From Megamonas hypermegale (GTDB lineage Bacteria; Bacillota; Negativicutes; Selenomonadales; Selenomonadaceae), in NCBI RefSeq assembly GCF_900187035.1, contig NZ_LT906446.1, positions 1,364,001 to 1,428,000 of the forward strand: 64,000 nt of DNA. Reading direction: 5' to 3'. The notes beneath the pieces were generated by a model, which was given only the letters and a program-made list of their open reading frames with translations, ran no database searches and had not been told where the DNA came from. Both the position numbers and the translations under genes were made by a program. Positions 1 through 64,000 of this stretch are shown here, one piece after another. Numbering within the stretch: the first letter of the stretch is position 1; each line of letters begins with the position of its first letter.

Positions 1-83
1 CTTTTCATGGCTTTAGCTGTATTTTGTTCATTGACAATTGTTTTAGCCACACCAATAATACCTGTTTTTAATTCTTTTATCAT
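1..83 (-). CDS. Thioesterase-family protein (5' end only, partial)
   Basis: A minus-strand reading frame begins with ATG at 83 and runs off the left edge, so only 27 codons are visible. The visible peptide reads MIKELKTGIIGVAKTIVNEQ followed by NTAKAMK. This resembles the N-terminus of hotdog-fold thioesterases of the fluoroacetyl-CoA thioesterase-like type, which begin with a short strand, G-x-A-x-x-x-V-x-x-x-NTA and an AM motif. The catalytic residues lie outside the window. A weak SD (AAGGT) precedes the start. The rnc terminator at 115-142 separates it from the upstream operon, so it is probably a separate transcription unit. The family call is from resemblance only. Confidence 0.5.
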   Translation of the reverse strand, partial: MIKELKTGIIGVAKTIVNEQNTAKAMK

Positions 84-114
84 AATCATTACCTTATTTC
101 TTTTTTATACAAAA

Positions 115-142
115 ATAACAGGAAGATTTCTCCTCCTGTTAT
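115..142 (-). terminator. Intrinsic terminator after rnc
   Basis: A 9-bp stem (ATAACAGGA / TCCTGTTAT) with a 10-nt loop is followed on the minus strand by a T-rich tract (ATTTTTGTATAAAAAA). It starts 8 nt after the rnc stop and closes the fapR-to-rnc operon. Confidence 0.8.
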
Positions 143-149
143 CTATTTA

Positions 150-860
150 TTATTTTTCTATACCATATTTTTTTAATGCTGCAAAAGCGGCATGCTGTTC
201 TGCTTCTTTTTTCGTTGTACCTTTACCTACTCCGTCAATTTTACCATTTACTTCTACAGCAAATTCAAATATCTTAGCGTGGTCTGGGCCTTCTTCGGAT
301 AATAATTTATATTCCACATGTTGACCTTTACCTTGTACAACTTCTTGTAAAATAGTCTTATAATCTTTTAAATTATAACCATGTTCTACAGCAATAAATT
401 CTTCATTTAATTTATCTAAAACGTAATTGTATGCCGTGTTCCAACCTTGGTCTAAATAAATAGCGCCAATAATTGATTCAAAAGCATCAGCTAAAATCGA
501 AGAACGATTTTCTCCGCCAGTTAATCTTTCACCTTTACCAAGCAATAAGTACTCACCTACATGAAGTTTTCTCGCTAATTTAGCAAGACTTGCTTCACAT
601 ACGACAGAAGCTCTAGCTTTTGTAAGTTCTCCTTCTGGCATTTGATTGAAATGATTGTATAAATACGTACTAGAAGCTAATTCCAATACAGCATCACCTA
701 AAAATTCCAATCGTTCATTATGAAAAATTATGCCTTTATATTCATTAGCATACGATGTATGTGTCAAAGCTTGATTTAATAAAGTAATATCTTTAAATTT
801 TACACCTAAAGCAGTTTCTAATACAGATAAATTTACTTTACGTTTTTGTGATATTTCCAT
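150..860 (-). CDS. rnc: Ribonuclease III
   Basis: Double-strand-specific endoribonuclease that processes rRNA precursors and structured mRNAs in the cytoplasm. The 236-residue protein has the family's usual length. The RNase III signature NERLEFLGDAV is near residue 48, with the second acidic cluster (LADAFESIIGAIYLD) near residue 123. A C-terminal double-stranded-RNA-binding domain covers about residues 160-232 and ends in the typical KKEAEQHAAFAAL helix. The ATG is preceded by AAGG that overlaps the fabF stop codon, so rnc is translationally close to fabF and is the last gene of the lipid operon. The fab-rnc linkage is common in Firmicutes. Confidence 0.97.
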   Translation of the reverse strand: MEISQKRKVNLSVLETALGVKFKDITLLNQALTHTSYANEYKGIIFHNERLEFLGDAVLELASSTYLYNHFNQMPEGELTKARASVVCEASLAKLARKLHVGEYLLLGKGERLTGGENRSSILADAFESIIGAIYLDQGWNTAYNYVLDKLNEEFIAVEHGYNLKDYKTILQEVVQGKGQHVEYKLLSEEGPDHAKIFEFAVEVNGKIDGVGKGTTKKEAEQHAAFAALKKYGIEK

Positions 861-870
861 TGAAAAAACC

Positions 871-2112
871 TTATTTAATCTTCTTCAAAAGAATAGTTGC
901 ATTATGACCACCAAAACCTAATGAATTGGAAATAGCAACATTTACATCTTGTTTTCTAGCTACATTAGGTACATAATCCAAATCTAATTCTTCATCAGGA
1001 GTTTCATAGTTAATTGTTGGTGGAATAATACCATTTTTTATTGTTAAAGCTGTAGCAATACATTCAATACCACCAGCTGCACCAAGAAGATGTCCAATCA
1101 TGGATTTATTTGAACTGATTGCTAATTTATAAGCATGGTCGCCAAAAGCACGTTTAATGGCATTAGTTTCTGTTTTTTCATTAAGCTGAGTAGATGTACC
1201 GTGAGCATTAATATAATCAACATCAGTCATTTCAAGACCTGCATCTTTTACTACATTTACAAAGCAACGAGCTGGCTGTTTTGCATCTGGGTCAGGGCTT
1301 GTCATATGATAAGCATCAGAAGTCATTGCATAACCTGCAAGTTCTGCATAAATTTCAGCACCACGTGCTACAGCATGTTCATAGCTTTCTAAAACAACGA
1401 CACCAGAACCTTCACCCATGATAAAACCGCTACGATTTTTATCAAATGGACGAGAAGCTTTCTGTGGATTATCGTTCATATCTGTGCAAAGTGCTTTCAT
1501 AGAAGCAAAGCCTGCTACTGGAAGAGGAGAAATACAAGCTTCTGTACCACCTGCTACCATAACATCAGCTTCACCACGCTGAATTACACGCATTGCATCA
1601 CCAATAGCATTTGTACCAGTTGCACAAGCTGTTACAGGGCAAATGCTTGGACCTTGTAAGCCAAAAGTAATGGAAGTCATTCCAGCAGCCATGTTACTAA
1701 TCATCATAGGAACACAGAAAGGGCTAACGCGGGAAGGACCTTTTTCAAAAATAACTTTGTATTGGTCATGAAGTGTTTCAATACCACCAATACCACTACC
1801 AATGAATACACCAATGCGTTCTTTATCTTCTTTTGATAAATCCATTTTCGCATCTTCAAAAGCAAGTTTTGTAGCAGCAATAGCAAATTGAGTATATCTA
1901 TCCATGCGTCTTGCTTCTTTTTTATCAATGAAATCAGCCGCTTTAAAGTCTTTTACTTCTGCTGCAATCTGAGCTTTAAAATCACTGGCATCAAAATGAG
2001 TGATTTTATCTATACCGCTCTTACCTGCAACTAAGCCTTGCCAAAAAGCGTCTTTACCAATACCGATAGGAGATATTGCTCCTAAACCAGTAATAACTAC
2101 TCTATTTGTCAA
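871..2112 (-). CDS. fabF: Beta-ketoacyl-ACP synthase II
   Basis: Condensing enzyme that elongates acyl-ACP with malonyl-ACP in type II fatty-acid synthesis. The TTG at 2112 is chosen as start because AGAGGTG lies 6 nt upstream. With this start the nucleophilic cysteine of VTACATGT falls at residue 163, the classical FabF number, and the protein is 413 residues long. The two catalytic histidines lie in NAHGTST and in MIGHLLGAAGG, and the glycine-rich GFGGHN stands near the C-terminus. A GTG at 2121 is in frame but lies within the SD region. The gene sits between the second FabK-like gene and rnc. Confidence 0.96.
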   Translation of the reverse strand: MTNRVVITGLGAISPIGIGKDAFWQGLVAGKSGIDKITHFDASDFKAQIAAEVKDFKAADFIDKKEARRMDRYTQFAIAATKLAFEDAKMDLSKEDKERIGVFIGSGIGGIETLHDQYKVIFEKGPSRVSPFCVPMMISNMAAGMTSITFGLQGPSICPVTACATGTNAIGDAMRVIQRGEADVMVAGGTEACISPLPVAGFASMKALCTDMNDNPQKASRPFDKNRSGFIMGEGSGVVVLESYEHAVARGAEIYAELAGYAMTSDAYHMTSPDPDAKQPARCFVNVVKDAGLEMTDVDYINAHGTSTQLNEKTETNAIKRAFGDHAYKLAISSNKSMIGHLLGAAGGIECIATALTIKNGIIPPTINYETPDEELDLDYVPNVARKQDVNVAISNSLGFGGHNATILLKKIK

Positions 2113-2128
2113 AACAAACACCTCTCAT

Positions 2129-3073
2129 TTAGTCTATTGCCGCAATTTCAGATTTCAAACGAGAAATAATCTCTTTAACCGGCAATATTTCTTTGATTCT
2201 GTGTATATATTCGCCTGTAAACACCAAACCAGTTTCCACATCACCTTGTTCTGCACGAATTAAAGCATCTATTATGCAGAAATTATGTTTACAATTCTTA
2301 AGACATGCTTTACAAGTTTTTGGTGGAACTGGACCTACCATAATTCTATCCGCAAAAGGATTTCTTACGGCACGCCCTGGAAGACCTACCGGAGAATGTA
2401 TAACCACAATGTCGTCCGGTTGAGAATTCAAATAAAATCTTTTAAGTGCCGGAGCAGCATTAGATTCTTCACTAGCTGCAAAACGTGAGCCCATTTGAAC
2501 ACCGTTTGCACCCATCTTTATAAGATCAACAATGTCCTGACCAGTAAGTACACCGCCTGCTGCAACAACAGGAATATCTACTGCCTTAGTGATAGCAGGA
2601 ATCAACTCACGTATAGAAGAAGTGGTTCCTAAATGGCCGCCAGCTTCTTTTCCTTCTACAACTATAGCAGTAGCGCCAAGACGTTGGGATATTTTCGCTA
2701 ATTTAACAGATGAAACAATCGGTACTATAGGTGTACCTGATTCTTTTCCAAGACCAAACATATCGCGGGAAAATCCTGCACCAGCTACTACAAGGTCAAT
2801 ACCTTCTTCAATAGCAGTTTTTACAACTTCACTAAATCCTCTAGCTGCAACCATGATATTAATACCAATAATTCCAGACGTTAAAGACCGCGCCAAGCGA
2901 ATTTCGTACCTTAATTCATCAGTCGGCATACCAGATGCAGCAATTAGCCCAATGCCGCCTTCATTTGCAACGGCAGCAGCCAGTCTTGCAGTAGATAAAC
3001 GTACAGCCATACCACCTTGAATAATTGGTACCTTTGCAATTCTATTGCCAATTTTCAGTTCTGGAAGTTTCAA
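2129..3073 (-). CDS. FabK / nitronate monooxygenase-family flavoprotein with a four-Cys motif
   Basis: FMN-dependent TIM-barrel protein of the 2-nitropropane dioxygenase / FabK family, 314 residues. The N-terminal PIIQGGMA, central EAGGHLG and phosphate-binding AAGGVLTGQD plus GVQMGSRF motifs are intact. The start is TTG at 3073 with GGAGGAG upstream. Its position between acpP and fabF points to a role in fatty-acid metabolism, as an enoyl-ACP reductase or an accessory oxidoreductase. Nitronate detoxification is the alternative. Unlike the FabK at 5174-6121, it carries C254-x2-C257-x3-C261-x4-C266 near the C-terminus, which suggests a metal or Fe-S site. The substrate cannot be told from sequence alone. 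Confidence 0.85.
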   Translation of the reverse strand: MKLPELKIGNRIAKVPIIQGGMAVRLSTARLAAAVANEGGIGLIAASGMPTDELRYEIRLARSLTSGIIGINIMVAARGFSEVVKTAIEEGIDLVVAGAGFSRDMFGLGKESGTPIVPIVSSVKLAKISQRLGATAIVVEGKEAGGHLGTTSSIRELIPAITKAVDIPVVAAGGVLTGQDIVDLIKMGANGVQMGSRFAASEESNAAPALKRFYLNSQPDDIVVIHSPVGLPGRAVRNPFADRIMVGPVPPKTCKACLKNCKHNFCIIDALIRAEQGDVETGLVFTGEYIHRIKEILPVKEIISRLKSEIAAID

Positions 3074-3109
3074 ATTAACTCCTCCAATCCGCTCTTTTGT
3101 ACTATCTTT

Positions 3110-3144
3110 AGAAAATCCCGTGGAACTTAACCACGGGACTTTCT
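3110..3144 (-). other. Strong intercistronic hairpin after acpP, without U-tract
   Basis: A 14-bp inverted repeat (AGAAAATCCCGTGG / CCACGGGACTTTCT) forms a full stem on the minus-strand transcript, with one G-U pair and a 7-nt loop. It lies 15 nt after the acpP stop. The downstream sequence (AAAGATAGTAC) is not U-rich, so it looks more like an mRNA-stabilising or processing element than a terminator. Confidence 0.7.
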
Positions 3145-3159
3145 AAATAAACGCTAAAA

Positions 3160-3390
3160 TTATTTATGCTGGTCAATATAGGTTACAACATCCTGAACAG
3201 TTTTAATTTTTTCAGCAGCTTCATCAGGGATTTCGATACCGAATTCTTCTTCAAAAGCCATGATTAATTCTACAATGTCAAGAGAGTCTGCACCTAAATC
3301 GTCGATGAAAGTAGAATCGATATTAACTTCATCAGCTTCAACACCTAACTGTTCAACTACGATATCTCTAACTTTTTCAAAAGTAGACAT
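3160..3390 (-). CDS. acpP: Acyl carrier protein
   Basis: Small acidic carrier whose phosphopantetheine arm holds the growing acyl chain. The ATG at 3390 is chosen: GGAGGAGGT lies 7 nt upstream, the protein is then 76 residues, and the modified serine in GADSLD becomes Ser36, as in the family. A GTG nine bases further up lies inside the SD. Helix II ([16 protein letters not shown]) is highly conserved. The gene follows fabG, and its unusually strong SD plus the 3' hairpin at 3110-3144 fit the need for more ACP than enzymes from one operon. Confidence 0.97.
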
Positions 3391-3446
3391 CCTTGTCACC
3401 TCCTCCTCAGAATAACCTTATTTATTCTAAATATATTACTGCAATA

Positions 3447-4190
3447 TTACATTACCATACCGCCATCAACATGGATAACCTGGCCTGTAATATATGAAGC
3501 CTTATCAGATGCTAAGAATAACACTGCATTAGCTATATCTTTTGGTTCGCCCATTTTACCAAGTGGTATGGAAGCTAAAACGTGTTCCTGAGCTTTTTCT
3601 GGCATAGCAGCTGTCATATCTGTAGCAATGAAACCTGGAGCTACTGCATTTACAGTGATGCCACGACTTGCCATTTCACGTGCTAAAGATTTTGTAAAAC
3701 CAATTACACCAGCTTTTGCTGCCGCATAATTTGTCTGACCTGCATTACCCATGATACCAGATACAGAAGACATATTGATAATTTTACCAGAGCGTTTTTT
3801 CATCATGTATTTAGCAGCAACTTTTGTACAATTGAAAATACCTGTTAAATTTGTATTGATAACAGCATTCCAATCGTCTTCTTTCATACGAATAAATAAT
3901 CCATCGCGTGTAATACCTGCATTATTTACTAATATATCAATACCGCCAAATTCTTTGATTACTTCTTCAACCATATTCATAGCAGAATTTTCATCACTGA
4001 CATCTGCTTGAATAATCATAGCTTTGCCGCCCATTTCAGTTATTATATTTTGTACTTCTTCAGCAGCAGTTTTATTTCCTGCATAGTTTATAGCAACTGT
4101 AGCGCCTTCTTTGGCAAGCTCAATAGCAATGGCTCTACCAATGCCTCGAGATGCTCCAGTTACTAGAGCAATCTTACCATCTAAAAGCAT
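3447..4190 (-). CDS. fabG: 3-oxoacyl-ACP reductase
   Basis: NADPH-dependent short-chain dehydrogenase that reduces 3-ketoacyl-ACP. Starting at the ATG at 4190 gives 247 residues, the usual size. AAGGAGG lies just upstream inside the end of fabD, and the fabD stop and fabG start are one base apart, so the two are translationally coupled. The cofactor motif TGASRGIG is at residues 11-18, NNAG at 89-92, and the catalytic triad is Ser142, Tyr155 and Lys159. A longer frame to 4229 overlaps fabD and has no SD. Confidence 0.97.
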
Positions 4191-4191
4191 A

Positions 4192-5136
4192 TTATCGAAC
4201 CTCCTTGAAATAGTCAAGAGTTTTTTCAAGAGTTTCGATATTTTCTACATTTAAGGATTTAAGTTTGCGGTCAATTCGTTTATTAAAACCACATAAAACT
4301 TTACCTGGGCCTACTTCAACATAAGTATCTGCACCAAATTCTTTCATTGTTGCAACACAATCTTCCCATTTAACAGGGCTTGCTGCTTGTTTTACAAGGC
4401 TTACTTTAATATCTTCAGCTTTTGTTAATGCTTCAGCTGTTACATTTGTTACAACTGGAATTTTAGCATCACTAACTACAACTTTGTCAAGTTCAATAGC
4501 AAGTTTAGCTGCAGCAGGTTCCATTAATTTACTATGGAATGGTGCACTAACTGGTAAAATAACACATTTTTTAGCGCCAGCTTTTGTCATTTCTTCACTA
4601 GCTGTTTCTACACCTTTAGCAGTACCCGCAATAACTATTTGACCTGGACAGTTGAAGTTTACAGCTTGTACTAAAGCTGTAGAAGCTGTTACTTGTTCAC
4701 AAATTTCAACAATTTTATCACGGTCAAGTCCAATAATAGCAGCCATGCCGCCTTCACCTACTGGCACAGCTTCCTGCATGTACATACCACGTTTATGTAC
4801 GAGATATACAGCATCAGCAAATTTTAATGAACCAGCTGCTACGAGTGCAGAATATTCACCTAAACTATGACCACCAACGATTTCTGGAGTGATACCGTTT
4901 TCTTTTAAAAGTTCATTACAAATAACACTCATTGTTAAAATAGCTGGTTGTGTATTAGCTGTAAGCTTTAAATCCTCAGCAGGGCCATTAAAGCACATAT
5001 CCATAATGGAATATCCAAGTGCTTCATCTGCTTCTTTAAACAATTTTTTTGCGATATCATATTTATCGTAAAAATCTTTACCCATTCCGACAACTTGAGA
5101 ACCCTGACCTGGGAATAAAAATGCTAATTTACCCAT
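4192..5136 (-). CDS. fabD: Malonyl-CoA:ACP transacylase
   Basis: Transfers malonyl from CoA to ACP, supplying the elongation unit. The protein is 314 residues. It has FPGQGSQ at residues 8-14, the nucleophile Ser91 in [10 protein letters not shown], and the catalytic His201 in APFHSK. AAAGGGTG precedes the ATG. The gene stands between fabK and fabG in the FapR operon, and its 3' end carries the fabG SD. Confidence 0.97.
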
Positions 5137-5173
5137 CTAATCACCCTTTCATTTTCAATTAATTTATAATTAA

Positions 5174-6121
5174 TTATTTACAATTATTTTCTGCTTTTTG
5201 AAAAGTAGTATCAAGACCACTTACTATTTCATCGATAATCTGTTTAACAGGTTTTACTTCTTTGAACATACCACAAATCTGTCCAATCATAACAGAACCC
5301 ATTTCTACATCGCCTTTTCTAGCAGCGAGGTTTAATCCGCCAGCACCAAGTTTTTCAATTTCTTCGATTGGTGCATTAGCTTTTTCCATTTCATCAAATT
5401 TACGTGTTAATTTATTTGCAATAACACGTACAGGATGACCTGTAGAACGACCTGTTACAACAGTAGAACGGTCTTTTGCTTTTATTACCATTTTTTTATA
5501 ATTTTCATGGGCAATACATTCTTCAGAAACAACAAAACGAGAGCCCATTTGTACGCCACATGCACCAAGTGCAAAAGCTGCTGCCATACCGCGGCTATCA
5601 CCGATACCACCAGCTGCGATAACAGGAATATCAATAGCATCTACAACTTGCGGTACAAGTGCCATTGTAGTGATTTCTCCTACATGACCACCGCTTTCAG
5701 TACCTTCAGCGATAACAGCATCAACACCAGTACGTACTAAGCGTTTAGCAAGTGCTACAGACGCAACTACTGGTATTACTTTAGTACCAATTTCTTTAAA
5801 TGCAGGTATGTATTCACCTGGATTACCTGCACCTGTTGTTATAACTGGTACTCGTTCATCAAGAACTACTTGAATAACTTCTTTAACAAATGGAGACATA
5901 AGCATTATATTTACGCCAAATGGCTTATCTGTCCATTTTTTTACTTTTTGTATTTCGGCTCTTAAAAGATCAGGAGGCATATGTCCTGCTCCAATAATAC
6001 CAAGACCACCAGCATTTGAAACTGCTGAAGCTAATTCAGCTGTCCCAAGCCAAGCCATACCGCCTTGAAATATTGGATATTTAATATTTAATAATTTACA
6101 GATAGGATTGTTTTCGAACAT
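5174..6121 (-). CDS. fabK: Enoyl-ACP reductase II (FMN-dependent)
   Basis: Flavin-dependent enoyl-ACP reductase that performs the last step of each elongation cycle. It replaces FabI in many Firmicutes. The 315-residue protein has PIFQGGMAWLG at the N-terminus, TGAGNPGEY, ESGGHVGEI (the family's active-site histidine region), AAGGIGDSRG and GVQMGSRF. GGAGGACTAAAAG precedes the ATG. Its place directly between fabH and fabD, and the absence of any fabI or fabL in this operon, make this copy the likely main reductase. It lacks the C-terminal cysteine cluster of its paralogue at 2129-3073. Confidence 0.93.
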   Translation of the reverse strand: MFENNPICKLLNIKYPIFQGGMAWLGTAELASAVSNAGGLGIIGAGHMPPDLLRAEIQKVKKWTDKPFGVNIMLMSPFVKEVIQVVLDERVPVITTGAGNPGEYIPAFKEIGTKVIPVVASVALAKRLVRTGVDAVIAEGTESGGHVGEITTMALVPQVVDAIDIPVIAAGGIGDSRGMAAAFALGACGVQMGSRFVVSEECIAHENYKKMVIKAKDRSTVVTGRSTGHPVRVIANKLTRKFDEMEKANAPIEEIEKLGAGGLNLAARKGDVEMGSVMIGQICGMFKEVKPVKQIIDEIVSGLDTTFQKAENNCK

Positions 6122-6124
6122 CTT

Positions 6125-7129
6125 TTAGTCCTCCTTAGCCCATTTCATAATACATGATGCCCATGTAAGACCCGCACCAAAACCAGAAAGAGCTATGATT
6201 TCACCTTTTTTCAATTTACCTTCTTGCTCAGCTTCTGCTAGAGCAATAGGAATTGAAGCGGCTGAGGCATTGCCATATTTTTCAATATTGACAAATACTT
6301 TTTCCATAGGAAGATGCAATCTTTTTGCTGCCGATTGAATAATTCTGATATTTGCTTGATGCGGAATTAAATAATCAATATCTTCTTTCGTTAAGCCTGC
6401 TCGTTCTAAGGATTTTATAACAGTTGAACCCATAGCTTTTACAGCAAAACGGAAAGTTTCTTTACCATTCATATGCAAGCAATGCATGTGATTATCAATT
6501 GATTCTTGGTCAGCAGGGTGTCTACTTCCACCACCTGGAATTTCAATCGTTTCTGCTCCAGAACCATCTGCTCCAAGGTCAAAAGATAACATACCGTAAC
6601 CGTCTTCAACTACGCCAAAAACGGCTGCACCGGCACCATCAGCAAATATAATACAAGTATTTCTATCTTCCCAATTAACGAATTTTGATAAAGTTTCGGC
6701 ACCTACTACTAATACTTTTTTATATACACCTGTTTCAATGAACTGCGTTGCAATTGCTGAACTGTAAACAAAACCAGAGCAAGCTGCCGATAAATCGAAA
6801 GCGGCTGCATTTTTTGCTCCTAATTTTTCCTGCAAAATACAAGCAGTAGATGGTGTATTACTATCAGCTGAAATTGTAGCAACAATAATCATATCGAGTT
6901 CTTCAGCTGAAACCTTAGCATCTTCTAATGCTCTTTGTGCTGCTATCAAAGCTAAATCAGATGTTGCCTGTTCTGGCGCACAAATACGTCTTTCTTTGAT
7001 ACCAGTACGTTCAGTAATCCACTCATCATTAGTATCTACCAATTTTTCAATATCTGCATTAGTAAGGATTTTCTCTGGAACATAATAACCTAGGCCCAGA
7101 ATGCCCGCACTATTTAATTTCAGTGTCAT
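6125..7129 (-). CDS. fabH: Beta-ketoacyl-ACP synthase III
   Basis: Starts fatty-acid synthesis by condensing acyl-CoA with malonyl-ACP. The 334-residue protein has the Cys-His-Asn triad at Cys117 (SAACSGF), His257 (PHQANIR) and Asn287 (YGNASAAS). AAGGAGG lies 12 nt before the ATG. The start overlaps the end of plsX by 20 nt, so the genes are probably coupled. Three bases separate its stop from fabK. Confidence 0.97.
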   Translation of the reverse strand: MTLKLNSAGILGLGYYVPEKILTNADIEKLVDTNDEWITERTGIKERRICAPEQATSDLALIAAQRALEDAKVSAEELDMIIVATISADSNTPSTACILQEKLGAKNAAAFDLSAACSGFVYSSAIATQFIETGVYKKVLVVGAETLSKFVNWEDRNTCIIFADGAGAAVFGVVEDGYGMLSFDLGADGSGAETIEIPGGGSRHPADQESIDNHMHCLHMNGKETFRFAVKAMGSTVIKSLERAGLTKEDIDYLIPHQANIRIIQSAAKRLHLPMEKVFVNIEKYGNASAASIPIALAEAEQEGKLKKGEIIALSGFGAGLTWASCIMKWAKED

Positions 7130-8153
7130 GGCTTAGAATTTCCTCCTTATCTATATTATCTCTAATTTGAGTTAATACGTCTTTTTTAACGTACTCACAA
7201 GCCTGTCTTATCGCATTGCAAATAGACTTGGCATTAGAACTACCATGAGATATTATACAACAACCATTAACTCCTAGTAAAGGAGCTCCACCATATTCAG
7301 TAACATCTATCTCTTTACCCATTTTTTTAAGTGCTGGCATCAAAAGAAGTGCACCTATTTTGGCTAAAATTCCACCATTTTGTACGGCATCTTTTGCCAT
7401 TTTAACTAAAGTTTTAGCTAAACCTTCAGCAAATTTTAAAACAATATTTCCTACAAAACCATCACAAACTACTACATCAAAATTACCACTAGGAATGTCT
7501 CGTCCTTCGGCATTACCTTGGAAATTAATTGTCTTCATTGCTTTCAATAGTGGATAAGTTTGTTGTGCTTGTTCATTACCTTTGGTAGCCTCTTCACCAA
7601 TGTTCAATAGACCGACTGCGGGATTTTGTTTGCCTAATACACATTTAGCATAAATAGAACCCATTAATGCACTTTGCAATAAATGCTTTGGTTTACAATC
7701 TACATTAGCTCCTGAATCCAACAATAAAGTTGCTCCGCCTTTAGCCGTCGGTATTGGAGTGGCTATTGTAGGTCTATCTATTCCTTTTATACGACCTAAT
7801 ACAAATAGCGCAGAAGCTGCTGCTGCTCCTGTATTTCCAGCTGATACAACTGCATCACACTCACCATCTTTTACTAAACGTGTAGCTACAACGATTGAAG
7901 AGTCTTTTTTACGACGAACAGCTACTCCTGGATGTTCTCCCATACCGATTATATCACTGGCATGATGAATAGTAATTTTACTATCTTCACTATTTTTCCA
8001 TTCTGGATAATATTTTTCCAGCTGCGTTTGTATTTGAGTTCTATCACCGACTAGTACAATTTCACAACCATAGCGTTTAACGGCCCATGCAGCACCCTTT
8101 ACAATTTGCTCAGGTGCAAAGTCACCGCCCATAGCATCCACTGCAATTTTCAT
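7110..8153 (-). CDS. plsX: Phosphate acyltransferase PlsX
   Basis: Peripheral-membrane enzyme that makes acyl-phosphate from acyl-ACP for the PlsY step of phospholipid synthesis. The 347-residue protein begins [13 protein letters not shown], the family's N-terminal hallmark, and contains [15 protein letters not shown] and the conserved [13 protein letters not shown] segment. The start overlaps the fapR stop as ATGA, with GGAGG in the end of fapR. This fapR-plsX coupling is the standard Firmicute arrangement. Confidence 0.97.
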
Positions 8154-8725
8154 ACCTTCGGTCCTCCATTACTTTCCAATGAAACTAAAATAAATTTTGC
8201 ACGGAAAACTTCTTTAGTACCATTTTTGATTTTTACCCAGACAAAAAATTTATTTCCTCGTCTGTGTTTTAATTCAGCTTTGGCGACTAATTTATCACCA
8301 ACATGTACTGGGGCTTTATATTTCATATTAGCTACGCCAGTCACAGCCATCGGCGCGTCAATGAGTGCTAATGCTAACGAATTAGCCTGCGCAAACATAT
8401 ATTCACCTTTAGCTACTCTGGACTTTTCAAAAACCATATCTTCAGTAATATTAAGCAAGGAAATACCTGATTTCCCAAGCTCCAAATCTATAAGTTCCCC
8501 AGAAACTTCTTTGCTACTAATAGATTTAACTTTCTTTTGTGTAGCTTCCGCTAATTGTTTTATTCGCTCTCGAAGCTCCGGAATACCAAGTTCTAAACGG
8601 TCTAACCTGATAGTCTGTATACTGACATTCAAAAGTTTTGCCAAGTCCTCATCTGTAAAAAAAGGCTTTGTTTTCATGTAATCTATTAATAGACTTTGTC
8701 TTATTCGCTTTTTTTCACGTTTCAT
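8150..8725 (-). CDS. fapR: Fatty-acid and phospholipid synthesis repressor FapR
   Basis: Transcription factor that represses lipid genes until malonyl-CoA or malonyl-ACP binds. The 191-residue protein has an N-terminal winged-helix segment ([20 protein letters not shown], then [13 protein letters not shown]) at about residues 22-55. A C-terminal hotdog domain covers about residues 85-190 ([25 protein letters not shown] region). The start [13 protein letters not shown] agrees with known FapR N-termini. It is first in the operon, and a matching operator lies 16 nt upstream, so autorepression is expected. Confidence 0.95.
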
Positions 8726-8740
8726 CCTTCACACCAACTT

Positions 8741-8757
8741 TTAGTACCAGATAATAA
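8741..8757 (-). promoter_or_regulatory. FapR operator (predicted)
   Basis: TTAGTACCAGATAATAA is a 17-bp near-palindrome (TTAGTA / TAATAA, one mismatch) close to the known FapR box pattern TTAGTA-n5-TACTAA. It lies at about +12 to +28 of the fapR transcript, where bound repressor would block transcription. Confidence 0.8.
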
Positions 8758-8775
8758 AACCAGTTACAATTTGTT

Positions 8776-8804
8776 ATTATACAAATTTTTATTTGGCTTG
8801 GCAA
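8776..8804 (-). promoter_or_regulatory. Promoter of the fapR-fab operon
   Basis: TTGCCA (8799-8804), 17-nt spacer, TATAAT (8776-8781). Predicted transcription start is near 8769, just upstream of the FapR box. Confidence 0.85.
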
Positions 8805-8826
8805 GTAAAATTTCTATAAAAATAAA

Positions 8827-8890
8827 ATATGCTCTCTTTATAGATACCGTCAGTTAATCAACTAAAACTATATCTATAAAGAGAGCATAT
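8827..8890 (-). terminator. Terminator after rpmF
   Basis: A perfect 20-bp inverted repeat (arms 8827-8846 and 8871-8890) with a 24-nt loop is followed on the minus strand by ATATTTTATTTTTATAG. It separates yceD-rpmF from the fapR promoter. The stem shares TGCTCTCTTT / AAAGAGAGCA with the terminator at 63418-63465. Confidence 0.85.
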
Positions 8891-8907
8891 ACATTCGCTC
8901 CAAAAAA

Positions 8908-9087
8908 TTATTCTTCAGATGCGATAACTTCTTTACCATCATAATAACCACATTCAGTGCAAACATGATGAGGCATTTTTGGTTCATGACACTGTGGGCA
9001 TGCAACATAACCAGGAGCTTCTAATTTCCAGTTAGCACGACGTCTGTCACGGCGAGCTTTAGACATTTTACGCTTAGGTACTGCCAT
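8908..9087 (-). CDS. rpmF: 50S ribosomal protein L32
   Basis: Structural protein of the large ribosomal subunit, 59 residues. It begins [19 protein letters not shown], the family's basic N-terminus. The zinc-ribbon cysteines (CPQC near residue 30 and CTEC near residue 43) are all present, so this is the zinc-binding form. AAGGAGGTG lies 9 nt before the ATG. It follows yceD as in most bacteria and ends 18 nt before the terminator. Confidence 0.96.
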
Positions 9088-9136
9088 TGACTACACACCT
9101 CCTTAACGAATAAAGGACTTAAAAAGCAAAATGCTT

Positions 9137-9646
9137 TTACCTGTTTTTTTGTAATAATTCCTGCAAAGCTGCAAGTCTCGGGTCAATAGTTTCCCGATTA
9201 CAGCCGCATTCGGTTTTATTCAAATTAGCACCGCATACACTACATAAACCTTTACAATCTTCACTGCATAAATGCTTTGTCGGCTGAGCAGAAATTATAA
9301 TATCGCGCACTAAATCGCCGATATCGATAATATCGCCGTCAAAACAATTCATATCTTCAGTTTTTGCAAGATTTTCATCTCGTGTAAATTCTTCCGCAAA
9401 AGGATAATTTCCCTCTACTTGATATCTTTCAAGACATCTATCGCAAATACATGCGACTAAGCAAGTGATATTTCCTTCTATGCGAAAACACATTCCTGTG
9501 TTTACAGCGGTTCCTTTGACCATGATGGGACCAGTAAGCTCACAATCATCTATGAGTTGTCCTATGTCTTCGGGTTTTGCATCAAAACTAAAAGCCATTT
9601 CATGACCAATTCTTTCAGCTATTTCCGATACATTTATTTTCATCAT
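9137..9646 (-). CDS. yceD: DUF177 / YceD-family protein
   Basis: The DUF177 family is found next to rpmF in most bacteria and is linked to large-subunit rRNA or ribosome production. Its molecular activity is not firmly known. The visible marks are CxxCL (CICDRCLERY) near residue 68 and a C-terminal four-cysteine group (CSEDCKGLCSVCGANL) that looks like a zinc knuckle. The ATG at 9646 is chosen because GAGG lies 9 nt upstream and the consensus promoter would start transcription near 9658, downstream of the earlier TTG at 9661. The protein is then 169 residues. Confidence 0.88.
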   Translation of the reverse strand: MMKINVSEIAERIGHEMAFSFDAKPEDIGQLIDDCELTGPIMVKGTAVNTGMCFRIEGNITCLVACICDRCLERYQVEGNYPFAEEFTRDENLAKTEDMNCFDGDIIDIGDLVRDIIISAQPTKHLCSEDCKGLCSVCGANLNKTECGCNRETIDPRLAALQELLQKNR

Positions 9647-9664
9647 TAAAATCAACCTCAATCC

Positions 9665-9693
9665 ATTATAGCCGTAGCCTTATATTTTGTCAA
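9665..9693 (-). promoter_or_regulatory. Consensus promoter of yceD-rpmF
   Basis: TTGACA (9688-9693), 17-nt spacer, TATAAT (9665-9670). Both hexamers are perfect sigma-A consensus. The leader to the chosen yceD start is only about 12 nt. Confidence 0.92.
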
Positions 9694-9710
9694 ACAAACA
9701 TAGTAACTTT

Positions 9711-9740
9711 TTGGGAAAAATTTTATTAATATGCTAAAAT
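9711..9740 (+). promoter_or_regulatory. Possible promoter of tmcAL
   Basis: TTGGGA, 18-nt spacer, TAAAAT, divergent from the yceD promoter. The transcription start would be near 9747, which excludes the in-frame ATG at 9731 as start of tmcAL. Confidence 0.5.
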
Positions 9741-9775
9741 ATTTTTCAAATAAATATTTTAAAGGAGAAACACTC

Positions 9776-11020
9776 ATGCAAATAACTGGAATTATCAGTG
9801 AATACAATCCTTTTCACAACGGACATAAATACCTTATTGATGAACATAAAAAGCGCAATCCTAATACTCATTTTATCGCTGTTATGAGCGGTAATTTTAC
9901 CCAACGTGGTGAAGCTGCTATTTTAAACAAATGGCAACGTGCACAATTAGCCATAGCAGGTGGCATTGATTTAGTCCTTGAACTTCCTTTCGTATTTGCC
10001 GTGCGCAGTGCTCAACATTTCGCCTATGGAGGTATCGACCTTTTAAACAAATTAGGCTGTGTAAACAATATCTGTTTTGGCAGTGAAAACACCAATAAAA
10101 ATGAGCTGATGCAAATTGTACAAAGCTTTTTTAAACCAGAATTTTCATCACTATTTCAAAATAATATTTCGCAAGGCTTATCCTATGCGGCCGCGGTCAG
10201 TAAAACATTAAGCCAAATCACAAATGTTGATGAAGCGATATTAAAAGCACCTAATACTATTTTAGGCATTGAATATTTAAAAGCTATAAAAATGCTTCAA
10301 GCTCCATTTAGTGTTGACATCATTAAGCGCAAAAAAGCACAACATAATGATTTAAATTACCAAAATAATTTTGCCAGTGGCACTGCAATTCGTCATTGTC
10401 TCTATAAAGATAATATCAATTTTTCCGAACTTAAACAAGTTGTATTGCAAGAAACATTTTCCCTACTTCAACAAGCTTATATGCAAAAAAATCTACCGCA
10501 AGAAGATAATTTATTTTTATCACTTCTTTCTAAATTGCGCCTTACTAAACTCAATGATATAAAAAAAATCTACAACGTAAATGAAGGCTTAGAATTTAAA
10601 TTATTAAAGGCTGCTACTCAAGCTAAAAATAGACAAGAACTATTAGATGAATTAAAATCCAAACGATATCCTTTGACTAAATTACAGCGAATGCTTCTTT
10701 ATATTATGCTCGACTTAACGAAACAACAAATTGACAAATTTGATAAAAGCGGTGCTTTATACGCTCGCGTGCTCGCTTTCAGTGAAAAAGGCAAATACAT
10801 CCTGCGTCAAATAAAAGAAAAATCCGCTCTTCCTATCATCACTAAAACGACAACTTATTTAGATAGCAAAAAACGCCGCCAAGAAGATTTGACGACGTTT
10901 GAGGAAATGTTATCTATAGATACGTATGCTACAGAATTATATAATCTCTGTTTCAATCCCGTTCATATTTACGGCGAAGATTTTATTACTTCGCCAATTT
11001 ACGTTCAGAATAAAAATTAA
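9776..11020 (+). CDS. tmcAL: tRNA(Met) cytidine acetate ligase
   Basis: Enzyme of the YlbM/TmcAL family that uses acetate and ATP to acetylate the wobble cytidine (C34) of elongator tRNA-Met. The 414-residue protein starts with GIISEYNPFHNGHKYLI, the nucleotidyltransferase HxGH motif. It continues with VMSGNFTQRGEAAILNKWQRA and a GIDLVLELPF segment typical of the family. The ATG at 9776 has AAAGGAG upstream. The C-terminal half is a helical tRNA-binding region. Its stop overlaps that of the convergent rodA by a few bases, and no terminator fits between them. Confidence 0.93.
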   Translation: MQITGIISEYNPFHNGHKYLIDEHKKRNPNTHFIAVMSGNFTQRGEAAILNKWQRAQLAIAGGIDLVLELPFVFAVRSAQHFAYGGIDLLNKLGCVNNICFGSENTNKNELMQIVQSFFKPEFSSLFQNNISQGLSYAAAVSKTLSQITNVDEAILKAPNTILGIEYLKAIKMLQAPFSVDIIKRKKAQHNDLNYQNNFASGTAIRHCLYKDNINFSELKQVVLQETFSLLQQAYMQKNLPQEDNLFLSLLSKLRLTKLNDIKKIYNVNEGLEFKLLKAATQAKNRQELLDELKSKRYPLTKLQRMLLYIMLDLTKQQIDKFDKSGALYARVLAFSEKGKYILRQIKEKSALPIITKTTTYLDSKKRRQEDLTTFEEMLSIDTYATELYNLCFNPVHIYGEDFITSPIYVQNKN

Positions 11021-12135
11021 AAATGCAAGGTTTGTTGCTTCATATGAATGTTCATCAATAAACCTAAACACGTTACATTCGTGAGCAGGGAACTTACACC
11101 ATAGCTCATGAGTGGAAGTGGAATACCTGTAACAGGCATAACACCCATTGTCATACCTACATTTACAAGAACATGGAAACCCAACATAGATGTAATACCC
11201 GCTGCTAAAAGCATACCAAAGTTATCTTTACATTCACGAGCGATTTTTATGCCACGCCACAATACTATCAAGTATAGGCACAATAAAAATGCTGCTCCAA
11301 TAAAGCCAAACTCTTCGCCAACTACGGCAAAGATAAAGTCTGTATGATTTTCTGGTAAGAAATTGAGCTGACTTTGCGTGCCACCGAATAAACCTTTACC
11401 AAAGAGCATACCAGAACCAATGGCTATTTTAGATTGAATGATATGATACCCTGAGCCTAGCGGGTCTACATTTGGGTCAATGAATACCATTATACGCATT
11501 TTCTGATAATCATGTAAAAATTGCCATATTATCGGCAACATTGCCAAAAAAGCCCCGAAAACGATGCCTAAGATACGCAAACTTATTCCAGCCACGAAAA
11601 TCATGCCGAGGAAAATTGCTAAAAATACAAGTCCTGTTCCTAAGTCTGGCTGTTTAGCTACCAAAAGAAATGGTACTAATACGAACAAAGCTACAGGAGC
11701 AACATCTCGCCATTTAGATAAGCGACCTACTCTGCTCTCAAGTAAGGCAGCCAAAGCAATAATCATTATTACCTTAGAAAATTCTGATGGCTGAATACTA
11801 ATAGGACCAATCATAATCCAACGCTGTGCCCCTAAAGCTGAATGACCAAAGAACATTACCGCCAACAACATTATTAAGTTGAAAATATATATTTTTTCTC
11901 CCCAATGTTTTAAAGCACGATAATCAAAAAAGTTTACAATCATAAAAGCCCAAATAAGACCACAGATTGCAAACATACCTTGACGCTGCAAATACCAATA
12001 TCTATCTTCACTAGGCGTATTTACATGAGTTGCACTAGCAATTGTTATTAAACCTATAATCAAGATACCTATTACCGCCAAAGCCAAAGGCCAATCTAAA
12101 CGCCGCAGCGTTCTGTTTTCTCTAATATTGAACAT
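11017..12135 (-). CDS. rodA: Rod-shape SEDS glycosyltransferase RodA
   Basis: Integral-membrane peptidoglycan polymerase that works with a class B PBP in side-wall growth. The 372-residue protein has about ten hydrophobic segments. It has the SEDS marks GAQRWI...IQPSEFSK (about residues 105-122), KQPDLGT, and ENHTDFIFAVVGEEFG. Close to the C-terminus the usual SYGGSS is SYGVSS, an oddity noted separately. A short cytoplasmic N-terminus rather than a long extension, and the GIPLPLMSYG context, favour RodA over FtsW. The ATG is preceded by GGTAGG. No partner PBP is next to it. Confidence 0.9.
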   Translation of the reverse strand: MFNIRENRTLRRLDWPLALAVIGILIIGLITIASATHVNTPSEDRYWYLQRQGMFAICGLIWAFMIVNFFDYRALKHWGEKIYIFNLIMLLAVMFFGHSALGAQRWIMIGPISIQPSEFSKVIMIIALAALLESRVGRLSKWRDVAPVALFVLVPFLLVAKQPDLGTGLVFLAIFLGMIFVAGISLRILGIVFGAFLAMLPIIWQFLHDYQKMRIMVFIDPNVDPLGSGYHIIQSKIAIGSGMLFGKGLFGGTQSQLNFLPENHTDFIFAVVGEEFGFIGAAFLLCLYLIVLWRGIKIARECKDNFGMLLAAGITSMLGFHVLVNVGMTMGVMPVTGIPLPLMSYGVSSLLTNVTCLGLLMNIHMKQQTLHF

Positions 12136-12179
12136 ACTTACCTACCATTTCCTTTAATACTTAACTTAACTAAAAAATC

Positions 12180-12202
12180 GAGGATACATTTATCATATCC
12201 TC
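12180..12202 (-). terminator. Terminator after the YfcE-type phosphodiesterase
   Basis: GAGGATA / TATCCTC stem with a 9-nt loop, followed on the minus strand by GATTTTTTAG. Confidence 0.8.
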
Positions 12203-12222
12203 AATTATTATAGCAATTCTTT

Positions 12223-12780
12223 TTACAATGTCAAAGACATTATTATTTCATCAGTATCTATATCAATGATACTAATTTTTTTATCTTCTAAAATAGCAAC
12301 TGTAGATTTTTTATCTTCACGTTTACTGAGTGATGGTGAACCTGGATTTAAAAATACAGTATTACCTCTTTTTTCTAATACATTGATGTGTACATGACCA
12401 GAAATGAACAAATCAGCCTTTAAGGCTTTTGCCATTTTATCTTTATCTTCATCCGTTTCTACATAATGACCATGAGTAGTCACAATCTTTAAGCCTTCTG
12501 CTACAACGTAAGTATATGGAGCCTGAATTGGCATATCCAATACTAAAGTATCAACTTCACTATCGCAATTACCTCGACAAATAACAACTGGCATAGGGCA
12601 AGCGTTTATTTTTTCTGCAAGTTTAGCTGGATTGTAGTCACTGAGCATAGGATTTCTAGGTCCATGATATAGCACATCACCTGCATGAATAATCATATCT
12701 GCATCTTTAAAATATTTATCATACGCTAAAGACCAGCGTTCATGACAACCATGTGTATCACTGATAATACCAATTTTCAT
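12223..12780 (-). CDS. YfcE-family metallophosphodiesterase
   Basis: Calcineurin-like phosphoesterase of the MJ0936/YfcE family, whose members hydrolyse phosphodiesters with a two-metal centre. The physiological substrate is unknown. From the ATG at 12780 (SD AAAGGAGTG) it is 185 residues, as in E. coli YfcE. The metal-binding motifs are SDTHG, HAGDV, CRGNCD, THGHY and SGHVH, all intact and in order. It has its own extended -10 promoter downstream of the riboflavin terminator and appears monocistronic. Confidence 0.92.
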   Translation of the reverse strand: MKIGIISDTHGCHERWSLAYDKYFKDADMIIHAGDVLYHGPRNPMLSDYNPAKLAEKINACPMPVVICRGNCDSEVDTLVLDMPIQAPYTYVVAEGLKIVTTHGHYVETDEDKDKMAKALKADLFISGHVHINVLEKRGNTVFLNPGSPSLSKREDKKSTVAILEDKKISIIDIDTDEIIMSLTL

Positions 12781-12817
12781 AAAAAACACTCCTTTATAAA
12801 TCTGTTGTTTTATGCTC

Positions 12818-12826
12818 ATTATATCA
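12818..12826 (-). promoter_or_regulatory. Extended -10 promoter of the phosphodiesterase gene
   Basis: TGATATAAT gives an extended -10 (TGn-TATAAT). No good -35 is visible. It lies 38 nt before the chosen ATG. Confidence 0.5.
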
Positions 12827-12854
12827 TTTTTTTGCTAAAAATAAAAAAATAAAA

Positions 12855-12882
12855 GAGTACCTTACTATAAAATAAGATACTC
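12855..12882 (-). terminator. Terminator after the riboflavin operon
   Basis: GAGTACCTTA / TAAGATACTC stem (one G-U pair in the minus-strand RNA) with an 8-nt loop, followed by TTTTATTTTTTTATTTTT. Confidence 0.85.
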
Positions 12883-12906
12883 CTTTTTCATTTAAATCAT
12901 TTAAAA

Positions 12907-13371
12907 TTAAAATTTCTTTAACAAGCTTGCCATTTCCATTGCTGCCATAGCTGCATCTGCACCTTTATTGCCAGCTTTTGTACCAGCGCGTTCAATCGCT
13001 TGTTCAATATTTTCAGTTGTAACTACACCAAAGATAGTAGGTACGCCAGTTTGTAATCCTACTTGAGCTACACCTTTAGAAACTTCATTACAAACATAAT
13101 CATAATGGCTCGTCGAACCACGGATAACAGCACCTAAGCAGATAACTGCATCGTATTTTTTGCTTTCTGCCATCTTTTTCGCTACGAGCGGAATTTCAAA
13201 TGCACCAGGTACCCATGCAACATCAATATTTGCTTCATCAGTTTCATGACGGCGCAATGTATCAATAGCTCCACCTAATAATTTATTAGTGATGAATTCA
13301 TTAAAACGAGCTACTACAATACCAATTTTTAAATCTTTACCATTTAAATAGCCTTCAAAAACATTAGCCAT
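12907..13371 (-). CDS. ribH: 6,7-dimethyl-8-ribityllumazine synthase
   Basis: Penultimate enzyme of riboflavin synthesis. It condenses the ribityl-diaminouracil with dihydroxybutanone phosphate inside an icosahedral or pentameric shell. At 154 residues it is of normal length. It has [15 protein letters not shown] and [15 protein letters not shown] (active-site His), and ends in an [11 protein letters not shown] helix. It is the last gene of the riboswitch-controlled operon, 78 nt after ribBA. Confidence 0.97.
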
Positions 13372-13449
13372 TAAAAATCTTCCTTTCTTATTTAAGATAT
13401 ATCTTTGGATTGAATAAAATCCATTGTATTTATTTTTTTATAAAATAAC

Positions 13450-14649
13450 TTATTTAAGGAGATGTCCCATTTTTTCTTTTTTTACTTTTAAATACTTTTC
13501 ATCATATTCATTAGCTGGAATTTGAAGCGGTACACGTTCTACAATTTTCAAACCAAAACCTTCAAGTCCTGCTCTTTTAGCTGGGTTATTTGTTAATAAG
13601 CGAATGCTTGTAAGTCCTAAATCTTCTAAAATCTGCGCACCAATACCGTATTCACGTAAATCTGGTGCAAAGCCTAAAAGAATATTAGCCTCTACAGTAT
13701 CTTTGCCTTGGTCTTGCAAAGCATATGCTCTTATTTTATTAGCTAAGCCTATTCCTCTGCCTTCTTGACGCAAATAAAGTAATACGCCTTCTCCTTCTGC
13801 TTCGATTTTTTCCATAGCTAAGTGAAGCTGGTCGCCACAGTCGCAACGCATAGAGCCAAATACATCGCCAGTCAAACATTCAGAATGAACACGCACTAAT
13901 ACGTTCTTTTTGCCACGCACATCGCCTTTAACAACAGCTAAATGACATTTATCATCTAATTTACTGCTATAAGCTATAACTCTAAAATGACCGAATTTAT
14001 TTGGAAAATCTGCTTCTGCTACTCTTTCAACCATTTTTTCTGTAGCTTTGCGATATGCGATAAGCTGAGCTACTGTAATAAATACGAGATTGTGTTTTTT
14101 AGCAAATTCAATTAAATCTGGTGTACGTGCCATATGACCGTCTTCTTTCATGATTTCACAGCAAAGTCCTGCTGGTTTAAGTCCCGCAAGTTTAGCTAAA
14201 TCTACAGTAGCTTCTGTATGTCCTGTACGGCAAAGTACGCCACCTTCTACAGCGCGAAGTGGAAACATATGACCTGGACGACGTAAATCTTCTGGTTTTA
14301 CATCATCACTGATTAAAGCTTCAACTGTTCTTGCTCTTTCAAATGCAGAAATACCAGTAGTTGTATCTTTAGCATCGACAGATACTGTGAAAGCAGTTTC
14401 ATGATTATCTGTATTATGGCTGACCATTTGTTCTAAGCCAGCTTTTGCAATCAATTCGCCTGACATTGGTACGCAAATTAAACCTTTAGCATGAGTTGCC
14501 ATAAAATTGATTACTTCTGGTGTAGCTTTTTCAGCTGCAACGATTAAATCGCCTTCATTTTCTCTATCTTCATCATCAGTTACAAGTACCATTTGTCCCT
14601 GTTTAAATGCTTCAATAGCTTCTTCAACTGTATTATATTTAAAATCCAT
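13450..14649 (-). CDS. ribBA: Bifunctional DHBP synthase / GTP cyclohydrolase II
   Basis: Provides both riboflavin precursors. The N-terminal RibB domain (residues 1 to about 200) makes dihydroxybutanone phosphate and shows [14 protein letters not shown] and the HTEATVDLA stretch. The C-terminal RibA domain (about 205-399) opens GTP and has the zinc cysteines in [19 protein letters not shown], then [10 protein letters not shown]. The 399-residue fusion is intact and normal in size. It is third in ribD-ribE-ribBA-ribH. Confidence 0.97.
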
Positions 14650-14664
14650 AGTTATACCTCTTTT

Positions 14665-15321
14665 CTAAAAACCATTTTCACGTAAAAATTTTAAGCTGAT
14701 TGCTGAATTTTTTTCTACAACTTTATCTTTATCTGAAAAACTCAATAGACGTTCTACATATTTACCGACTACATCATTTTCAATATTCAATTTATCGCCA
14801 ACTTTTTTATCAAGTAAAGTTGTCACTTGTGCTGTATGTGGAATTAATGAAACAGTAAAATCATTATCCCCTAAATGTGCCACGGTAAGACTTACACCAT
14901 CAAGCGCTACTGAACCTTCTGATACGATATACTTCATAACTTTAGGCACAGAAGTCAACGTTACACGTACTGCATTATCATCTTTTTCCATATTTATGAT
15001 ATCGCCTACGCCATCGATATGACCACTGACGATATGACCGCCAAGCCTACTAGATAAAGTCAACGCTCTTTCTAAATTAACTCTATCGCCTGGTTTTAAT
15101 CTGCCCATATTAGTCTTTGACATGGACTCTGGCATTACATCAGCAGTAAAACCATCTTTTCCAAGTGCAGTAACAGTCAAACAAACACCATTTACAGCGA
15201 TACTATCGCCTAAATTAGTATTTTCCAATACTTTTTTTGCTGTAATAGTCAATTTTATAGAACGCGAACCTTTTACAATATTTCTAATAATACCGATTTC
15301 TTCAATTATGCCTGTAAACAT
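14665..15321 (-). CDS. ribE: Riboflavin synthase, alpha chain
   Basis: Dismutates two lumazines to riboflavin. The 218-residue protein shows the duplicated barrel: each half has a strand pair ending in a GVCLTV / GVSLTV motif (near residues 46 and 142). It begins MFTGIIEEIG, the invariant family start. Spacing to ribD (12 nt) and ribBA (15 nt) indicates one transcript. Confidence 0.97.
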   Translation of the reverse strand: MFTGIIEEIGIIRNIVKGSRSIKLTITAKKVLENTNLGDSIAVNGVCLTVTALGKDGFTADVMPESMSKTNMGRLKPGDRVNLERALTLSSRLGGHIVSGHIDGVGDIINMEKDDNAVRVTLTSVPKVMKYIVSEGSVALDGVSLTVAHLGDNDFTVSLIPHTAQVTTLLDKKVGDKLNIENDVVGKYVERLLSFSDKDKVVEKNSAISLKFLRENGF

Positions 15322-15333
15322 TTCATCACTTCC

Positions 15334-16428
15334 TCATCGTTTTACTTTTCCTGTGATTAAAATATCTCCAGCTAATTTTTCTATTTCCATTTCATCAAGC
15401 TCTAAAGCCTGATTTAAATTCAAAATGCCTTTGCCCATAACTGGACTTTTCGCCATTGCTCCACCGATAATTTTAGGTGCAATGAAGAAATACGCTCTAT
15501 CAACTAAGCCTTTTTCCACTAAACTGCCATGCAGTGTTGCTCCACCTTCTACTAGAATACTACAGATTTTTTGCTGACCTAAGATATCTAGTAATTTTAC
15601 AATATCAACTCGATTATCTTCATCTTTATCTACAATCAATACTTGTATACCCATTTTTTCTAATGCACTAACTTTAGCGCGTTCTGCTCTATCTGTCATA
15701 GCGATTATTGTCGGTGCTGCTTTATCTATGATGATATTAGCATTTAAATCTATATCTAAAGAACTATCAAGCACAATGCGAATAGGATTTTTCCCGCCTT
15801 CTACGCGAGCTGTAAGAGATGGATTATCTTCTTTTACTGTGTTAATTCCCACCATAATTCCATCATATATATCGCGCAATTTATATCCATAAGCACGAGA
15901 AGTTTCATTCGTTATCCATTTAGACTGCCCTGTAGCTGTCGCTATTTTCCCATCTAAAGTCATGGCAGCTTTCATCGCAATAAATGGTTTATTATGTTCA
16001 ATCCATTTCAAAAAGACTTCATTTTGTCGTCTTGCTTCATCTTCTAAGAAACCGTATTCAACTTCAATACCAGCTTCTTGTAAGATTTTAAAACCTTTTC
16101 CAGCAACTTTAGGATTTGGGTCTAAAAGCGCCGCATATACCTTTTTTACACCAGCTTCAACTAATGTTTTTGCACATGGCGGTGTTTTCCCATAATGTGA
16201 ACATGGCTCTAATGTAACATAAACTTCTGCACCGCGTGCCAGTTCACCAGCTTGTCTTAATGCATGAACTTCTGCATGTGGTGTGCCTGCTTTACGATGC
16301 CAGCCAGCACCTACAACGCGATTGTCTTTTACAACGACAGCACCAACTAATGGATTAGGAGATGTTCTCCCCGTAGCATTTGCTGCAAGTTCCAATGCTA
16401 AACGCATAAATTTTTCATTATAGCTCAA
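15334..16428 (-). CDS. ribD: Bifunctional riboflavin deaminase/reductase
   Basis: Performs the deamination and the side-chain reduction after GTP ring opening. The N-terminal zinc deaminase domain has HAEVHAL and PCSHYGKTPPC (residues about 50-85). The C-terminal reductase domain has KWITNETSR, IMVGINTVKEDNPSLTAR and VEGGATLHGSL. It is 364 residues long. The start codon is TTG at 16428 with GAGGTG 5 nt upstream, about 45 nt downstream of the riboswitch terminator. As first gene of the operon it is the direct target of FMN control. Confidence 0.96.
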   Translation of the reverse strand: MSYNEKFMRLALELAANATGRTSPNPLVGAVVVKDNRVVGAGWHRKAGTPHAEVHALRQAGELARGAEVYVTLEPCSHYGKTPPCAKTLVEAGVKKVYAALLDPNPKVAGKGFKILQEAGIEVEYGFLEDEARRQNEVFLKWIEHNKPFIAMKAAMTLDGKIATATGQSKWITNETSRAYGYKLRDIYDGIMVGINTVKEDNPSLTARVEGGKNPIRIVLDSSLDIDLNANIIIDKAAPTIIAMTDRAERAKVSALEKMGIQVLIVDKDEDNRVDIVKLLDILGQQKICSILVEGGATLHGSLVEKGLVDRAYFFIAPKIIGGAMAKSPVMGKGILNLNQALELDEMEIEKLAGDILITGKVKR

Positions 16429-16473
16429 ATTATCACCTCATTTTTCAGTCTAAGTGGTGATTGCAAAAAATAA

Positions 16474-16505
16474 AGGCTGTTAAATGCAAATGCAAATAAC
16501 AGCCT
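16474..16505 (-). terminator. Expression-platform terminator of the FMN riboswitch
   Basis: AGGCTGTTA / TAACAGCCT stem with a 14-nt loop, then TTATTTTTTGC on the minus strand. It lies between the aptamer and ribD, so FMN control is probably by premature termination. Confidence 0.85.
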
Positions 16506-16551
16506 ATAAAGCTCTTGAATTTATAAATATCCATTTATAAACTAAACCAAT

Positions 16552-16654
16552 CTTTTCTCATCCAGACTATACTGTCGGCTTTGGAATTTCACCAAATCAT
16601 GCATCATGCTCGCGGGCTATACCGCCGGTAGGGATTTGCACCCTGCCCCAAAGA
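16552..16654 (-). promoter_or_regulatory. FMN riboswitch (RFN element)
   Basis: The minus strand carries the conserved RFN blocks in order: CTTTGGGGCAGGGTG at the 5' end, then AATCCCTACCGGCGGTA, AGCCCGCGAGC, TTGGTGAAATTCCAAAGCCGAC and GTCTGGATGAGA at the 3' end. All conserved pairings appear present. It lies between a good promoter and the terminator before ribD. Confidence 0.96.
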
Positions 16655-16684
16655 CTGTCCATATTGATTTTTTTCACTAAACAC

Positions 16685-16713
16685 ATCATAGCACTTTACT
16701 ATGAATAAATCAA
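16685..16713 (-). promoter_or_regulatory. Promoter of the riboflavin operon
   Basis: TTGATT (16708-16713), 17-nt spacer, TATGAT (16685-16690). Start of transcription near 16678, about 25 nt before the aptamer. Confidence 0.8.
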
Positions 16714-16733
16714 GAGTGAAATATTTTTCATAT

Positions 16734-17540
16734 TTAATTTAAATTAATACGTTCTAAATCATTCGGTACAAACAGATTTCCATAATAATATTGTCTGCCT
16801 TCTTGCGTGTACAATTCTTTACGGTTTTCAATATGCTTATCTTCTGTATGATACAAAACTAAATTTTTAACATTCAATTTTTCAGCCAGTTCACAAGCTT
16901 CTTTTACTGTACTGTGATGTTTTTCATACGGTTTAAAAATATCTCTATCCGCATATAAACAGAAAGCTTCAGCAAGAAGCCAATCAGCATTTTCAGCATA
17001 AAGTCTACAAACTTCATTATACGGTTCATCACCTAAACAACACAAAGAAGAACCATCATCAAAATCAGCACAGAAACCAAATTGCTTTGCTTTTGTCGAT
17101 AAAATATCAAAGAAAATAACATGCATAGATAAAATTTCTACTTGTTGTCCATCAGTAACTTCATGAAATACGATATTTTTGCCTAATTGTGCCAAGTCTT
17201 TTTTCTTCAAAGTCAATTTAGCAATAGTTTCTATTACATTTTTTGATACATCATGACAATAAATATGAAACTTTCCTTCATATTTACCTTGATTAATAAG
17301 TGTAGCAATCTTACGAATTACCCAAATAACGCCAAGTACATGGTCAGTATGCGCATGTGTTACAAACATATGATGAATACATCTCATATCTACATTTGCT
17401 TTTTCTAATTGGGATAAAATTCCATTTCCGCCACCAGCATCTACTAGAAAATATTCATCATCTAAATGAATAGCGAAACATGTGTTAAAACATTTTGTAA
17501 CCATAGCATTGCCAGTACCTAATAAAATTAACTCTTTCAA
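16734..17540 (-). CDS. MBL-fold hydrolase, RNase Z-like
   Basis: A 268-residue metallo-beta-lactamase-fold protein. The metal site is complete: THAHTDHVLG near residue 60, a later acidic residue in CLGDEPYN, and a C-terminal LYHTED histidine. The overall plan (LLGTGNA start, one domain, YHTED end) resembles RNase Z-like or phosphodiesterase members, but the exosite arm of true RNase Z is not recognisable, so the substrate is unknown. The start is TTG at 17540 with AGAAGGTG upstream. It is a single gene that ends about 20 nt before the riboflavin promoter, with no clear terminator between. Confidence 0.8.
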   Translation of the reverse strand: MKELILLGTGNAMVTKCFNTCFAIHLDDEYFLVDAGGGNGILSQLEKANVDMRCIHHMFVTHAHTDHVLGVIWVIRKIATLINQGKYEGKFHIYCHDVSKNVIETIAKLTLKKKDLAQLGKNIVFHEVTDGQQVEILSMHVIFFDILSTKAKQFGFCADFDDGSSLCCLGDEPYNEVCRLYAENADWLLAEAFCLYADRDIFKPYEKHHSTVKEACELAEKLNVKNLVLYHTEDKHIENRKELYTQEGRQYYYGNLFVPNDLERINLN

Positions 17541-17734
17541 AATAACACCTTCTTAATATGTACTATTATTATATCATATTTCATAAAATACTTGACTTAA
17601 AGTTAACTATAATAAATAAAATAAAAATAGATTTGATTGTTTTTCATATTTTTTTCATCTTGATTGTTTACGAATATGATACTTTTGTAGTAAACTTAAT
17701 TAAGTTAGTATTTATAATTTGTAGGTGATATAGT

Positions 17735-18712
17735 TTGTTGACAACCAATAAGATGTTTTACATTATAAAAAAGGACTTATCATCGCTAGAAGACCTATTA
17801 TATGAAACTGTTGAATCCCCTGTAGAACTTATTACAGATATTGGTCGCCATCTCATAAGTTCTGGCGGAAAACGAATTCGTCCAGCTTTATATATTCTAG
17901 CTACGAAAAGCAGCGATAATGTAGATAAAAATTATTCTATGCCTCTTGCTATGGCTATTGAAATGATTCATACAGCTTCGCTGGTACATGATGATGTACT
18001 AGATAATGCATCTACCCGCCGTGGAAGTGCTACAGCTAATGCCAAATGGGGTAATAATATAGCGGTTTTAACTGGTGACTATCTATTTGCTAAAGCATTT
18101 GCTGCTATTGCTAAAAATGATTATGGTCCAAGAATTTCTGAACTACTAGCTTCTATCGTATGCGATTTAAGTGAAGGTGAAATTTTACAAAATCATTTTG
18201 GCTACAGCATCCCAGAAGATTTTGATGTTTACTATGACCGAATTGCTAAGAAAACAGCCAATTTCATTGCTGTAAGTTGCGAACTTGGTGCTATTGTAGC
18301 AAAACAACCTGAAGAAAATATTAAAGCACTTCGTGAATACGGTTACTGTATTGGCATGGCTTTTCAAATTGTTGATGATATTTTAGATTTGACTTCCAGT
18401 TCAAAAAAAATAGGTAAACCAGCCGGTAATGATATCTTACAAGGAGTCATTACACTACCTGTAATCTACGCTTATAAACACAGCTCTAATGCTGAAGAAT
18501 TAAAAAATATTATTGAAAATCGTCAAATGACACATGAAGATTTAACACGAGCTATTGATATCGTAAAACAATCTGATGGTATTGAATTTGCTAAAACAAA
18601 GGTAAACGAATTTTTAAATCGTGCTCATGCTATTATACCTAACAATATACCATCATCTGTGCATAAATCTTTTGACGCAATCGCCGATTTTATCGGTAAA
18701 CGTGATTATTAA
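17735..18712 (+). CDS. Long-chain polyprenyl diphosphate synthase
   Basis: Trans-isoprenyl chain elongation enzyme, probably making the heptaprenyl or octaprenyl tail of menaquinone. The 325-residue protein has GGKRIRPAL, the first Asp-rich motif HDDVLDNA, KWGNN, GDYLFAKAF, and the second motif FQIVDDILDLT. Product length cannot be set from sequence. The start is a TTG with AGGTG 7 nt upstream. The tatA gene begins 15 nt after its stop, so it appears to head a four-gene operon with tatA, tatA and tatC. Confidence 0.92.
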   Translation: MLTTNKMFYIIKKDLSSLEDLLYETVESPVELITDIGRHLISSGGKRIRPALYILATKSSDNVDKNYSMPLAMAIEMIHTASLVHDDVLDNASTRRGSATANAKWGNNIAVLTGDYLFAKAFAAIAKNDYGPRISELLASIVCDLSEGEILQNHFGYSIPEDFDVYYDRIAKKTANFIAVSCELGAIVAKQPEENIKALREYGYCIGMAFQIVDDILDLTSSSKKIGKPAGNDILQGVITLPVIYAYKHSSNAEELKNIIENRQMTHEDLTRAIDIVKQSDGIEFAKTKVNEFLNRAHAIIPNNIPSSVHKSFDAIADFIGKRDY

Positions 18713-18726
18713 CGAGGTGAATAAAC

Positions 18727-19128
18727 ATGTTTGGAATTGGTTTTCCTGAACTTATTTTAATTTTGATTATTGGTTTGGTAATTTTTGGTCCAGGTAAATT
18801 ACCTGAAATAGGCCGTGCCGTAGGTAAAGGGCTTCAAGAATTTAAAAAGGCTTCTTCTGAGTTTTCTAACTCAATCAATGAAACGCCTTCTAATGGCTCT
18901 ATCACGCCTACACCACCTAATCCAGCTAATCCAAACCAACCATCTGTACCACCTGTTTTTATGCAAGAAAACATACAAACCACTGCAAAAACTGCTGAAA
19001 ATAAAGACAGCGCTACTACTGTTAGTTCAACTACTAGTACAACGACAACAATCACAAAAACAACTGATACAGTAGCTAAACCAACTACGGTGGAAACAAA
19101 AGTTGAAACAAAAAGTGAAAATAAATAA
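18727..19128 (+). CDS. tatA: Sec-independent translocase subunit TatA/B (long form)
   Basis: Single-span membrane protein that forms the twin-arginine export pore with TatC. The N-terminal hydrophobic helix and hinge ([20 protein letters not shown]) and the amphipathic helix [18 protein letters not shown] are typical. The C-terminal half, from about residue 55, is a low-complexity Pro/Asn then Thr/Ser/Lys-rich tail, making it 133 residues, longer than most TatA. It could be the TatB-like partner of the shorter copy at 19175-19381. No separate tatB is present. SD ACGAGGTG precedes the ATG. Confidence 0.92.
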
Positions 19129-19174
19129 TTTCCATTATCCTAAATTTTAATTATAGATAAGAAAGGTGATTTTA

Positions 19175-19381
19175 ATGTTTCCTAGCATAGGTATTCCTGA
19201 ATTAATCTTAATTTTAGTAATTGCTCTAGTAATTTTCGGTCCTGGGAAATTACCAGAAATCGGAAAAGCTGTAGGTAAAAGTATTCGCGAATTTCGCTCT
19301 GCTTCTACTGAAAACGATACAAAAACAATCGAAGCAAAAAATGATGCTAAAAAAGATGAAGAAACAACAACAAAAAAGTGA
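19175..19381 (+). CDS. tatA: Sec-independent translocase subunit TatA (short form)
   Basis: A 68-residue second TatA. The helix [20 protein letters not shown] and amphipathic helix [18 protein letters not shown] are nearly the same as in the preceding gene, while the tail is only a short Lys/Glu/Thr stretch. The ATG at 19175 follows AAGGTG by 6 nt. An upstream GTG lies inside that SD. The close similarity of the two N-termini suggests a tandem duplication. It ends 11 nt before tatC. Confidence 0.94.
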
Positions 19382-19392
19382 GGTAGTTTATT

Positions 19393-20187
19393 ATGTCTGA
19401 AGATATGAATAAACCCACCTCTGATACAGCAACAGTTTCTGATGCTGTCAATTTACCAAGTACAGAAACAACATCTCAAAGTAATACAACTAATGATGGC
19501 AGTATGTCTATTATTGCTCATCTTACAGAATTACGTAAACGACTTATTCGTTCACTTATTGCAATCGGTATAGGCAGTTGTATTGCCTATTATTTCATTG
19601 AAGATATAATGCATCTTTTAACAGGCCCTGCTGGTAAGCTCTATTATATGCAACCAGCAGAGGCATTTTTTACTTATATAAAAGTCGCTATTTTTGTCGG
19701 TTTTCTGATTGCATTACCAGTTGTATTATATCAAATTTGGCGATTTGTACTACCTGCCTTAATCGGTATGGAACGATATCTTCTTTCTGTTATCGTGCCT
19801 GTTTCCTTAATTTTGTTTTTAGCAGGTATTGCATTTTCTTTCTTCTTGGTACTACCTGCCGCAGTTAAATTTCTCGTAGGTTTTAGTACACAAGAATTAC
19901 AGCCAATGTTTTCTATAAAACAATACTTTGACTTTGTCATTGCCTTTTTACTGCCATTTGGCTTTATTTTTGAATTGCCATTGGCTATTATTCTACTTGC
20001 AAAAGTTGGTATTGTTTCTTCTAAGTTTTTGGCAAAACAACAACGCATTGTTATATTTTTAACATTTGTAATCGGTGCTGTTATATCACCAACTCCAGAT
20101 ATTTTTTCACAATGTATGATTGCAATTCCGATGATACTTTTATATGAAATAAGTTATGTAATCGTACGCTTCGGTATGAAAAAATAA
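19393..20187 (+). CDS. tatC: Sec-independent translocase subunit TatC
   Basis: Polytopic receptor for twin-arginine signal peptides, 264 residues. After a Ser/Thr-rich N-terminus of about 38 residues comes HLTELRKRLIRS, the signature cytoplasmic helix, and then six hydrophobic segments. Family marks include PAEAFFTYIKV, LYQIWRFVLPAL, and GAVISPTPDIFSQ before the last span. The SD GAGGTAG precedes the ATG. It closes the operon, with a terminator 28 nt after its stop. No Tat substrate is adjacent. Confidence 0.96.
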   Translation: MSEDMNKPTSDTATVSDAVNLPSTETTSQSNTTNDGSMSIIAHLTELRKRLIRSLIAIGIGSCIAYYFIEDIMHLLTGPAGKLYYMQPAEAFFTYIKVAIFVGFLIALPVVLYQIWRFVLPALIGMERYLLSVIVPVSLILFLAGIAFSFFLVLPAAVKFLVGFSTQELQPMFSIKQYFDFVIAFLLPFGFIFELPLAIILLAKVGIVSSKFLAKQQRIVIFLTFVIGAVISPTPDIFSQCMIAIPMILLYEISYVIVRFGMKK

Positions 20188-20214
20188 TTCAAGCAAAAAT
20201 ATTTATCAATGCAA

Positions 20215-20242
20215 AAATCCCAAGAGATAACTCTTGGGATTT
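20215..20242. terminator. Bidirectional terminator between tatC and a small membrane gene
   Basis: AAATCCCAAGAG / CTCTTGGGATTT, 12-bp stem with a 4-nt loop. T-runs flank both sides (TTTTTTATTTC on plus, ATTTTTGC on minus), serving both convergent units. Confidence 0.88.
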
Positions 20243-20256
20243 TTTATTTCTACTGA

Positions 20257-20439
20257 TTATTTTTTTCTATTTCCTATTATCATACGTATGAGTGTAACAA
20301 CAATGAATACAACTAAAGCACCGATTGTTATTTCACTAAGAGCTGACATCTTCGTGTCTGTTTCTGGTGACATCAACAAAAATACCACACCTAAAACCAG
20401 CAAAATAACGATTAAATTAATTAAAGTTCCTAGCTTTAT
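20257..20439 (-). CDS. Small two-span membrane protein, possible ATA start
   Basis: A 60-residue hydrophobic protein of unknown function with two predicted spans (LINLIVILLVLGVVFLLM and ITIGALVVFIVVTLIRMII) and a basic C-terminus (GNRKK). It directly follows the decarboxylase gene. An excellent SD (AGAGGAGG) stands 7 nt before an ATA codon at 20439, and no ATG, GTG or TTG exists in frame near that spacing. The only standard in-frame start is TTG at 20469, which lies upstream of the SD, overlaps the decarboxylase and would give 70 residues. I could not assign a family. Confidence 0.6.
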   Translation of the reverse strand: MKLGTLINLIVILLVLGVVFLLMSPETDTKMSALSEITIGALVVFIVVTLIRMIIGNRKK

Positions 20440-20456
20440 AGCATTTCCTCCTCTCT

Positions 20457-21575
20457 TTATTTTTTCCAAACCACAGTCCTTGGTAAACTAAAACCATTAA
20501 AAGTCGTAGCTGATACTCTACTGTATGCTCCTGCATTTACTGCAATAAGCAAATCACCCATTTCTAATTTTGAACAATACATTTCATTTTTTACGATATC
20601 CAGCGAATCACAACTTGGCCCCGCTAAAGTTGCCACTGTTTTTTCGCCATTTTTAAATGAACGTATATCATAATCCCAATGGTCAAAGAGCTTACCCGAA
20701 AAGCAACCATATATTCCGTCATCTACATAGTACCAATCACGACCACTACGCTGTTGTTTGCCGATTACTGACATCAAAATATTTACAGCACTAGCGCAAA
20801 TATAGCGTCCTGGTTCTGCCCATACTTCTACATCAGCAAAATATTTTTCAATACATTTATTGATATCTGTCATTATTTTAATAGCATCGACATCATTTTG
20901 CAATGCAGGAGCTGGCAGACCTCCACCTATATCTATATATTTTATATCAATTCCATTTTGACGCGCCTTATCTATCAAGCCTCGCACCAATTTAAAAGCA
21001 CTTAAATAAACCTGTGCTGAATGAGTTTGACTGCCTACATGAAAACAAATTCCTACAGCTTTTAAACCTTTTTGTTTTGCATATTGCAACAATTCAATAA
21101 TATCAGTTTCATCAGCACCAGATTTAATATTTAAATTTACAACTGCATCAGATTGATTGATTTTAACACGCACCAAAACTTCTGCATTCGGTACATATTT
21201 TACAATTTTATCTACTTCAGTTTTACTGTCAAAAGTCATACGCTTAACGCCGGCTTTTTTGGCAGCTTCCAATCCTTTCTGAGATTTAACAGGATTGGCA
21301 TATATCATGCGCTCTCCTGAAATTTTCAGCTTTTCTAATTTTTCAATTTCTCCATCTGAAGCTACATCAAAATTACTGCCTAAATCTCGTAATTTTTCTA
21401 AAATACACGTTGCAGGATTGGCTTTAATTGCATAATAAATTTTTAGCCTTGGAATATGCTCCTGCAATAATTTGTAATTTGCCTCAATATGCTTTATAGA
21501 TATAACCTCCATCGGTGTAGCATATTGGCTTGCCAACATTTCAGCATTTTCTTTTGTCAGTTTAAAACTATTCAT
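20457..21575 (-). CDS. Fold-III PLP lysine/ornithine decarboxylase
   Basis: Alanine-racemase-fold decarboxylase that makes cadaverine and/or putrescine. The PLP lysine is Lys51 in YYAIKANP. FHVGSQ, DIGGG, WAEPGRY and the GPSCDSLD loop with the catalytic cysteine are present. The whole chain closely resembles the bifunctional lysine/ornithine decarboxylase of Selenomonas ruminantium, from memory of that sequence. Start: the ATG at 21575 has AAGGGG 6 nt upstream, giving 372 residues, while an ATG two codons earlier abuts the SD. In Selenomonas the product diamines are attached to peptidoglycan and hold the outer membrane, so a similar envelope role is inferred. Confidence 0.9.
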   Translation of the reverse strand: MNSFKLTKENAEMLASQYATPMEVISIKHIEANYKLLQEHIPRLKIYYAIKANPATCILEKLRDLGSNFDVASDGEIEKLEKLKISGERMIYANPVKSQKGLEAAKKAGVKRMTFDSKTEVDKIVKYVPNAEVLVRVKINQSDAVVNLNIKSGADETDIIELLQYAKQKGLKAVGICFHVGSQTHSAQVYLSAFKLVRGLIDKARQNGIDIKYIDIGGGLPAPALQNDVDAIKIMTDINKCIEKYFADVEVWAEPGRYICASAVNILMSVIGKQQRSGRDWYYVDDGIYGCFSGKLFDHWDYDIRSFKNGEKTVATLAGPSCDSLDIVKNEMYCSKLEMGDLLIAVNAGAYSRVSATTFNGFSLPRTVVWKK

Positions 21576-21662
21576 TAACATCCCCTTGTTCCTTGCACAG
21601 TATCTTTGTTGTGCTAAACATAAAATTCGTTTATTTATAATTATTCAAATAAACTTACGCTA

Positions 21663-21690
21663 AGTATACTACATTCAGCACAAAATTCAA
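21663..21690 (-). promoter_or_regulatory. Promoter of the decarboxylase gene
   Basis: TTGAAT (21685-21690), 16-nt spacer, TATACT (21663-21668). Leader of about 80 nt with an 8-bp A+T inverted repeat (GTTTATTT / AAATAAAC). Confidence 0.7.
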
Positions 21691-21717
21691 CCCTAAAAAA
21701 TACAATTATAAAAAAAA

Positions 21718-21739
21718 GACGATTGCTAAAGCAATCGCC
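21718..21739 (-). terminator. Terminator after transketolase
   Basis: GGCGATTGC / GCAATCGTC stem (minus-strand reading, one G-U pair) with a TTTA loop, followed by TTTTTTT. Confidence 0.92.
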
Positions 21740-21763
21740 TTTTTTATTAATATATCTTAAATA

Positions 21764-23749
21764 TTAAAGTACGGATTTAACTGTTTTTACTACATTATCA
21801 ACAGTGAAGCCGAATTTTTTGAACAATGTTGCTGCTGGAGCAGATGCACCGAAACCATGCATTGTTACAACTGCGCCATCTAAACCTACATATTTACCCC
21901 AACCAAAGTCAGTACCAGCTTCTACAGCTACACGAGCACGAATAGCTTTTGGAAGAACTGCTTCTTTATATTCAGCAGATTGTTGTTCAAATAAGTCTAT
22001 GCAAGGCATACTTACAACGCGAACATCAATATTTTCTTTTGCTAATTCTGCTTTAGCATCTAAAGCTAAAGATACTTCAGAACCTGTTGCAATGATGATT
22101 GCATCTGGAGTTTCTTTTGTAGAGTCAGCGATTACATAGCCGCCTTTTAATGCTTCCTTAGAGCTACCTGGAAGTTGTGGTAAGTTCTGACGAGTTAAAA
22201 CAAGTCCTGTAGGAGTTGTTTTGCTAGTTACAGCGAGATACCAACCAGCAGCTGTTTCTGTAGCATCAGCAGGACGGAATAAATTGAAGTTTGGTAAAGA
22301 ACGAAGCATAGCGTACTGTTCAATTGGTTCATGTGTAGGACCATCTTCACCAACACCGATACTATCATGAGTGAATACCATTGTGATAGGTAAATTCATT
22401 AAGGAAGCTAAACGGAGCATTGGTTTTGTATAATCACTGAATACGAAGAATGTAGCACCGTAAGCTTTTAAGCCACCGTGAAGTTCAATACCATTTACGA
22501 TAGCTGTCATAGCGAGTTCACGTACACCGAAATGTAAGTTTCTGCCAAGATAATCATCTTTGCTGAAATCGCCTACATCATTCATATGAGTTTTATTAGA
22601 TGGTGCAAGGTCAGCACTACCACCAAAGAGATTTGGTAATCTATCTTTTAAGCGGTTAATCATTGTACCAGAAAGAGCACGAGTTGCTACAGCTTTATCT
22701 TCATATGCCCAATATTCTTCATCATTTAAGAGAGCTTGTGCATCAACTTCACCGAAGAATTTATCCCATAAAGCTTTGCATTCTGGATATTTTGCACAGT
22801 AATCAGCAAAAAGTGCGTTCCAAGCTTCTTCAGCTTTTGCACCTTCAGCAGCGAGTGCTTTATAGTTATCATATACTTCTTCTGGAACATAGAATGGTTC
22901 CTGACTTGGCCAGCCTAAGAATTCTTTCATAGCTTTTACGTTGTCTACGCCAAGAGGTTCACCATGAGCGGAAGCTTTACCCTGTTTTGCTGGGCAGCCA
23001 TAACCAATTTGAGTTCTAACAGTGATGAAAGAAGGACGTGTTTTATCAGCTTTTGCTTCTTCAATAGCTTTGCCGATAGCTGCTAAATCATTACCATCTT
23101 CAACTGTGATAGTCTGGAAACCAAATGCTTCCATGCGTTTTTGTACGTTTTCAGTGAAAGCGATATCTGTGCTACCTTCGATAGAAATTTGGTTGCTATC
23201 GTAGATAACAATTAATTTATTAAGTCCGAGTGTACCAGCTAAGGAGAAAGCTTCAGAGGAAATGCCTTCCATCATGCAGCCGTCGCCGCCGAGTACATAA
23301 GTATAATGGTCAACAACTGGGAAATCTGGTTTATTGAAAGTTGCAGCCAAATGAGCTTCTGCCATAGCCATACCAACTGCCATACCCATACCAGCACCGA
23401 GAGGGCCAGTTGTTGCTTCAACGCCTACAGTATGACCATATTCAGGATGACCTGGAGTTAAAGAGCCATCTTGACGGAAGTTTTCGAGGTCTTCTTTTGT
23501 TAAGCCATAGCCGAATAAATGTAAAAGTGCATAGAGCATGGAAGAACCATGTCCACCGGATAAAATGAAACGGTCACGATTTGCCCATTTAGGGTTTTTA
23601 GGATTGTGTTTCATATGTTTGCCCCAAAGTTCGTAAGCAACAGGAGCACAACCGAGTGGAAGACCTGGATGACCAGAGTTTGCTTTCTGCACTTCGTCAG
23701 CTGCTAATACACGAATAGCATTAACGGATAAAGTATTGATGTCTGTCAT
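21764..23749 (-). CDS. tkt: Transketolase
   Basis: ThDP-dependent enzyme that moves two-carbon units between sugar phosphates in the non-oxidative pentose phosphate pathway. The single-chain protein is 661 residues, the normal size. It has KANSGHPGLPLG at the N-terminus, SGGHGSSMLYALLHL, the ThDP motif GGDGCMMEG (about residue 153), FGVRELAM, and GVGEDGPTHEPIEQ in the pyrimidine domain. The start ATG follows GGGGTAG. It is monocistronic, with an upstream region rich in palindromes (23805-23829) that may be an operator. Confidence 0.97.
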   Translation of the reverse strand: MTDINTLSVNAIRVLAADEVQKANSGHPGLPLGCAPVAYELWGKHMKHNPKNPKWANRDRFILSGGHGSSMLYALLHLFGYGLTKEDLENFRQDGSLTPGHPEYGHTVGVEATTGPLGAGMGMAVGMAMAEAHLAATFNKPDFPVVDHYTYVLGGDGCMMEGISSEAFSLAGTLGLNKLIVIYDSNQISIEGSTDIAFTENVQKRMEAFGFQTITVEDGNDLAAIGKAIEEAKADKTRPSFITVRTQIGYGCPAKQGKASAHGEPLGVDNVKAMKEFLGWPSQEPFYVPEEVYDNYKALAAEGAKAEEAWNALFADYCAKYPECKALWDKFFGEVDAQALLNDEEYWAYEDKAVATRALSGTMINRLKDRLPNLFGGSADLAPSNKTHMNDVGDFSKDDYLGRNLHFGVRELAMTAIVNGIELHGGLKAYGATFFVFSDYTKPMLRLASLMNLPITMVFTHDSIGVGEDGPTHEPIEQYAMLRSLPNFNLFRPADATETAAGWYLAVTSKTTPTGLVLTRQNLPQLPGSSKEALKGGYVIADSTKETPDAIIIATGSEVSLALDAKAELAKENIDVRVVSMPCIDLFEQQSAEYKEAVLPKAIRARVAVEAGTDFGWGKYVGLDGAVVTMHGFGASAPAATLFKKFGFTVDNVVKTVKSVL

Positions 23750-23983
23750 GTTTTAACTACCCCTTTTTCATATTAGAATTAACACTTGTTTTATCAACTC
23801 TAATGTTGTATTACAACTTGTTATAACAAAATACAACTTTCTAAATCAAACAAGTTTTATTATAAGTTATATTTAGAAATATTTCAATAAAAAAGATATA
23901 AAATTTACTAAATAATTATTATAATAGCAAATTATTTACATTTTATCGTTATATCAAAATAATTTATAAACATATATATGAAT
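23750..23983. other. Non-coding region upstream of tkt
   Basis: Very A+T-rich sequence with no supported gene. It holds the candidate tkt promoter and the palindromes at 23805-23836. From about 23840 to 23983 nothing recognisable was seen. Confidence 0.6.
23805..23836 (-). promoter_or_regulatory. Candidate tkt promoter overlapped by two palindromes
   Basis: On the minus strand TTGTAT (23831-23836), 17-nt spacer, TAATAC (23808-23813). The perfect 12-bp palindrome TTGTTATAACAA (23818-23829) fills the spacer, and GTTGTATTACAAC (23805-23817) overlaps the -10. This layout suits a repressor site. No regulator is identified. Confidence 0.5.
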
Positions 23984-24030
23984 AAAAACAGCATCAAATA
24001 TCTTTTTTATAGATATATAATGCTGTTTTT
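23984..24030 (-). terminator. Terminator after feoB
   Basis: AAAAACAGCAT / ATGCTGTTTTT arms with an inner AGATAT / ATATCT pairing. On the minus strand the U-tract TTTTTATT follows. Confidence 0.82.
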
Positions 24031-24050
24031 ATTATCTAAAAAACGATAAT

Positions 24051-26102
24051 TTAATTTAATAATATACTGCCAATCTGATATACAATTGTTGATACGATAT
24101 AAGCTACTATCAATTGAAATACGATTGAAAACATCATACATTTAGTGGAATTCGTTTCTTTCTTTATCGTAACTATACTTGCTATACATGGTGTGTATAA
24201 TAAGCAGAATATCATCAATACATATGCATTGAGCTGAGTAAAACCTACCTGTGCTAATTGTGATACCATATAGCTCATGCCTTCGCTAGAATTGATATTA
24301 CTAATACCATAAAGCACGCTCAAACTAGCTACGACAACTTCTTTTGCTGCAAGTCCAGAAATAAGTGCTACTACGATTTGCCATAATCCTAAACCTGCTG
24401 GAATTAAAAGCGGTGCTAAGAATTTACCGATAGAAGCACCAAAGCTATCATTTATATTTACCATGCCATCAAAATTGAAGTTCAAGATAAACCATATGAT
24501 TATTGAAGCCACGAAAATTGTCGTACCTGCTTTAGATAAATATGATTTTACTTTTTCCCAAGCATAAAAGAAAATTGACGCTACATTTGGTGATTTATAT
24601 TCTGGCAATTCGATTAAAAGCACATTTTTTTCAGTAGGTTTGTCCAATTTATAAAAAATTCTAGCCATTACTATAGCTACTACAATACCTAATATATACA
24701 TAGAAAATGCTGCAAGCATTGCATTATCTGGGAAAAACATACCTGAAAATAAAATGTAAATCGGCAAACGAGCACTACAGGACATAAACGGCGTAACCAA
24801 TATTGTTTTAAGTCTATCCCTTGGGTCTTCTAATGCTCTTGAAGCCATGATTGCAGGCACAGAACATCCAAAACCTAATAACAATGGAATAAAAGCTCTA
24901 CCAGACAAACCGACTTTTCCCATGATACCATCCATTACAAAGGCAACACGCGACATATATCCACTATCTTCTAATACTGCAAGCGCTAAGAACAAAATGA
25001 ATATGTTCGGCAAAAATGCCAAAATACCGCCTACACCGGCTATAGCCCCATCAATCAATAATGATGATATTACAGGACTTGCATGTATACTATCTAATAG
25101 CATAGTTAAATTTGTACTTACAAAATCTATGCCTTCTACTAAATATTCTTTGAATATATCACCTATTGTAAACGTTAAAAAGAAAATAAATGCCATGATT
25201 GCTAAAAATATCGGCACGCCCCAAATAGGATGTGTGAGAAATTTATCAATTTTATCCGTAGCTTGAGTCTTTTTATCTTTGTTTACAAGTACTTCTTGAA
25301 CAATTTCTTCAATTAAATCGTATTTTTGTTTAATGATGTCCTTTTCATAACTTCTATCTAATACATCAGGCAAATCGAGCGGATATTTTTTCGTTATTTC
25401 TGCATCTTGTGCTAATTCTTTAATTGCATGCCAACGCATATTAGGCAATTCACCATATTTTTCACGCAGTGCATCTTCAACTATATCTATCTTATCTTCT
25501 ATTTCATCACTGTAAACTACAACGCAATCTTTATGATGATTATGGCGATGTTTACTGGAAAGTTCCTGTTCTTCATGCTGATGTTCTATTCTATCATTAG
25601 GCTTACGTCCTTGATGATGCGCTACAGCATGCATCAAAATTTCCAAGCCTCTTTTTTTGCGTGCACTGACTGGAACAACTGGAATACCAAGCATTTCTGG
25701 TAAACGGTGCAAGTCAATATCCATGCCACGTTCTTCTACAATATCCATCATATTAAGTGCCAATACCATTGGTTTTCCAAGTTCAATAAGTTGAAGTACT
25801 AAATATAAATTACGTTCTAAAGAAGAGGCATCTGCTACATCAACAACTATATCCACTTCATCATCTAAAATATATTGACGTGAAACTTTTTCTTCCATCG
25901 TATACGAAGTAAGACTATAAATACCTGGAAGGTCAACTAATTTATAATTTTTATCATGAAAACGCATTGCGCCTTCTTTTTTTTCAACTGTAACACCTGG
26001 CCAATTTGCCACTTTTAAATGAGCACCCGTAAACGCATTAAATAATGTAGTTTTGCCGCAATTTGGATTACCAATGAACGCCACATGTACATCTTTATTC
26101 AT
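24051..26102 (-). CDS. feoB: Ferrous iron transporter FeoB
   Basis: Inner-membrane Fe(II) importer with an N-terminal G domain, 683 residues. G1 is GNPNCGKTT (residues 11-19), G3 is DLPGIYS, and G4 is NMMD. A GDI-like linker follows, and the membrane part has the two Gate motifs (PFMSCSARLPIY and LYTPCIASIV). A His-rich stretch (about residues 158-190, nine histidines) is inserted between the G domain and the GDI region and may bind metal. The gene overlaps feoA by 8 nt. No feoC is seen. Confidence 0.96.
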   Translation of the reverse strand: MNKDVHVAFIGNPNCGKTTLFNAFTGAHLKVANWPGVTVEKKEGAMRFHDKNYKLVDLPGIYSLTSYTMEEKVSRQYILDDEVDIVVDVADASSLERNLYLVLQLIELGKPMVLALNMMDIVEERGMDIDLHRLPEMLGIPVVPVSARKKRGLEILMHAVAHHQGRKPNDRIEHQHEEQELSSKHRHNHHKDCVVVYSDEIEDKIDIVEDALREKYGELPNMRWHAIKELAQDAEITKKYPLDLPDVLDRSYEKDIIKQKYDLIEEIVQEVLVNKDKKTQATDKIDKFLTHPIWGVPIFLAIMAFIFFLTFTIGDIFKEYLVEGIDFVSTNLTMLLDSIHASPVISSLLIDGAIAGVGGILAFLPNIFILFLALAVLEDSGYMSRVAFVMDGIMGKVGLSGRAFIPLLLGFGCSVPAIMASRALEDPRDRLKTILVTPFMSCSARLPIYILFSGMFFPDNAMLAAFSMYILGIVVAIVMARIFYKLDKPTEKNVLLIELPEYKSPNVASIFFYAWEKVKSYLSKAGTTIFVASIIIWFILNFNFDGMVNINDSFGASIGKFLAPLLIPAGLGLWQIVVALISGLAAKEVVVASLSVLYGISNINSSEGMSYMVSQLAQVGFTQLNAYVLMIFCLLYTPCIASIVTIKKETNSTKCMMFSIVFQLIVAYIVSTIVYQIGSILLN

Positions 26103-26325
26103 CTTTGTTTCCTCCTATTTCAATTGCTTCAGCAATCTCTCTGCCTACGGCAAAACGTGTTCCCCTAACTTTTAAAATCACTGCTCCATGATTTTTTTTA
26201 TTCAGAACTTCTAATTTGACGCCACTTGTCATGCCCAACATTTCTAAGCGACGTTCTAAAGCTCCTGTCAAATTAATTTTATTTACTATATAAGAAACTC
26301 CCACTTTAGCTTGTGCTACATTCAA
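26095..26325 (-). CDS. feoA: FeoA domain protein
   Basis: Small SH3-like cytosolic partner of FeoB, 76 residues. It has the family features GALERRLEMLGMTSGVKLEVLNKK, then the GAVILKVRGTRFAVGREIAEAI core. The TTG at 26325 is the best start because AAGGAGG stands 8 nt upstream. The longer frame to 26352 contains that SD and is unlikely. The stop overlaps the feoB start, so translation is coupled. Confidence 0.92.
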   Translation of the reverse strand: MNVAQAKVGVSYIVNKINLTGALERRLEMLGMTSGVKLEVLNKKNHGAVILKVRGTRFAVGREIAEAIEIGGNKDE

Positions 26326-26352
26326 ATTGCATACCTCCTTAAATATATACAC

Positions 26353-26382
26353 GTATTATTTTATCACATAATGCAAGTGCAA
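26353..26382 (-). promoter_or_regulatory. Possible promoter of feoAB
   Basis: TTGCAC (26377-26382), 18-nt spacer, TAATAC (26353-26358). An imperfect ATTAT / ATAAT dyad overlaps it, but it is too weak to call a Fur box. Confidence 0.45.
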
Positions 26383-26386
26383 AAAA

Positions 26387-26416
26387 AATACTGCCGACAA
26401 AAATGTCGACAGTATT
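26387..26416 (-). terminator. Terminator after rpoC
   Basis: AATACTGTCGACA / TGTCGGCAGTATT stem (minus-strand reading, one G-U pair) with a TTTT loop, then TTTTTTG. It ends the rpoBC unit. Confidence 0.93.
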
Positions 26417-26434
26417 TCAATTTATAAAACGTAT

Positions 26435-29400
26435 TTATTTAGCTTCAGTTGTTACTTCTGCTTCATCTTTTTCATCATCTTCGTCTAATGGTTGAACTTT
26501 GATATTACGATATCTGCTCATACCAGTACCAGCTGGAATGAGTTTACCGATAATAACATTTTCTTTAAGACCGATGAGAGGGTCAACTTTACCTTTAATT
26601 GCTGCATCAGTAAGAACACGAGTTGTTTCTTGGAAGGAAGCAGCAGATAAGAAGGAGTCTGTTGCCAAGGAAGCTTTTGTAATACCGAGAAGAATTGGAC
26701 GAGCTACTGCTGGAAGTCCGCCATCTTCGATAGCTTTAGCATTTGCAGATTCAAAGCTATTGATATCAATATATTCACCTGGTAAGAAATCAGTGTCACC
26801 AGAGTCTTCAATTTTAACTTTATGAAGCATTTGACGAACCATAACTTCAATGTGTTTATCGTTGATACCAACACCTTGTGATTTGTATACTTTCTGTACT
26901 TCATATACAAGGTAACGCTGTGTTTCGCCTAAGCCGCAGATACGTAATATATCATGTGGGTTAACGGAACCTTCAGTGATTTTATCACCCGGTTTAATTT
27001 TATCACCGCTCTTAACAGTGAGACGAGAACCGTATGGAATTAAGTATTCTCTGGATTCGCCATCATCTGGAGTGATAGTTACAACACGCATTTCATTTTC
27101 TTCAGAAACAAGAACAGTACCAGCAATTTCAGCAATAATAGCATGATGTTTTGGTTTTCTTGCTTCGAACAATTCTTCGACACGTGGCAAACCTTGTGTG
27201 ATATCTTCATCACTGGCAACCCCACCGGAGTGGAATGTACGCATTGTGAGCTGTGTACCTGGTTCACCGATAGACTGTGCTGCGATGATACCAACTGCTT
27301 CGCCGACTTCAACTTCATTTGCTGTAGCAAGGTCTTGGCCATAGCATTTGATGCAGACACCAAGCTGAGATTTACATGTGAGTACGCTACGGATTGTAAC
27401 TTTTTCACGAACTTTGCAAATAGCATCAGCCAATTTTGGTGTTACTGTTTCGTTGAGAGAAGCAATCTTTTCACCTGTAGCAGGGTCGATGATATCTTCA
27501 GCCAATACACGACCAACGATACGGTCTTTCAAGGATTCAATGATAGCTGAACCTTCTTTTATAGCTTCAACAGCGATACCACGAACATTATTGTTGCGAA
27601 CTTTTACTTCTTTAGCATCACTATTTAAAACAGCTTCGATATATTCTTCTGTGAGTGGTGTATTTGCTGGGATAATTTCTTTACCAGTGCTATCATAAAC
27701 AGCATCAGTAGTATTTTTACCGAGCATTTCACGCATCATAGATTTTTTGAGTGTCTTACGAACTTGTTCTTCTGGAGCACCAAGAGTGATAACTTCTGTA
27801 GACATGGAGTTAAGACCTTCATAAATAGCAGAACCTTTAAGAACAATTTCACCTACACCATTTTCACCGATAGCTTCGAGTGCTGCTTCATCAAGAGTTG
27901 TATCAGCAGGATAAAGTACGTCATTTGTTTTTGGACTAATAACGTCTTGTGCCAAAATACGACCTTTTAAGCTATCGCCTAATTCTTTAATAGCAGCAAC
28001 GGAAGATGTTGCAAGTTTTGCACGTTCACGAACGAGATTAATACCTACAACGTCACAGTCTTCTTCACGTACAATGACATCTTGCGCAACGTCAACAAGA
28101 CGACGAGTAAGGTAACCAGAGTCAGCCGTTCTAAGAGCTGTATCGGCAAGACCTTTACGTGCACCATGAGAAGAAATAAAGTAATCAGACACTGTAAGAC
28201 CTTCACGGAAGTTAGCTTTGATTGGTAAGTCGATGATTTTACCAGATGGGTCAGCCATAAGACCACGCATACCAGCGAGCTGACGCATCTGCTGTCTGTT
28301 ACCACGGGCACCGGAGTCAGCCATCATGAATATATTATTGAATGTATCCATGTTTGCCATCATGGCATCAGCAACGTCATCTGTAGCATCGCTCCAAAGT
28401 TTGATAACTTTCTTATAACGTTCATCTTCAGTGATAAGACCACGGTTATAGTCACGTTCAACACGGTTAACAACTTTTTCTGTAGCAGCCAAGATTTCTT
28501 TCTTTTCTGGTGGAACGATGATATCGGAGATAGCAACTGTCATACCTGCAAGGCAAGCATAATGATAACCCAAGTTTTTAACGCTATCGATAACTTCAGC
28601 AGTTTTAGAGCTACCAAAAGTATCAAAGCATCTTGCAACAAGTTTACCAAGTTCTTTTTTACCAGTCTTAAATCCGAGATACCACTGACCGCTATTACCA
28701 CCATGAACGATAGCAACTTTAGCATCACTTGCTAAAATAGCTTTAACATGAGTAGCTTCTACAGCCATATCAGCAGGAACAAGTTCTTTGCCTTCGCTAT
28801 CAACGATAGGTTCAGCCATTTTCTTGCCTTTTAAGCTATTTACAATAGCTTCACGCTGTTCTGGTGTATCTGCTTCTAATGAAACTTTTGTTACTTGGTA
28901 GAAATCGCGAATTTCTGGTGGAAGAATTTCGTTGAAAATCATACGACCAAGTGTAGTTTTTACGAGTCCATAACCATCTAAGCGAACTTGAATAAGTGCT
29001 TGTAAATGGAGTTCTTTATGTTGATGAGCTAAAATAGCTTCATTTATACCAGTGAATATTTTTCCTTCACCCTGTGCATTTGGACGAAGAATTGTTAAAT
29101 AATAAGAACCAAGTACCATATCCTGTGTAGGAACGATAATTGGACCACCATCTTTTGGAGCTAAGATATGGTTAGCAGCAAGCATTAAGATACGAGCTTC
29201 TGCTTGTGCTTCAGCAGAAAGTGGTAAGTGAATAGCCATCTGGTCACCATCGAAGTCAGCATTATATGCTGTACAAGCGAGTGGATGAAGTTTTAATGCA
29301 CGACCTTCTGTGAGAACTGGTTCAAATGCCTGAATACCTAAGCGGTGAAGCGTAGGGGCACGGTTTAAGAGTACTGGATGTTCTTTAATAACTTCTTCAA

Positions 29401-30601
29401 GTACATCCCAAACTTCTGGACGAACACGTTCTACCATGCGTTTTGCAGATTTTATATTATGTGCTAAACCAGAGTTTACAAGTTTTTTCATAACGAATGG
29501 TTTGAATAATTCAAGAGCCATTTCTTTTGGTAAACCACACTGATGTAATTTAAGTTCTGGACCAACAACGATAACAGAACGACCAGAATAGTCAACACGT
29601 TTACCAAGAAGGTTCTGACGGAAACGACCTTGTTTACCTTTAAGCATATCACTTAAAGATTTAAGAGGACGATTGCCAGGGCCAGTTACAGCACGACCAC
29701 GACGACCATTATCAATAAGTGCATCAACAGCTTCTTGAAGCATACGTTTTTCATTACGAACAATAATATCTGGTGCACCTAATTCTAAAAGACGTTTTAA
29801 ACGATTGTTACGATTGATAACACGACGGTATAAATCGTTAAGGTCAGATGTTGCAAAACGACCACCATCAAGTTGAACCATTGGACGTAATTCCGGTGGA
29901 ATAACCGGAACTACATCTAAAATCATCCATGAAGGTTTATTACCAGATTTGCGGAAGGCTTCTACTACTTCTAAACGACGAATAGCACGAACTTTACGTT
30001 GACCGCTAGATGTACGAAGTTCTTCACGCAATTCTTTATTCATTTTATCGAGGTCTAATTCTTCTAAAAGCTGTTTTACAGCTTCAGCACCCATGCCTAC
30101 TTTAAAAGTATTACCGTATTTGTTATAGCATTCACGGTATTCATTTTCAGATAAAAGCTGTTTCTTAATAAGAGGCGTATTGCCTGGGTCAAGCACTATA
30201 TATGAAGCAAAGTACAATACTTTTTCCAAAGAACGAGGTGAAATATCAAGAATAAGACCCATACGACTTGGAATGCCCTTGAAATACCAAATATGAGATA
30301 CTGGAGCAGCAAGTTCTATATGTCCCATACGTTCACGACGTACTTTTGCACGAGTTACTTCAACACCACAACGGTCGCAGATAATACCTTTATAACGGAT
30401 ACGTTTGTACTTACCGCAGTGGCATTCCCAATCGCGTGTTGGACCAAAAATTCTTTCACAGAATAAGCCATCTCTTTCTGGCTTTAATGTACGATAATTG
30501 ATAGTTTCCGGTTTTTTTACTTCACCGTAAGACCATTCACGTATTTTTTCTGGAGAAGCGAGTCCTATACGCATTGAATCAAAATTGTTTACATCTAACA
30601 A
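26435..30601 (-). CDS. rpoC: RNA polymerase subunit beta-prime
   Basis: Catalytic subunit of RNA polymerase, 1388 residues. Near the N-terminus is the zinc-binding [20 protein letters not shown] (about residues 60-79). The Mg-binding [15 protein letters not shown] is near residue 455, and the second zinc cluster ([13 protein letters not shown]) lies near residue 1070. The length exceeds that of Bacillus RpoC (about 1200) because of lineage insertions with repeated motifs such as [12 protein letters not shown] and [11 protein letters not shown]. The start is TTG at 30601 behind GGGAG. It follows rpoB after 62 nt and ends with a short acidic tail. Confidence 0.97.
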
Positions 30602-30663
30602 GGGGCTGTCACTCCCTTTCTCTAATTTCAGCCTTGTATCTATAATAATCGTTCAAATTCAGA

Positions 30664-33600
30664 TTATTTATCAAAATCATCATCTGTATCAAAATTACCT
30701 AAATGAGCGATAATGTCATCATCATCCATGTCATTATCTGCATCATTATTATTATCAGTTGTGTAATCATCATCAACTGTATTTTCATTGGAAACTTCGT
30801 CTGTATTAACAGCTTGTCCATATGATTCTTTAGCAGCTGTAGCATCCATACCAAGTTCTTTTGCTGTTTCTTCATTATTGATATCATCATCAGTATCGTT
30901 AATCATGATTTCTTGTGCATCTTCTGAAAGCACTTTGATATCAAGACCAATACTTTGTAATTCTTTAATCAATACTTTGAAGGATTCAGGTACACCTGGT
31001 TCTGGAATGTTTTCACCTTTAACGATGGCTTCATAAGTTTTTACACGACCAACAACATCATCGGATTTAACTGTCAATATTTCTTGAAGTGTATAAGCTG
31101 CGCCATATGCTTCAAGTGCCCAAACTTCCATTTCCCCGAAACGCTGACCACCGAACTGAGCTTTACCACCTAATGGTTGCTGAGTTACAAGTGAGTATGG
31201 GCCTGTGGAACGTGCATGGATTTTATCATCAACGAGATGATGTAATTTAAGCATATACACGCAACCAACAGTAACTGGATTTTCAAATGGTTCACCAGTA
31301 CGTCCATCATATAAAATAGTTTTACCATTTTCGGAGAAACCAGAAGCTTTGAGTGTTTCAAATACTTCATCACCTTTAGCACCATCGAATACTGGTGTTG
31401 CGATGTGAATACCAGCAACATCTGGTTTTGGCATTCCATATTTATCAAAATCATAGCCAATAGCACGCAAACGTTTTTCAACTGTTGGATCGCCAGCTTT
31501 AATCTGCATACCGAGTTCACGAACTGCCATACCAAGATGAGTTTCGAGAACCTGACCGATATTCATACGAGAAGGCACGCCTAATGGGTTGAGCACGATA
31601 TTAACTGGTGTACCATCTGGTAAGAATGGCATATCTTCTTCACGCATAACACGGGAAACAACCCCTTTGTTACCATGACGACCAGCCATTTTATCGCCGA
31701 CAGAAATCTTACGTTTCTGAGCAATATATACACGAACGAGTTCGTTTACACCAGCTGGCAATTCATCATTATGAGCGCGCGTAAAGATTTTTACATCGAC
31801 AATGCGTCCAGATTCACCGTGTGGTACACGAAGAGATGTATCACGAACTTCACGTGCTTTTTCACCGAAAATAGCACGAAGTAATCTTTCTTCTGCCGTG
31901 AGTTCTGTTTCACCTTTTGGTGTAACTTTACCAACTAAGATATCACCTGCACGAACTTCTGCACCGATACGAATAATACCATCAGCATCGAGGTCTTTAA
32001 GCGCATCTTCTGCTACGTTTGGAATGTCCTGAGTGATTTCTTCTGGTCCGAGTTTTGTATCACGAGCGGAGCATTCATATTCTTCAATATGAATGGAAGT
32101 ATATATATCTTCTTTTACAAGTTTTTCACTGAGCAAAATAGCGTCTTCGTAGTTATAACCTTCCCATGGCATATAAGCTACGATTACGTTATAACCAAGT
32201 GCAAGTTCACCATGGTCTGTTGCTGGACCGTCTGCAATTGGTTCTTTTGCTTCTACATGGTCGCCTTTATAAACAATTGGCACCTGATTTATGCAAGTTC
32301 CTTGGTTGGAACGCATGTATTTTTGTAATTTATAATGGTCGATTTCGCCTGTTTCATCAGCGCGAACTTCGATAAAGTCAGCTGTAGCACGTACAACTTC
32401 ACCTGCATGTTTAGCAAGTATCATAACACCGGAGTCACATGCTGCTTTATATTCCATACCAGTACCAACGAGTGGAGCCTGTGTTCTGAAAAGTGGAACA
32501 GCCTGACGTTGCATGTTCGCACCCATGAGTGCACGGTTCGCGTCATCGTTTTCGAGGAATGGTATCATAGCTGTTGCGATGGATACGATTTGTTTTGGCG
32601 AAACGTCCATGTAATCAACGCTGTTAGCATCAACAAGCATTGTTTCTTCATGAACACGCGCTGTTACACGGCTAGCTTTAAACCAGTTGTTTTCATCAAG
32701 TGGTTCATTGGCTTGTGCAATTACTAAATCGTCTTCTTCATCGGCTGTTAAATAACGAACTTCATTTGTTACAACTTTATTTACTTTATCAACTTTACGA
32801 TATGGAGTTTCCATAAAGCCAAATTCATTGATACGAGCATAAGTTGCAAGTGAACCGATAAGACCGATGTTTGGACCTTCTGGTGTTTCAATAGGACACA
32901 TACGACCGTAGTGAGAGTTGTGTACGTCACGTACTTCGAACCCTGCACGTTCACGGCTAAGACCACCAGGACCAAGTGCGGATAAACGACGTTTATGTGT
33001 AAGTTCGCTAAGTGGATTGTTTTGGTCCATAAACTGAGATAACTGGCTAGAACCAAAGAATTCTTTGATTGCAGCTACAACAGGACGAATATTTACAAGT
33101 GCTTGTGCTGTAATAACATCATTATCCTGTGTATTCATACGTTCTCTGATTACACGTTCCATACGGGAAAGACCAATACGGAATTGATTTTGTAAAAGTT
33201 CTCCAACAGAACGTATACGACGGTTACCTAAATGGTCGATATCATCTTTATGACCATGACCATCCATCAAATTTAATAAATAGCTTATGGAAGCAATAAT
33301 ATCATTAACAGTAATCGTACGATGACTATATGGTAAAGTACGTGAACAAATCATCTTAATACGATTATCATTTTTATCTTTAATATAAACAATAGCTGGT
33401 TCGTCTTCTCCAAAAATTGCAGCTTCCTGTTCTACAGTAATATTTTCTACCATAGAAGATTCTATAATTACATCGGCAGGAACAAGAACTTCACCTGTTT
33501 CTTTATCAACAAGTGGCTCAGCTAATTTTTTACCTAAAATACGACGTTTCCAACCCAATTTTTTAGTAAGTTTATAACGACCTACTGTAGCTAAATCATA

Positions 33601-34386
33601 ACGTTTTGGGTCAAATAAGAGTTGCTCTAAAAGTTGTTTAGCATTATCTACTGTTGGCGGGTCACCTGGACGCTGTCTTTTATAGATTTCAACTAAACCT
33701 TCTTCTTTTGTTACTGTAGTATCACGGTCAATAGTGTTTCTAATGCGTTCATCATTATCAAATAAAGACAAAATAGCATCATTTGTACCATAACCCAAAG
33801 CACGAATTAATACTGTAGCTGGCAACTTACGATTGCGGTCAAGGCGAACAGAAATAACATCATTTAAATCTGTTTCAAACTCTATCCATGCACCGCGGTT
33901 AGGAATAACCGTAGTATTATAAAGTCTTTTTCCTGTAGGGTCTATATTTTCACTATAATAAGCCCCTGGTGAACGAACGAGCTGACTTACAATAACACGT
34001 TCTGCACCATTGATAATGAATGTACCTGTTTCTGTCATGAGTGGGAAATCACCCATGAAAAGTTCCTGTTTCTTTACTTCTCCGGTATCATTGTTAACCA
34101 GGCACACCTTAACACGTAAAGGCGCAGCGTAAGTAACATCACGTTCTTTACATTCATCAATATCATATTTTGGTTTTCCTAAAGAAAAACCTTCAAACGA
34201 CAAAGAAAGATTTCCAGTAAATCCCTGAATAGGAGAAATATCATGGAAAATTTCCTGTAAGCCTTCCTTCATAAACCAATCATAAGAATTTCTCTGGATA
34301 TCCAGAAGATGAGGCATATCCATAACCTCTTTGATTTTGGCATAGCTATACCTGGTCCGTTTACCAACTGAGACAGGATTGAACAT
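30664..34386 (-). CDS. rpoB: RNA polymerase subunit beta
   Basis: Second catalytic subunit of RNA polymerase, target of rifamycins. The ATG at 34386 follows GAGGGGTG by 9 nt, giving 1240 residues starting [12 protein letters not shown]. An upstream GTG abuts the SD. The rifampicin pocket ([20 protein letters not shown] then [17 protein letters not shown]) is of the sensitive consensus type. [13 protein letters not shown] and the C-terminal [24 protein letters not shown] are intact. Beyond the normal end there is a tail of about 75 residues rich in Asp, Asn and Glu. It is not preceded by rplJL here. Instead it has its own promoter and long leader. Confidence 0.97.
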
Positions 34387-34472
34387 TAAAATCTTCACCC
34401 CTCAAACCGAATTGAAACTAATTAAAATATGTGAATGTTGTATAAGAAATATCTTCTATTAACGCTAAAAAG

Positions 34473-34503
34473 GCAAGGCACTTTTTCTTTTTAAAGACCT
34501 TGC
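34473..34503 (-). terminator. Terminator-like hairpin in the rpoB leader (possible attenuator)
   Basis: GCAAGG / CCTTGC with a further weak inner stem (G-U and A-U pairs, one mismatch), followed on the minus strand by CTTTTTAGCG. It begins 1 nt after the stop codon of the 7-codon frame at 34505-34528 and lies about 90 nt before rpoB. Confidence 0.55.
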
Positions 34504-34504
34504 T

Positions 34505-34528
34505 TTATAATTGCCAAAGATATTCCAT
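34505..34528 (-). CDS. Possible 7-residue leader peptide of rpoB
   Basis: ATG at 34528 with GAGGTG 6 nt upstream encodes MEYLWQL and then TAA. An overlapping frame from ATG at 34542 to TAG at 34465 (25 residues, very basic, SD AGGAG at short spacing) would be read through the hairpin. Either one could couple translation to the hairpin at 34473-34503. The support is SD quality and position only, since so short a frame has no coding statistics. Confidence 0.3.
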   Translation of the reverse strand: MEYLWQL

Positions 34529-34744
34529 TTTGTACACCTCATTCACTCCTAAAAATATATAAAGTCATAGAATTAAATCTACAACATTAATCAAGGATAT
34601 TTACTTGATGACATACTTTTTTGCTGGGCTTATGTCCATCCCCAAAGATTATTTTAACACAATAATCTAATAAAAAACATATAGTTTTTTGCTTCTGTAC
34701 AAAGACTCGTCTTAGCTAATTCTTCATACGTCTGGTAATAAAAA

Positions 34745-34773
34745 ATTCTATCAAAAAAAATCAAATTTGTCAA
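34745..34773 (-). promoter_or_regulatory. Promoter of rpoBC
   Basis: TTGACA (34768-34773), 17-nt spacer, TAGAAT (34745-34750). Strong sigma-A type, just downstream of the transporter terminator. Confidence 0.9.
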
Positions 34774-34783
34774 CCTAAAAAAC

Positions 34784-34808
34784 ATAGCTCAGATATATTC
34801 TGAGCTAT
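34784..34808 (-). terminator. Terminator after the amino-acid ABC operon
   Basis: ATAGCTCAGA / TCTGAGCTAT, 10-bp stem and 5-nt loop, followed by GTTTTTTAGG on the minus strand. Confidence 0.9.
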
Positions 34809-34825
34809 TTTATTAGGATTTTTCA

Positions 34826-35545
34826 TTATAAAATTTTGGACAAGAATAATTTTGTACGTTCTTGCTTAGGATTTTCAAAAATTTCTTTTGGAGTACCTTC
34901 TTCTATAATACGACCTTCATCAACAAATAATACGCGGTCACCTACTTCACGAGCAAAACCCATTTCATGTGTTACAACAACCATTGTCATGCCTTGTTGT
35001 GCCAATTTTTTCATAACATCTAAAACTTCTGTAACCATTTCTGGGTCAAGTGCTGAAGTTGGTTCATCAAAAAGCATAACTTTAGGCTTCATAGCAAGAG
35101 CACGAGCAATAGCAACACGTTGCTGTTGACCACCAGAAAGCTGACTTGGATAAGCTGAGGCTTTTTCTTTTAATCCAACACGTTGTAATAAATCCATTGC
35201 TGTTTCTACTGCTTCTTTTTTAGAAATTTTACGTACTTTCATTGGCGCAAGTGTGATATTTTCAAGCACAGTCATATGTGGGAACAAATTAAAACGTTGA
35301 AATACCATGCCAATATTTTCACGAATTTTATTAATGTCAGCATGTTTATCAAGTTTCATATTATCCACAGTAATATCTCCACTTGTTGGTTCTTCTAAAT
35401 AATTCATACAACGAAGTAAAGTAGATTTACCTGAACCACTTGGACCTATAATAACTACTACTTCTTTTTCTGCTATGGAAACATCTACACCTTTTAATAC
35501 TTCTACATGTCCAAAAGATTTATGCAGATTTTTAATTTCTATCAT
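34826..35545 (-). CDS. Polar amino-acid ABC transporter, ATPase
   Basis: GlnQ-type ATPase that drives uptake of a polar amino acid through the adjacent permease. The 239-residue protein has Walker [11 protein letters not shown]-loop FQRFNLFPH, signature [15 protein letters not shown], Walker [13 protein letters not shown] and H-loop [10 protein letters not shown]. The ATG at 35545 follows GGAGG by 10 nt, and a TTG one codon earlier is also possible. The start overlaps the permease stop by 14 nt. Substrate (glutamine, glutamate, arginine or cystine) cannot be decided. Confidence 0.94.
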
Positions 35546-36197
35546 CAATTTGGTACCTCCGTTCTAAATATGCCACAAAACGAGAAATCGATAATGTCAT
35601 TACTAAATAAATTAAAGCAACACAAACCCAAATTTCTAATGAAGCATATGTTCTAGCGATAACTAACTGACCACGACGTGTCAATTCTTCAAAACCAATA
35701 ACTGATACTAATGATGAATCTTTTAATAAAGCAATAAATTCATTACCTAATGGTGGTATTACACGTTTAAAAGCTTGCGGAATAATTATATATCGCATTG
35801 TTTGAAACCATGACAAACCTAAAGAACGACCAGCTTCCATCTGTCCATTATCTATAGATTGTATACCTGCTCTGAAAATTTCAGCTACATACGCACCACT
35901 ATTAATACTACAAGCAGCAATAGCAGCTACAAATGGATTCATTTTTATACCTGTCAAAACTGGCAAAGCAAAATATATCAAGAAAATTTGTACCAACAAT
36001 GGAGTTCCACGTAAAAAATCAACATAAATAGCTGCTAACCATTTAACTATTTTTATTTTACTAATACGAGCAACACCAACAAATAAACCAATAATAATAC
36101 CAATTGCTACACTAAGTGCTGTAATTTGAATTGTAAAAATAGCACCTTCAATAAGTAATGGAAAAGCATTGATAATAATATCAAATTTAAAATCCAA
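35532..36197 (-). CDS. Polar amino-acid ABC transporter, permease
   Basis: HisM/GlnP-type membrane subunit with about five spans. It carries the EAA loop [22 protein letters not shown] and the preceding [19 protein letters not shown] segment. The TTG at 36197 is chosen because GAGGAGG lies 8 nt upstream and the resulting 221 residues fit the family. The longer frame to 36263 would be translated from the terminator stem. It lies between the binding-protein gene and the ATPase gene. Confidence 0.93.
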
Positions 36198-36233
36198 AAA
36201 TAAAACCTCCTCACTTTCTTCTATTATAGAAAA

Positions 36234-36260
36234 AGGACACTGACCACCAGACAGTGTCCT
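36234..36260 (-). terminator. Internal (leaky) terminator between binding protein and permease
   Basis: AGGACACTG / CAGTGTCCT, 9-bp stem and 9-nt loop, followed by TTTTCTATAATAG. It probably lowers expression of the membrane parts relative to the binding protein. Confidence 0.75.
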
Positions 36261-36290
36261 CATAGGTTACTATGTCAAATACACAATCTA

Positions 36291-37082
36291 TTATTTAGCA
36301 GGTTTTGTACCAAACCATTTTTCATAGATTTTGTCATATTCACCATTTTCTTTAAGTGTTTTTAATGCTGCATCTACTTTTTCTTTTAATTCTGTATTGC
36401 CTTTTTTCATTGCAAAACCATATTCTTCAGAAGTAAGTTTATCATCTAAACGTTTTACATCAGTATCTTTAGTTTTAGCAATGTAATAATCATTTACAGG
36501 AAGGTCATTGATAACAGCATCAACATTACCTGCTTTTAATTCCATGAATGTATCAGCAGAACTATTTAAAGCTTTTACATCAGCACCTTCAATTTTTTGT
36601 GCTTCTTCCATGCTAGTTGTACCAATTTGTACAGCAATTTTTTTACCTTTCAAATCAGCAAAACCTTTGATATCATTATTATCTTTTGGCACAACAATAG
36701 TAAGACCAGAAGTATAATAAGGATCAGAGAATTCTACCTGACCTTTACGTTCGTCATTAATAGTCATACCAGAAGCGATTATATCAATATTACCAGATTC
36801 CATAGCAGGAATTAAACCATCAAAGTTAACATTCTGAATTTCAGCTGTATAACCCATTTCTTTAGCTACAGCTCTGATTAAATCCATATCAAAACCTTGA
36901 TATTCAGTACTACCATTTTCATCTTGGAATTCAAATGGAGCAAAATCTGCATTCGTACCAACACGTAATACTTTTTCATCACTTGAAGCTGCCTTATCAG
37001 AACCACTCTGTCCACAGCCAGCAAAAAGTGCACTTACAGCGAACATACAAAGAGCACATAAAGTTAATAATTTTTTACTCAT
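36291..37082 (-). CDS. Polar amino-acid ABC transporter, substrate-binding lipoprotein
   Basis: Family 3 extracellular solute-binding protein of 263 residues. A lipoprotein signal ends in LFAG-C with Cys23 as the lipidated residue, so it is tethered to a membrane. The domain starts LRVGTNADFAPFEFQDENG, and contains GFDMDLIRAVAKEMGY, the SGMTINDERKGQVEFSDPYY signature, and GKKIAVQIGTTSMEEA. SD GAAAGGAAG precedes the ATG. It heads the operon. No convincing promoter was seen in the 58 nt between it and the upstream terminator. Confidence 0.94.
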   Translation of the reverse strand: MSKKLLTLCALCMFAVSALFAGCGQSGSDKAASSDEKVLRVGTNADFAPFEFQDENGSTEYQGFDMDLIRAVAKEMGYTAEIQNVNFDGLIPAMESGNIDIIASGMTINDERKGQVEFSDPYYTSGLTIVVPKDNNDIKGFADLKGKKIAVQIGTTSMEEAQKIEGADVKALNSSADTFMELKAGNVDAVINDLPVNDYYIAKTKDTDVKRLDDKLTSEEYGFAMKKGNTELKEKVDAALKTLKENGEYDKIYEKWFGTKPAK

Positions 37083-37140
37083 TATGTAACTTCCTTTCTT
37101 TTTTATATTAATAAATTATTATTGCATTTAACCTTAAAAA

Positions 37141-37162
37141 AGGCTCGGAAATTTCCGAGCCT
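37141..37162 (-). terminator. Terminator after the zinc-ribbon gene
   Basis: A 22-nt palindrome (AGGCTCGG, AAATTT loop, CCGAGCCT) followed by TTTTTTAAGG on the minus strand. Confidence 0.9.
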
Positions 37163-37181
37163 CCTTGCCGGTTAAGACAAA

Positions 37182-37469
37182 TTATTTATTACGTTTAGCA
37201 TTAAAACAGTCACGGCAATAAACAGGACGATCTCCTTTTGGTTCAAAAGGAACCTGTGTTTCTTTTCCGCATTCAGCACATATTACAGTGTACATTTGAC
37301 GTTGCTGTCCTTCGCCATTACGTTCACGACGTCTTTTATCACGGCATTCATGGCAACGTGCCGGTTCATTTTTAAATCCTTTTTCAGCATAAAAAGCTTG
37401 TTCACCTGCACTAAAAACAAACTCTTTGCCACAATCTTTACATACTAATGTTTTGTCTTGAAAATCCAT
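37182..37469 (-). CDS. Double zinc-ribbon protein
   Basis: A 95-residue basic protein with four CxxC pairs forming two probable zinc sites: C10-x2-C13 with C39-x2-C42, and C64-x2-C67 with C84-x2-C87. It matches the zf-trcl type of short 'probable zinc-binding' proteins (VCKDCGKEFVFSAGEQAFY start). The function of this family is not established. A role in nucleic-acid binding is only an inference from the Arg-rich middle (RDKRRRERN). It is monocistronic with its own good promoter and terminator. Confidence 0.88.
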   Translation of the reverse strand: MDFQDKTLVCKDCGKEFVFSAGEQAFYAEKGFKNEPARCHECRDKRRRERNGEGQQRQMYTVICAECGKETQVPFEPKGDRPVYCRDCFNAKRNK

Positions 37470-37561
37470 TTAGAAAACTCCTTAAGGTTCATTTAAGCCA
37501 AGCCGTTTTATCCAGAAGCACATGATTCTACGTCAGAACAAAAAAGCTGTTTACTGCTTTT

Positions 37562-37590
37562 AGTATAAGTGTTTATCAATTAAAAATCAA
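37562..37590 (-). promoter_or_regulatory. Promoter of the zinc-ribbon gene
   Basis: TTGATT (37585-37590), 17-nt spacer, TATACT (37562-37567). It gives a leader of about 85 nt. Confidence 0.8.
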
Positions 37591-37688
37591 GCAAAATTTA
37601 TTTTATAAATTGTATAATTCTCGAAAAAAACGCCTTAGTTTTTGAATTATTATACGATATATTTATAAATATTAATACAAATTGAAAA

Positions 37689-37717
37689 TTGAAAACATGC
37701 CTTATATTTGTTATACT
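37689..37717 (+). promoter_or_regulatory. Promoter of the LCP gene
   Basis: TTGAAA (37689-37694), 17-nt spacer, TATACT (37712-37717), divergent from the zinc-ribbon promoter. The stretch between the two promoters shows nothing else recognisable. Confidence 0.82.
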
Positions 37718-37768
37718 AACTAAGTTAATAAAATTAGCTTACCTTATATTATTTAGGAGTTTTTTATC

Positions 37769-39226
37769 TTGGACAAAAAAACAGATATAGACACAAACGA
37801 CAAAACAGAAACAAACACTATTTCTAACGAAAATAATACTGATAATACTTTAGATTTGCCTGATACTCCAGAGTGGATAAGTCGCAAGTGGCAAGAAGAA
37901 CACTCTTCTGAAAAAAATTCTTCTGCACCTAAGAAAAAATATGTTAAGAAAAAAAATTACAACCGTTTAATTGCACTCATCATCATCTTAGTAGCTTTAA
38001 TCGGTGGTTTAATTTATTATTTATACACAAATGATAATGAAGATGCTGCCCCTACCGTTACCACTCAGCAATCAAATGCTATAAATATAATGATAATGGG
38101 GGTAGACAGACGTGCTGATGATGTTGGTCGCAGTGATACTTTAATGGTTCTTACATATAATCCTGCAGATAAAAAAGCTTCACTATTATCTTTACCACGT
38201 GATACTCGTGTTCATATTGAAAAAAATGATTATGATAAAATAAATCACGCTTACGCTTATGGCGGTCATAAATTAACTAAAAAAACAGTAGAAGCTTTTT
38301 TAAATGTTCCCGTAGATTATTATGTAATGATAGATGTCCATGCTTTTGAAAAAATCATTGATGCCGTGGGTGGCGTAGATATTGACGTCGAAAAAAGAAT
38401 GTACTATGAAGACCCTTGGGACGATGATGGGGGACTTGTAATCGACCTTTATCCAGGCAAACAACACATGGATGGAAAAACAGCTATTCAGTATGTACGT
38501 TATCGTGATGGCGAAGGGGATATCGGACGAATTACTCGCCAACAAAAATTCATAAAAGCTTTTATGAGTCAAATTATTTCTCCGTCAATTCTTCCAAAAT
38601 TACCTGAAATCATTCAAAATATTTCTTCTGCAATTCAAACAGATATGCCAATTGATAAAATGATTTCTCTAATGACAGATCTACCTACAGTTCAACAAAA
38701 TGGACTAAATTCTACAATGGTTCCAGGTAAACCTGCTTATATAGAAGATATAAGTTATTGGATACCTGATATTGCCAAAACACGTCAACTCATTGCTCAA
38801 AATATGGATATAACTCTTGATGAAGCAGCTCAAAAAGATACAGAACAAACCATCACTCAATATGAAAAATCCTTACCAAAAGGATTAAAAATGGGCAATA
38901 ATTCTGATGAAGAAACCTCTTCTACAGAAGAAAAAGACGCAAAAGAAAAGCCTGTTCCTGTAAAAAATGAAGATATCACTGTACTTGTCATAAATTCCAG
39001 TGGTATAAACGGAGCTGGTGCTGAAGTAGCTGATATCTTAAAACATAAAGGCTTTAAAATCTCCAGCGTTGAAACAGGTAATACTTCATCGCGTGAACAC
39101 ACAACCATCACAGCTAATGAAAATGAATTAAATTGCTTTTATGGTATGCCATTTACCTGCACAATTATGTCAGGTGGCAGTCCAGGACAAGCAACAGTAA
39201 ATATAGGTCTCGACTATCAAAAATAA
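37769..39226 (+). CDS. LytR-CpsA-Psr family cell-wall ligase
   Basis: LCP enzymes transfer undecaprenyl-linked glycopolymers to peptidoglycan outside the cytoplasmic membrane. The 485-residue protein has a charged cytoplasmic N-terminus (1-65), one span (about 67-86), the LCP domain (about 105-260) with GVDRRADDVGRSDTLMVLT, SLPRDTRV and QYVRYRDGEGDIGR(I)TRQQ, and a C-terminal LytR_C domain (about 400-485). The key Arg and Asp residues of the family are present. The start is TTG with AGGAG 9 nt upstream. The ABC-F gene follows after 31 nt and may share its transcript. Confidence 0.93.
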   Translation: MDKKTDIDTNDKTETNTISNENNTDNTLDLPDTPEWISRKWQEEHSSEKNSSAPKKKYVKKKNYNRLIALIIILVALIGGLIYYLYTNDNEDAAPTVTTQQSNAINIMIMGVDRRADDVGRSDTLMVLTYNPADKKASLLSLPRDTRVHIEKNDYDKINHAYAYGGHKLTKKTVEAFLNVPVDYYVMIDVHAFEKIIDAVGGVDIDVEKRMYYEDPWDDDGGLVIDLYPGKQHMDGKTAIQYVRYRDGEGDIGRITRQQKFIKAFMSQIISPSILPKLPEIIQNISSAIQTDMPIDKMISLMTDLPTVQQNGLNSTMVPGKPAYIEDISYWIPDIAKTRQLIAQNMDITLDEAAQKDTEQTITQYEKSLPKGLKMGNNSDEETSSTEEKDAKEKPVPVKNEDITVLVINSSGINGAGAEVADILKHKGFKISSVETGNTSSREHTTITANENELNCFYGMPFTCTIMSGGSPGQATVNIGLDYQK

Positions 39227-39257
39227 ATCAATACTGAAATTAAGGACGTGAACTCAC

Positions 39258-41195
39258 TTGGGCATTTTACGCATAAAAGATTTAGGTAAAGCTTTCGGTA
39301 TAGAAGAATTATTTCATAATGTAACTTTTGATGTAGCCCGTGGCGATAAAATAGGTTTTGTAGGTCCAAACGGCGCAGGAAAATCAACTTTAATGCGCTG
39401 TTTACTCGGCTTAGAAGAATATGATAATGGTAGTATCAGCATAGATAGTGCTGATACTATTGGCTATATGCAACAACAATTTGACTTTAAACACGCAACA
39501 CTTCATGAAGAATTACTCGACTCTTTTTCCGATATTTTAGCTTTAGGCGTGCAGAAAACAGAACTTGAAAAAGAAATCGAACAAGCTTCCACTGATGAAC
39601 AAATGGAAGAATTGATGAAGGATTACAGCCGTATTTCCGATAGATTTGAACAACTCGGTGGCTATGATTATGAAAGCCGTTTGCGTCGCGTTGCATTTGG
39701 TCTCGGTTTTAAAGAAGAAGATTTTGATAAAAGCCCTTCTTTATTTTCCGGTGGACAGCGCACTCGCATCTGCCTTGCTAAAGCACTTTTGCGTGAGCCT
39801 GATTTTCTTTTTCTCGATGAACCGACAAACCATCTTGATATAGAAATGATTGAATGGCTTGAAGGATTTTTAAGCAGTTACAAAGGCGGTGTACTCTTAA
39901 TCTCGCATGACCGCTTTTTTCTCGACAAAGTAGCAACAAAAATTCTTGATTTAGATAATAAAACAACAGTCTTATATGACGGAAATTATACTACCGCAAT
40001 GGAAGTCAAAGCACAACGCCGTGCTGCTTTGGAGTCCGCATACGCTAAGCAACAAGAACACATTCGTGAAACACAAGAATTTATTCGCCGTTATAAAGCC
40101 GGCGTTAAAGCAAAACAAGCACGCGGTCGCGAAAAACAATTACAGCGCTTAGAACGCATCATTTTACCGCCAACAAAAACTTCATTTAACTTCTTTATGT
40201 TTCATAAACCAGATGAATGTGCTGAACGCGTACTCGAACTTGATGATGTATCTGTAAGTTTTGATACACACAAAATTTTTGAACATCTATCTTTATTAAT
40301 ACGTCGCGGTGATGGTGTTGCAATTGTCGGCCCAAATGGTGCTGGAAAAACTACATTACTTCGCCTTATTCTCGGAGAATTAGAATCACCTACTGGCCGC
40401 ATAAAAATTGGTAGCCGTGTAAAAATCGGTTATTATTCACAACAACATGAAGGTTTAACTCCATCCAACACTGTTTTTGATGAAATTCTTTCATCTTTCG
40501 GCTTAAACGATGAACAAGCTCGCAGCTGTCTCGGTTCATTTTTATTTAAAGGCGATGATGTATATAAACGCGTAAGCGATTTATCCGGTGGCGAAAAATC
40601 TCGCCTAGCACTTTTAAAATTGATGTTAACCGGTGCTAATTTCCTAGTGCTCGACGAACCGACTAACCATCTCGACATTCCTGCTAAAGAAGCCATCGAA
40701 GAAGCTATAATGGCTTTCCCTGGCACATTTATCGTCGTATCACATGACCGCTATTTCTTAGATAAAGTAACTAATTTTACTTGCGAATTATCAAATGGTG
40801 TATTAACTCAATATAATGGTGATTATAGCTATTACCGTGAAAAAAAATTAGAAATGCAAAAAGAACTAGAAGAACAACAAGCTACTGCACCAAAGAAAAC
40901 AGCAGAAAAAAAAGCTGTACCAACTGCACCAAAAAAAGAAACTTCTCGTTCTAAAACTAATTATGCTGTACTGAGTACAGATAAACTCACTATGTTAATC
41001 CAACGCTGTGAAGCAACTATTGCCATGTTTGAAGCTGAATTAAAGGGACTTGAATACCAAATGAATGACCCTATATTACAACAAGACCCGAAAAAGAGTC
41101 ATGAAATAGCTCAAGCATACGCTCAAAAAGAACAAGAACTCGACGACAAATATCAAGAATGGGAAAAATTAACTGACCAATTATCGGCAAAATAA
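39258..41195 (+). CDS. ABC-F family ATPase
   Basis: Soluble tandem ATPase of the ABC-F type. Family members act on the ribosome E site or on translation stress rather than transport. The 645-residue protein has two ABC domains with Walker A GPNGAGKST and GPNGAGKTT, signatures SGGQRTRICLAKALL and SGGEKSRLALLKL, both Walker B motifs FLDEPTNHLD / VLDEPTNHLD, and the connecting linker with KAKQARGREKQLQRLERI. A C-terminal coiled coil (after about residue 555) suggests a YdiF/Uup-like member. The start is TTG at 39258. No membrane segments are present. Confidence 0.92.
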   Translation: MGILRIKDLGKAFGIEELFHNVTFDVARGDKIGFVGPNGAGKSTLMRCLLGLEEYDNGSISIDSADTIGYMQQQFDFKHATLHEELLDSFSDILALGVQKTELEKEIEQASTDEQMEELMKDYSRISDRFEQLGGYDYESRLRRVAFGLGFKEEDFDKSPSLFSGGQRTRICLAKALLREPDFLFLDEPTNHLDIEMIEWLEGFLSSYKGGVLLISHDRFFLDKVATKILDLDNKTTVLYDGNYTTAMEVKAQRRAALESAYAKQQEHIRETQEFIRRYKAGVKAKQARGREKQLQRLERIILPPTKTSFNFFMFHKPDECAERVLELDDVSVSFDTHKIFEHLSLLIRRGDGVAIVGPNGAGKTTLLRLILGELESPTGRIKIGSRVKIGYYSQQHEGLTPSNTVFDEILSSFGLNDEQARSCLGSFLFKGDDVYKRVSDLSGGEKSRLALLKLMLTGANFLVLDEPTNHLDIPAKEAIEEAIMAFPGTFIVVSHDRYFLDKVTNFTCELSNGVLTQYNGDYSYYREKKLEMQKELEEQQATAPKKTAEKKAVPTAPKKETSRSKTNYAVLSTDKLTMLIQRCEATIAMFEAELKGLEYQMNDPILQQDPKKSHEIAQAYAQKEQELDDKYQEWEKLTDQLSAK

Positions 41196-41208
41196 ATATT
41201 TAATATAC

Positions 41209-41274
41209 AGCCATAGAAGTTTTATATTTGCTTTATATTTTATTAACAAATGCAATATAAAATATTCTATGGCT
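41209..41274 (+). terminator. Long imperfect hairpin after the ABC-F gene
   Basis: AGCCATAGAA / TTCTATGGCT outer arms (41209-41218, 41265-41274) and an inner A+T-rich pairing (TTTTATATT / AATATAAAA). Only TTTAAAA follows on the plus strand, so termination is possible but weak. Confidence 0.55.
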
Positions 41275-41440
41275 TTAAAATATACCCTAAAACAATAATA
41301 CTTTTATTAAAAATACAGATTAATTATTGTTTTATTTTCCTCAATATTTTGAAATAAACGCTTTATGGCTTTATCCGTATAAAACCACAAAGATTATATA
41401 TAAAATCAGATAATACAATAAACTTAAGAGAAGGATTTTT

Positions 41441-43606
41441 ATGGAAAACATACGTGGAACAGTAGACAATATTATTTTTGCTAGCAATGATAACCGTTTT
41501 ACTGTATTAAAACTAACACCTGAAAAACGCTCGACAAAAATAACTGTCATTTTAAATGGCATGGCTCCACTGATTGGGCAATTATTAGAAATCAATGGTG
41601 ACTGGACACAACATCCAAAGTTCGGTCAACAATTTAAAGCCAATTCTTTTAAAATCGTCGCTCCAATAGAAGCATCTGGCATTGAAAAATTTCTCGCTTC
41701 CGGTGCGATTTCTGGCATTGGCCCTGCTATGGCAAAGCGCATTGTGGCTAAATTTGGTGAAAAAACACTTGATGTATTATCATCACCTAAAGAATTATTA
41801 AAAGTAGCTGGTATCGGTCAAAAAACGGCTGAAAAAATTGCCTCTTCCTATAAAGAACAAAGTGAACTTACTGAAATAATGGTATGGTTAGAAAATCATG
41901 GTATTTCAAGCACATATGCAGGTAAAATTTTTGCTAAATACGGTTCATTTGCTATAGATATCATGGAAAAAGATACATATCGCCTATTTCAAGATATCGA
42001 CGGTATCGGTTTTCTCACAGCTGATAAAATTGCTTTTAATCTCGGTGTTCAAAAAGACGATTTCAAACGCATTTCATCAGGGATTGACTATGCTTTAATG
42101 CAACTTTGCGCAAATGGTCACTGCTGTGTTCCCGAAATGACACTAGTCACTAAAACGGCTAAAATTTTACAATTGGAAACAAATTCCGTTCATCAAGTAT
42201 TAAATCAACGCATTAAAGATGAAAGCTTAAATACAGAAACAATCGGTGGCGAACTTCTAATTTACCCGCCATATCTTTACTATGCAGAAAAAAAAGTAGC
42301 AAAACGATTATTAGAACTAAAACAAAGCAGTAAAAATCTCGACGAAGACAATATCAATCTATTCATTAAAGTATGGGAAAAGGAAAATCACATACATTTA
42401 GCACAAAAACAACAAGAAGCAGTAAAAGCCTGTCTTCACCATGGTGTATTTGTATTGACAGGTGGCCCTGGTACTGGTAAAACTACAGTAATAAAAGGAA
42501 TTTTATCAATCTTAAATGCACAGGGATTAAAAATTCGTCTTGCTGCACCGACAGGTCGCGCCGCTAAAAGGCTCAGCGAAACAACAGGCAGAAAAGCTTT
42601 AACTATCCACCGCTTATTAGAAGCTAATAATTTATCTGATACGAATTCACCTCAACTCGGTTTTTCCAAAGATATCGATGACCAATTAGATGCCGATGCC
42701 ATCATTTTAGATGAAGTTTCTATGGTGGATATCGCATTGATGCACCATTTTTTAAATGCAGTTCCTGATGGTTGTCGTTTAATTTTAGTCGGCGATATCG
42801 ACCAATTACCAGCTGTTGGTCCTGGTTCTGTTTTAAAAGATATAATCCGCAGCAAAGTCATTCCTTCTATTGAGCTAAATGAAATCTTCCGCCAAGCACA
42901 AACGAGCATGATTATTCAAAATGCCCATATCATCAATGCTGGTCGTTTACCTGATATTCGCAAGCAATACGATGACTTCATCTTCTACGAAATTGACAAT
43001 GATGAACTCATCAATAAAAAAATTCTCGAATTATGTACAGATATCTTACCTAAAGAAGGATACAATATCTTAACTGATGTACAGATTTTATCACCTATGC
43101 ACCGCTTTACTTGTGGCGTTGAAAATTTAAATTTACTTTTACAACAAACTTTAAATCCTGCAAGTGATGATAAAAATGAGATAAAATCGGGGGCACAAAT
43201 TTTCCGCACAGGAGATAAAGTCATGCACATTCGCAACAATTACCAAAAAAATATCTTCAATGGTGATATCGGTTTTATTCGCGCGATAAACAACGATAAT
43301 ATATCTGTCGAATATCTCGACCATAATGTATCTTACGCTAAAAACGAATTAAACGAGCTTACGCTCGCCTATGCTTCTAGTGTGCATAAAAGTCAAGGCA
43401 GTGAATACAAAATCATCATAATGCCTCTATCTGTAAGCCATTATATTATGTTACAGCGCAATCTGCTTTATACAGCTATAACTAGAGCAAAAGAAAAAGT
43501 CATTTTACTCGGTTCAAAAAAAGCATTGACGACAGCTGTTCAAAATAATCGAACACAGAAAAGATATACCCTACTTGCTGAAAGATTGGCACATAAATTA
43601 TCTTAA
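41441..43606 (+). CDS. recD2: RecD2-type DNA helicase
   Basis: 5'-3' superfamily 1B helicase of the stand-alone RecD2 type, not part of RecBCD. The 721-residue protein has an N-terminal OB-like region, tandem helix-hairpin-helix motifs (SGIGPAMAKRIVAKFG, VAGIGQKTAEKI, IDGIGFLTADKIA), Walker A LTGGPGTGKTT near residue 343, DEVSMVD, and C-terminal motifs DKVMHIRNNY and SSVHKSQGSEY. AGAAGG precedes the ATG. It heads a plus-strand run leading to comF. Confidence 0.95.
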   Translation: MENIRGTVDNIIFASNDNRFTVLKLTPEKRSTKITVILNGMAPLIGQLLEINGDWTQHPKFGQQFKANSFKIVAPIEASGIEKFLASGAISGIGPAMAKRIVAKFGEKTLDVLSSPKELLKVAGIGQKTAEKIASSYKEQSELTEIMVWLENHGISSTYAGKIFAKYGSFAIDIMEKDTYRLFQDIDGIGFLTADKIAFNLGVQKDDFKRISSGIDYALMQLCANGHCCVPEMTLVTKTAKILQLETNSVHQVLNQRIKDESLNTETIGGELLIYPPYLYYAEKKVAKRLLELKQSSKNLDEDNINLFIKVWEKENHIHLAQKQQEAVKACLHHGVFVLTGGPGTGKTTVIKGILSILNAQGLKIRLAAPTGRAAKRLSETTGRKALTIHRLLEANNLSDTNSPQLGFSKDIDDQLDADAIILDEVSMVDIALMHHFLNAVPDGCRLILVGDIDQLPAVGPGSVLKDIIRSKVIPSIELNEIFRQAQTSMIIQNAHIINAGRLPDIRKQYDDFIFYEIDNDELINKKILELCTDILPKEGYNILTDVQILSPMHRFTCGVENLNLLLQQTLNPASDDKNEIKSGAQIFRTGDKVMHIRNNYQKNIFNGDIGFIRAINNDNISVEYLDHNVSYAKNELNELTLAYASSVHKSQGSEYKIIIMPLSVSHYIMLQRNLLYTAITRAKEKVILLGSKKALTTAVQNNRTQKRYTLLAERLAHKLS

Positions 43607-43620
43607 TATGAAAAGAGATT

Positions 43621-44289
43621 TTGCTTTTGTTAAATTCAATTTATCAAGCAATAACACAATTTTTATTTCCAAGCCGTTGTCCTTCTTGCCATTGCTATGT
43701 AGAAAAAGAAGGGCAATGGTGCCATAGTTGTCTTTTAGAAATCATGCGCAATAAAAATCTCGCATACGATATTGCTGTCCGCCAATATATTTCACCAATT
43801 ATAACCATAGGTAAATATGATAAAGGACTTAAAGATTTAATCCACGAATTAAAGTATAAAAATGATTTTTCCACCTTGCCATATATTCATACTTTAGTAA
43901 ACAATGTAGATATGCCATGGCAAATATCTGATTTTGATTTTATAATTCCTGTACCACTTCATGAAGCAAAATTGAAAAAACGTGGTTTTAATCAGGTGGA
44001 TAAAATATTTAAGCCATGGGCTAAAACACATAATTTACCCTATACTGATATATTAATCCGCACCAAAAATACAAAATCGCAATTTCAATTAAATTCCACG
44101 GAGCGCAATCAAAATCTACAAGATGCGTTTATTTTAAAAGATAATATATCCGTAAAAAATTGCAAATGTTTATTGCTTGATGATATCTTCACCACAGGAA
44201 GCACATTAAAAAATTGCGCCAAAACACTAAAAGAAAATGGTGCAATTAAAGTATGCGGTCTTGTTTTAGCTAGTAATGCTGATGATTAA
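43621..44289 (+). CDS. comF: ComF-family phosphoribosyltransferase-like protein
   Basis: Member of the ComF family, needed for DNA uptake or its intracellular handling in competent Firmicutes. The 222-residue protein has an N-terminal zinc ribbon (CPSCHCYV...WCHSC). The PRTase fold has PVPLHEAKLKKRGFNQ and the PRPP loop LLLDDIFTTGSTL. The start is TTG at 43621, with only a weak GAGA upstream, so the exact start is less sure. It lies 15 nt after recD2 and just before the TPR gene, in a cluster that also has comEA and comEC. Confidence 0.92.
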   Translation: MLLLNSIYQAITQFLFPSRCPSCHCYVEKEGQWCHSCLLEIMRNKNLAYDIAVRQYISPIITIGKYDKGLKDLIHELKYKNDFSTLPYIHTLVNNVDMPWQISDFDFIIPVPLHEAKLKKRGFNQVDKIFKPWAKTHNLPYTDILIRTKNTKSQFQLNSTERNQNLQDAFILKDNISVKNCKCLLLDDIFTTGSTLKNCAKTLKENGAIKVCGLVLASNADD

Positions 44290-44315
44290 CCGCTATTTTG
44301 AAAGGAGGTATTTAT

Positions 44316-45386
44316 TTGAAAAAAATCCGCCGCAAATGGTTTCAACCAAATACAAACACTTCACCCGCTTCAACATTTTCAAAATTTACCGTATTTAGCA
44401 ATGAATACACTTCAATTAAACCAAATTCAGCTCAAACGACAACTACTACAGCTGAAAAATCATTAAAAGATATCCTTTGGGAAGAAATTCATCAATTTAA
44501 AGCAAAAAAACTCTATGCAGAAGCACTTTCCTGTTTCAGTACTATTTTTGAAAAAAAATATGCTGATAATTATACTTTTTATGAATTAGCTGATATCTAT
44601 TTTCTAATGAACGATTACACTCGTAGCCTTAAATGGATACAGAAATTTCAAACTGCAGAACCTAAAAATTGTAAGGGCTTCTTATTAAAAGCTCAAATAT
44701 TTCTTCAACAAGGAAAAAAAGAAGAAGTTCTCACTATAATCAATCAATTATTTTCACAAAAAGTCGAAATCAAAAGCGAAGAAGATTACCAGAAACTTGA
44801 TTATATAATCAATCGTCTAAAAAAAATATTTAAAGCCGATAAATTAGCACGCCGTTGTCCTTTGTTAAATGACTATCAAAGAAAACGCCGTCATATTTTA
44901 AAAAATACACAACAGGTTGATAAAGAAACAACTCAATCCATTCAACCTGTTCAAATCGAAGGGACTATCATGCCAACATCAACACAAAACATACCAAGTA
45001 ATTCACAATTAAACTCTCTTTTAAATCATATTTGGGATATGCAATCCGTAAATCAAGAAGATACTCAAAAAATCCTAAATAGCTCAGCCGAAGAAATCAC
45101 TTCCGCTATCATGAAACAAGTTTTATCTTATAAAAAGAAAATCTGGCTGTTTAATTATTTAGCGGACGTTTTCCGCAAGCACAATAATCTAAATTCAGCT
45201 CTATTTTTATTAAGACAAGCCCTCTTACTTGATGATGAAAATGATATTATCCTAAAAAATCTCGGTTATTTATTATGTCAAAATGGAGAATATAAAGCAG
45301 CATTAAATACTTTAGAAGATATTGCTGTAAAAGATTTTGCCGTTTTGGATTTAATCCAAAAATGTCGCAATCTAGAAAGTGAATGA
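44316..45386 (+). CDS. Tetratricopeptide-repeat protein
   Basis: A 356-residue cytoplasmic protein without signal peptide. Helical TPR-like repeats are visible at about residues 55-150 (KAKKLYAEALSCFSTIFEKK, FYELADIYFLMNDYTRSLKW) and 275-345 (NYLADVFRKHNNLNSALFLL, LKNLGYLLCQNGEYKAALNT), with a Gln/Thr-rich spacer between. The TTG at 44316 is preferred because AAAGGAGG lies 7 nt upstream, while the longer frame contains that SD. The stop overlaps comEA. The role is unknown, and its place between comF and comEA suggests a link to competence or simply operon sharing. Confidence 0.75.
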   Translation: MKKIRRKWFQPNTNTSPASTFSKFTVFSNEYTSIKPNSAQTTTTTAEKSLKDILWEEIHQFKAKKLYAEALSCFSTIFEKKYADNYTFYELADIYFLMNDYTRSLKWIQKFQTAEPKNCKGFLLKAQIFLQQGKKEEVLTIINQLFSQKVEIKSEEDYQKLDYIINRLKKIFKADKLARRCPLLNDYQRKRRHILKNTQQVDKETTQSIQPVQIEGTIMPTSTQNIPSNSQLNSLLNHIWDMQSVNQEDTQKILNSSAEEITSAIMKQVLSYKKKIWLFNYLADVFRKHNNLNSALFLLRQALLLDDENDIILKNLGYLLCQNGEYKAALNTLEDIAVKDFAVLDLIQKCRNLESE

Positions 45387-45988
45387 TATATATGCCCATG
45401 TACAAAAAATCGTTATGTATTTTACTGCTCATTGCTCTAATCTCAGGTGGTGGAGTTTTTTATAACCAATTTACTAATAAAGAAAAAACCATTGAAACAC
45501 CTTCTACTGATATTACAGAAAATATACCTGTAAATGATGAAGTCACAATATATGTAAGTGGCGAAGTCAATTCACCTGGAGTCATAACACTTGATAGTAA
45601 TTGTCGCATAAAAGATGCCATAATAGCTTGCGGCGATTTTACACCACTTGCAGATAAAAACAGTGTAAATTTAGCGCAAAAAGTAACTGATGGTATGCAG
45701 ATAAAAATATCAGCTTTATCACAAAATCAAAATGATAAAACTGATAATAATACAAATTCAAACGAAAATAATAATAATAAATCTATTCAAAACACAACTA
45801 TGGTAAATATCAACACCGCTAGCAAAGAGGAACTCGATACCCTTCCAGGTGTTGGCCCTGCCACTGCCGATAAAATCATTGAATACCGCGAAACGAACGG
45901 ACAATTCAACTCAATTGAAGATATTAAAAATGTACGTGGTATCGGTGAAGCTAAATTTTCTAAAATGCAAAGTAGGATACAGATATGA
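45383..45988 (+). CDS. comEA: Competence DNA receptor ComEA
   Basis: Membrane-anchored protein that binds incoming double-stranded DNA in the envelope. The 201-residue protein has one N-terminal span (about 10-27), an SLBB-type domain (about 50-110, VTIYVSGEVNSPGVITL), an Asn-rich linker, and a C-terminal pair of helix-hairpin-helix motifs (NINTASKEELDTLPGVGPATADKIIEYR and VRGIGEAKFSKM). Starts at 45383 or 45392 are both possible, as the SD is weak. It overlaps the TPR gene in front and comEC behind (ATGA), so translation is coupled. Confidence 0.93.
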   Translation: MIYMPMYKKSLCILLLIALISGGGVFYNQFTNKEKTIETPSTDITENIPVNDEVTIYVSGEVNSPGVITLDSNCRIKDAIIACGDFTPLADKNSVNLAQKVTDGMQIKISALSQNQNDKTDNNTNSNENNNNKSIQNTTMVNINTASKEELDTLPGVGPATADKIIEYRETNGQFNSIEDIKNVRGIGEAKFSKMQSRIQI

Positions 45989-48366
45989 TAAAGATACGAT
46001 ATGGGCAATACCCTTTATTATTTTTAAACAGTTTAATATTTTGTTATAGCTTAGGCGTTTTTGGCGCAGAAAAATACATTCTGCCTCAAAAATGCCTTTT
46101 TTTATTACTTATTGTTAATTTTTTCATTGCCTTTATTTTTATATTAAAAAAACACGATTTGACTTTTATCCCATTTTTAATCATCTTTACCCTACTCGGT
46201 TACCTTTCTGGAATATTTGCCCTTTCACCTTCACCTAATAACATCATCAATTATGAAAATAAAACAGCCACGATTGAAGGTACAATCTGTGAAGAGCCAA
46301 TCATCAAACAAGATGAACAAAAAATTTATCATATTACCTATATCGTTGATGTTCAAACAGTATTTTGGCAAAAACAGGCACAAAATACTACGGGCAAAAT
46401 TTATATCTATAAAAAACAAGATGATTTAAATTCAATAGCTCAAATCGGCGATATCGTCTCTACAGCAGGAACAATACGCAAAATTCACGGCTATCATAAC
46501 CCTGGCTTAATCAATAGCGAACTTCGTGCTCAATCCCAAGGAATTTATGGTTTTATCTCTTTGGGCAAAGCTGATATGCAAATCCTTAAAGCAAACAACG
46601 ATTTCAATTTTAAAAAATTTAGCATTGATATAAAAAAACATATTTTAGATAAATTATTAAATACTATGCCCGAAGATGATGCCTATATGATTTACGCTAT
46701 GGTATTCGGCGGTTATGCCAACATTCCAGCTGAACTATTAGAAGCTTTTTCTCTAACAGGCATAATTCATATACTTTCTGTTTCTGGTTCTCATGTCAGC
46801 CTAATCGCTGGATTCTTGCTTAGTTTAGGTAAATTATGCCGTTTACCCCGTTTTATAAACATCACTTTATTAATCATCATCATATCATTTTATGCATTTA
46901 TCTGCGGTCTTTCTGCACCTGTAATGCGTGCTACAGTCATGGGAATACTCACTGCCATAGCTTTGAGCTTACAAAAATCTCATGAAGCCTCTAATCTATT
47001 GAGCATTACAGCGCTTATCATGCTATTAATCAATCCTCTATTACTATTTGACATCAGCTTTCAACTTTCTTTTGCCTCTACAGCAGGGCTTGTCTATTTA
47101 ATGTCTAAAATTCGACAAAAACTTTATTTTCTGCCATGTTTTTTAGCCGATAATTTATCACTTACCCTAAGTGCACAAATAATGACACTTCCCTTAATAG
47201 CTTGGTATTTTAACTCATTATCTCTAAGTAGTTTAATCGCTAATATCATAGCAGTTCCTATTTTAGAATTCATCATAATTTTAAGCCTCATCGCTTGCCT
47301 TGTAATCTTTATTCCTATCATGGCTAAAATTCTCTTTATCTTATCTAGCTTAATCTTAGGCATCAGCAATATTTTTACCCTGCATTTAGCTAAAATGCCA
47401 TTTGCTTCGGTTTATTTTCCTACATTTCCCTTTATATGTATTTTTCTTTACTATCTAGTTTTATTTAACATATTTAATAAATCCTTAGCTAAATTTTGGA
47501 TAAAATTTTTACACAGATATAAAATTATTTGCTATATGATATTTTTAAGTTCTTTTGTCTTAACTATGTATTTTGTTTTTAAACCGCAACCTTTAGAAAT
47601 ACATTTTATCGATGTTGGACAAGGCGACTGCATATTGATTATCACGCCTAATAAAAAATCCGTGATGATTGATACAGGTGGCAGTGTAAATTCTGATTTT
47701 GATATTGGCTTGCGAGTAGATTTACCTTATTTGCGCCACTATGGTATCACAAAATTAGATTATTTAATCTTATCTCATGCTGATGTTGACCACGCTGAAG
47801 CTACTTATACCATAATGCAAAAAATACCTGTCAATCATTTAATAATCGCCAATCAACCTCCAGAAGAATATATAAAAACGCTCAATCTTCCACCTAATTG
47901 TGAATTACTCTCTCAAGCTATCATAGCTAAAACTGATATGAATTTCACATTAGATGATGTTCAATTTAAATTTCTCCGCGCCAATGAAAATCCTTCCGCA
48001 TCTTCTAGCAATGAAGCTTCAAATGTACTAAAATTAACGTATCACAATTTTTCCGCATTATTTCCTGGTGATTTACCTCAAAGACAAGAACAACAGCTTG
48101 TAAACGAATGCCAAAACCTTCAATCAACTATCTTAAAAGTGGCACATCACGGTTCAAAAACCTCTTCTAGTTTAGAATTTCTTCAAGCTGTAAATCCCCA
48201 ATTTGCTGTGATTTGTGTAGGTAAATACAATAGCTTTAACCACCCTAGCTCTCAAATTATCGAGCGTTTAAATAAATTAAACATTCCTATTTATCGAACG
48301 GATATAAATGGCGCTATCGTATTTTCTACTGATGGCTATAAATTAAAAATAGATACATTCAATTAA
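45985..48366 (+). CDS. comEC: DNA internalisation channel ComEC/Rec2
   Basis: Polytopic membrane protein that carries single-stranded DNA across the inner membrane. The 793-residue protein has an N-terminal OB-like DUF4131 region, the Competence domain with many spans (about 230-520), and a C-terminal metallo-beta-lactamase-like domain. This last domain (about 535-780) has HFIDVGQGDCILI, MIDTGG, LSHADVDHAEA and KVAHHGSKTSSS. All three parts are intact, so uptake machinery may be functional, although pilus genes are not in the window. It overlaps comEA by 4 nt. Confidence 0.95.
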   Translation: MIKIRYGQYPLLFLNSLIFCYSLGVFGAEKYILPQKCLFLLLIVNFFIAFIFILKKHDLTFIPFLIIFTLLGYLSGIFALSPSPNNIINYENKTATIEGTICEEPIIKQDEQKIYHITYIVDVQTVFWQKQAQNTTGKIYIYKKQDDLNSIAQIGDIVSTAGTIRKIHGYHNPGLINSELRAQSQGIYGFISLGKADMQILKANNDFNFKKFSIDIKKHILDKLLNTMPEDDAYMIYAMVFGGYANIPAELLEAFSLTGIIHILSVSGSHVSLIAGFLLSLGKLCRLPRFINITLLIIIISFYAFICGLSAPVMRATVMGILTAIALSLQKSHEASNLLSITALIMLLINPLLLFDISFQLSFASTAGLVYLMSKIRQKLYFLPCFLADNLSLTLSAQIMTLPLIAWYFNSLSLSSLIANIIAVPILEFIIILSLIACLVIFIPIMAKILFILSSLILGISNIFTLHLAKMPFASVYFPTFPFICIFLYYLVLFNIFNKSLAKFWIKFLHRYKIICYMIFLSSFVLTMYFVFKPQPLEIHFIDVGQGDCILIITPNKKSVMIDTGGSVNSDFDIGLRVDLPYLRHYGITKLDYLILSHADVDHAEATYTIMQKIPVNHLIIANQPPEEYIKTLNLPPNCELLSQAIIAKTDMNFTLDDVQFKFLRANENPSASSSNEASNVLKLTYHNFSALFPGDLPQRQEQQLVNECQNLQSTILKVAHHGSKTSSSLEFLQAVNPQFAVICVGKYNSFNHPSSQIIERLNKLNIPIYRTDINGAIVFSTDGYKLKIDTFN

Positions 48367-48426
48367 TTATGGTATCATGCTAATAGATAAATCATGCTAT
48401 TAAATTTTTGATAGAAAGGATTTTTT

Positions 48427-49443
48427 ATGAAATACACTGAGGCATTAAAACAACTTCAACGAAAAAAAATATCTCCCATATATTTAATCTACGGTGAAGA
48501 AACGTATCTTGCAGAAAAATTTTTAAAAACACTGCTTTCTATCGTCAATCCTCAAAATGACTCCGAAGCTATACAGTATTTTGACACTTCTAGCGATATG
48601 AAAGCACTCTTGCAAGCACTCGATAGTTCACCATTTTTCAGTGAAAAAAACATCATTATAGCCAATGATTTAAAAATATTTCAAGATAAATTATCCGAAA
48701 AAGATAAGCGCGATGAACAGGATTTCATCAATTATTTACCGACTTTACCCGAGTACAGCATATTGATTTTGCGTTACCATAAAAATAAAATAGACAAACG
48801 GCGCAAATTATTTAAAAGTATCGATAAATACGGCTCTATTATTGAATGTGAGACATTAAACTATTGGAATATAAACGATTGGCTCAACGCGCGTTTGCAT
48901 GAATTAAATTTGCGCTTTGATAGAGAAGCTTATGCTTATTTCATTGAAGCCGTTAAATCCATGGATAAAATTTCTCTCGGTTTTTTAGACCAAGAACTTG
49001 TGAAATTAACCCTGTACACTGACGATAAATTCATAAATCGCCAAACACTAGAAAATGTATTTTCCACCATTCCAGAGATTTCTGCATTTAGGCTTTGGGA
49101 TAGCTTGTGCGAAAAAAACATCTCAATCGCTTTAGAATTGTTTTTAATACAGCAATCTTCTGGAGTGCATCCACTTCGTTTGCTCGCCTTTCTCGTACGA
49201 CAAATACGCCAGCTTTGGCAAGTCAAAATCTATTTATCAGAAGGTCAAAACGTAAAACAAATCGCTTCTACTTTAAAGCTTCATCCATTCATTACTGAAA
49301 AAATCGTAAAACAGGCAAATAATTTTTCACTGCAATGTATTGAACGCACATTGCACAAATTAGCTATTGCCGATTATAAATTAAAAACAGGCTCAAATGA
49401 ACCTGCTTTAATCGAAAATATTTTAATTGAATTTTGCCAATAA
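48427..49443 (+). CDS. holA: DNA polymerase III delta subunit
   Basis: Clamp-loader subunit that opens the beta sliding clamp. The 338-residue protein has the family's start (PIYLIYGEETYLAEKFLKTLL), the clamp-contact segment with SSPFFSEKNIIIANDL, a central AAA+ fold without ATP-binding motifs, and the C-terminal helical domain (HPLRLLAFLVRQIRQLW). SD AAAGGA precedes the ATG. It follows comEC, a common Firmicute arrangement. Its terminator hairpin has been split by the IS at 49461-50908. Confidence 0.94.
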   Translation: MKYTEALKQLQRKKISPIYLIYGEETYLAEKFLKTLLSIVNPQNDSEAIQYFDTSSDMKALLQALDSSPFFSEKNIIIANDLKIFQDKLSEKDKRDEQDFINYLPTLPEYSILILRYHKNKIDKRRKLFKSIDKYGSIIECETLNYWNINDWLNARLHELNLRFDREAYAYFIEAVKSMDKISLGFLDQELVKLTLYTDDKFINRQTLENVFSTIPEISAFRLWDSLCEKNISIALELFLIQQSSGVHPLRLLAFLVRQIRQLWQVKIYLSEGQNVKQIASTLKLHPFITEKIVKQANNFSLQCIERTLHKLAIADYKLKTGSNEPALIENILIEFCQ

Positions 49444-49456
49444 AAAAGACTCATGG
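49442..49456. terminator. Left half of the holA terminator, split by the IS
   Basis: AAAAAAGACTCATGG is the left arm of an inverted repeat whose right arm (CCATGAGTCTTT then GTTTTTTAG) lies 1.46 kb away at 50916-50934. Joined, they form a 12-bp stem with T-runs on both sides. Confidence 0.8.
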
Positions 49457-49463
49457 AAATTGA

Positions 49464-49516
49464 ACTGCACCCCAAAAGTTGGACAAAAAAACAACTTTTG
49501 GAGGTGCAGTTTTTTT
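49464..49516 (+). terminator. Terminator-like hairpin at the left IS end covering the orfA SD
   Basis: A 17-bp stem with one bulged A (ACTGCACCCCAAAAGTTG / CAACTTTTGGAGGTGCAGT) and a 10-nt loop, followed by seven T and then the orfA ATG. The GGAGG of orfA is inside the stem. It should block incoming transcription and hide the ribosome site in read-through RNA. Confidence 0.8.
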
Positions 49517-50029
49517 ATGACTAAATACTCAAATGAATTTAAAGTTAAAGCAATTAAAATGGTTTTAAAAGGAGATTCTATTTATCATGTAGCTAAAATT
49601 CTAAACATGCCAAATACAGCTTCTCTTCGCAGATGGATATTTCATTATGAAAATGGTGGCATTTCACAACTTCTTCATAAAAATCGTAAATATACTCCTA
49701 TCTTTAAGCAAAAAGTTATTGAATATAAATGGCTACATCATTTATCATTAAATCAAACAGCAGCCAAATTTTCCATTCCTAATACTGGTACAATTTCTAC
49801 ATGGGAAAAGTTGTATAGTTCTTATGGATTTTCTGGCTTAATTTCTAAGAAACGAGGTAGACCATCTATGAAAAAATCTAAATCTAAAAATAAGGTTAAC
49901 AAACCTAAAAAAGAACTTTCTTATGTTGAACAATTGGAACAAGAAGTTTATCAATTAAGGATGGAAAATGACCTATTAAAAAAGTGGCATGCCTTAATGA
50001 AGCAATGGGAAAAGGAAGGAAAACACTAG
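49517..50029 (+). CDS. IS3-family transposase OrfA
   Basis: DNA-binding part of the transposase, 170 residues. An N-terminal helix-turn-helix (KYSNEFKVKAIKMVLKG...AKILNMPNTASLRRWI) and a second HTH are followed by a basic linker and a leucine-zipper-like coil (YVEQLEQEVYQLRMENDLLKK) used for multimerisation. The ATG at 49517 is 12 nt after GGAGG. The longer frame starts outside the element. It overlaps OrfB and shares the slippery site 49978-49984 (A_AAA_AAG). Confidence 0.92.
   Translation: MTKYSNEFKVKAIKMVLKGDSIYHVAKILNMPNTASLRRWIFHYENGGISQLLHKNRKYTPIFKQKVIEYKWLHHLSLNQTAAKFSIPNTGTISTWEKLYSSYGFSGLISKKRGRPSMKKSKSKNKVNKPKKELSYVEQLEQEVYQLRMENDLLKKWHALMKQWEKEGKH
49978..49984 (+). other. Programmed -1 frameshift site
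   Basis: A_AAA_AAG in the OrfA frame, the classical bacterial slippery heptamer. Slipping back by one base leads directly into the OrfB frame (next codon GTG at 49984) and yields the OrfAB fusion transposase. Confidence 0.85.
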
Positions 50030-50877
50030 TTCTAGTAATTGCTAAATTAAGGAAAAAATATACTCTAAAAGCCCTATTAAACTATACAAAATTAGCTAAA
50101 AGCACATATTATGATGCATTAAAAAAATTATCTAGAGAAGATAAATATAAAGGATTAAAAACATTAATTCATAATATTTGTAATAAAAATCATGGAAGAT
50201 ATGGATATAGAAGAGTAACTTTGCAGCTGCATAAACAAGGAATAAAAGTCAATCATAAAGTTGTTATGAGATTGATGAAAAAAGAAAATTTAACATGCAA
50301 AGTAAGAGCAAAGAAATATAAATCGTATAGAGGGCAAGAAGGGAAAATAGCTAAAAATATATTAAATAGAAATTTCAAAGCATCAAAACCAAACGAAAAA
50401 TGGGCAACAGATATAACAGAATTTGCATTATGTAATGAAAAAATATACTTATCACCAATAATAGATTTATATAACGGAGAAATAATAAGTTATAAAATAT
50501 CAAAAAGACCAATACTAAAGCAAGTATTAGATATGGTAGAAGATGCAACAAGAAAGATAAAAGAAACAAAAGGGATAATTCTACATTCAGACCAAGGATG
50601 GCAGTATCAGAATAGAAAATATCAGGAGTTATTAAAAGAAAAAGGCATTATCCAAAGCATGAGCCGAAAAGGAAACTGCTTAGATAATGCCGTAATAGAA
50701 AATTTCTTTGGTTTGCTAAAAAGCGAATTGTTCTATTTAAAAAAATTTAAATCCGTTGAAGATTTTATAAAAGAGTTAAAATCTTATATAAAATATTATA
50801 ATACAAAACGGATAAAGATAAAACTAAAAGGACTTAGTCCCGTAGAATACAGAACTAAGTCTCAATTAGTAGCTTAA
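49984..50877 (+). CDS. IS3-family transposase OrfB (DDE integrase domain)
   Basis: Catalytic part of the transposase. It is 297 residues as an open frame and is normally made as the -1 frameshift fusion with OrfA. The HTH_21 region (NHGRYGYRRVTLQLHKQGI) is followed by the rve core with the DDE triad: Asp in WATDITEF, Asp in LHSDQGWQYQ, and Glu in NAVIENFFGLLK. The C-terminus has the usual YNTKRIKIKLKGLSPVEYR. No internal stop or frameshift damages it. Confidence 0.94.
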   Translation: MACLNEAMGKGRKTLVLVIAKLRKKYTLKALLNYTKLAKSTYYDALKKLSREDKYKGLKTLIHNICNKNHGRYGYRRVTLQLHKQGIKVNHKVVMRLMKKENLTCKVRAKKYKSYRGQEGKIAKNILNRNFKASKPNEKWATDITEFALCNEKIYLSPIIDLYNGEIISYKISKRPILKQVLDMVEDATRKIKETKGIILHSDQGWQYQNRKYQELLKEKGIIQSMSRKGNCLDNAVIENFFGLLKSELFYLKKFKSVEDFIKELKSYIKYYNTKRIKIKLKGLSPVEYRTKSQLVA

Positions 50878-50915
50878 TTAATATGTCCAATATTTTGGGT
50901 GCATATCAAATCAAT

Positions 50916-50934
50916 CCATGAGTCTTTGTTTTTT
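50916..50934. terminator. Right half of the split terminator
   Basis: CCATGAGTCTTTGTTTTTT pairs with 49445-49456 when the IS and one AAT copy are removed. It lies next to the stop of the convergent gene at 50933-51715, which it once also served. Confidence 0.8.
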
Positions 50935-51715
50935 AGAATTTATCTTTATCTTTTGGTGGCGTTATATCAATGATTTTATGCGAAGATGGTTCTTGATACT
51001 GTGCATCTTGTTCATTCTGATATTGATTATATCCACTATCACCATTACCACCATTCATACGATTGCCACATTCTGGACAGAATTTTGGTGGATTGTTTCT
51101 ATCTGGGCAAACCCAACCACAATTACTGCAACGAATATTATTTTCATCATATCGACTAGAAGCATATGCATTGCCTTCATTTTTCTTGCCGAAAAATTTA
51201 CGATATACAGCCATGATTACCATGACTACAATACCGATAAGCACTACATTTGCAATCAAGCCAAGTACATCACCCATAAAACCGCCCATGCCGAACATAC
51301 TGCTGAGCATACTACCTAAGAACATACCACCAGCGAATAAACCGATATTTCTAAGAGCACTACCCCAACGGCTACCAGATTGTTGCTGTGTAGCTGTAGA
51401 ATTTGTTGTAGTATTTGTTTTATTAGCTGTATTATTTGTCGCATTACTTGTTGTATTATTAGTAGAATTTGTCGTATTGGAATTTGTTGTCGCATTAGAT
51501 TTATTTGTATCTGCTGCATTAGTCTTTGGCGCAGAATTACTTGAACTACTAGGAGTAGTCGATTTAGATTGTGTTGATGGTACCATGGATTTGCTTGTTG
51601 TTGTAGGTGCTTTCATTCCGCCACCGCCAACTTTAGCTTTAGCCATGCCAATTCCACTAAAGGCAAAAACAAAAACCATTACAATAGCTAAGATTTTTTT
51701 TAAATTCAATATCAT
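50933..51715 (-). CDS. Exported low-complexity membrane protein with C-terminal zinc ribbon
   Basis: A 260-residue protein of unknown function. It has an N-terminal signal or anchor (about 5-26), then a long Ser/Thr/Asn-rich linker (about 35-112). A Gly/Met-rich hydrophobic hairpin (LFAGGMFLGSMLSSMFGMGG) and a span (about 150-170) follow. After these come a basic segment, a four-Cys zinc ribbon (CSNCGWVC...FCPECGN) and a polar tail. The plan up to the span resembles the N-terminal half of Tim44-like exported proteins, but the Tim44 domain is missing and a zinc ribbon stands in its place. It has its own promoter, and its terminator is split by the IS. Confidence 0.75.
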   Translation of the reverse strand: MILNLKKILAIVMVFVFAFSGIGMAKAKVGGGGMKAPTTTSKSMVPSTQSKSTTPSSSSNSAPKTNAADTNKSNATTNSNTTNSTNNTTSNATNNTANKTNTTTNSTATQQQSGSRWGSALRNIGLFAGGMFLGSMLSSMFGMGGFMGDVLGLIANVVLIGIVVMVIMAVYRKFFGKKNEGNAYASSRYDENNIRCSNCGWVCPDRNNPPKFCPECGNRMNGGNGDSGYNQYQNEQDAQYQEPSSHKIIDITPPKDKDKF

Positions 51716-51769
51716 ACACTCTCACTTCAAAAAAATTTTAAATAGTTTTTTATTATCTAAACAATAGCT

Positions 51770-51798
51770 ATTTTAACATAACTAAAACAAATAATCAA
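51770..51798 (-). promoter_or_regulatory. Promoter of the zinc-ribbon membrane protein gene
   Basis: TTGATT (51793-51798), 17-nt spacer, TAAAAT (51770-51775). Confidence 0.75.
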
Positions 51799-51821
51799 TT
51801 AACCACTTAAATAATAAAAAA

Positions 51822-51840
51822 AGACTGCTTTTTGCAGTCT
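51822..51840 (-). terminator. Terminator after bofA
   Basis: AGACTGC / GCAGTCT with an AAAAA loop, then TTTTTTTATT on the minus strand. It begins within the bofA stop codon and ends the ffs-dnaX-ybaB-recR-bofA transcript. Confidence 0.9.
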
Positions 51841-52090
51841 ATAATAAAGCCCATATCACAAGTACTAATACACCTGGTATACCAAACATACCTGCGATAA
51901 ATGCCGTTATAAAATTAATAGGTATATAAACAATCCCTAAAAAATTTATCACATATAATACGATTGCACCTATAACACTGTTATAAATACATTTCCACAA
52001 TAATTGTAATGGCAAAGAAAATACTTTCGTTATTATACATAAAATAAATAGCCCTACAAAAAAGGCTACGACTAACGATGATTCTATCAT
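51839..52090 (-). CDS. bofA: BofA-family membrane protein
   Basis: An 83-residue protein with two or three hydrophobic segments and the family's C-terminal FGIPGVLVLVIWALL block (usual form GxPGvllll). In Bacillus, BofA inhibits the SpoIVFB protease that processes pro-sigma-K. In relatives that do not sporulate it persists next to recR, so its job here is uncertain. GAGGTAAA precedes the ATG. It is 30 nt after recR and closes the operon. Confidence 0.88.
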   Translation of the reverse strand: MIESSLVVAFFVGLFILCIITKVFSLPLQLLWKCIYNSVIGAIVLYVINFLGIVYIPINFITAFIAGMFGIPGVLVLVIWALL

Positions 52091-52120
52091 TTTACCTCGT
52101 TCACAATCCTTGTCAATAAA

Positions 52121-52717
52121 TTACATTTCGCGGCGATTTTCAATAGCCTTTGCAAGCGTAACTTCATCAGCATATTCTAAATCTCCGCCGACAGGCAAAC
52201 CGTGTGCAATACGCGTTACTTTTATTCCAAGAGGTTTTAACAGCTTTGCTATATACATAGCTGTAGCTTCGCCTTCAATATTAGGATTTGTAGCCATGAT
52301 TACTTCTTTTACATTTTCATCATAAAGGCGAGTCAATAATTCTTTAACCTTAATATCTTCAGGGCCAATTCCCTCTATCGGTGATAATGCTCCATGTAGT
52401 ACATGATATACACCTTTATAATCGCGCATTCTTTCCATCGCTACAACATCTTTAGGCTGTTCTACCACGCAAATAGTAGAATGGTCACGCGCTGGCGATG
52501 AACAAATCGCACATGGGTCTGTATCTGTTAAATTAAAACAAATGCTACAATAGCCAATTTTTTCTTTAGCTTCAATAATAGCCTGCGCCAAGGCTTTTGC
52601 TTGGGCAGGCTCCATGTCTAAAATATGATATGCTAAGCGTACAGCCGTTTTGGAACCAATTCCCGGCAAGGCCCGAAAGTGTTCTATCAGCTTAGCCATA
52701 GGCTCAATATATCTCAT
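52121..52717 (-). CDS. recR: Recombination mediator RecR
   Basis: DNA-ring protein of the RecFOR pathway that helps load RecA at gaps. The 198-residue protein has the N-terminal HhH ([17 protein letters not shown]), the zinc cysteines C-S-I-C...C-A-I-C near residues 57-72, the Toprim domain ([16 protein letters not shown]) and the C-terminal [17 protein letters not shown] signature. Its start overlaps the ybaB stop as TAATG, so the two are coupled. Confidence 0.97.
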
Positions 52718-53040
52718 TAAAATAATCCTGGTGGTAATTTAAGTCCACTTGTCAGTTTGTTCATTTCACTAGCCATCATTTCATCAACTTTAACCATTGC
52801 CTGATTAACAGCAGATAAAATGAGGTCTTGCAACATTTCTACATCATCCGGGTCAACTGCTGCTTTATCAATAACAAGAGACTGCATTTGTTTTTCACCG
52901 TTCATAACGACTTTAACAACACCGCCACCAACGCTTACTTCTACAGTTTTCTTTTTGAGTTCATCCTGCATTTTTTTCATATCAGCCTGCATTTTCTGAA
53001 CTTTTTTCATCATGCCGGCCATATTACCTTGATTAAACAT
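52717..53040 (-). CDS. ybaB: YbaB/EbfC-family nucleoid-associated protein
   Basis: Small dimeric DNA-binding protein, 107 residues from the ATG at 53040, where GGAGG stands 8 nt upstream. The longer frame is discarded because it contains this SD. Family features are [19 protein letters not shown], a coiled helix, and the central [18 protein letters not shown]. It always travels with dnaX and recR. No promoter is visible in the 60 nt after dnaX. Confidence 0.95.
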
Positions 53041-53099
53041 TCGATAAACCTCCATTAAAAATTTTTCTCTAATTAGAGTATCAAAATATAGTACAATCG

Positions 53100-55046
53100 T
53101 CAATTATTCATTTCATCTTCTGGAATTATTTTTCCTCCAAAAATTTCCATTGCCGTTTCTAAAGTATGTTTATTTTCCTCTGTCAATTCACCATAATCTA
53201 TATCACTATCCCCCACGCTGCTATAATCATCATCCGTTGGCATTGGTATATCATCTTGATAATCACCTTGCGGTATGACAGGTTCTCTTTCAATCATCGG
53301 AATTGGCACAGAAGGGGAATTTACTTTAATAGGTTTAGGCTTTGCTGGAGAAGGTGATGATACCTGTGCAGGTGTTGCTACTGCTACAACATCTTTACAT
53401 GTGCAGACAAGACGCAAATTATGTCCTGTAACATCATATAAAACAGACTCGATTAATTTTCGATAATCTTCTTTTTCCGTACGTGCCTGCAAAAACGGGC
53501 TATCAAAATGAATGAAGAATTGATTATTCACCACTTGATATGGAACAGCTCTATTCACACAAGCAACGACAACTTTTTTTCTTCGAGCATTGAGCCCCGC
53601 CAATACATTTTGCCAAATCGCTGTAACATCAACATTTTGCAGTGGCATAGCTGCACCATCTTGCTCAACTGCCGTTTGAGTTGACGGCTTATTTTGCAAT
53701 TCATTTACAAAAGTATTTTGTTTTATTGGAACTTGCACTGGAGTCGGCGCATTCATATTAGTATTTGCTACAGATTGTTGCTTTTCGTTAAGAGCTGCCA
53801 CTTGACTACTCAAAGCTTTGACAATTCTATCAAGGCGCGCTATCTGTTGTTCTAATGCTGTAATTTTAGTGCTAGACGCTTGATTTGTCATCATAGGCAT
53901 ATCAACATTTGAATATTGCTGAGTTTTTGCCTCTATATTTTTTTCACTTGAAACAATATTTTCATCTTGCCAGCACAATTTTAAAAATAAAACTTCTGCC
54001 GTTATTCTCGGTTGTAAAGCCCATTTTAATTCATTAATCGCTTCATGCACCTTTTGTATCATTGCGATTATCTGTTCATGTGTAAAAAGCGCTACTTGTC
54101 TTTGTAAAACAGCTTCATCTTCCAAATACATATCGAGATTTAACATCTTATTAGTCGCTTTGTACAAAAGAATTGAACGCAAATGCAATACAAATTCATT
54201 TAACAGTTGTTTTATTTCTTTACCTTGAGCAATGACATCATTTAAGGTTGTCAAAATTGATGCACTATCTTTTTGCGCTAAAAAATCTGTTATTTGCCAA
54301 ATCCAATTATGCCCTACTAAACCTAAAACTTTTTTCACTTCATCAGTCGTGAGTTCATCTTTAGCAAAAGCCAAGCATTGGTCAAGTAAGCTTAGTGCAT
54401 CACGCATACCGCCATCAGCTTGCACAGCGATTACTTCTAAAGCCTCTTTTGTGACTTTAATATCCATCTCTTCTGTAATGTATATTAATCGATTTAAAAT
54501 ATCTTCTTTTGTTATTCGCTTAAAATCATAACGCTGACAACGCGACTGAATTGTTATCGGTACTTTATGTACTTCTGTCGTAGCTAAGATGAATACAACG
54601 TGAGCTGGTGGTTCTTCTAAAGTTTTTAGCAAAGCATTAAAAGCTTCTGTCGTAAGCATATGCACTTCATCTATGATATAAACCTTGTATCTGCCATCTA
54701 CTGGAGCAAATTTTACAGTTTCACGCAAATCACGAATTTCATCAATACCGCGATTTGAAGCCGCATCTATTTCAAAAACATCCATAAAAGAGCCGTCATT
54801 TATTTTTTGGCAACATACACATTTATTACATGGTGATGGCGTTGGCCCATGCTCGCAGTTCAATGCCTTTGCTAAAATTTTAGCGGTACTCGTTTTACCT
54901 GTACCACGTGGACCTGCAAATAAATATGCATGAGCTACTTTACCATTTACAATAGCATTAGACAATGTTTTAGTTATATGCTCTTGTCCTATGAGGTCTG
55001 AAAAATCTCGCGGTCTCCATTTACGATAAAGTGCCATATAAACCAT
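53100..55046 (-). CDS. dnaX: DNA polymerase III tau/gamma subunit
   Basis: Clamp-loader ATPase and organiser of the replisome, 648 residues. Walker A is GPRGTGKTS (residues 45-53), the zinc cysteines are C64, C73, C76 and C79, Walker B is IIDEVHM, and the SRC motif is at 168-170. Domain III ends near residue 365. Beyond it lie a coiled region, a Pro/Ala-rich linker and a C-terminal tau domain ending in an acidic tail. A run of seven A at codons 368-370 marks the domain III end (see findings). The ATG at 55046 follows AAGGAG. The SRP RNA gene lies directly upstream on the same strand. Confidence 0.96.
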   Translation of the reverse strand: MVYMALYRKWRPRDFSDLIGQEHITKTLSNAIVNGKVAHAYLFAGPRGTGKTSTAKILAKALNCEHGPTPSPCNKCVCCQKINDGSFMDVFEIDAASNRGIDEIRDLRETVKFAPVDGRYKVYIIDEVHMLTTEAFNALLKTLEEPPAHVVFILATTEVHKVPITIQSRCQRYDFKRITKEDILNRLIYITEEMDIKVTKEALEVIAVQADGGMRDALSLLDQCLAFAKDELTTDEVKKVLGLVGHNWIWQITDFLAQKDSASILTTLNDVIAQGKEIKQLLNEFVLHLRSILLYKATNKMLNLDMYLEDEAVLQRQVALFTHEQIIAMIQKVHEAINELKWALQPRITAEVLFLKLCWQDENIVSSEKNIEAKTQQYSNVDMPMMTNQASSTKITALEQQIARLDRIVKALSSQVAALNEKQQSVANTNMNAPTPVQVPIKQNTFVNELQNKPSTQTAVEQDGAAMPLQNVDVTAIWQNVLAGLNARRKKVVVACVNRAVPYQVVNNQFFIHFDSPFLQARTEKEDYRKLIESVLYDVTGHNLRLVCTCKDVVAVATPAQVSSPSPAKPKPIKVNSPSVPIPMIEREPVIPQGDYQDDIPMPTDDDYSSVGDSDIDYGELTEENKHTLETAMEIFGGKIIPEDEMNN

Positions 55047-55094
55047 AAATAACCACTCCTTCCTGAATGTATATCTATTTTTGCATACAAAAAA

Positions 55095-55241
55095 ACAGCT
55101 TCTCAGGTAAGAAGACGGTACTTAGGCGCCCTCACGGCACATGAAGATTATCACTTACCGTTGCTCCCTTCCGGACCTGGCGGGGTTCATGAGTCTCCAT
55201 TGCGCGAGACCCAAATACCGCCGTCTTACATGAGAAACTGT
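55095..55241 (-). ncRNA. ffs: Signal recognition particle RNA (4.5S-type)
   Basis: The minus strand has the SRP core AGGTCCGGAAGGGAGCAACG with its GGAA tetraloop, asymmetric loop and paired CCCCGCC / GGGCGCC surroundings. The ends pair as one long rod (ACAGTTTCTCA... with ...TGAGAAGCTGT). At about 147 nt it is a single-hairpin form without a recognisable Alu domain. The run TTTTTTTG after the 3' end is the likely terminator. It stands between a good promoter and dnaX, an arrangement common in Firmicutes. Confidence 0.95.
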
Positions 55242-55252
55242 TATCAGATGAT

Positions 55253-55281
55253 ATTTTAGCACAATATCATATTTATGACAA
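55253..55281 (-). promoter_or_regulatory. Promoter of the SRP RNA
   Basis: TTGTCA (55276-55281), 17-nt spacer, TAAAAT (55253-55258). Start near 55246, matching the RNA 5' end. Confidence 0.82.
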
Positions 55282-55449
55282 GCACAGTTATATAAATTAT
55301 TTACCATAATTTTACTTTACCTTAAAAATTAAATAGTTTATACTAAAAATATCGTTTAAGTTTATTTTCAATGGGTACAAAGAAACACTGCTGTATTCCT
55401 CTTCTTTGTAACCATTAGAAGGAATATCATATTAAGTAGGTGTTTATTT

Positions 55450-55824
55450 ATGAAAACAATCGCATTAATTGCCCATGACCAAAAAAAAGAAGAAATGCTC
55501 GAATTTGTTGGCAATCATCTTGAAACACTCAAAAATTTTCATTTAGTTGCTACTCGCACTACTGGTACTTTAATCAACGAAAAATATCATCTCAATGTTG
55601 AAACTATGATGTCCGGTCCACTCGGCGGTGACCAACAAATCGGCGCTATGGTTGCAACAGAAAAAGTCGATTATGTAATCTTCATGCGTGACCCACTCAA
55701 TGCTCAACCACATGAACCAGATATCAATGCACTTCTTCGCATTTGTGACGTACACAATATTCCACTCGCTACTAATAGAAAAAGCGCTCATATTTTAATT
55801 AAATACGCTGCTGAAAAACTTTAA
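55450..55824 (+). CDS. mgsA: Methylglyoxal synthase
   Basis: Converts dihydroxyacetone phosphate to methylglyoxal, a phosphate-releasing bypass of lower glycolysis. The 124-residue protein has [29 protein letters not shown] with the catalytic Asp61, FMRDPL with Asp81, and HEPD. TAGGTG precedes the ATG. The leader holds a 9-bp hairpin (TACAAAGAA / TTCTTTGTA, 55376-55410) of unknown role. Monocistronic, convergent with rpsT across the terminator at 55854-55884. Confidence 0.96.
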
Positions 55825-55853
55825 TCTATTTAAAATATCATATAAAAACGAAA

Positions 55854-55884
55854 AAGGACTGCTTTCATTTAGAAATCAGTCCTT
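55854..55884. terminator. Terminator after rpsT (and probably mgsA)
   Basis: AAGGACTG / CAGTCCTT stem with a 15-nt loop. TTTTTCGTTTTT follows on the minus strand. The plus-side T-tract (ACTTTGTTTTG) is weaker. Confidence 0.82.
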
Positions 55885-55899
55885 ACTTTGTTTTGCAAA

Positions 55900-56166
55900 T
55901 TATTTGCTTAAGCTGTTTACTCGGCGAGCTAAACGAGATTTACGGCGAGCTGCACAGTTTTTATGGAATAATCTATTAGCAGCAGCCTGGTCTATTTTTT
56001 TACAAGCGATTGCAAGTAATGCTTTTGCTTCTTCTGCATTGCCAGCAGCAACAGCATCTAAAACTTTGCGGGAAGCAGTTTTGATAGCAGATTTAGCAGA
56101 AACGTTTTTTGCACGACGCTGAGCATCTGTTTTTACGCTGAGGATAGAAGATTTAATGTTTGGCAA
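55900..56166 (-). CDS. rpsT: 30S ribosomal protein S20
   Basis: Helical-bundle protein of the small subunit. The TTG at 56166 is chosen: AAGGGTG lies 6 nt upstream and the protein begins PNIKSSILSVKTDAQRR after the initiator, as in the family, with 88 residues. The longer frame to 56232 runs through the promoter. The C-terminal AAARRKSRLARRVN-like segment (NCAARRKSRLARRVNSL) is typical. Confidence 0.96.
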   Translation of the reverse strand: MPNIKSSILSVKTDAQRRAKNVSAKSAIKTASRKVLDAVAAGNAEEAKALLAIACKKIDQAAANRLFHKNCAARRKSRLARRVNSLSK

Positions 56167-56184
56167 GAAATTCACCCTTTCATC

Positions 56185-56213
56185 ATTATAATTGTACCAA
56201 AATAGTTTATCAC
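56185..56213 (-). promoter_or_regulatory. Promoter of rpsT
   Basis: GTGATA (56208-56213), 17-nt spacer, TATAAT (56185-56190), leaving a leader of about 12 nt. A second pair (TTGCAA / TAAACT, 17-nt spacer, 56204-56232) overlaps it. Confidence 0.6.
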
Positions 56214-56469
56214 GTAATAATGCAAATTGCAATACAATCCGCCCTAAATACTACATATTTATAGTCGGAAACGATATATATTTTATCACAAATCATACTA
56301 AAAAATCTAGTCTTTAATACAAATCCCTTAAAATTATTTTTTTGCTTGACTTGTACTACACTACAATGTTTATAATTTATCTTGCATTAATAAAATAACA
56401 ACTAATATAGTGCTTATTAATCATTACAATAAAAATACATAAAATTTACTATAAAAAGGTGTTTTATTT
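56214..56469. other. Non-coding region between rpsT and the SGNH hydrolase gene
   Basis: A+T-rich divergent intergenic region. It holds the alternative rpsT promoter and the candidate promoter at 56346-56376. Nothing else recognisable was seen. Confidence 0.6.
56346..56376 (+). promoter_or_regulatory. Possible promoter of the SGNH hydrolase gene
   Basis: TTGACT, 19-nt spacer, TATAAT. The hexamers are good but the spacing is long. Confidence 0.45.
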
Positions 56470-57807
56470 ATGAAAAAATTTCTTTATCTATTCATTTTAA
56501 TTATACTTGCTTTATACCTTCATACTTATAATTCAAGCAACAATCCATCTTTTGAACAAAATGAACCTGTTCCACCTTCTAGTTCAAAAATAGTAGCTTT
56601 ATCACATTTTTCTGCTGAAATTCCTGCTTCATCAGCTCCTCTTTTAGAATGGAATAAAGATTTAAATGCTGTTTATTATGAATTAGAATTGTTTGACACT
56701 GTACCAGAAAATCTTTCCAATGATGATTTATCATCAGACCATTTATATTATACCGCTTCAATTTATACAAATGCATATCAAATTGATTTAAAAGATATAG
56801 CTCCAGAATATTTAAATAAAAAACCTTTGTACTGGCGCGTTCGTTCTATGGATATCGATGGCAATCCTATCTCTTCTTTTTCTAAATTAGAAACCTTATA
56901 CGCTACAGATGCACCTTCTAGCATGAATTCACCACTACCTCATGTCACTTATAATAAAGAAAATGGAACAACACTCCTTTATCCTGTATACGCTTTTATT
57001 CCCAACGCTCATGCAACGCAATTTGAAATTGAAGTAACTGACCGACCACCAGAAAATCCCAATGGAACTACACCTTCTAAATACCGCATTTTTTCTGCCA
57101 TTACTAATTTATGTGATTATTATGACCCTAAAGCTCGTATCGGTAAATATTATTGGCGCGTACGTGGTCTTGATGATGATAATAATCCAGTCGGTGTTTA
57201 CAGTGATGCACAAACATTTGAAAACAATCCTAATGACAACTGGAAAATCGGTATTTTTGGCGATAGTATAAGTCACGGTGGTGGTCATTTATCCTTCGGC
57301 CCTGCTGATTGGGAATACAGCTATGCTTATTATCTTGATTTTCCTACGATTAATTTATCTTGTAGCGGAGATACTAGCGAAACCATGGTCAAACGCTTCG
57401 ATACAGATGTAGTACCATTTCATCCACAATATCTCTTAATCATGGGTGGAACAAATAGTTTACGCGCTGGTATTCCAGCCGAAAATGTTATTGAAGACTT
57501 AATAGCCATTCGAGAAAAATGTTATGAAAATAATATTACACCTATATTTTTAACCTTAGCGCCTATAAATCCTGAAAATATAAAAAAAGTCTTCGATGAA
57601 AACACATCACCCGTTTGGCAAAGAAATCTCAATATCGTAAATAAATTTATTCGTACCCAACCTCATATCGATGCTGCTGCTGCTTTAAATAGCCCTGCTA
57701 TTTTGCCAACGTACTACGGCATGGATGGACTTCATGGTGATATTCCAACAAAAAAAATTTATGCCCAAGCAATCAATGATAATATCTCTCAATTTATTGA
57801 GAAATAG
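56470..57807 (+). CDS. Exported SGNH/GDSL hydrolase with two Fn3-like repeats
   Basis: A 445-residue envelope protein. An N-terminal hydrophobic anchor (about 4-20) is followed by two beta-sandwich-like repeats with matching ends (YWRVRSMDIDGNPISSFS at 121-138, YWRVRGLDDDNNPVGVYS at 228-245). A C-terminal SGNH hydrolase domain follows. Block I is GDSIS with the nucleophile Ser266, block III is GGTNSL, and block V is DGLHGD with the catalytic Asp and His. Substrates of such enzymes are acyl esters on sugars, lipids or peptidoglycan. Which one is acted on here is unknown. SD AAAAAGGTG. It appears monocistronic. Confidence 0.85.
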   Translation: MKKFLYLFILIILALYLHTYNSSNNPSFEQNEPVPPSSSKIVALSHFSAEIPASSAPLLEWNKDLNAVYYELELFDTVPENLSNDDLSSDHLYYTASIYTNAYQIDLKDIAPEYLNKKPLYWRVRSMDIDGNPISSFSKLETLYATDAPSSMNSPLPHVTYNKENGTTLLYPVYAFIPNAHATQFEIEVTDRPPENPNGTTPSKYRIFSAITNLCDYYDPKARIGKYYWRVRGLDDDNNPVGVYSDAQTFENNPNDNWKIGIFGDSISHGGGHLSFGPADWEYSYAYYLDFPTINLSCSGDTSETMVKRFDTDVVPFHPQYLLIMGGTNSLRAGIPAENVIEDLIAIREKCYENNITPIFLTLAPINPENIKKVFDENTSPVWQRNLNIVNKFIRTQPHIDAAAALNSPAILPTYYGMDGLHGDIPTKKIYAQAINDNISQFIEK

Positions 57808-57820
57808 TTCCTATTATATA

Positions 57821-57849
57821 TTGTAATTATAATCTTCAGATTGTATAAT
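57821..57849 (+). promoter_or_regulatory. Promoter of the flavodiiron gene
   Basis: TTGTAA (57821-57826), 17-nt spacer, TATAAT (57844-57849), leader about 56 nt. Confidence 0.75.
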
Positions 57850-57911
57850 AATTGATATATATTACTGTACATTCGTATCCAAATATAATATTGTTTTAGG
57901 AGGAAAATATT

Positions 57912-59084
57912 TTGAAAGCTATACAAATACGTGACAATATTTATTGGGTTGGTGCAATTGACTGGTCTGTTCGCAATTTTCATGGCTATGAAACCGGTCG
58001 CGGTAGCACTTATAATGCTTATTTAATCATCGATGATAAAATCACTCTAATCGATTCAACTAAAAAAGAATTTTCTGCTGAAATTCTTTCTCGTATTTCT
58101 TCCGTTATTGACCCAGCAAAAATTGACTATATAGTTTGCAACCATTTAGAAGCTGACCATTCTGGTTCCATGAATGATATTTTACAATACTGCCCAAATG
58201 CACAAATTTTCGTCAGCCAACCAAATGGTTTAAAAAACATAGCTAAATTCTGCGGTGAACATTCTTATAACGGTGTAAAAGCTGGTGATACTCTCAATAT
58301 CGGCAAACGTAATTTGACATTTGTTCCTGTTCCTATGCTTCATTGGCCAGACAGCATGGTTACTTATTGCCCAGAAGAAAAAATTCTCTTCTCCAATGAT
58401 GGTTTTGGTCAACATTTAGCTACAAATGAACGTTTTGATGATGAATTTGACTATTCTATTTTGATGCATGAAGCTAAAAAATATTATGCCAATATTTTAA
58501 TGCTCTACGGTCGTCAAGCTCAAACAACTTTAAAAACTGTAGCTAATCTTGATATTGAAATGATTTTAACAGGTCACGGTATTAGTTGGCGTAGCCATAT
58601 AAAAGATATTTTAGACCTTTATAATAAATGGAGTAACTTTGAAGCTGATGAACATAAAGCTCTCGTTGTCTTCGATAGCATGTGGCATTCTACAGAATTA
58701 ATCGCTAAAACTATCGGTGAAGCTTTTAATGCCAAAGGCATTTCCACTAAATATTGTGATTTAAAAGTCGTTCATTATTCTGATATCGTTACAGATTTTC
58801 TCGATAGCGAATACATCGCAGTTGGTTCACCGACACTCAATAATAATATGATGCCTAATGTTGCAGCTTTCTTATGTTATTTAAAAGGACTTACACCGAA
58901 AAAAAGCAATCGCAAAGCTTTAGCTTTCGGTTCTTATGGTTGGGGCGGACAAAGTATTGCTCTTGTACAAAAAGAATTAGAAGAAATTGGTTTTGATATT
59001 TTCCATGATATGATTCGTATTGCTAATCAACCAACCGATGAAGACCTTGATAATATTTACAACAGTATTATCGAAAAATTATAA
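57912..59084 (+). CDS. Flavodiiron protein (O2/NO reductase)
   Basis: Cytoplasmic enzyme of the ROO/FprA type that reduces oxygen to water and/or nitric oxide to N2O, protecting anaerobes. The 390-residue protein has a metallo-beta-lactamase diiron domain with ligands NHLEADHSG, the His of MLHWPD, the Asp of SNDGFG and the His of LTGHGIS. A flavodoxin domain follows (about 250-390, FMN loop DSMWHSTE). All iron ligands are present. The start is TTG with AGGAGG 8 nt upstream. No rubredoxin is fused or adjacent. The NADH dehydrogenase gene follows as a separate unit. Confidence 0.94.
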   Translation: MKAIQIRDNIYWVGAIDWSVRNFHGYETGRGSTYNAYLIIDDKITLIDSTKKEFSAEILSRISSVIDPAKIDYIVCNHLEADHSGSMNDILQYCPNAQIFVSQPNGLKNIAKFCGEHSYNGVKAGDTLNIGKRNLTFVPVPMLHWPDSMVTYCPEEKILFSNDGFGQHLATNERFDDEFDYSILMHEAKKYYANILMLYGRQAQTTLKTVANLDIEMILTGHGISWRSHIKDILDLYNKWSNFEADEHKALVVFDSMWHSTELIAKTIGEAFNAKGISTKYCDLKVVHYSDIVTDFLDSEYIAVGSPTLNNNMMPNVAAFLCYLKGLTPKKSNRKALAFGSYGWGGQSIALVQKELEEIGFDIFHDMIRIANQPTDEDLDNIYNSIIEKL

Positions 59085-59104
59085 TCCGATATTAAAATAA
59101 ATTA

Positions 59105-59153
59105 AGATTAAGATATAAGTATATGAAAACCTTTGACTTATATCTTAATCTTT
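59105..59153 (+). terminator. Terminator after the flavodiiron gene
   Basis: 17-bp A+T-rich stem (arms 59105-59121 and 59137-59153) with a 15-nt loop, followed by TTCTTAT. Confidence 0.75.
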
Positions 59154-59221
59154 TCTTATAAATAAATACCTATCATTATTTTAAATCTTTTTAAAAAACT
59201 ATAAAATATTTTGAATTCATC

Positions 59222-59250
59222 TTGACAAAGTGAATAGAAAAATGTATCTT
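59222..59250 (+). promoter_or_regulatory. Candidate promoter of ndh
   Basis: TTGACA (59222-59227), 17-nt spacer, TATCTT (59245-59250). Two Rex-like boxes follow at about +35 and +125, in a leader of about 175 nt. A closer promoter near the second box cannot be excluded. Confidence 0.6.
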
Positions 59251-59290
59251 ATATCTCAGAGAGTTAAATATATATTTTGCTTAATTGAAA

Positions 59291-59308
59291 AAGTGAATTT
59301 ATTCACAA
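59291..59308. promoter_or_regulatory. Rex-type operator 1 (predicted)
   Basis: AAGTGAATTTATTCACAA, read on the other strand TTGTGAATAAATTCACTT. It matches the Rex pattern TTGTGAAnnnnTTCACAA except for the last two bases. Confidence 0.6.
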
Positions 59309-59381
59309 TTACAATCTTGTTTTAATTTTTATATTATATCATTTTTTTATTTATGATTTTAAGGGTAATGTTTTAATGGTA

Positions 59382-59399
59382 TTGTGAACTTTTTCACAA
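59382..59399. promoter_or_regulatory. Rex-type operator 2 (predicted)
   Basis: TTGTGAACTTTTTCACAA is a perfect 7-bp dyad around 4 nt and fits the redox repressor Rex consensus exactly. It lies 33 nt before the ndh start. Confidence 0.72.
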
Positions 59400-59432
59400 G
59401 TATTATTTAAAATGATTTTGGGGGAGATAAAA

Positions 59433-60698
59433 ATGCCTAAAAAAAGCGCAGGAAAAAGACCACATGTAGTTATTCTTGGAGCAGGTTTTGGAGGAATTAA
59501 AGCAGCCAAATTACTTGCAGATAAAGATGTAGATGTAACAATTGTTGATAAACACAATTATCATTTATTCCAACCATTATTATACCAGGTATCTACTTCT
59601 ATTTTGTCTGAAGATGAAATTTCTTATCCAATTCGTGCCTTTTTCCAAAAAAACGATAACATAGATTTCTTTATGGCTGAAGCAGTTGGTTTTGACCCAG
59701 CAAATAAAATTGTTAAAACATCTCATGGCGATGTTAGCTATGATTATTTAATTATTGCTACAGGTGCTACTACAAACTATTTCGGTATGAAATCCGTAGA
59801 AGAAAATTCTTATCCAATGAAAACCTTACGTGAAAGTACATTACTTCGCAATCATCTCATTCGTACTTTTGAACGTGCTTCTCGTATCGAAAACGATAAT
59901 GAATTGAAAAAGGCTCTTATGACTATCATTGTAGTTGGCGGTGGTCCTACTGGTATCGAAGAAGCAGGTGCAATTTCCGAACTCGTACATACTGCTATGA
60001 AAAAAGATTATCATAATCTCAATATGGACGATGTAGATATCAAATTAATTGAAGCTACTGATAAAGTTTTACCAATGATGCCTGAAAATCTTCGTAAAAA
60101 TACTGTTGATGTTTTAACTAAAAAAGGCGTTGATGTTCGTCTCCAAACTATGGTTCAAGACTACGATGGCGAATACCTCACAGTTAAACATGATGATAAA
60201 ATTGAAAAAATCAGAACTCGTACAGTTATTTGGGCTGCTGGCGTAAAAGCTCAACCAGTAGTTGCTAGCCTTGGTGCTGAAGTTGACCGTGCTGGTCGTG
60301 TAATCGTTGAAAAAACAACACAAGTTAAAGGCTTCCCTGAAATTTATGCAATTGGTGATAGTGCTCATTTTGAACAAGATGGTCGTCCACTTCCTACAAT
60401 TGCACCAGCTGCTTATGAAGCTGCTGAAACAACTGTTAAAAATATCATGCACGCTATTAAAGGCGAAGAACAAGAAACATTTGTTTATAAAGACCTCGGT
60501 AGCATGGCAACAATTGGTGCCGGCGATGCTGTAATGTTCAAAGGCATGATGAAATCTAAAGGTTTAATCGCTTGGGTTGCTTGGATGGCAGTTCATGTAT
60601 TAAGACTTGCAGGTCCTCTTACTAACGTTACAGTTGTATTCAAATGGGTTATGAACTACTTCTTTGGCGTACGTATGGCCCGTATTATTAGAGATTAA
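59433..60698 (+). CDS. ndh: Type II NADH dehydrogenase
   Basis: Single-subunit, non-proton-pumping NADH:quinone oxidoreductase on the inner membrane face. The 421-residue protein (ATG at 59433, GGGGGAG 6 nt upstream) has the FAD motif VVILGAGFGGIKAAKLL, the NADH motif VVGGGPTGIEEAG, IWAAGVKAQP, and YAIGDSAHF. The C-terminal membrane-binding part is amphipathic (AWVAWMAVHVLRLAGPLTN). A longer frame to 59412 contains the SD. Two Rex-like operators suggest control by the NADH/NAD ratio. A terminator follows 36 nt after the stop. Confidence 0.94.
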   Translation: MPKKSAGKRPHVVILGAGFGGIKAAKLLADKDVDVTIVDKHNYHLFQPLLYQVSTSILSEDEISYPIRAFFQKNDNIDFFMAEAVGFDPANKIVKTSHGDVSYDYLIIATGATTNYFGMKSVEENSYPMKTLRESTLLRNHLIRTFERASRIENDNELKKALMTIIVVGGGPTGIEEAGAISELVHTAMKKDYHNLNMDDVDIKLIEATDKVLPMMPENLRKNTVDVLTKKGVDVRLQTMVQDYDGEYLTVKHDDKIEKIRTRTVIWAAGVKAQPVVASLGAEVDRAGRVIVEKTTQVKGFPEIYAIGDSAHFEQDGRPLPTIAPAAYEAAETTVKNIMHAIKGEEQETFVYKDLGSMATIGAGDAVMFKGMMKSKGLIAWVAWMAVHVLRLAGPLTNVTVVFKWVMNYFFGVRMARIIRD

Positions 60699-60733
60699 TT
60701 AATTTGTTAAACGCTTAAAATATATAAATTCCC

Positions 60734-60765
60734 AAAAGAGAGAAACATTTTTGTTTCTCTCTTTT
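60734..60765. terminator. Bidirectional terminator between ndh and the histidine-kinase gene
   Basis: AAAAGAGAGAAACA / TGTTTCTCTCTTTT, 14-bp stem with a 4-nt loop and T-rich flanks on the plus strand (TTTTATTTT). It serves both convergent units. Confidence 0.9.
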
Positions 60766-60780
60766 ATTTTACATATAATA

Positions 60781-62043
60781 TTAAAGATTAAATTTAATAG
60801 TAAATATTATTCTTCCATCGATATATTTTACTTGAATTTTTCCTTTTAATAATTGTACTAACTCATTTGCTATAGATAAACCAATTCCATAACCTGCTTT
60901 TTCACTACTATGTGAAATATCGCCACGGTAAAAGCGTTCAAAAAATCGCGAATAATCCACATTTTTTCCATCTGCATAATTATTAGAAACACTTAATATC
61001 ACTTCTTTTTTCTTAGTGATAAGCTCAGTTTGTACACTACCTCCATCATCACAATACTTAACGGCATTATCTACAAGAATATTAATCAATTCATATAAGC
61101 ATTTTCCTTCTGACTTAATAAAGACATCTGGTTCAATTTTATATTCAAGTTGTTTTTTCTGTTCTATTGCCATCTGCTCAAATGATTTGACAACTTCTAT
61201 TGCTATCTCCGAAAAATTTATCTTTGTAAAAATTATCTCAGACTCCGTTTTTTCACCAACTTTAGCTAAAATTATTAAATCATTTATCATTTTAGACAAT
61301 CTACGCACTTGCTTTAAAATACTTTCAGTCCATTGGTTTTTGCCATTAATCAATTCCATTGCTTCAGTATTAGCAGATATTATTGCAATAGGAGTTTTTA
61401 ACTCATGACCTGCATTTGTAATAAACCGTTTTTGATTTTCTACATTACGAACAAATGGTTTAATTGCAAAATTGCTTAATATCGCCAAAATAATTACATA
61501 TAATAATGTACTTAAACAACCTAACGTAATAGAAACACGCATAAAATCTTCTACAATAGAAATATCTGGCGTACAATCCATTATAACTATTGCTACATCA
61601 TTATTCTTATTTTCCGTAATTAAAAACGCATACGTTGCTCTATCCTTTTTAAAAAATCCTGTTGTCCGTCCACTATTTAGCACAAAAGAAGCATATTCAA
61701 TAGCTTCTTTTTCTGTAAAAGCAGCAATATTTTTAAGATTAAGCTCTTTAATTTGTCCATTTTCTTCCATGAGTAAACTAAAAAAACGAATTTGATATGG
61801 AAAATCAGGTGTATTTTCTGACCAATCTATTTCACCAAATAAACTGTTACTATTTTGAAGCATTTCTTTAGGCATGAGATTTTTATTATTTTGTGCTAAA
61901 TACATTAAATTTGATTCTATATGTGTATACACCCGCATATAAGCAATAGTATTAACCAGCCCAAGCACTCCTACCACAATGATGATAACTGTAGTTGTAG
62001 AAATTAAAATGAACTTACGGCGCAGTCTTCTTATTACATTCAT
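60781..62043 (-). CDS. Sensor histidine kinase
   Basis: Membrane kinase partner of the response regulator just upstream. From the ATG at 62043 it is 420 residues. Span 1 lies at about 12-35, an extracytoplasmic sensor region at about 36-165 with no recognised domain, and span 2 at about 172-195. Only about a dozen residues separate span 2 from the H-box NAGHELKTPIAII, so no HAMP domain is present. The ATPase domain has NILVDNAVKYC (N box) and AGYGIGLSIAN (G box), though its end is short. The signal is unknown. It is the last of three genes after the alarmone synthetase. Confidence 0.92.
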   Translation of the reverse strand: MNVIRRLRRKFILISTTTVIIIVVGVLGLVNTIAYMRVYTHIESNLMYLAQNNKNLMPKEMLQNSNSLFGEIDWSENTPDFPYQIRFFSLLMEENGQIKELNLKNIAAFTEKEAIEYASFVLNSGRTTGFFKKDRATYAFLITENKNNDVAIVIMDCTPDISIVEDFMRVSITLGCLSTLLYVIILAILSNFAIKPFVRNVENQKRFITNAGHELKTPIAIISANTEAMELINGKNQWTESILKQVRRLSKMINDLIILAKVGEKTESEIIFTKINFSEIAIEVVKSFEQMAIEQKKQLEYKIEPDVFIKSEGKCLYELINILVDNAVKYCDDGGSVQTELITKKKEVILSVSNNYADGKNVDYSRFFERFYRGDISHSSEKAGYGIGLSIANELVQLLKGKIQVKYIDGRIIFTIKFNL

Positions 62044-62066
62044 AGATAACACCATCTATTCTTTAT

Positions 62067-62735
62067 TTATTTTTTTGTCAATACAAAAGACTCTCCCTTT
62101 TCTCCTAAAATTTGGATATCTGCATTTACAGATTCTAATTTTTGGCGTAAATATGATATATATATCCATACAATTTCTTCATTAACTTCTTTTTCTTCTA
62201 CCCATATATGTGAAAATAAATCTTTTGTGGATAAATACTTATTTTCATTAAGCATAAAAAGCTTCATAAGTTTTGTTTCTTTACCATTTAAACCAATAGA
62301 ATTTTTACAAGATAACGTTTGTTCTTCTATATCTAACTTCACAGAAGCTACAGACAATATAGAAGGCGAAAAAGAACTAGTTCTTCTTATTATAGAACGA
62401 ATACGTGCTAGTAATTCCCCCATTGAAAATGGCTTCATTAAATAATCATCAGCACCAGCATCTAAACTATTAATTCTATCATCAATCTCGGTTTTTGCCG
62501 TAAGCATAATAATAGGCGTTACATCACCATTTTGACGTAGAATTTTTAATGCCTCTACGCCAGTCATTTTAGGCATCATAATATCGAAAATCAAACAATC
62601 ATAAGCATTTTTTTGTGCCATATCCAAAGCAGCTAGTCCATCAAATACACAGTCAACTTTATAACCAGAATACTTCAATACAGCTTCAACAGCTGCTGAC
62701 ATTTCCTTTTCATCTTCTGCTAATAATAATCTCAT
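62067..62735 (-). CDS. OmpR-family response regulator
   Basis: DNA-binding regulator of 222 residues. The receiver domain has the acidic pair in LLAEDEKE, the phosphoacceptor Asp in CLIFDIMMPKMTG (about residue 51), the Thr of MLTAKTE, and the Lys of MKPFSMGEL. The C-terminal winged helix (about 130-220) ends IYISYLRQKLESVNADIQI. It lies 16 nt after the alarmone synthetase gene and is followed 23 nt later by the kinase, so the three probably share a transcript. The target genes are not evident. Confidence 0.94.
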   Translation of the reverse strand: MRLLLAEDEKEMSAAVEAVLKYSGYKVDCVFDGLAALDMAQKNAYDCLIFDIMMPKMTGVEALKILRQNGDVTPIIMLTAKTEIDDRINSLDAGADDYLMKPFSMGELLARIRSIIRRTSSFSPSILSVASVKLDIEEQTLSCKNSIGLNGKETKLMKLFMLNENKYLSTKDLFSHIWVEEKEVNEEIVWIYISYLRQKLESVNADIQILGEKGESFVLTKK

Positions 62736-62751
62736 CTTATACCTACCTTCA

Positions 62752-63366
62752 TTAATTATCCGCTTTTATTAAATTTCGTATTGTTTGCATAGAAATATCA
62801 CATGCTGCCAGTTCATCAGCGCACCGCTTTAATTCTCGTACAATTAAATCAGAATTTTTTATATTATGTTTATATTTCATTTGATGTTCTAAACTAGCCC
62901 AAGTATCCATAGCTATCGTTCTTATTTGCAATTCAGCAAAAAAATGACCTGGATTTCTCCCTGTTACATCTTCAAATGGCTGTATTGTTTCAATAATAAT
63001 ATGGTAACTGCGATATCCATTTGGTTTTACATTTTTGATATAATCCTTTTCCTCAATTATACGAATATCTTTTAAGTTTCTTATATATTTCAAATTAGTG
63101 TAAATATCGTCTACAAAACGACAAACGATACGAATGCCTATAGCATCTTGTATTTCATGTAGTGCCGAATAAGTAGTTTGTGGTAATGATTTACGAATAC
63201 ATTTTTCACTCATACTATCAGAAGATTTTATACGATAAATCAAATGTTCATAAGCTGCCTCTCCATTTTTTTCAATCTCTTCTTCATTATATGCCTTAAT
63301 TTTTTTAACTATATTTTCCATAATAGCTTCAAGTGTTGAAAAGTATTTTCCATAAATATTTTCCAT
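62752..63366 (-). CDS. Small alarmone synthetase (RelA/SpoT domain)
   Basis: Stand-alone (p)ppGpp synthetase domain without hydrolase or regulatory domains, 204 residues from the ATG at 63366 (GGGTG 6 nt upstream). The visible motifs are YRIKSSDSMSEK, AIGIRIVCRFVDDIY, the substrate loop PNGYRSYHIIIE, and AELQIRTIAMDTWASLEHQMKYK. These match the ATP- and GTP-binding segments of RelP/RelQ-like enzymes. It lies directly before the response-regulator and kinase genes. Whether it makes ppGpp, pppGpp or pGpp is not decidable from sequence. Confidence 0.9.
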   Translation of the reverse strand: MENIYGKYFSTLEAIMENIVKKIKAYNEEEIEKNGEAAYEHLIYRIKSSDSMSEKCIRKSLPQTTYSALHEIQDAIGIRIVCRFVDDIYTNLKYIRNLKDIRIIEEKDYIKNVKPNGYRSYHIIIETIQPFEDVTGRNPGHFFAELQIRTIAMDTWASLEHQMKYKHNIKNSDLIVRELKRCADELAACDISMQTIRNLIKADN

Positions 63367-63388
63367 ATCATTCACCCATATATTACAT

Positions 63389-63418
63389 TTATTATCGCTT
63401 ATTTCAAGTAATTAACAA
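63389..63418 (-). promoter_or_regulatory. Possible promoter of the alarmone synthetase operon
   Basis: TTGTTA (63413-63418), 18-nt spacer, TAATAA (63389-63394). It overlaps the edge of the preceding terminator and gives a leader of only about 16 nt. Confidence 0.35.
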
Positions 63419-63465
63419 AAATGCTCTCTTTATACAGAATACATCTGTTAGAAAGAGAGCATTTT
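63418..63465 (-). terminator. Terminator after malate dehydrogenase
   Basis: AAAATGCTCTCTTT / AAAGAGAGCATTTT outer stem with an inner CAGA / TCTG pairing, followed on the minus strand by GTTAATT. The stem shares TGCTCTCTTT / AAAGAGAGCA with the rpmF terminator at 8827-8890. Confidence 0.8.
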
Positions 63466-63508
63466 CATTAATAGATTAACTTTTTTCTAATACTTTATGA
63501 GCAAAAAC

Positions 63509-64000
63509 TTATTTTAAAGCTTCAGCTAATTTAGCATTAGTTTCACGTGCGGAAGCAACACTTGCATCGAACTGTGCTTTTTCTTTGTCGTTGAGGTCGA
63601 GTTCAACGATTTTCTTAACGCCGCCTTTACCAAGGATGAGAGGAACACCAGCGCAAACGTCTTTTTCGCCGTATTCACCATCGAGGTAAGCAATACCAGA
63701 AATCTGGAGACCGCTATCTTTAGCAATAGCTTCAGCCATAGTAGCAGCAGTTGTGCCAGGAGCATACCAAGCGGAAGTGCCGAGTAATTTAGTTAAAGTA
63801 CCGCCACCAACTTGTGTAGCATGTTCGATTTCAGCAAGTTTTTCTTCAGAAAGAAGTTCAGTAACAGGTCTACCTTTGTAAGTTGCGAAACGAGTAAGAG
63901 GAACCATTAAGTCACCATGAGCACCGATTACCATTGCATTTACATCGCGAACTGGGCATCCAATAGCTTCTGCGAGGTAATATTCAAAACGGCTACCATC
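63509..64000 (-). CDS. mdh: Malate dehydrogenase (C-terminal part, partial)
   Basis: The gene continues beyond the right edge, and 163 codons before the stop are visible. The frame runs unbroken from 64000 (SRFEYYLAEAIGCPVRDVNA, then MVIGAHGDLMVPLTRF). The proton-relay His lies in IGAHGD. The C-terminal half contains the LDH/MDH-family ATMAEAIAKD helix and the YLDGEYGEKDVCAGVPLILGKGGV strand pair, characteristic of LDH-like NAD malate dehydrogenases. Substrate-loop residues that separate malate from lactate dehydrogenase lie outside the window. The ATG at 63934 is internal, not the start. A terminator follows the stop. Confidence 0.88.
   Translation of the reverse strand, partial: DGSRFEYYLAEAIGCPVRDVNAMVIGAHGDLMVPLTRFATYKGRPVTELLSEEKLAEIEHATQVGGGTLTKLLGTSAWYAPGTTAATMAEAIAKDSGLQISGIAYLDGEYGEKDVCAGVPLILGKGGVKKIVELDLNDKEKAQFDASVASARETNAKLAEALK

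Follow-up and report, generated by a model that had tools for sequence, protein, structure and literature searches.

The rpoB leader of Megamonas hypermegale contains a short hairpin with arms of the form GCRAGG and CCUUGC that recurs ahead of rpoB in many families of the Bacillota, and this recurrence, which is seen at the level of sequence, points to a shared, uncatalogued control element for RNA polymerase synthesis. In our view it is best explained as a cis-acting hairpin that is recognised by a factor and controls rpoBC, and that would serve as a pause site or partial terminator in the Negativicutes; we give this reading about an even chance (a probability of around 0.5).

The rpoB locus and its leader

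The features considered are listed below with their positions in the window, i.e. the whole stretch of 64,000 nucleotides that was analysed, in the order in which they are met on the way to rpoB.

34784..34808, either strand: terminator-like site, bidirectional, separating the ABC-transporter genes upstream from the rpoB promoter (terminator scan)
34745..34773, minus strand: rpoB promoter, TTGACA-17-TAGAAT (promoter scan; layout alike in the congener G038)
34729..34739, minus strand: conserved start region ATTACCAGACG (ATTACCGGACG in G038)
34516..34546, minus strand: 5' strand of a predicted outer helix, with GTGAATG, GTGTA and GGAATATCTTT (fold prediction)
34465..34542, minus strand: 25-codon basic frame MRCTKWNIFGNYKARSLKRKSALPF (not conserved; frame shifted in G038)
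34505..34528, minus strand: 7-codon frame MEYLWQL (not conserved; ATG missing in G038)
34473..34503, minus strand: conserved hairpin with arms GCAAGGU (34503-34497) and GCCUUGC (34479-34473) (conservation; one place in the genome)
34467..34472, minus strand: U-tract CUUUUU after the hairpin (T-tract score 2.3)
34431..34455, minus strand: 3' strand of the predicted outer helix (fold prediction)
34395..34403, minus strand: Shine-Dalgarno sequence of rpoB, GAGGGGTGA (similar sequence precedes rpoB in relatives)
30664..34386, minus strand: rpoB (ATG at 34386 chosen by comparison with relatives)

The rpoB promoter combines a -35 element TTGACA (34773-34768) and a -10 element TAGAAT (34750-34745) over a 17-nt spacer, agrees with the consensus at 11 of 12 positions and has a TG preceding the -10 element. 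The promoter scan by itself performs at chance level (2 sites versus 3.1 expected). The same layout is repeated in the nearest relative (G038; RpoB N-terminus 95% identical), the sole genome of the same genus among those compared, where TTGACG-17-TATAAT likewise leads to the start region ATTACC(A/G)GACG, and we infer that transcription of rpoB starts near 34738. The RpoB N-terminus is 79-82% identical to that of Megamonas sp. UBA1796, Propionispira and Pectinatus. The list of open reading frames places the start of rpoB at a GTG at 34398, upstream of the ATG that we prefer, and counted from the promoter start region to this ATG the leader spans around 350 nt. A first-pass annotation, made from the letters of the window only, had proposed a near-consensus promoter of its own for rpoB, a leader of this length and a separation of rpoBC from rplJL. 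The former two were borne out, and the separation was confirmed for rplL, which is located at 1,530,002 in the same genome, around 132 kb from rpoB.

The hairpin, which the same annotation had described as terminator-like and followed by a T-run, is indeed present at 34503-34473 with CTTTTT directly behind it, so that a G+C-rich stem and a direct U-tract, the usual signature of an intrinsic terminator or attenuator, are both found in the window. Its predicted folding energy is -11.9 kcal/mol. As a folded piece of 56 nt it is unremarkable by itself (z -1.27; 23 of 200 shuffles fold equally well), and a simple terminator scan, which considers only bulge-free stems with loops of 3-8 nt, did not report it; the whole leader folds better than its shuffles (z -3.25; 0 of 100). 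Within its own genome the pattern GCAAGG-N8..24-CCTTGC has a single site, at this hairpin. Judged by position, the hairpin lies upstream of the ribosome-binding site of rpoB and, in both the window and G038, downstream of the rpoB promoter.

Conservation within the Negativicutes

From the Negativicutes 153 upstream regions of rpoB were collected, 138 of them non-redundant. A relaxed pattern applied over 450 nt, run without a shuffle control, recovered the hairpin in 115 of the 138 leaders, and the form GCAAGG..CCUUG(C/U) in 90 of the 138. A strict finder, requiring a match of at least 10 of the 12 letters of GCAAGG/CCTTGC, full pairing and a T-rich tail, was positive for 104 of the 138, as compared to 24 of 1240 shuffled leaders with a finder that omits the pairing requirement, which excludes chance. 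Among 80 loci that were fetched irrespective of the hairpin, 55 of the 72 non-redundant ones carried it; in this hairpin-blind set three loci with a poor RpoB N-terminus match (L149, L187 and L190) were kept as misses. Likewise, L174 was counted as a miss with a visible, shorter GCAAG..CUUGC stem, and L115, whose hairpin is located 362 nt upstream of rpoB and thus outside the 330 nt covered by the strict finder, is a miss in the strict search and not in the relaxed one.

The 23 leaders (of 138) that lack the hairpin include 15 from the family of M. hypermegale itself, spread over the genera g2, g5, g10, g11, g13, g14, g27 and g29 (matched by hand). This distribution suggests that the hairpin was lost repeatedly, in several genera of the family, and retained in others. 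Leaders of the family without the hairpin can be inspected at L016, L180, L188, L189, L191, L193, L194, L203, L205 and L207-L209.

Fifty of the loci carry, 90 nt or more further upstream, another terminator-like hairpin (presumably the one of rplL in many cases). In these loci the rpoB stem occurs in 6 versions with a mean pairwise identity of 0.94, and the upstream hairpin in 41 versions with an identity of 0.32. The rpoB stems had been picked for similarity, so the value of 0.94 is inflated; this does not affect the proportion of leaders that pass. The GCAAGG pattern was rejected as a marker exclusive to rpoB, since 139 of 160 Negativicutes genomes contain matches, often several.

The hairpin outside the Negativicutes

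To this set we added 40 upstream regions from other Bacillota families, taken from 116 genomes outside the Negativicutes; the sample consists mostly of best-scoring RpoB matches and is therefore biased toward close relatives. The sequence GCRAGG..CCUUGC was found within 330 nt of rpoB in 25 of the 40 leaders, versus 4 of 8000 dinucleotide shuffles, and the third letter of the stem was a G (GCGAGG), which can pair, as G-U, in the sense RNA only, in 24 of these 25. The stem form that would pair in the antisense RNA only was seen in 0 of the 40. A stricter finder retained 21 of the 40, L252 among them being doubtful.

The pattern GCGAGG-N4..34-CCTTGCTTT, which was chosen after inspection of these 40 leaders, gave 55 matches in a whole-genome search of 119 genomes, as compared to 15 for the same pattern written backward. 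Forty of the 55, in 40 genomes, are located 36-179 nt upstream of rpoB and on the rpoB strand, the other 15 elsewhere; 24 of these 40 genomes are among the 40 whose leaders had been examined earlier and 16 come from the 76 new ones. As judged from this search, the GCGAGG form is largely specific for rpoB. For a search across the phylum, the covariance model R1, built on the short hairpin, was rejected as unspecific: it matched in 57 of 299 genomes, with many matches away from rpoB.

Selection acts on the sense RNA

An alignment of 60 leaders, selected for the presence of the hairpin, shows pairing in 414 of 419 stem cells (98.8%) and no variation in three of the seven stem pairs, so that the stem itself displays almost no covariation. 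Within the same alignment 47 stem cells are G-U pairs; the corresponding bases of the antisense RNA would not pair. Such pairs are valid in the sense RNA only and show that selection acts on the hairpin as sense RNA. The loop is free to change: the distance between the six-letter arms ranges from 12 to 26 nt in 62 Negativicutes leaders and from 6 to 22 nt in 25 others, which argues against a DNA operator. The 62 leaders, to which we return below, are a diverse subset of 113 hairpin-bearing ones with flanks that share less than 35% of their 6-mers. Taken on sequence grounds, what is kept is the stem sequence, with a varying loop and selection on the sense-strand RNA.

The U-tract and proposed recognition of the stem

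The tail that follows the stem differs between the two sets. A T-run of at least 5 is present in 48 of the 62 diverse Negativicutes leaders (for which the finder had demanded a T-rich tail), and the median T-tract score of these leaders is 3.68, versus 2.3 in the window. Outside the Negativicutes none of the 25 carriers has such a run (0 of 25); there the hairpin is followed by 3-4 U, and these residues are able to pair with preceding A residues. Considering this short, pairable run, efficient intrinsic termination seems unlikely outside the Negativicutes. The common denominator of the carriers is the stem and not the U-tract, and since the former is shared and the latter is not, we favour a reading in which a factor would recognise the stem.

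According to this favoured reading, the rpoBC mRNA leader of many Bacillota would contain an old cis-acting RNA element, of which the hairpin of M. hypermegale would be one copy. The hairpin would form as the leader is being transcribed, and a trans-acting factor would read its stem; the likeliest candidate is the transcription machinery, i.e. RNA polymerase together with NusA or NusG. In that case passage through the leader, and hence the synthesis of beta and beta', would track the supply of polymerase. In the Negativicutes, including the window, the U-tract would turn the hairpin into a pause site or a partial intrinsic terminator. In the other carriers the U-tract is probably too short for this, and the function common to all would lie in recognition by a factor, in pausing or in the handling of the RNA rather than in termination as such. 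A more sweeping version holds that the GC(A/G)AGG..CCUUGC hairpin is ancient, is read at its stem by the transcription machinery and constitutes a general feedback circuit for beta/beta' outside the E. coli lineage, to which the Negativicutes added a longer U-tract that made it a pause site or terminator; we offer this version tentatively and regard it as rather doubtful in its full extent. If true, it would mean that the Negativicutes and many other Bacillota families share a feedback circuit for the RNA polymerase subunits outside that lineage. The fixed stem would in any case offer a handle for identifying the factor that reads the hairpin, and its six paired letters, in which sequence and structure can be separated by compensatory mutation, present a precise target for the study of rpoBC feedback.

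A possible element for RNA processing

A possible, less probable alternative is that the hairpin, perhaps together with an enclosing helix, is a site at which the rpoBC mRNA is bound or cleaved (e.g. by RNase III), so that the message is shaped or protected and transcription does not end prematurely. The U run of at most 4 outside the Negativicutes, pairable with upstream A residues, is in line with this, and for E. coli both attenuation and processing of the rpoBC leader RNA were reportedly described by Barry et al. in 1980. Further support comes from the flanks of the hairpin. When 25 leaders were folded individually, many were predicted to form a long helix around the hairpin, and over the 62 leaders (an only partly independent set) cognate flanks pair better than exchanged ones (-27.4 versus -22.6 kcal/mol; Wilcoxon p 1.6e-7). 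Consensus folding with RNAalifold drew the enclosing helix in two sets of family leaders, for one set of 12 (25 pairs including the hairpin, 2 two-sided changes, covariation -0.73) and for another 7 (32 pairs, 10 two-sided changes, covariation +0.6, which is unfavourable); for 15 Acidaminococcales-type leaders the outer helix was not drawn, though the individual folds show it. These folds took 12 of 15, 7 of 9 and 15 of 15 prepared sequences, respectively, and the Veillonella-type set was left out; the labels Sporomusales-type and Acidaminococcales-type are our own for part of the genomes. Against processing stands the weakness of the outer helix in part of the leaders: z lies below -2 in only 6 of 62 and is -1.17 in the window. 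Moreover, most hairpin-bearing Negativicutes leaders have retained the U-tract, and RNase III usually does not require an invariant stem sequence.

A plain terminator as an improbable reading

That the hairpin is a plain intrinsic terminator or insulator, fixing the level of rpoBC transcription, is improbable. The stem-loop with its T-run in the Negativicutes is what one would expect of such a device, but the invariance of the rpoB stem is at odds with the free drift of the terminator-like hairpin further upstream, and the U-tract is short outside the Negativicutes. In addition, the hairpin of the window is situated downstream of the rpoB promoter, and should thus be more than a stop for transcription arriving from upstream.

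Short reading frames and alternative pairing

The first-pass annotation had further read the leader as a case of translation-coupled attenuation, in which ribosomes on a 7-codon and a 25-codon frame would decide on the formation of the hairpin. The sequence elements are real: in the window a Shine-Dalgarno sequence precedes MEYLWQL, the stop of which ends 1 nt before the hairpin, and the overlapping basic frame of 25 codons extends from 34542 to 34465. Their coupling to attenuation did not hold. Where the window has AAAATGGAATATC, G038 has AAAGGAATATC, which lacks the ATG and shifts both frames. A Shine-Dalgarno sequence with a start and at least 4 codons ending near the hairpin was found in 9 of the 62 diverse leaders, versus 5.8 expected from shuffled flanks, i.e. 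such frames are not enriched, and the peptides encoded in the nine are unrelated. Comparison of the leaders, which had been suggested as a check, thus gave a divided answer: the hairpin is conserved (115 of 138), and the frames and peptide are not. A conserved short frame with a Shine-Dalgarno sequence ahead of the hairpin was found neither in G038 nor as a trend in the 62 leaders, and the leader-peptide reading was rejected on these two grounds. In its favour, an open frame that starts from a similarly placed ATG is seen by eye in four Pectinatus loci (L005-L008) and their congener L092.

Alternative pairing, the other ingredient of attenuation, was not enriched either. For neither arm of the hairpin was competing pairing in excess over the 62 Negativicutes and 25 other leaders, and in the latter it was slightly below that of the shuffles. 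The same holds for an antiterminator pairing that GCAGG- or CAAGG-like copies further upstream in certain lineages had suggested and that was rejected. As a classical attenuator needs competing pairing, it is not supported here. Taken together, translation-coupled attenuation is very improbable, and the short reading frames are incidental.

The conservation of the stretch with the Shine-Dalgarno-like bases may have a structural reason. In the predicted fold of the window these bases and ATGGAATATCTT are located in or beside the 5' strand of the outer helix, an unpaired part of which holds the 2-nt difference between the window and G038. The predicted fold of G038 has a local hairpin of this stretch, without the outer helix of the window.

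Finally, a palindrome that acts at the DNA level, e.g. an operator, is the least probable reading of all: the arms do form an inverted repeat, but their wide range of spacing, the G-U changes that preserve pairing in the sense RNA only, and a promoter-like site upstream of the hairpin in 83 of 87 leaders (loose pattern, without control) stand against it.

Relation to known rpoB leaders

In E. coli, as described in passages of two reports, the rplL-rpoB attenuator uncouples rpoBC from the ribosomal protein genes, and readthrough of this attenuator accounts for the response to rifampicin (PMC4670729, PMC6181997); a passage in the former calls the control of rpoBC complex and, in 2015, still incompletely understood (PMC4670729). 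The likeness to the element described here is that of an RNA element before rpoB. The E. coli interval contains a different hairpin, GGCTGGTGAC..GTCACCAGCC followed by T5, and, by eye, no GCRAGG hairpin; moreover, the hairpin of the window follows a dedicated rpoB promoter, and the stem sequence of the GCRAGG hairpin is fixed across families. The Lacto-rpoB motif is likewise located in the rpoB leader. A candidate structured RNA named for rpoB, it is listed for the Lactobacillales (RF01709; PMC2864571); its model had no match above the gathering score in 40 Negativicutes and 199 Bacillota genomes, with Lactococcus lactis being detected as positive control. Another phylum, the cyanobacteria, has a conserved leader of the rpoBC operon (cluster 245), which the study that described it compares with the attenuator of E. 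coli (PMC1242208); it resembles the present element by description. Leader attenuation of rplJL in B. subtilis (PMC4538822) concerns the neighbouring operon: the L10 leader (RF00557) was found in 7 of 16 loci searched, around 1.3 kb upstream of rpoB, and is distinct from the rpoB hairpin.

The models of Rfam 15 gave no hit above the gathering score in the rpoB leader of the window, in the 16 loci, or in 20 leaders that were searched at a permissive threshold, where the top score was that of Hrs10 (36.9 bits versus a cut-off of 108, in L165). Nothing that we recognised as the GCRAGG..CCUUGC hairpin of rpoB appeared in the titles and short passages, mainly open-access, that a shallow literature search covered. 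A short element with a fixed stem is a hallmark of the rpoB leader in many families of the Bacillota, and none of the leaders tested has an Rfam match.

Further conserved elements

Several leaders contain additional conserved stretches. Five Acidaminococcales-type leaders (L010, L012, L145, L150 and L019) possess a second conserved hairpin upstream of the rpoB hairpin, with the loop AGUGGUU and a stem that varies by lineage (GUUC/GAAC, CUC/GGG); it has no Rfam match over the cut-off. In Sporomusales-type leaders (L112, L114, L116-L120, L122-L124, L129, L160-L164, L168 and L174) a strongly conserved block resembling GGCAGGAAAUAGUAAUAUAAUGGAGGAUGAAA, mostly followed by a UUUCAUC arm, precedes the GCAAGG hairpin. 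A purine-rich block like GGnAAGAAUAGGnAGAUAAGG was seen by eye upstream of the GCGAGG hairpin in L234, L235, L237, L240, L242, L247 and L255. The label Acholeplasmataceae of the MAG contigs L012 and L018 looks wrong, as their counterpart genomes (G297 and G309) are placed in the Negativicutes. Elsewhere in the window, Rfam models over the cut-off identify an FMN riboswitch (16546-16659) and a bacterial small SRP RNA (55117-55216), both on the minus strand.
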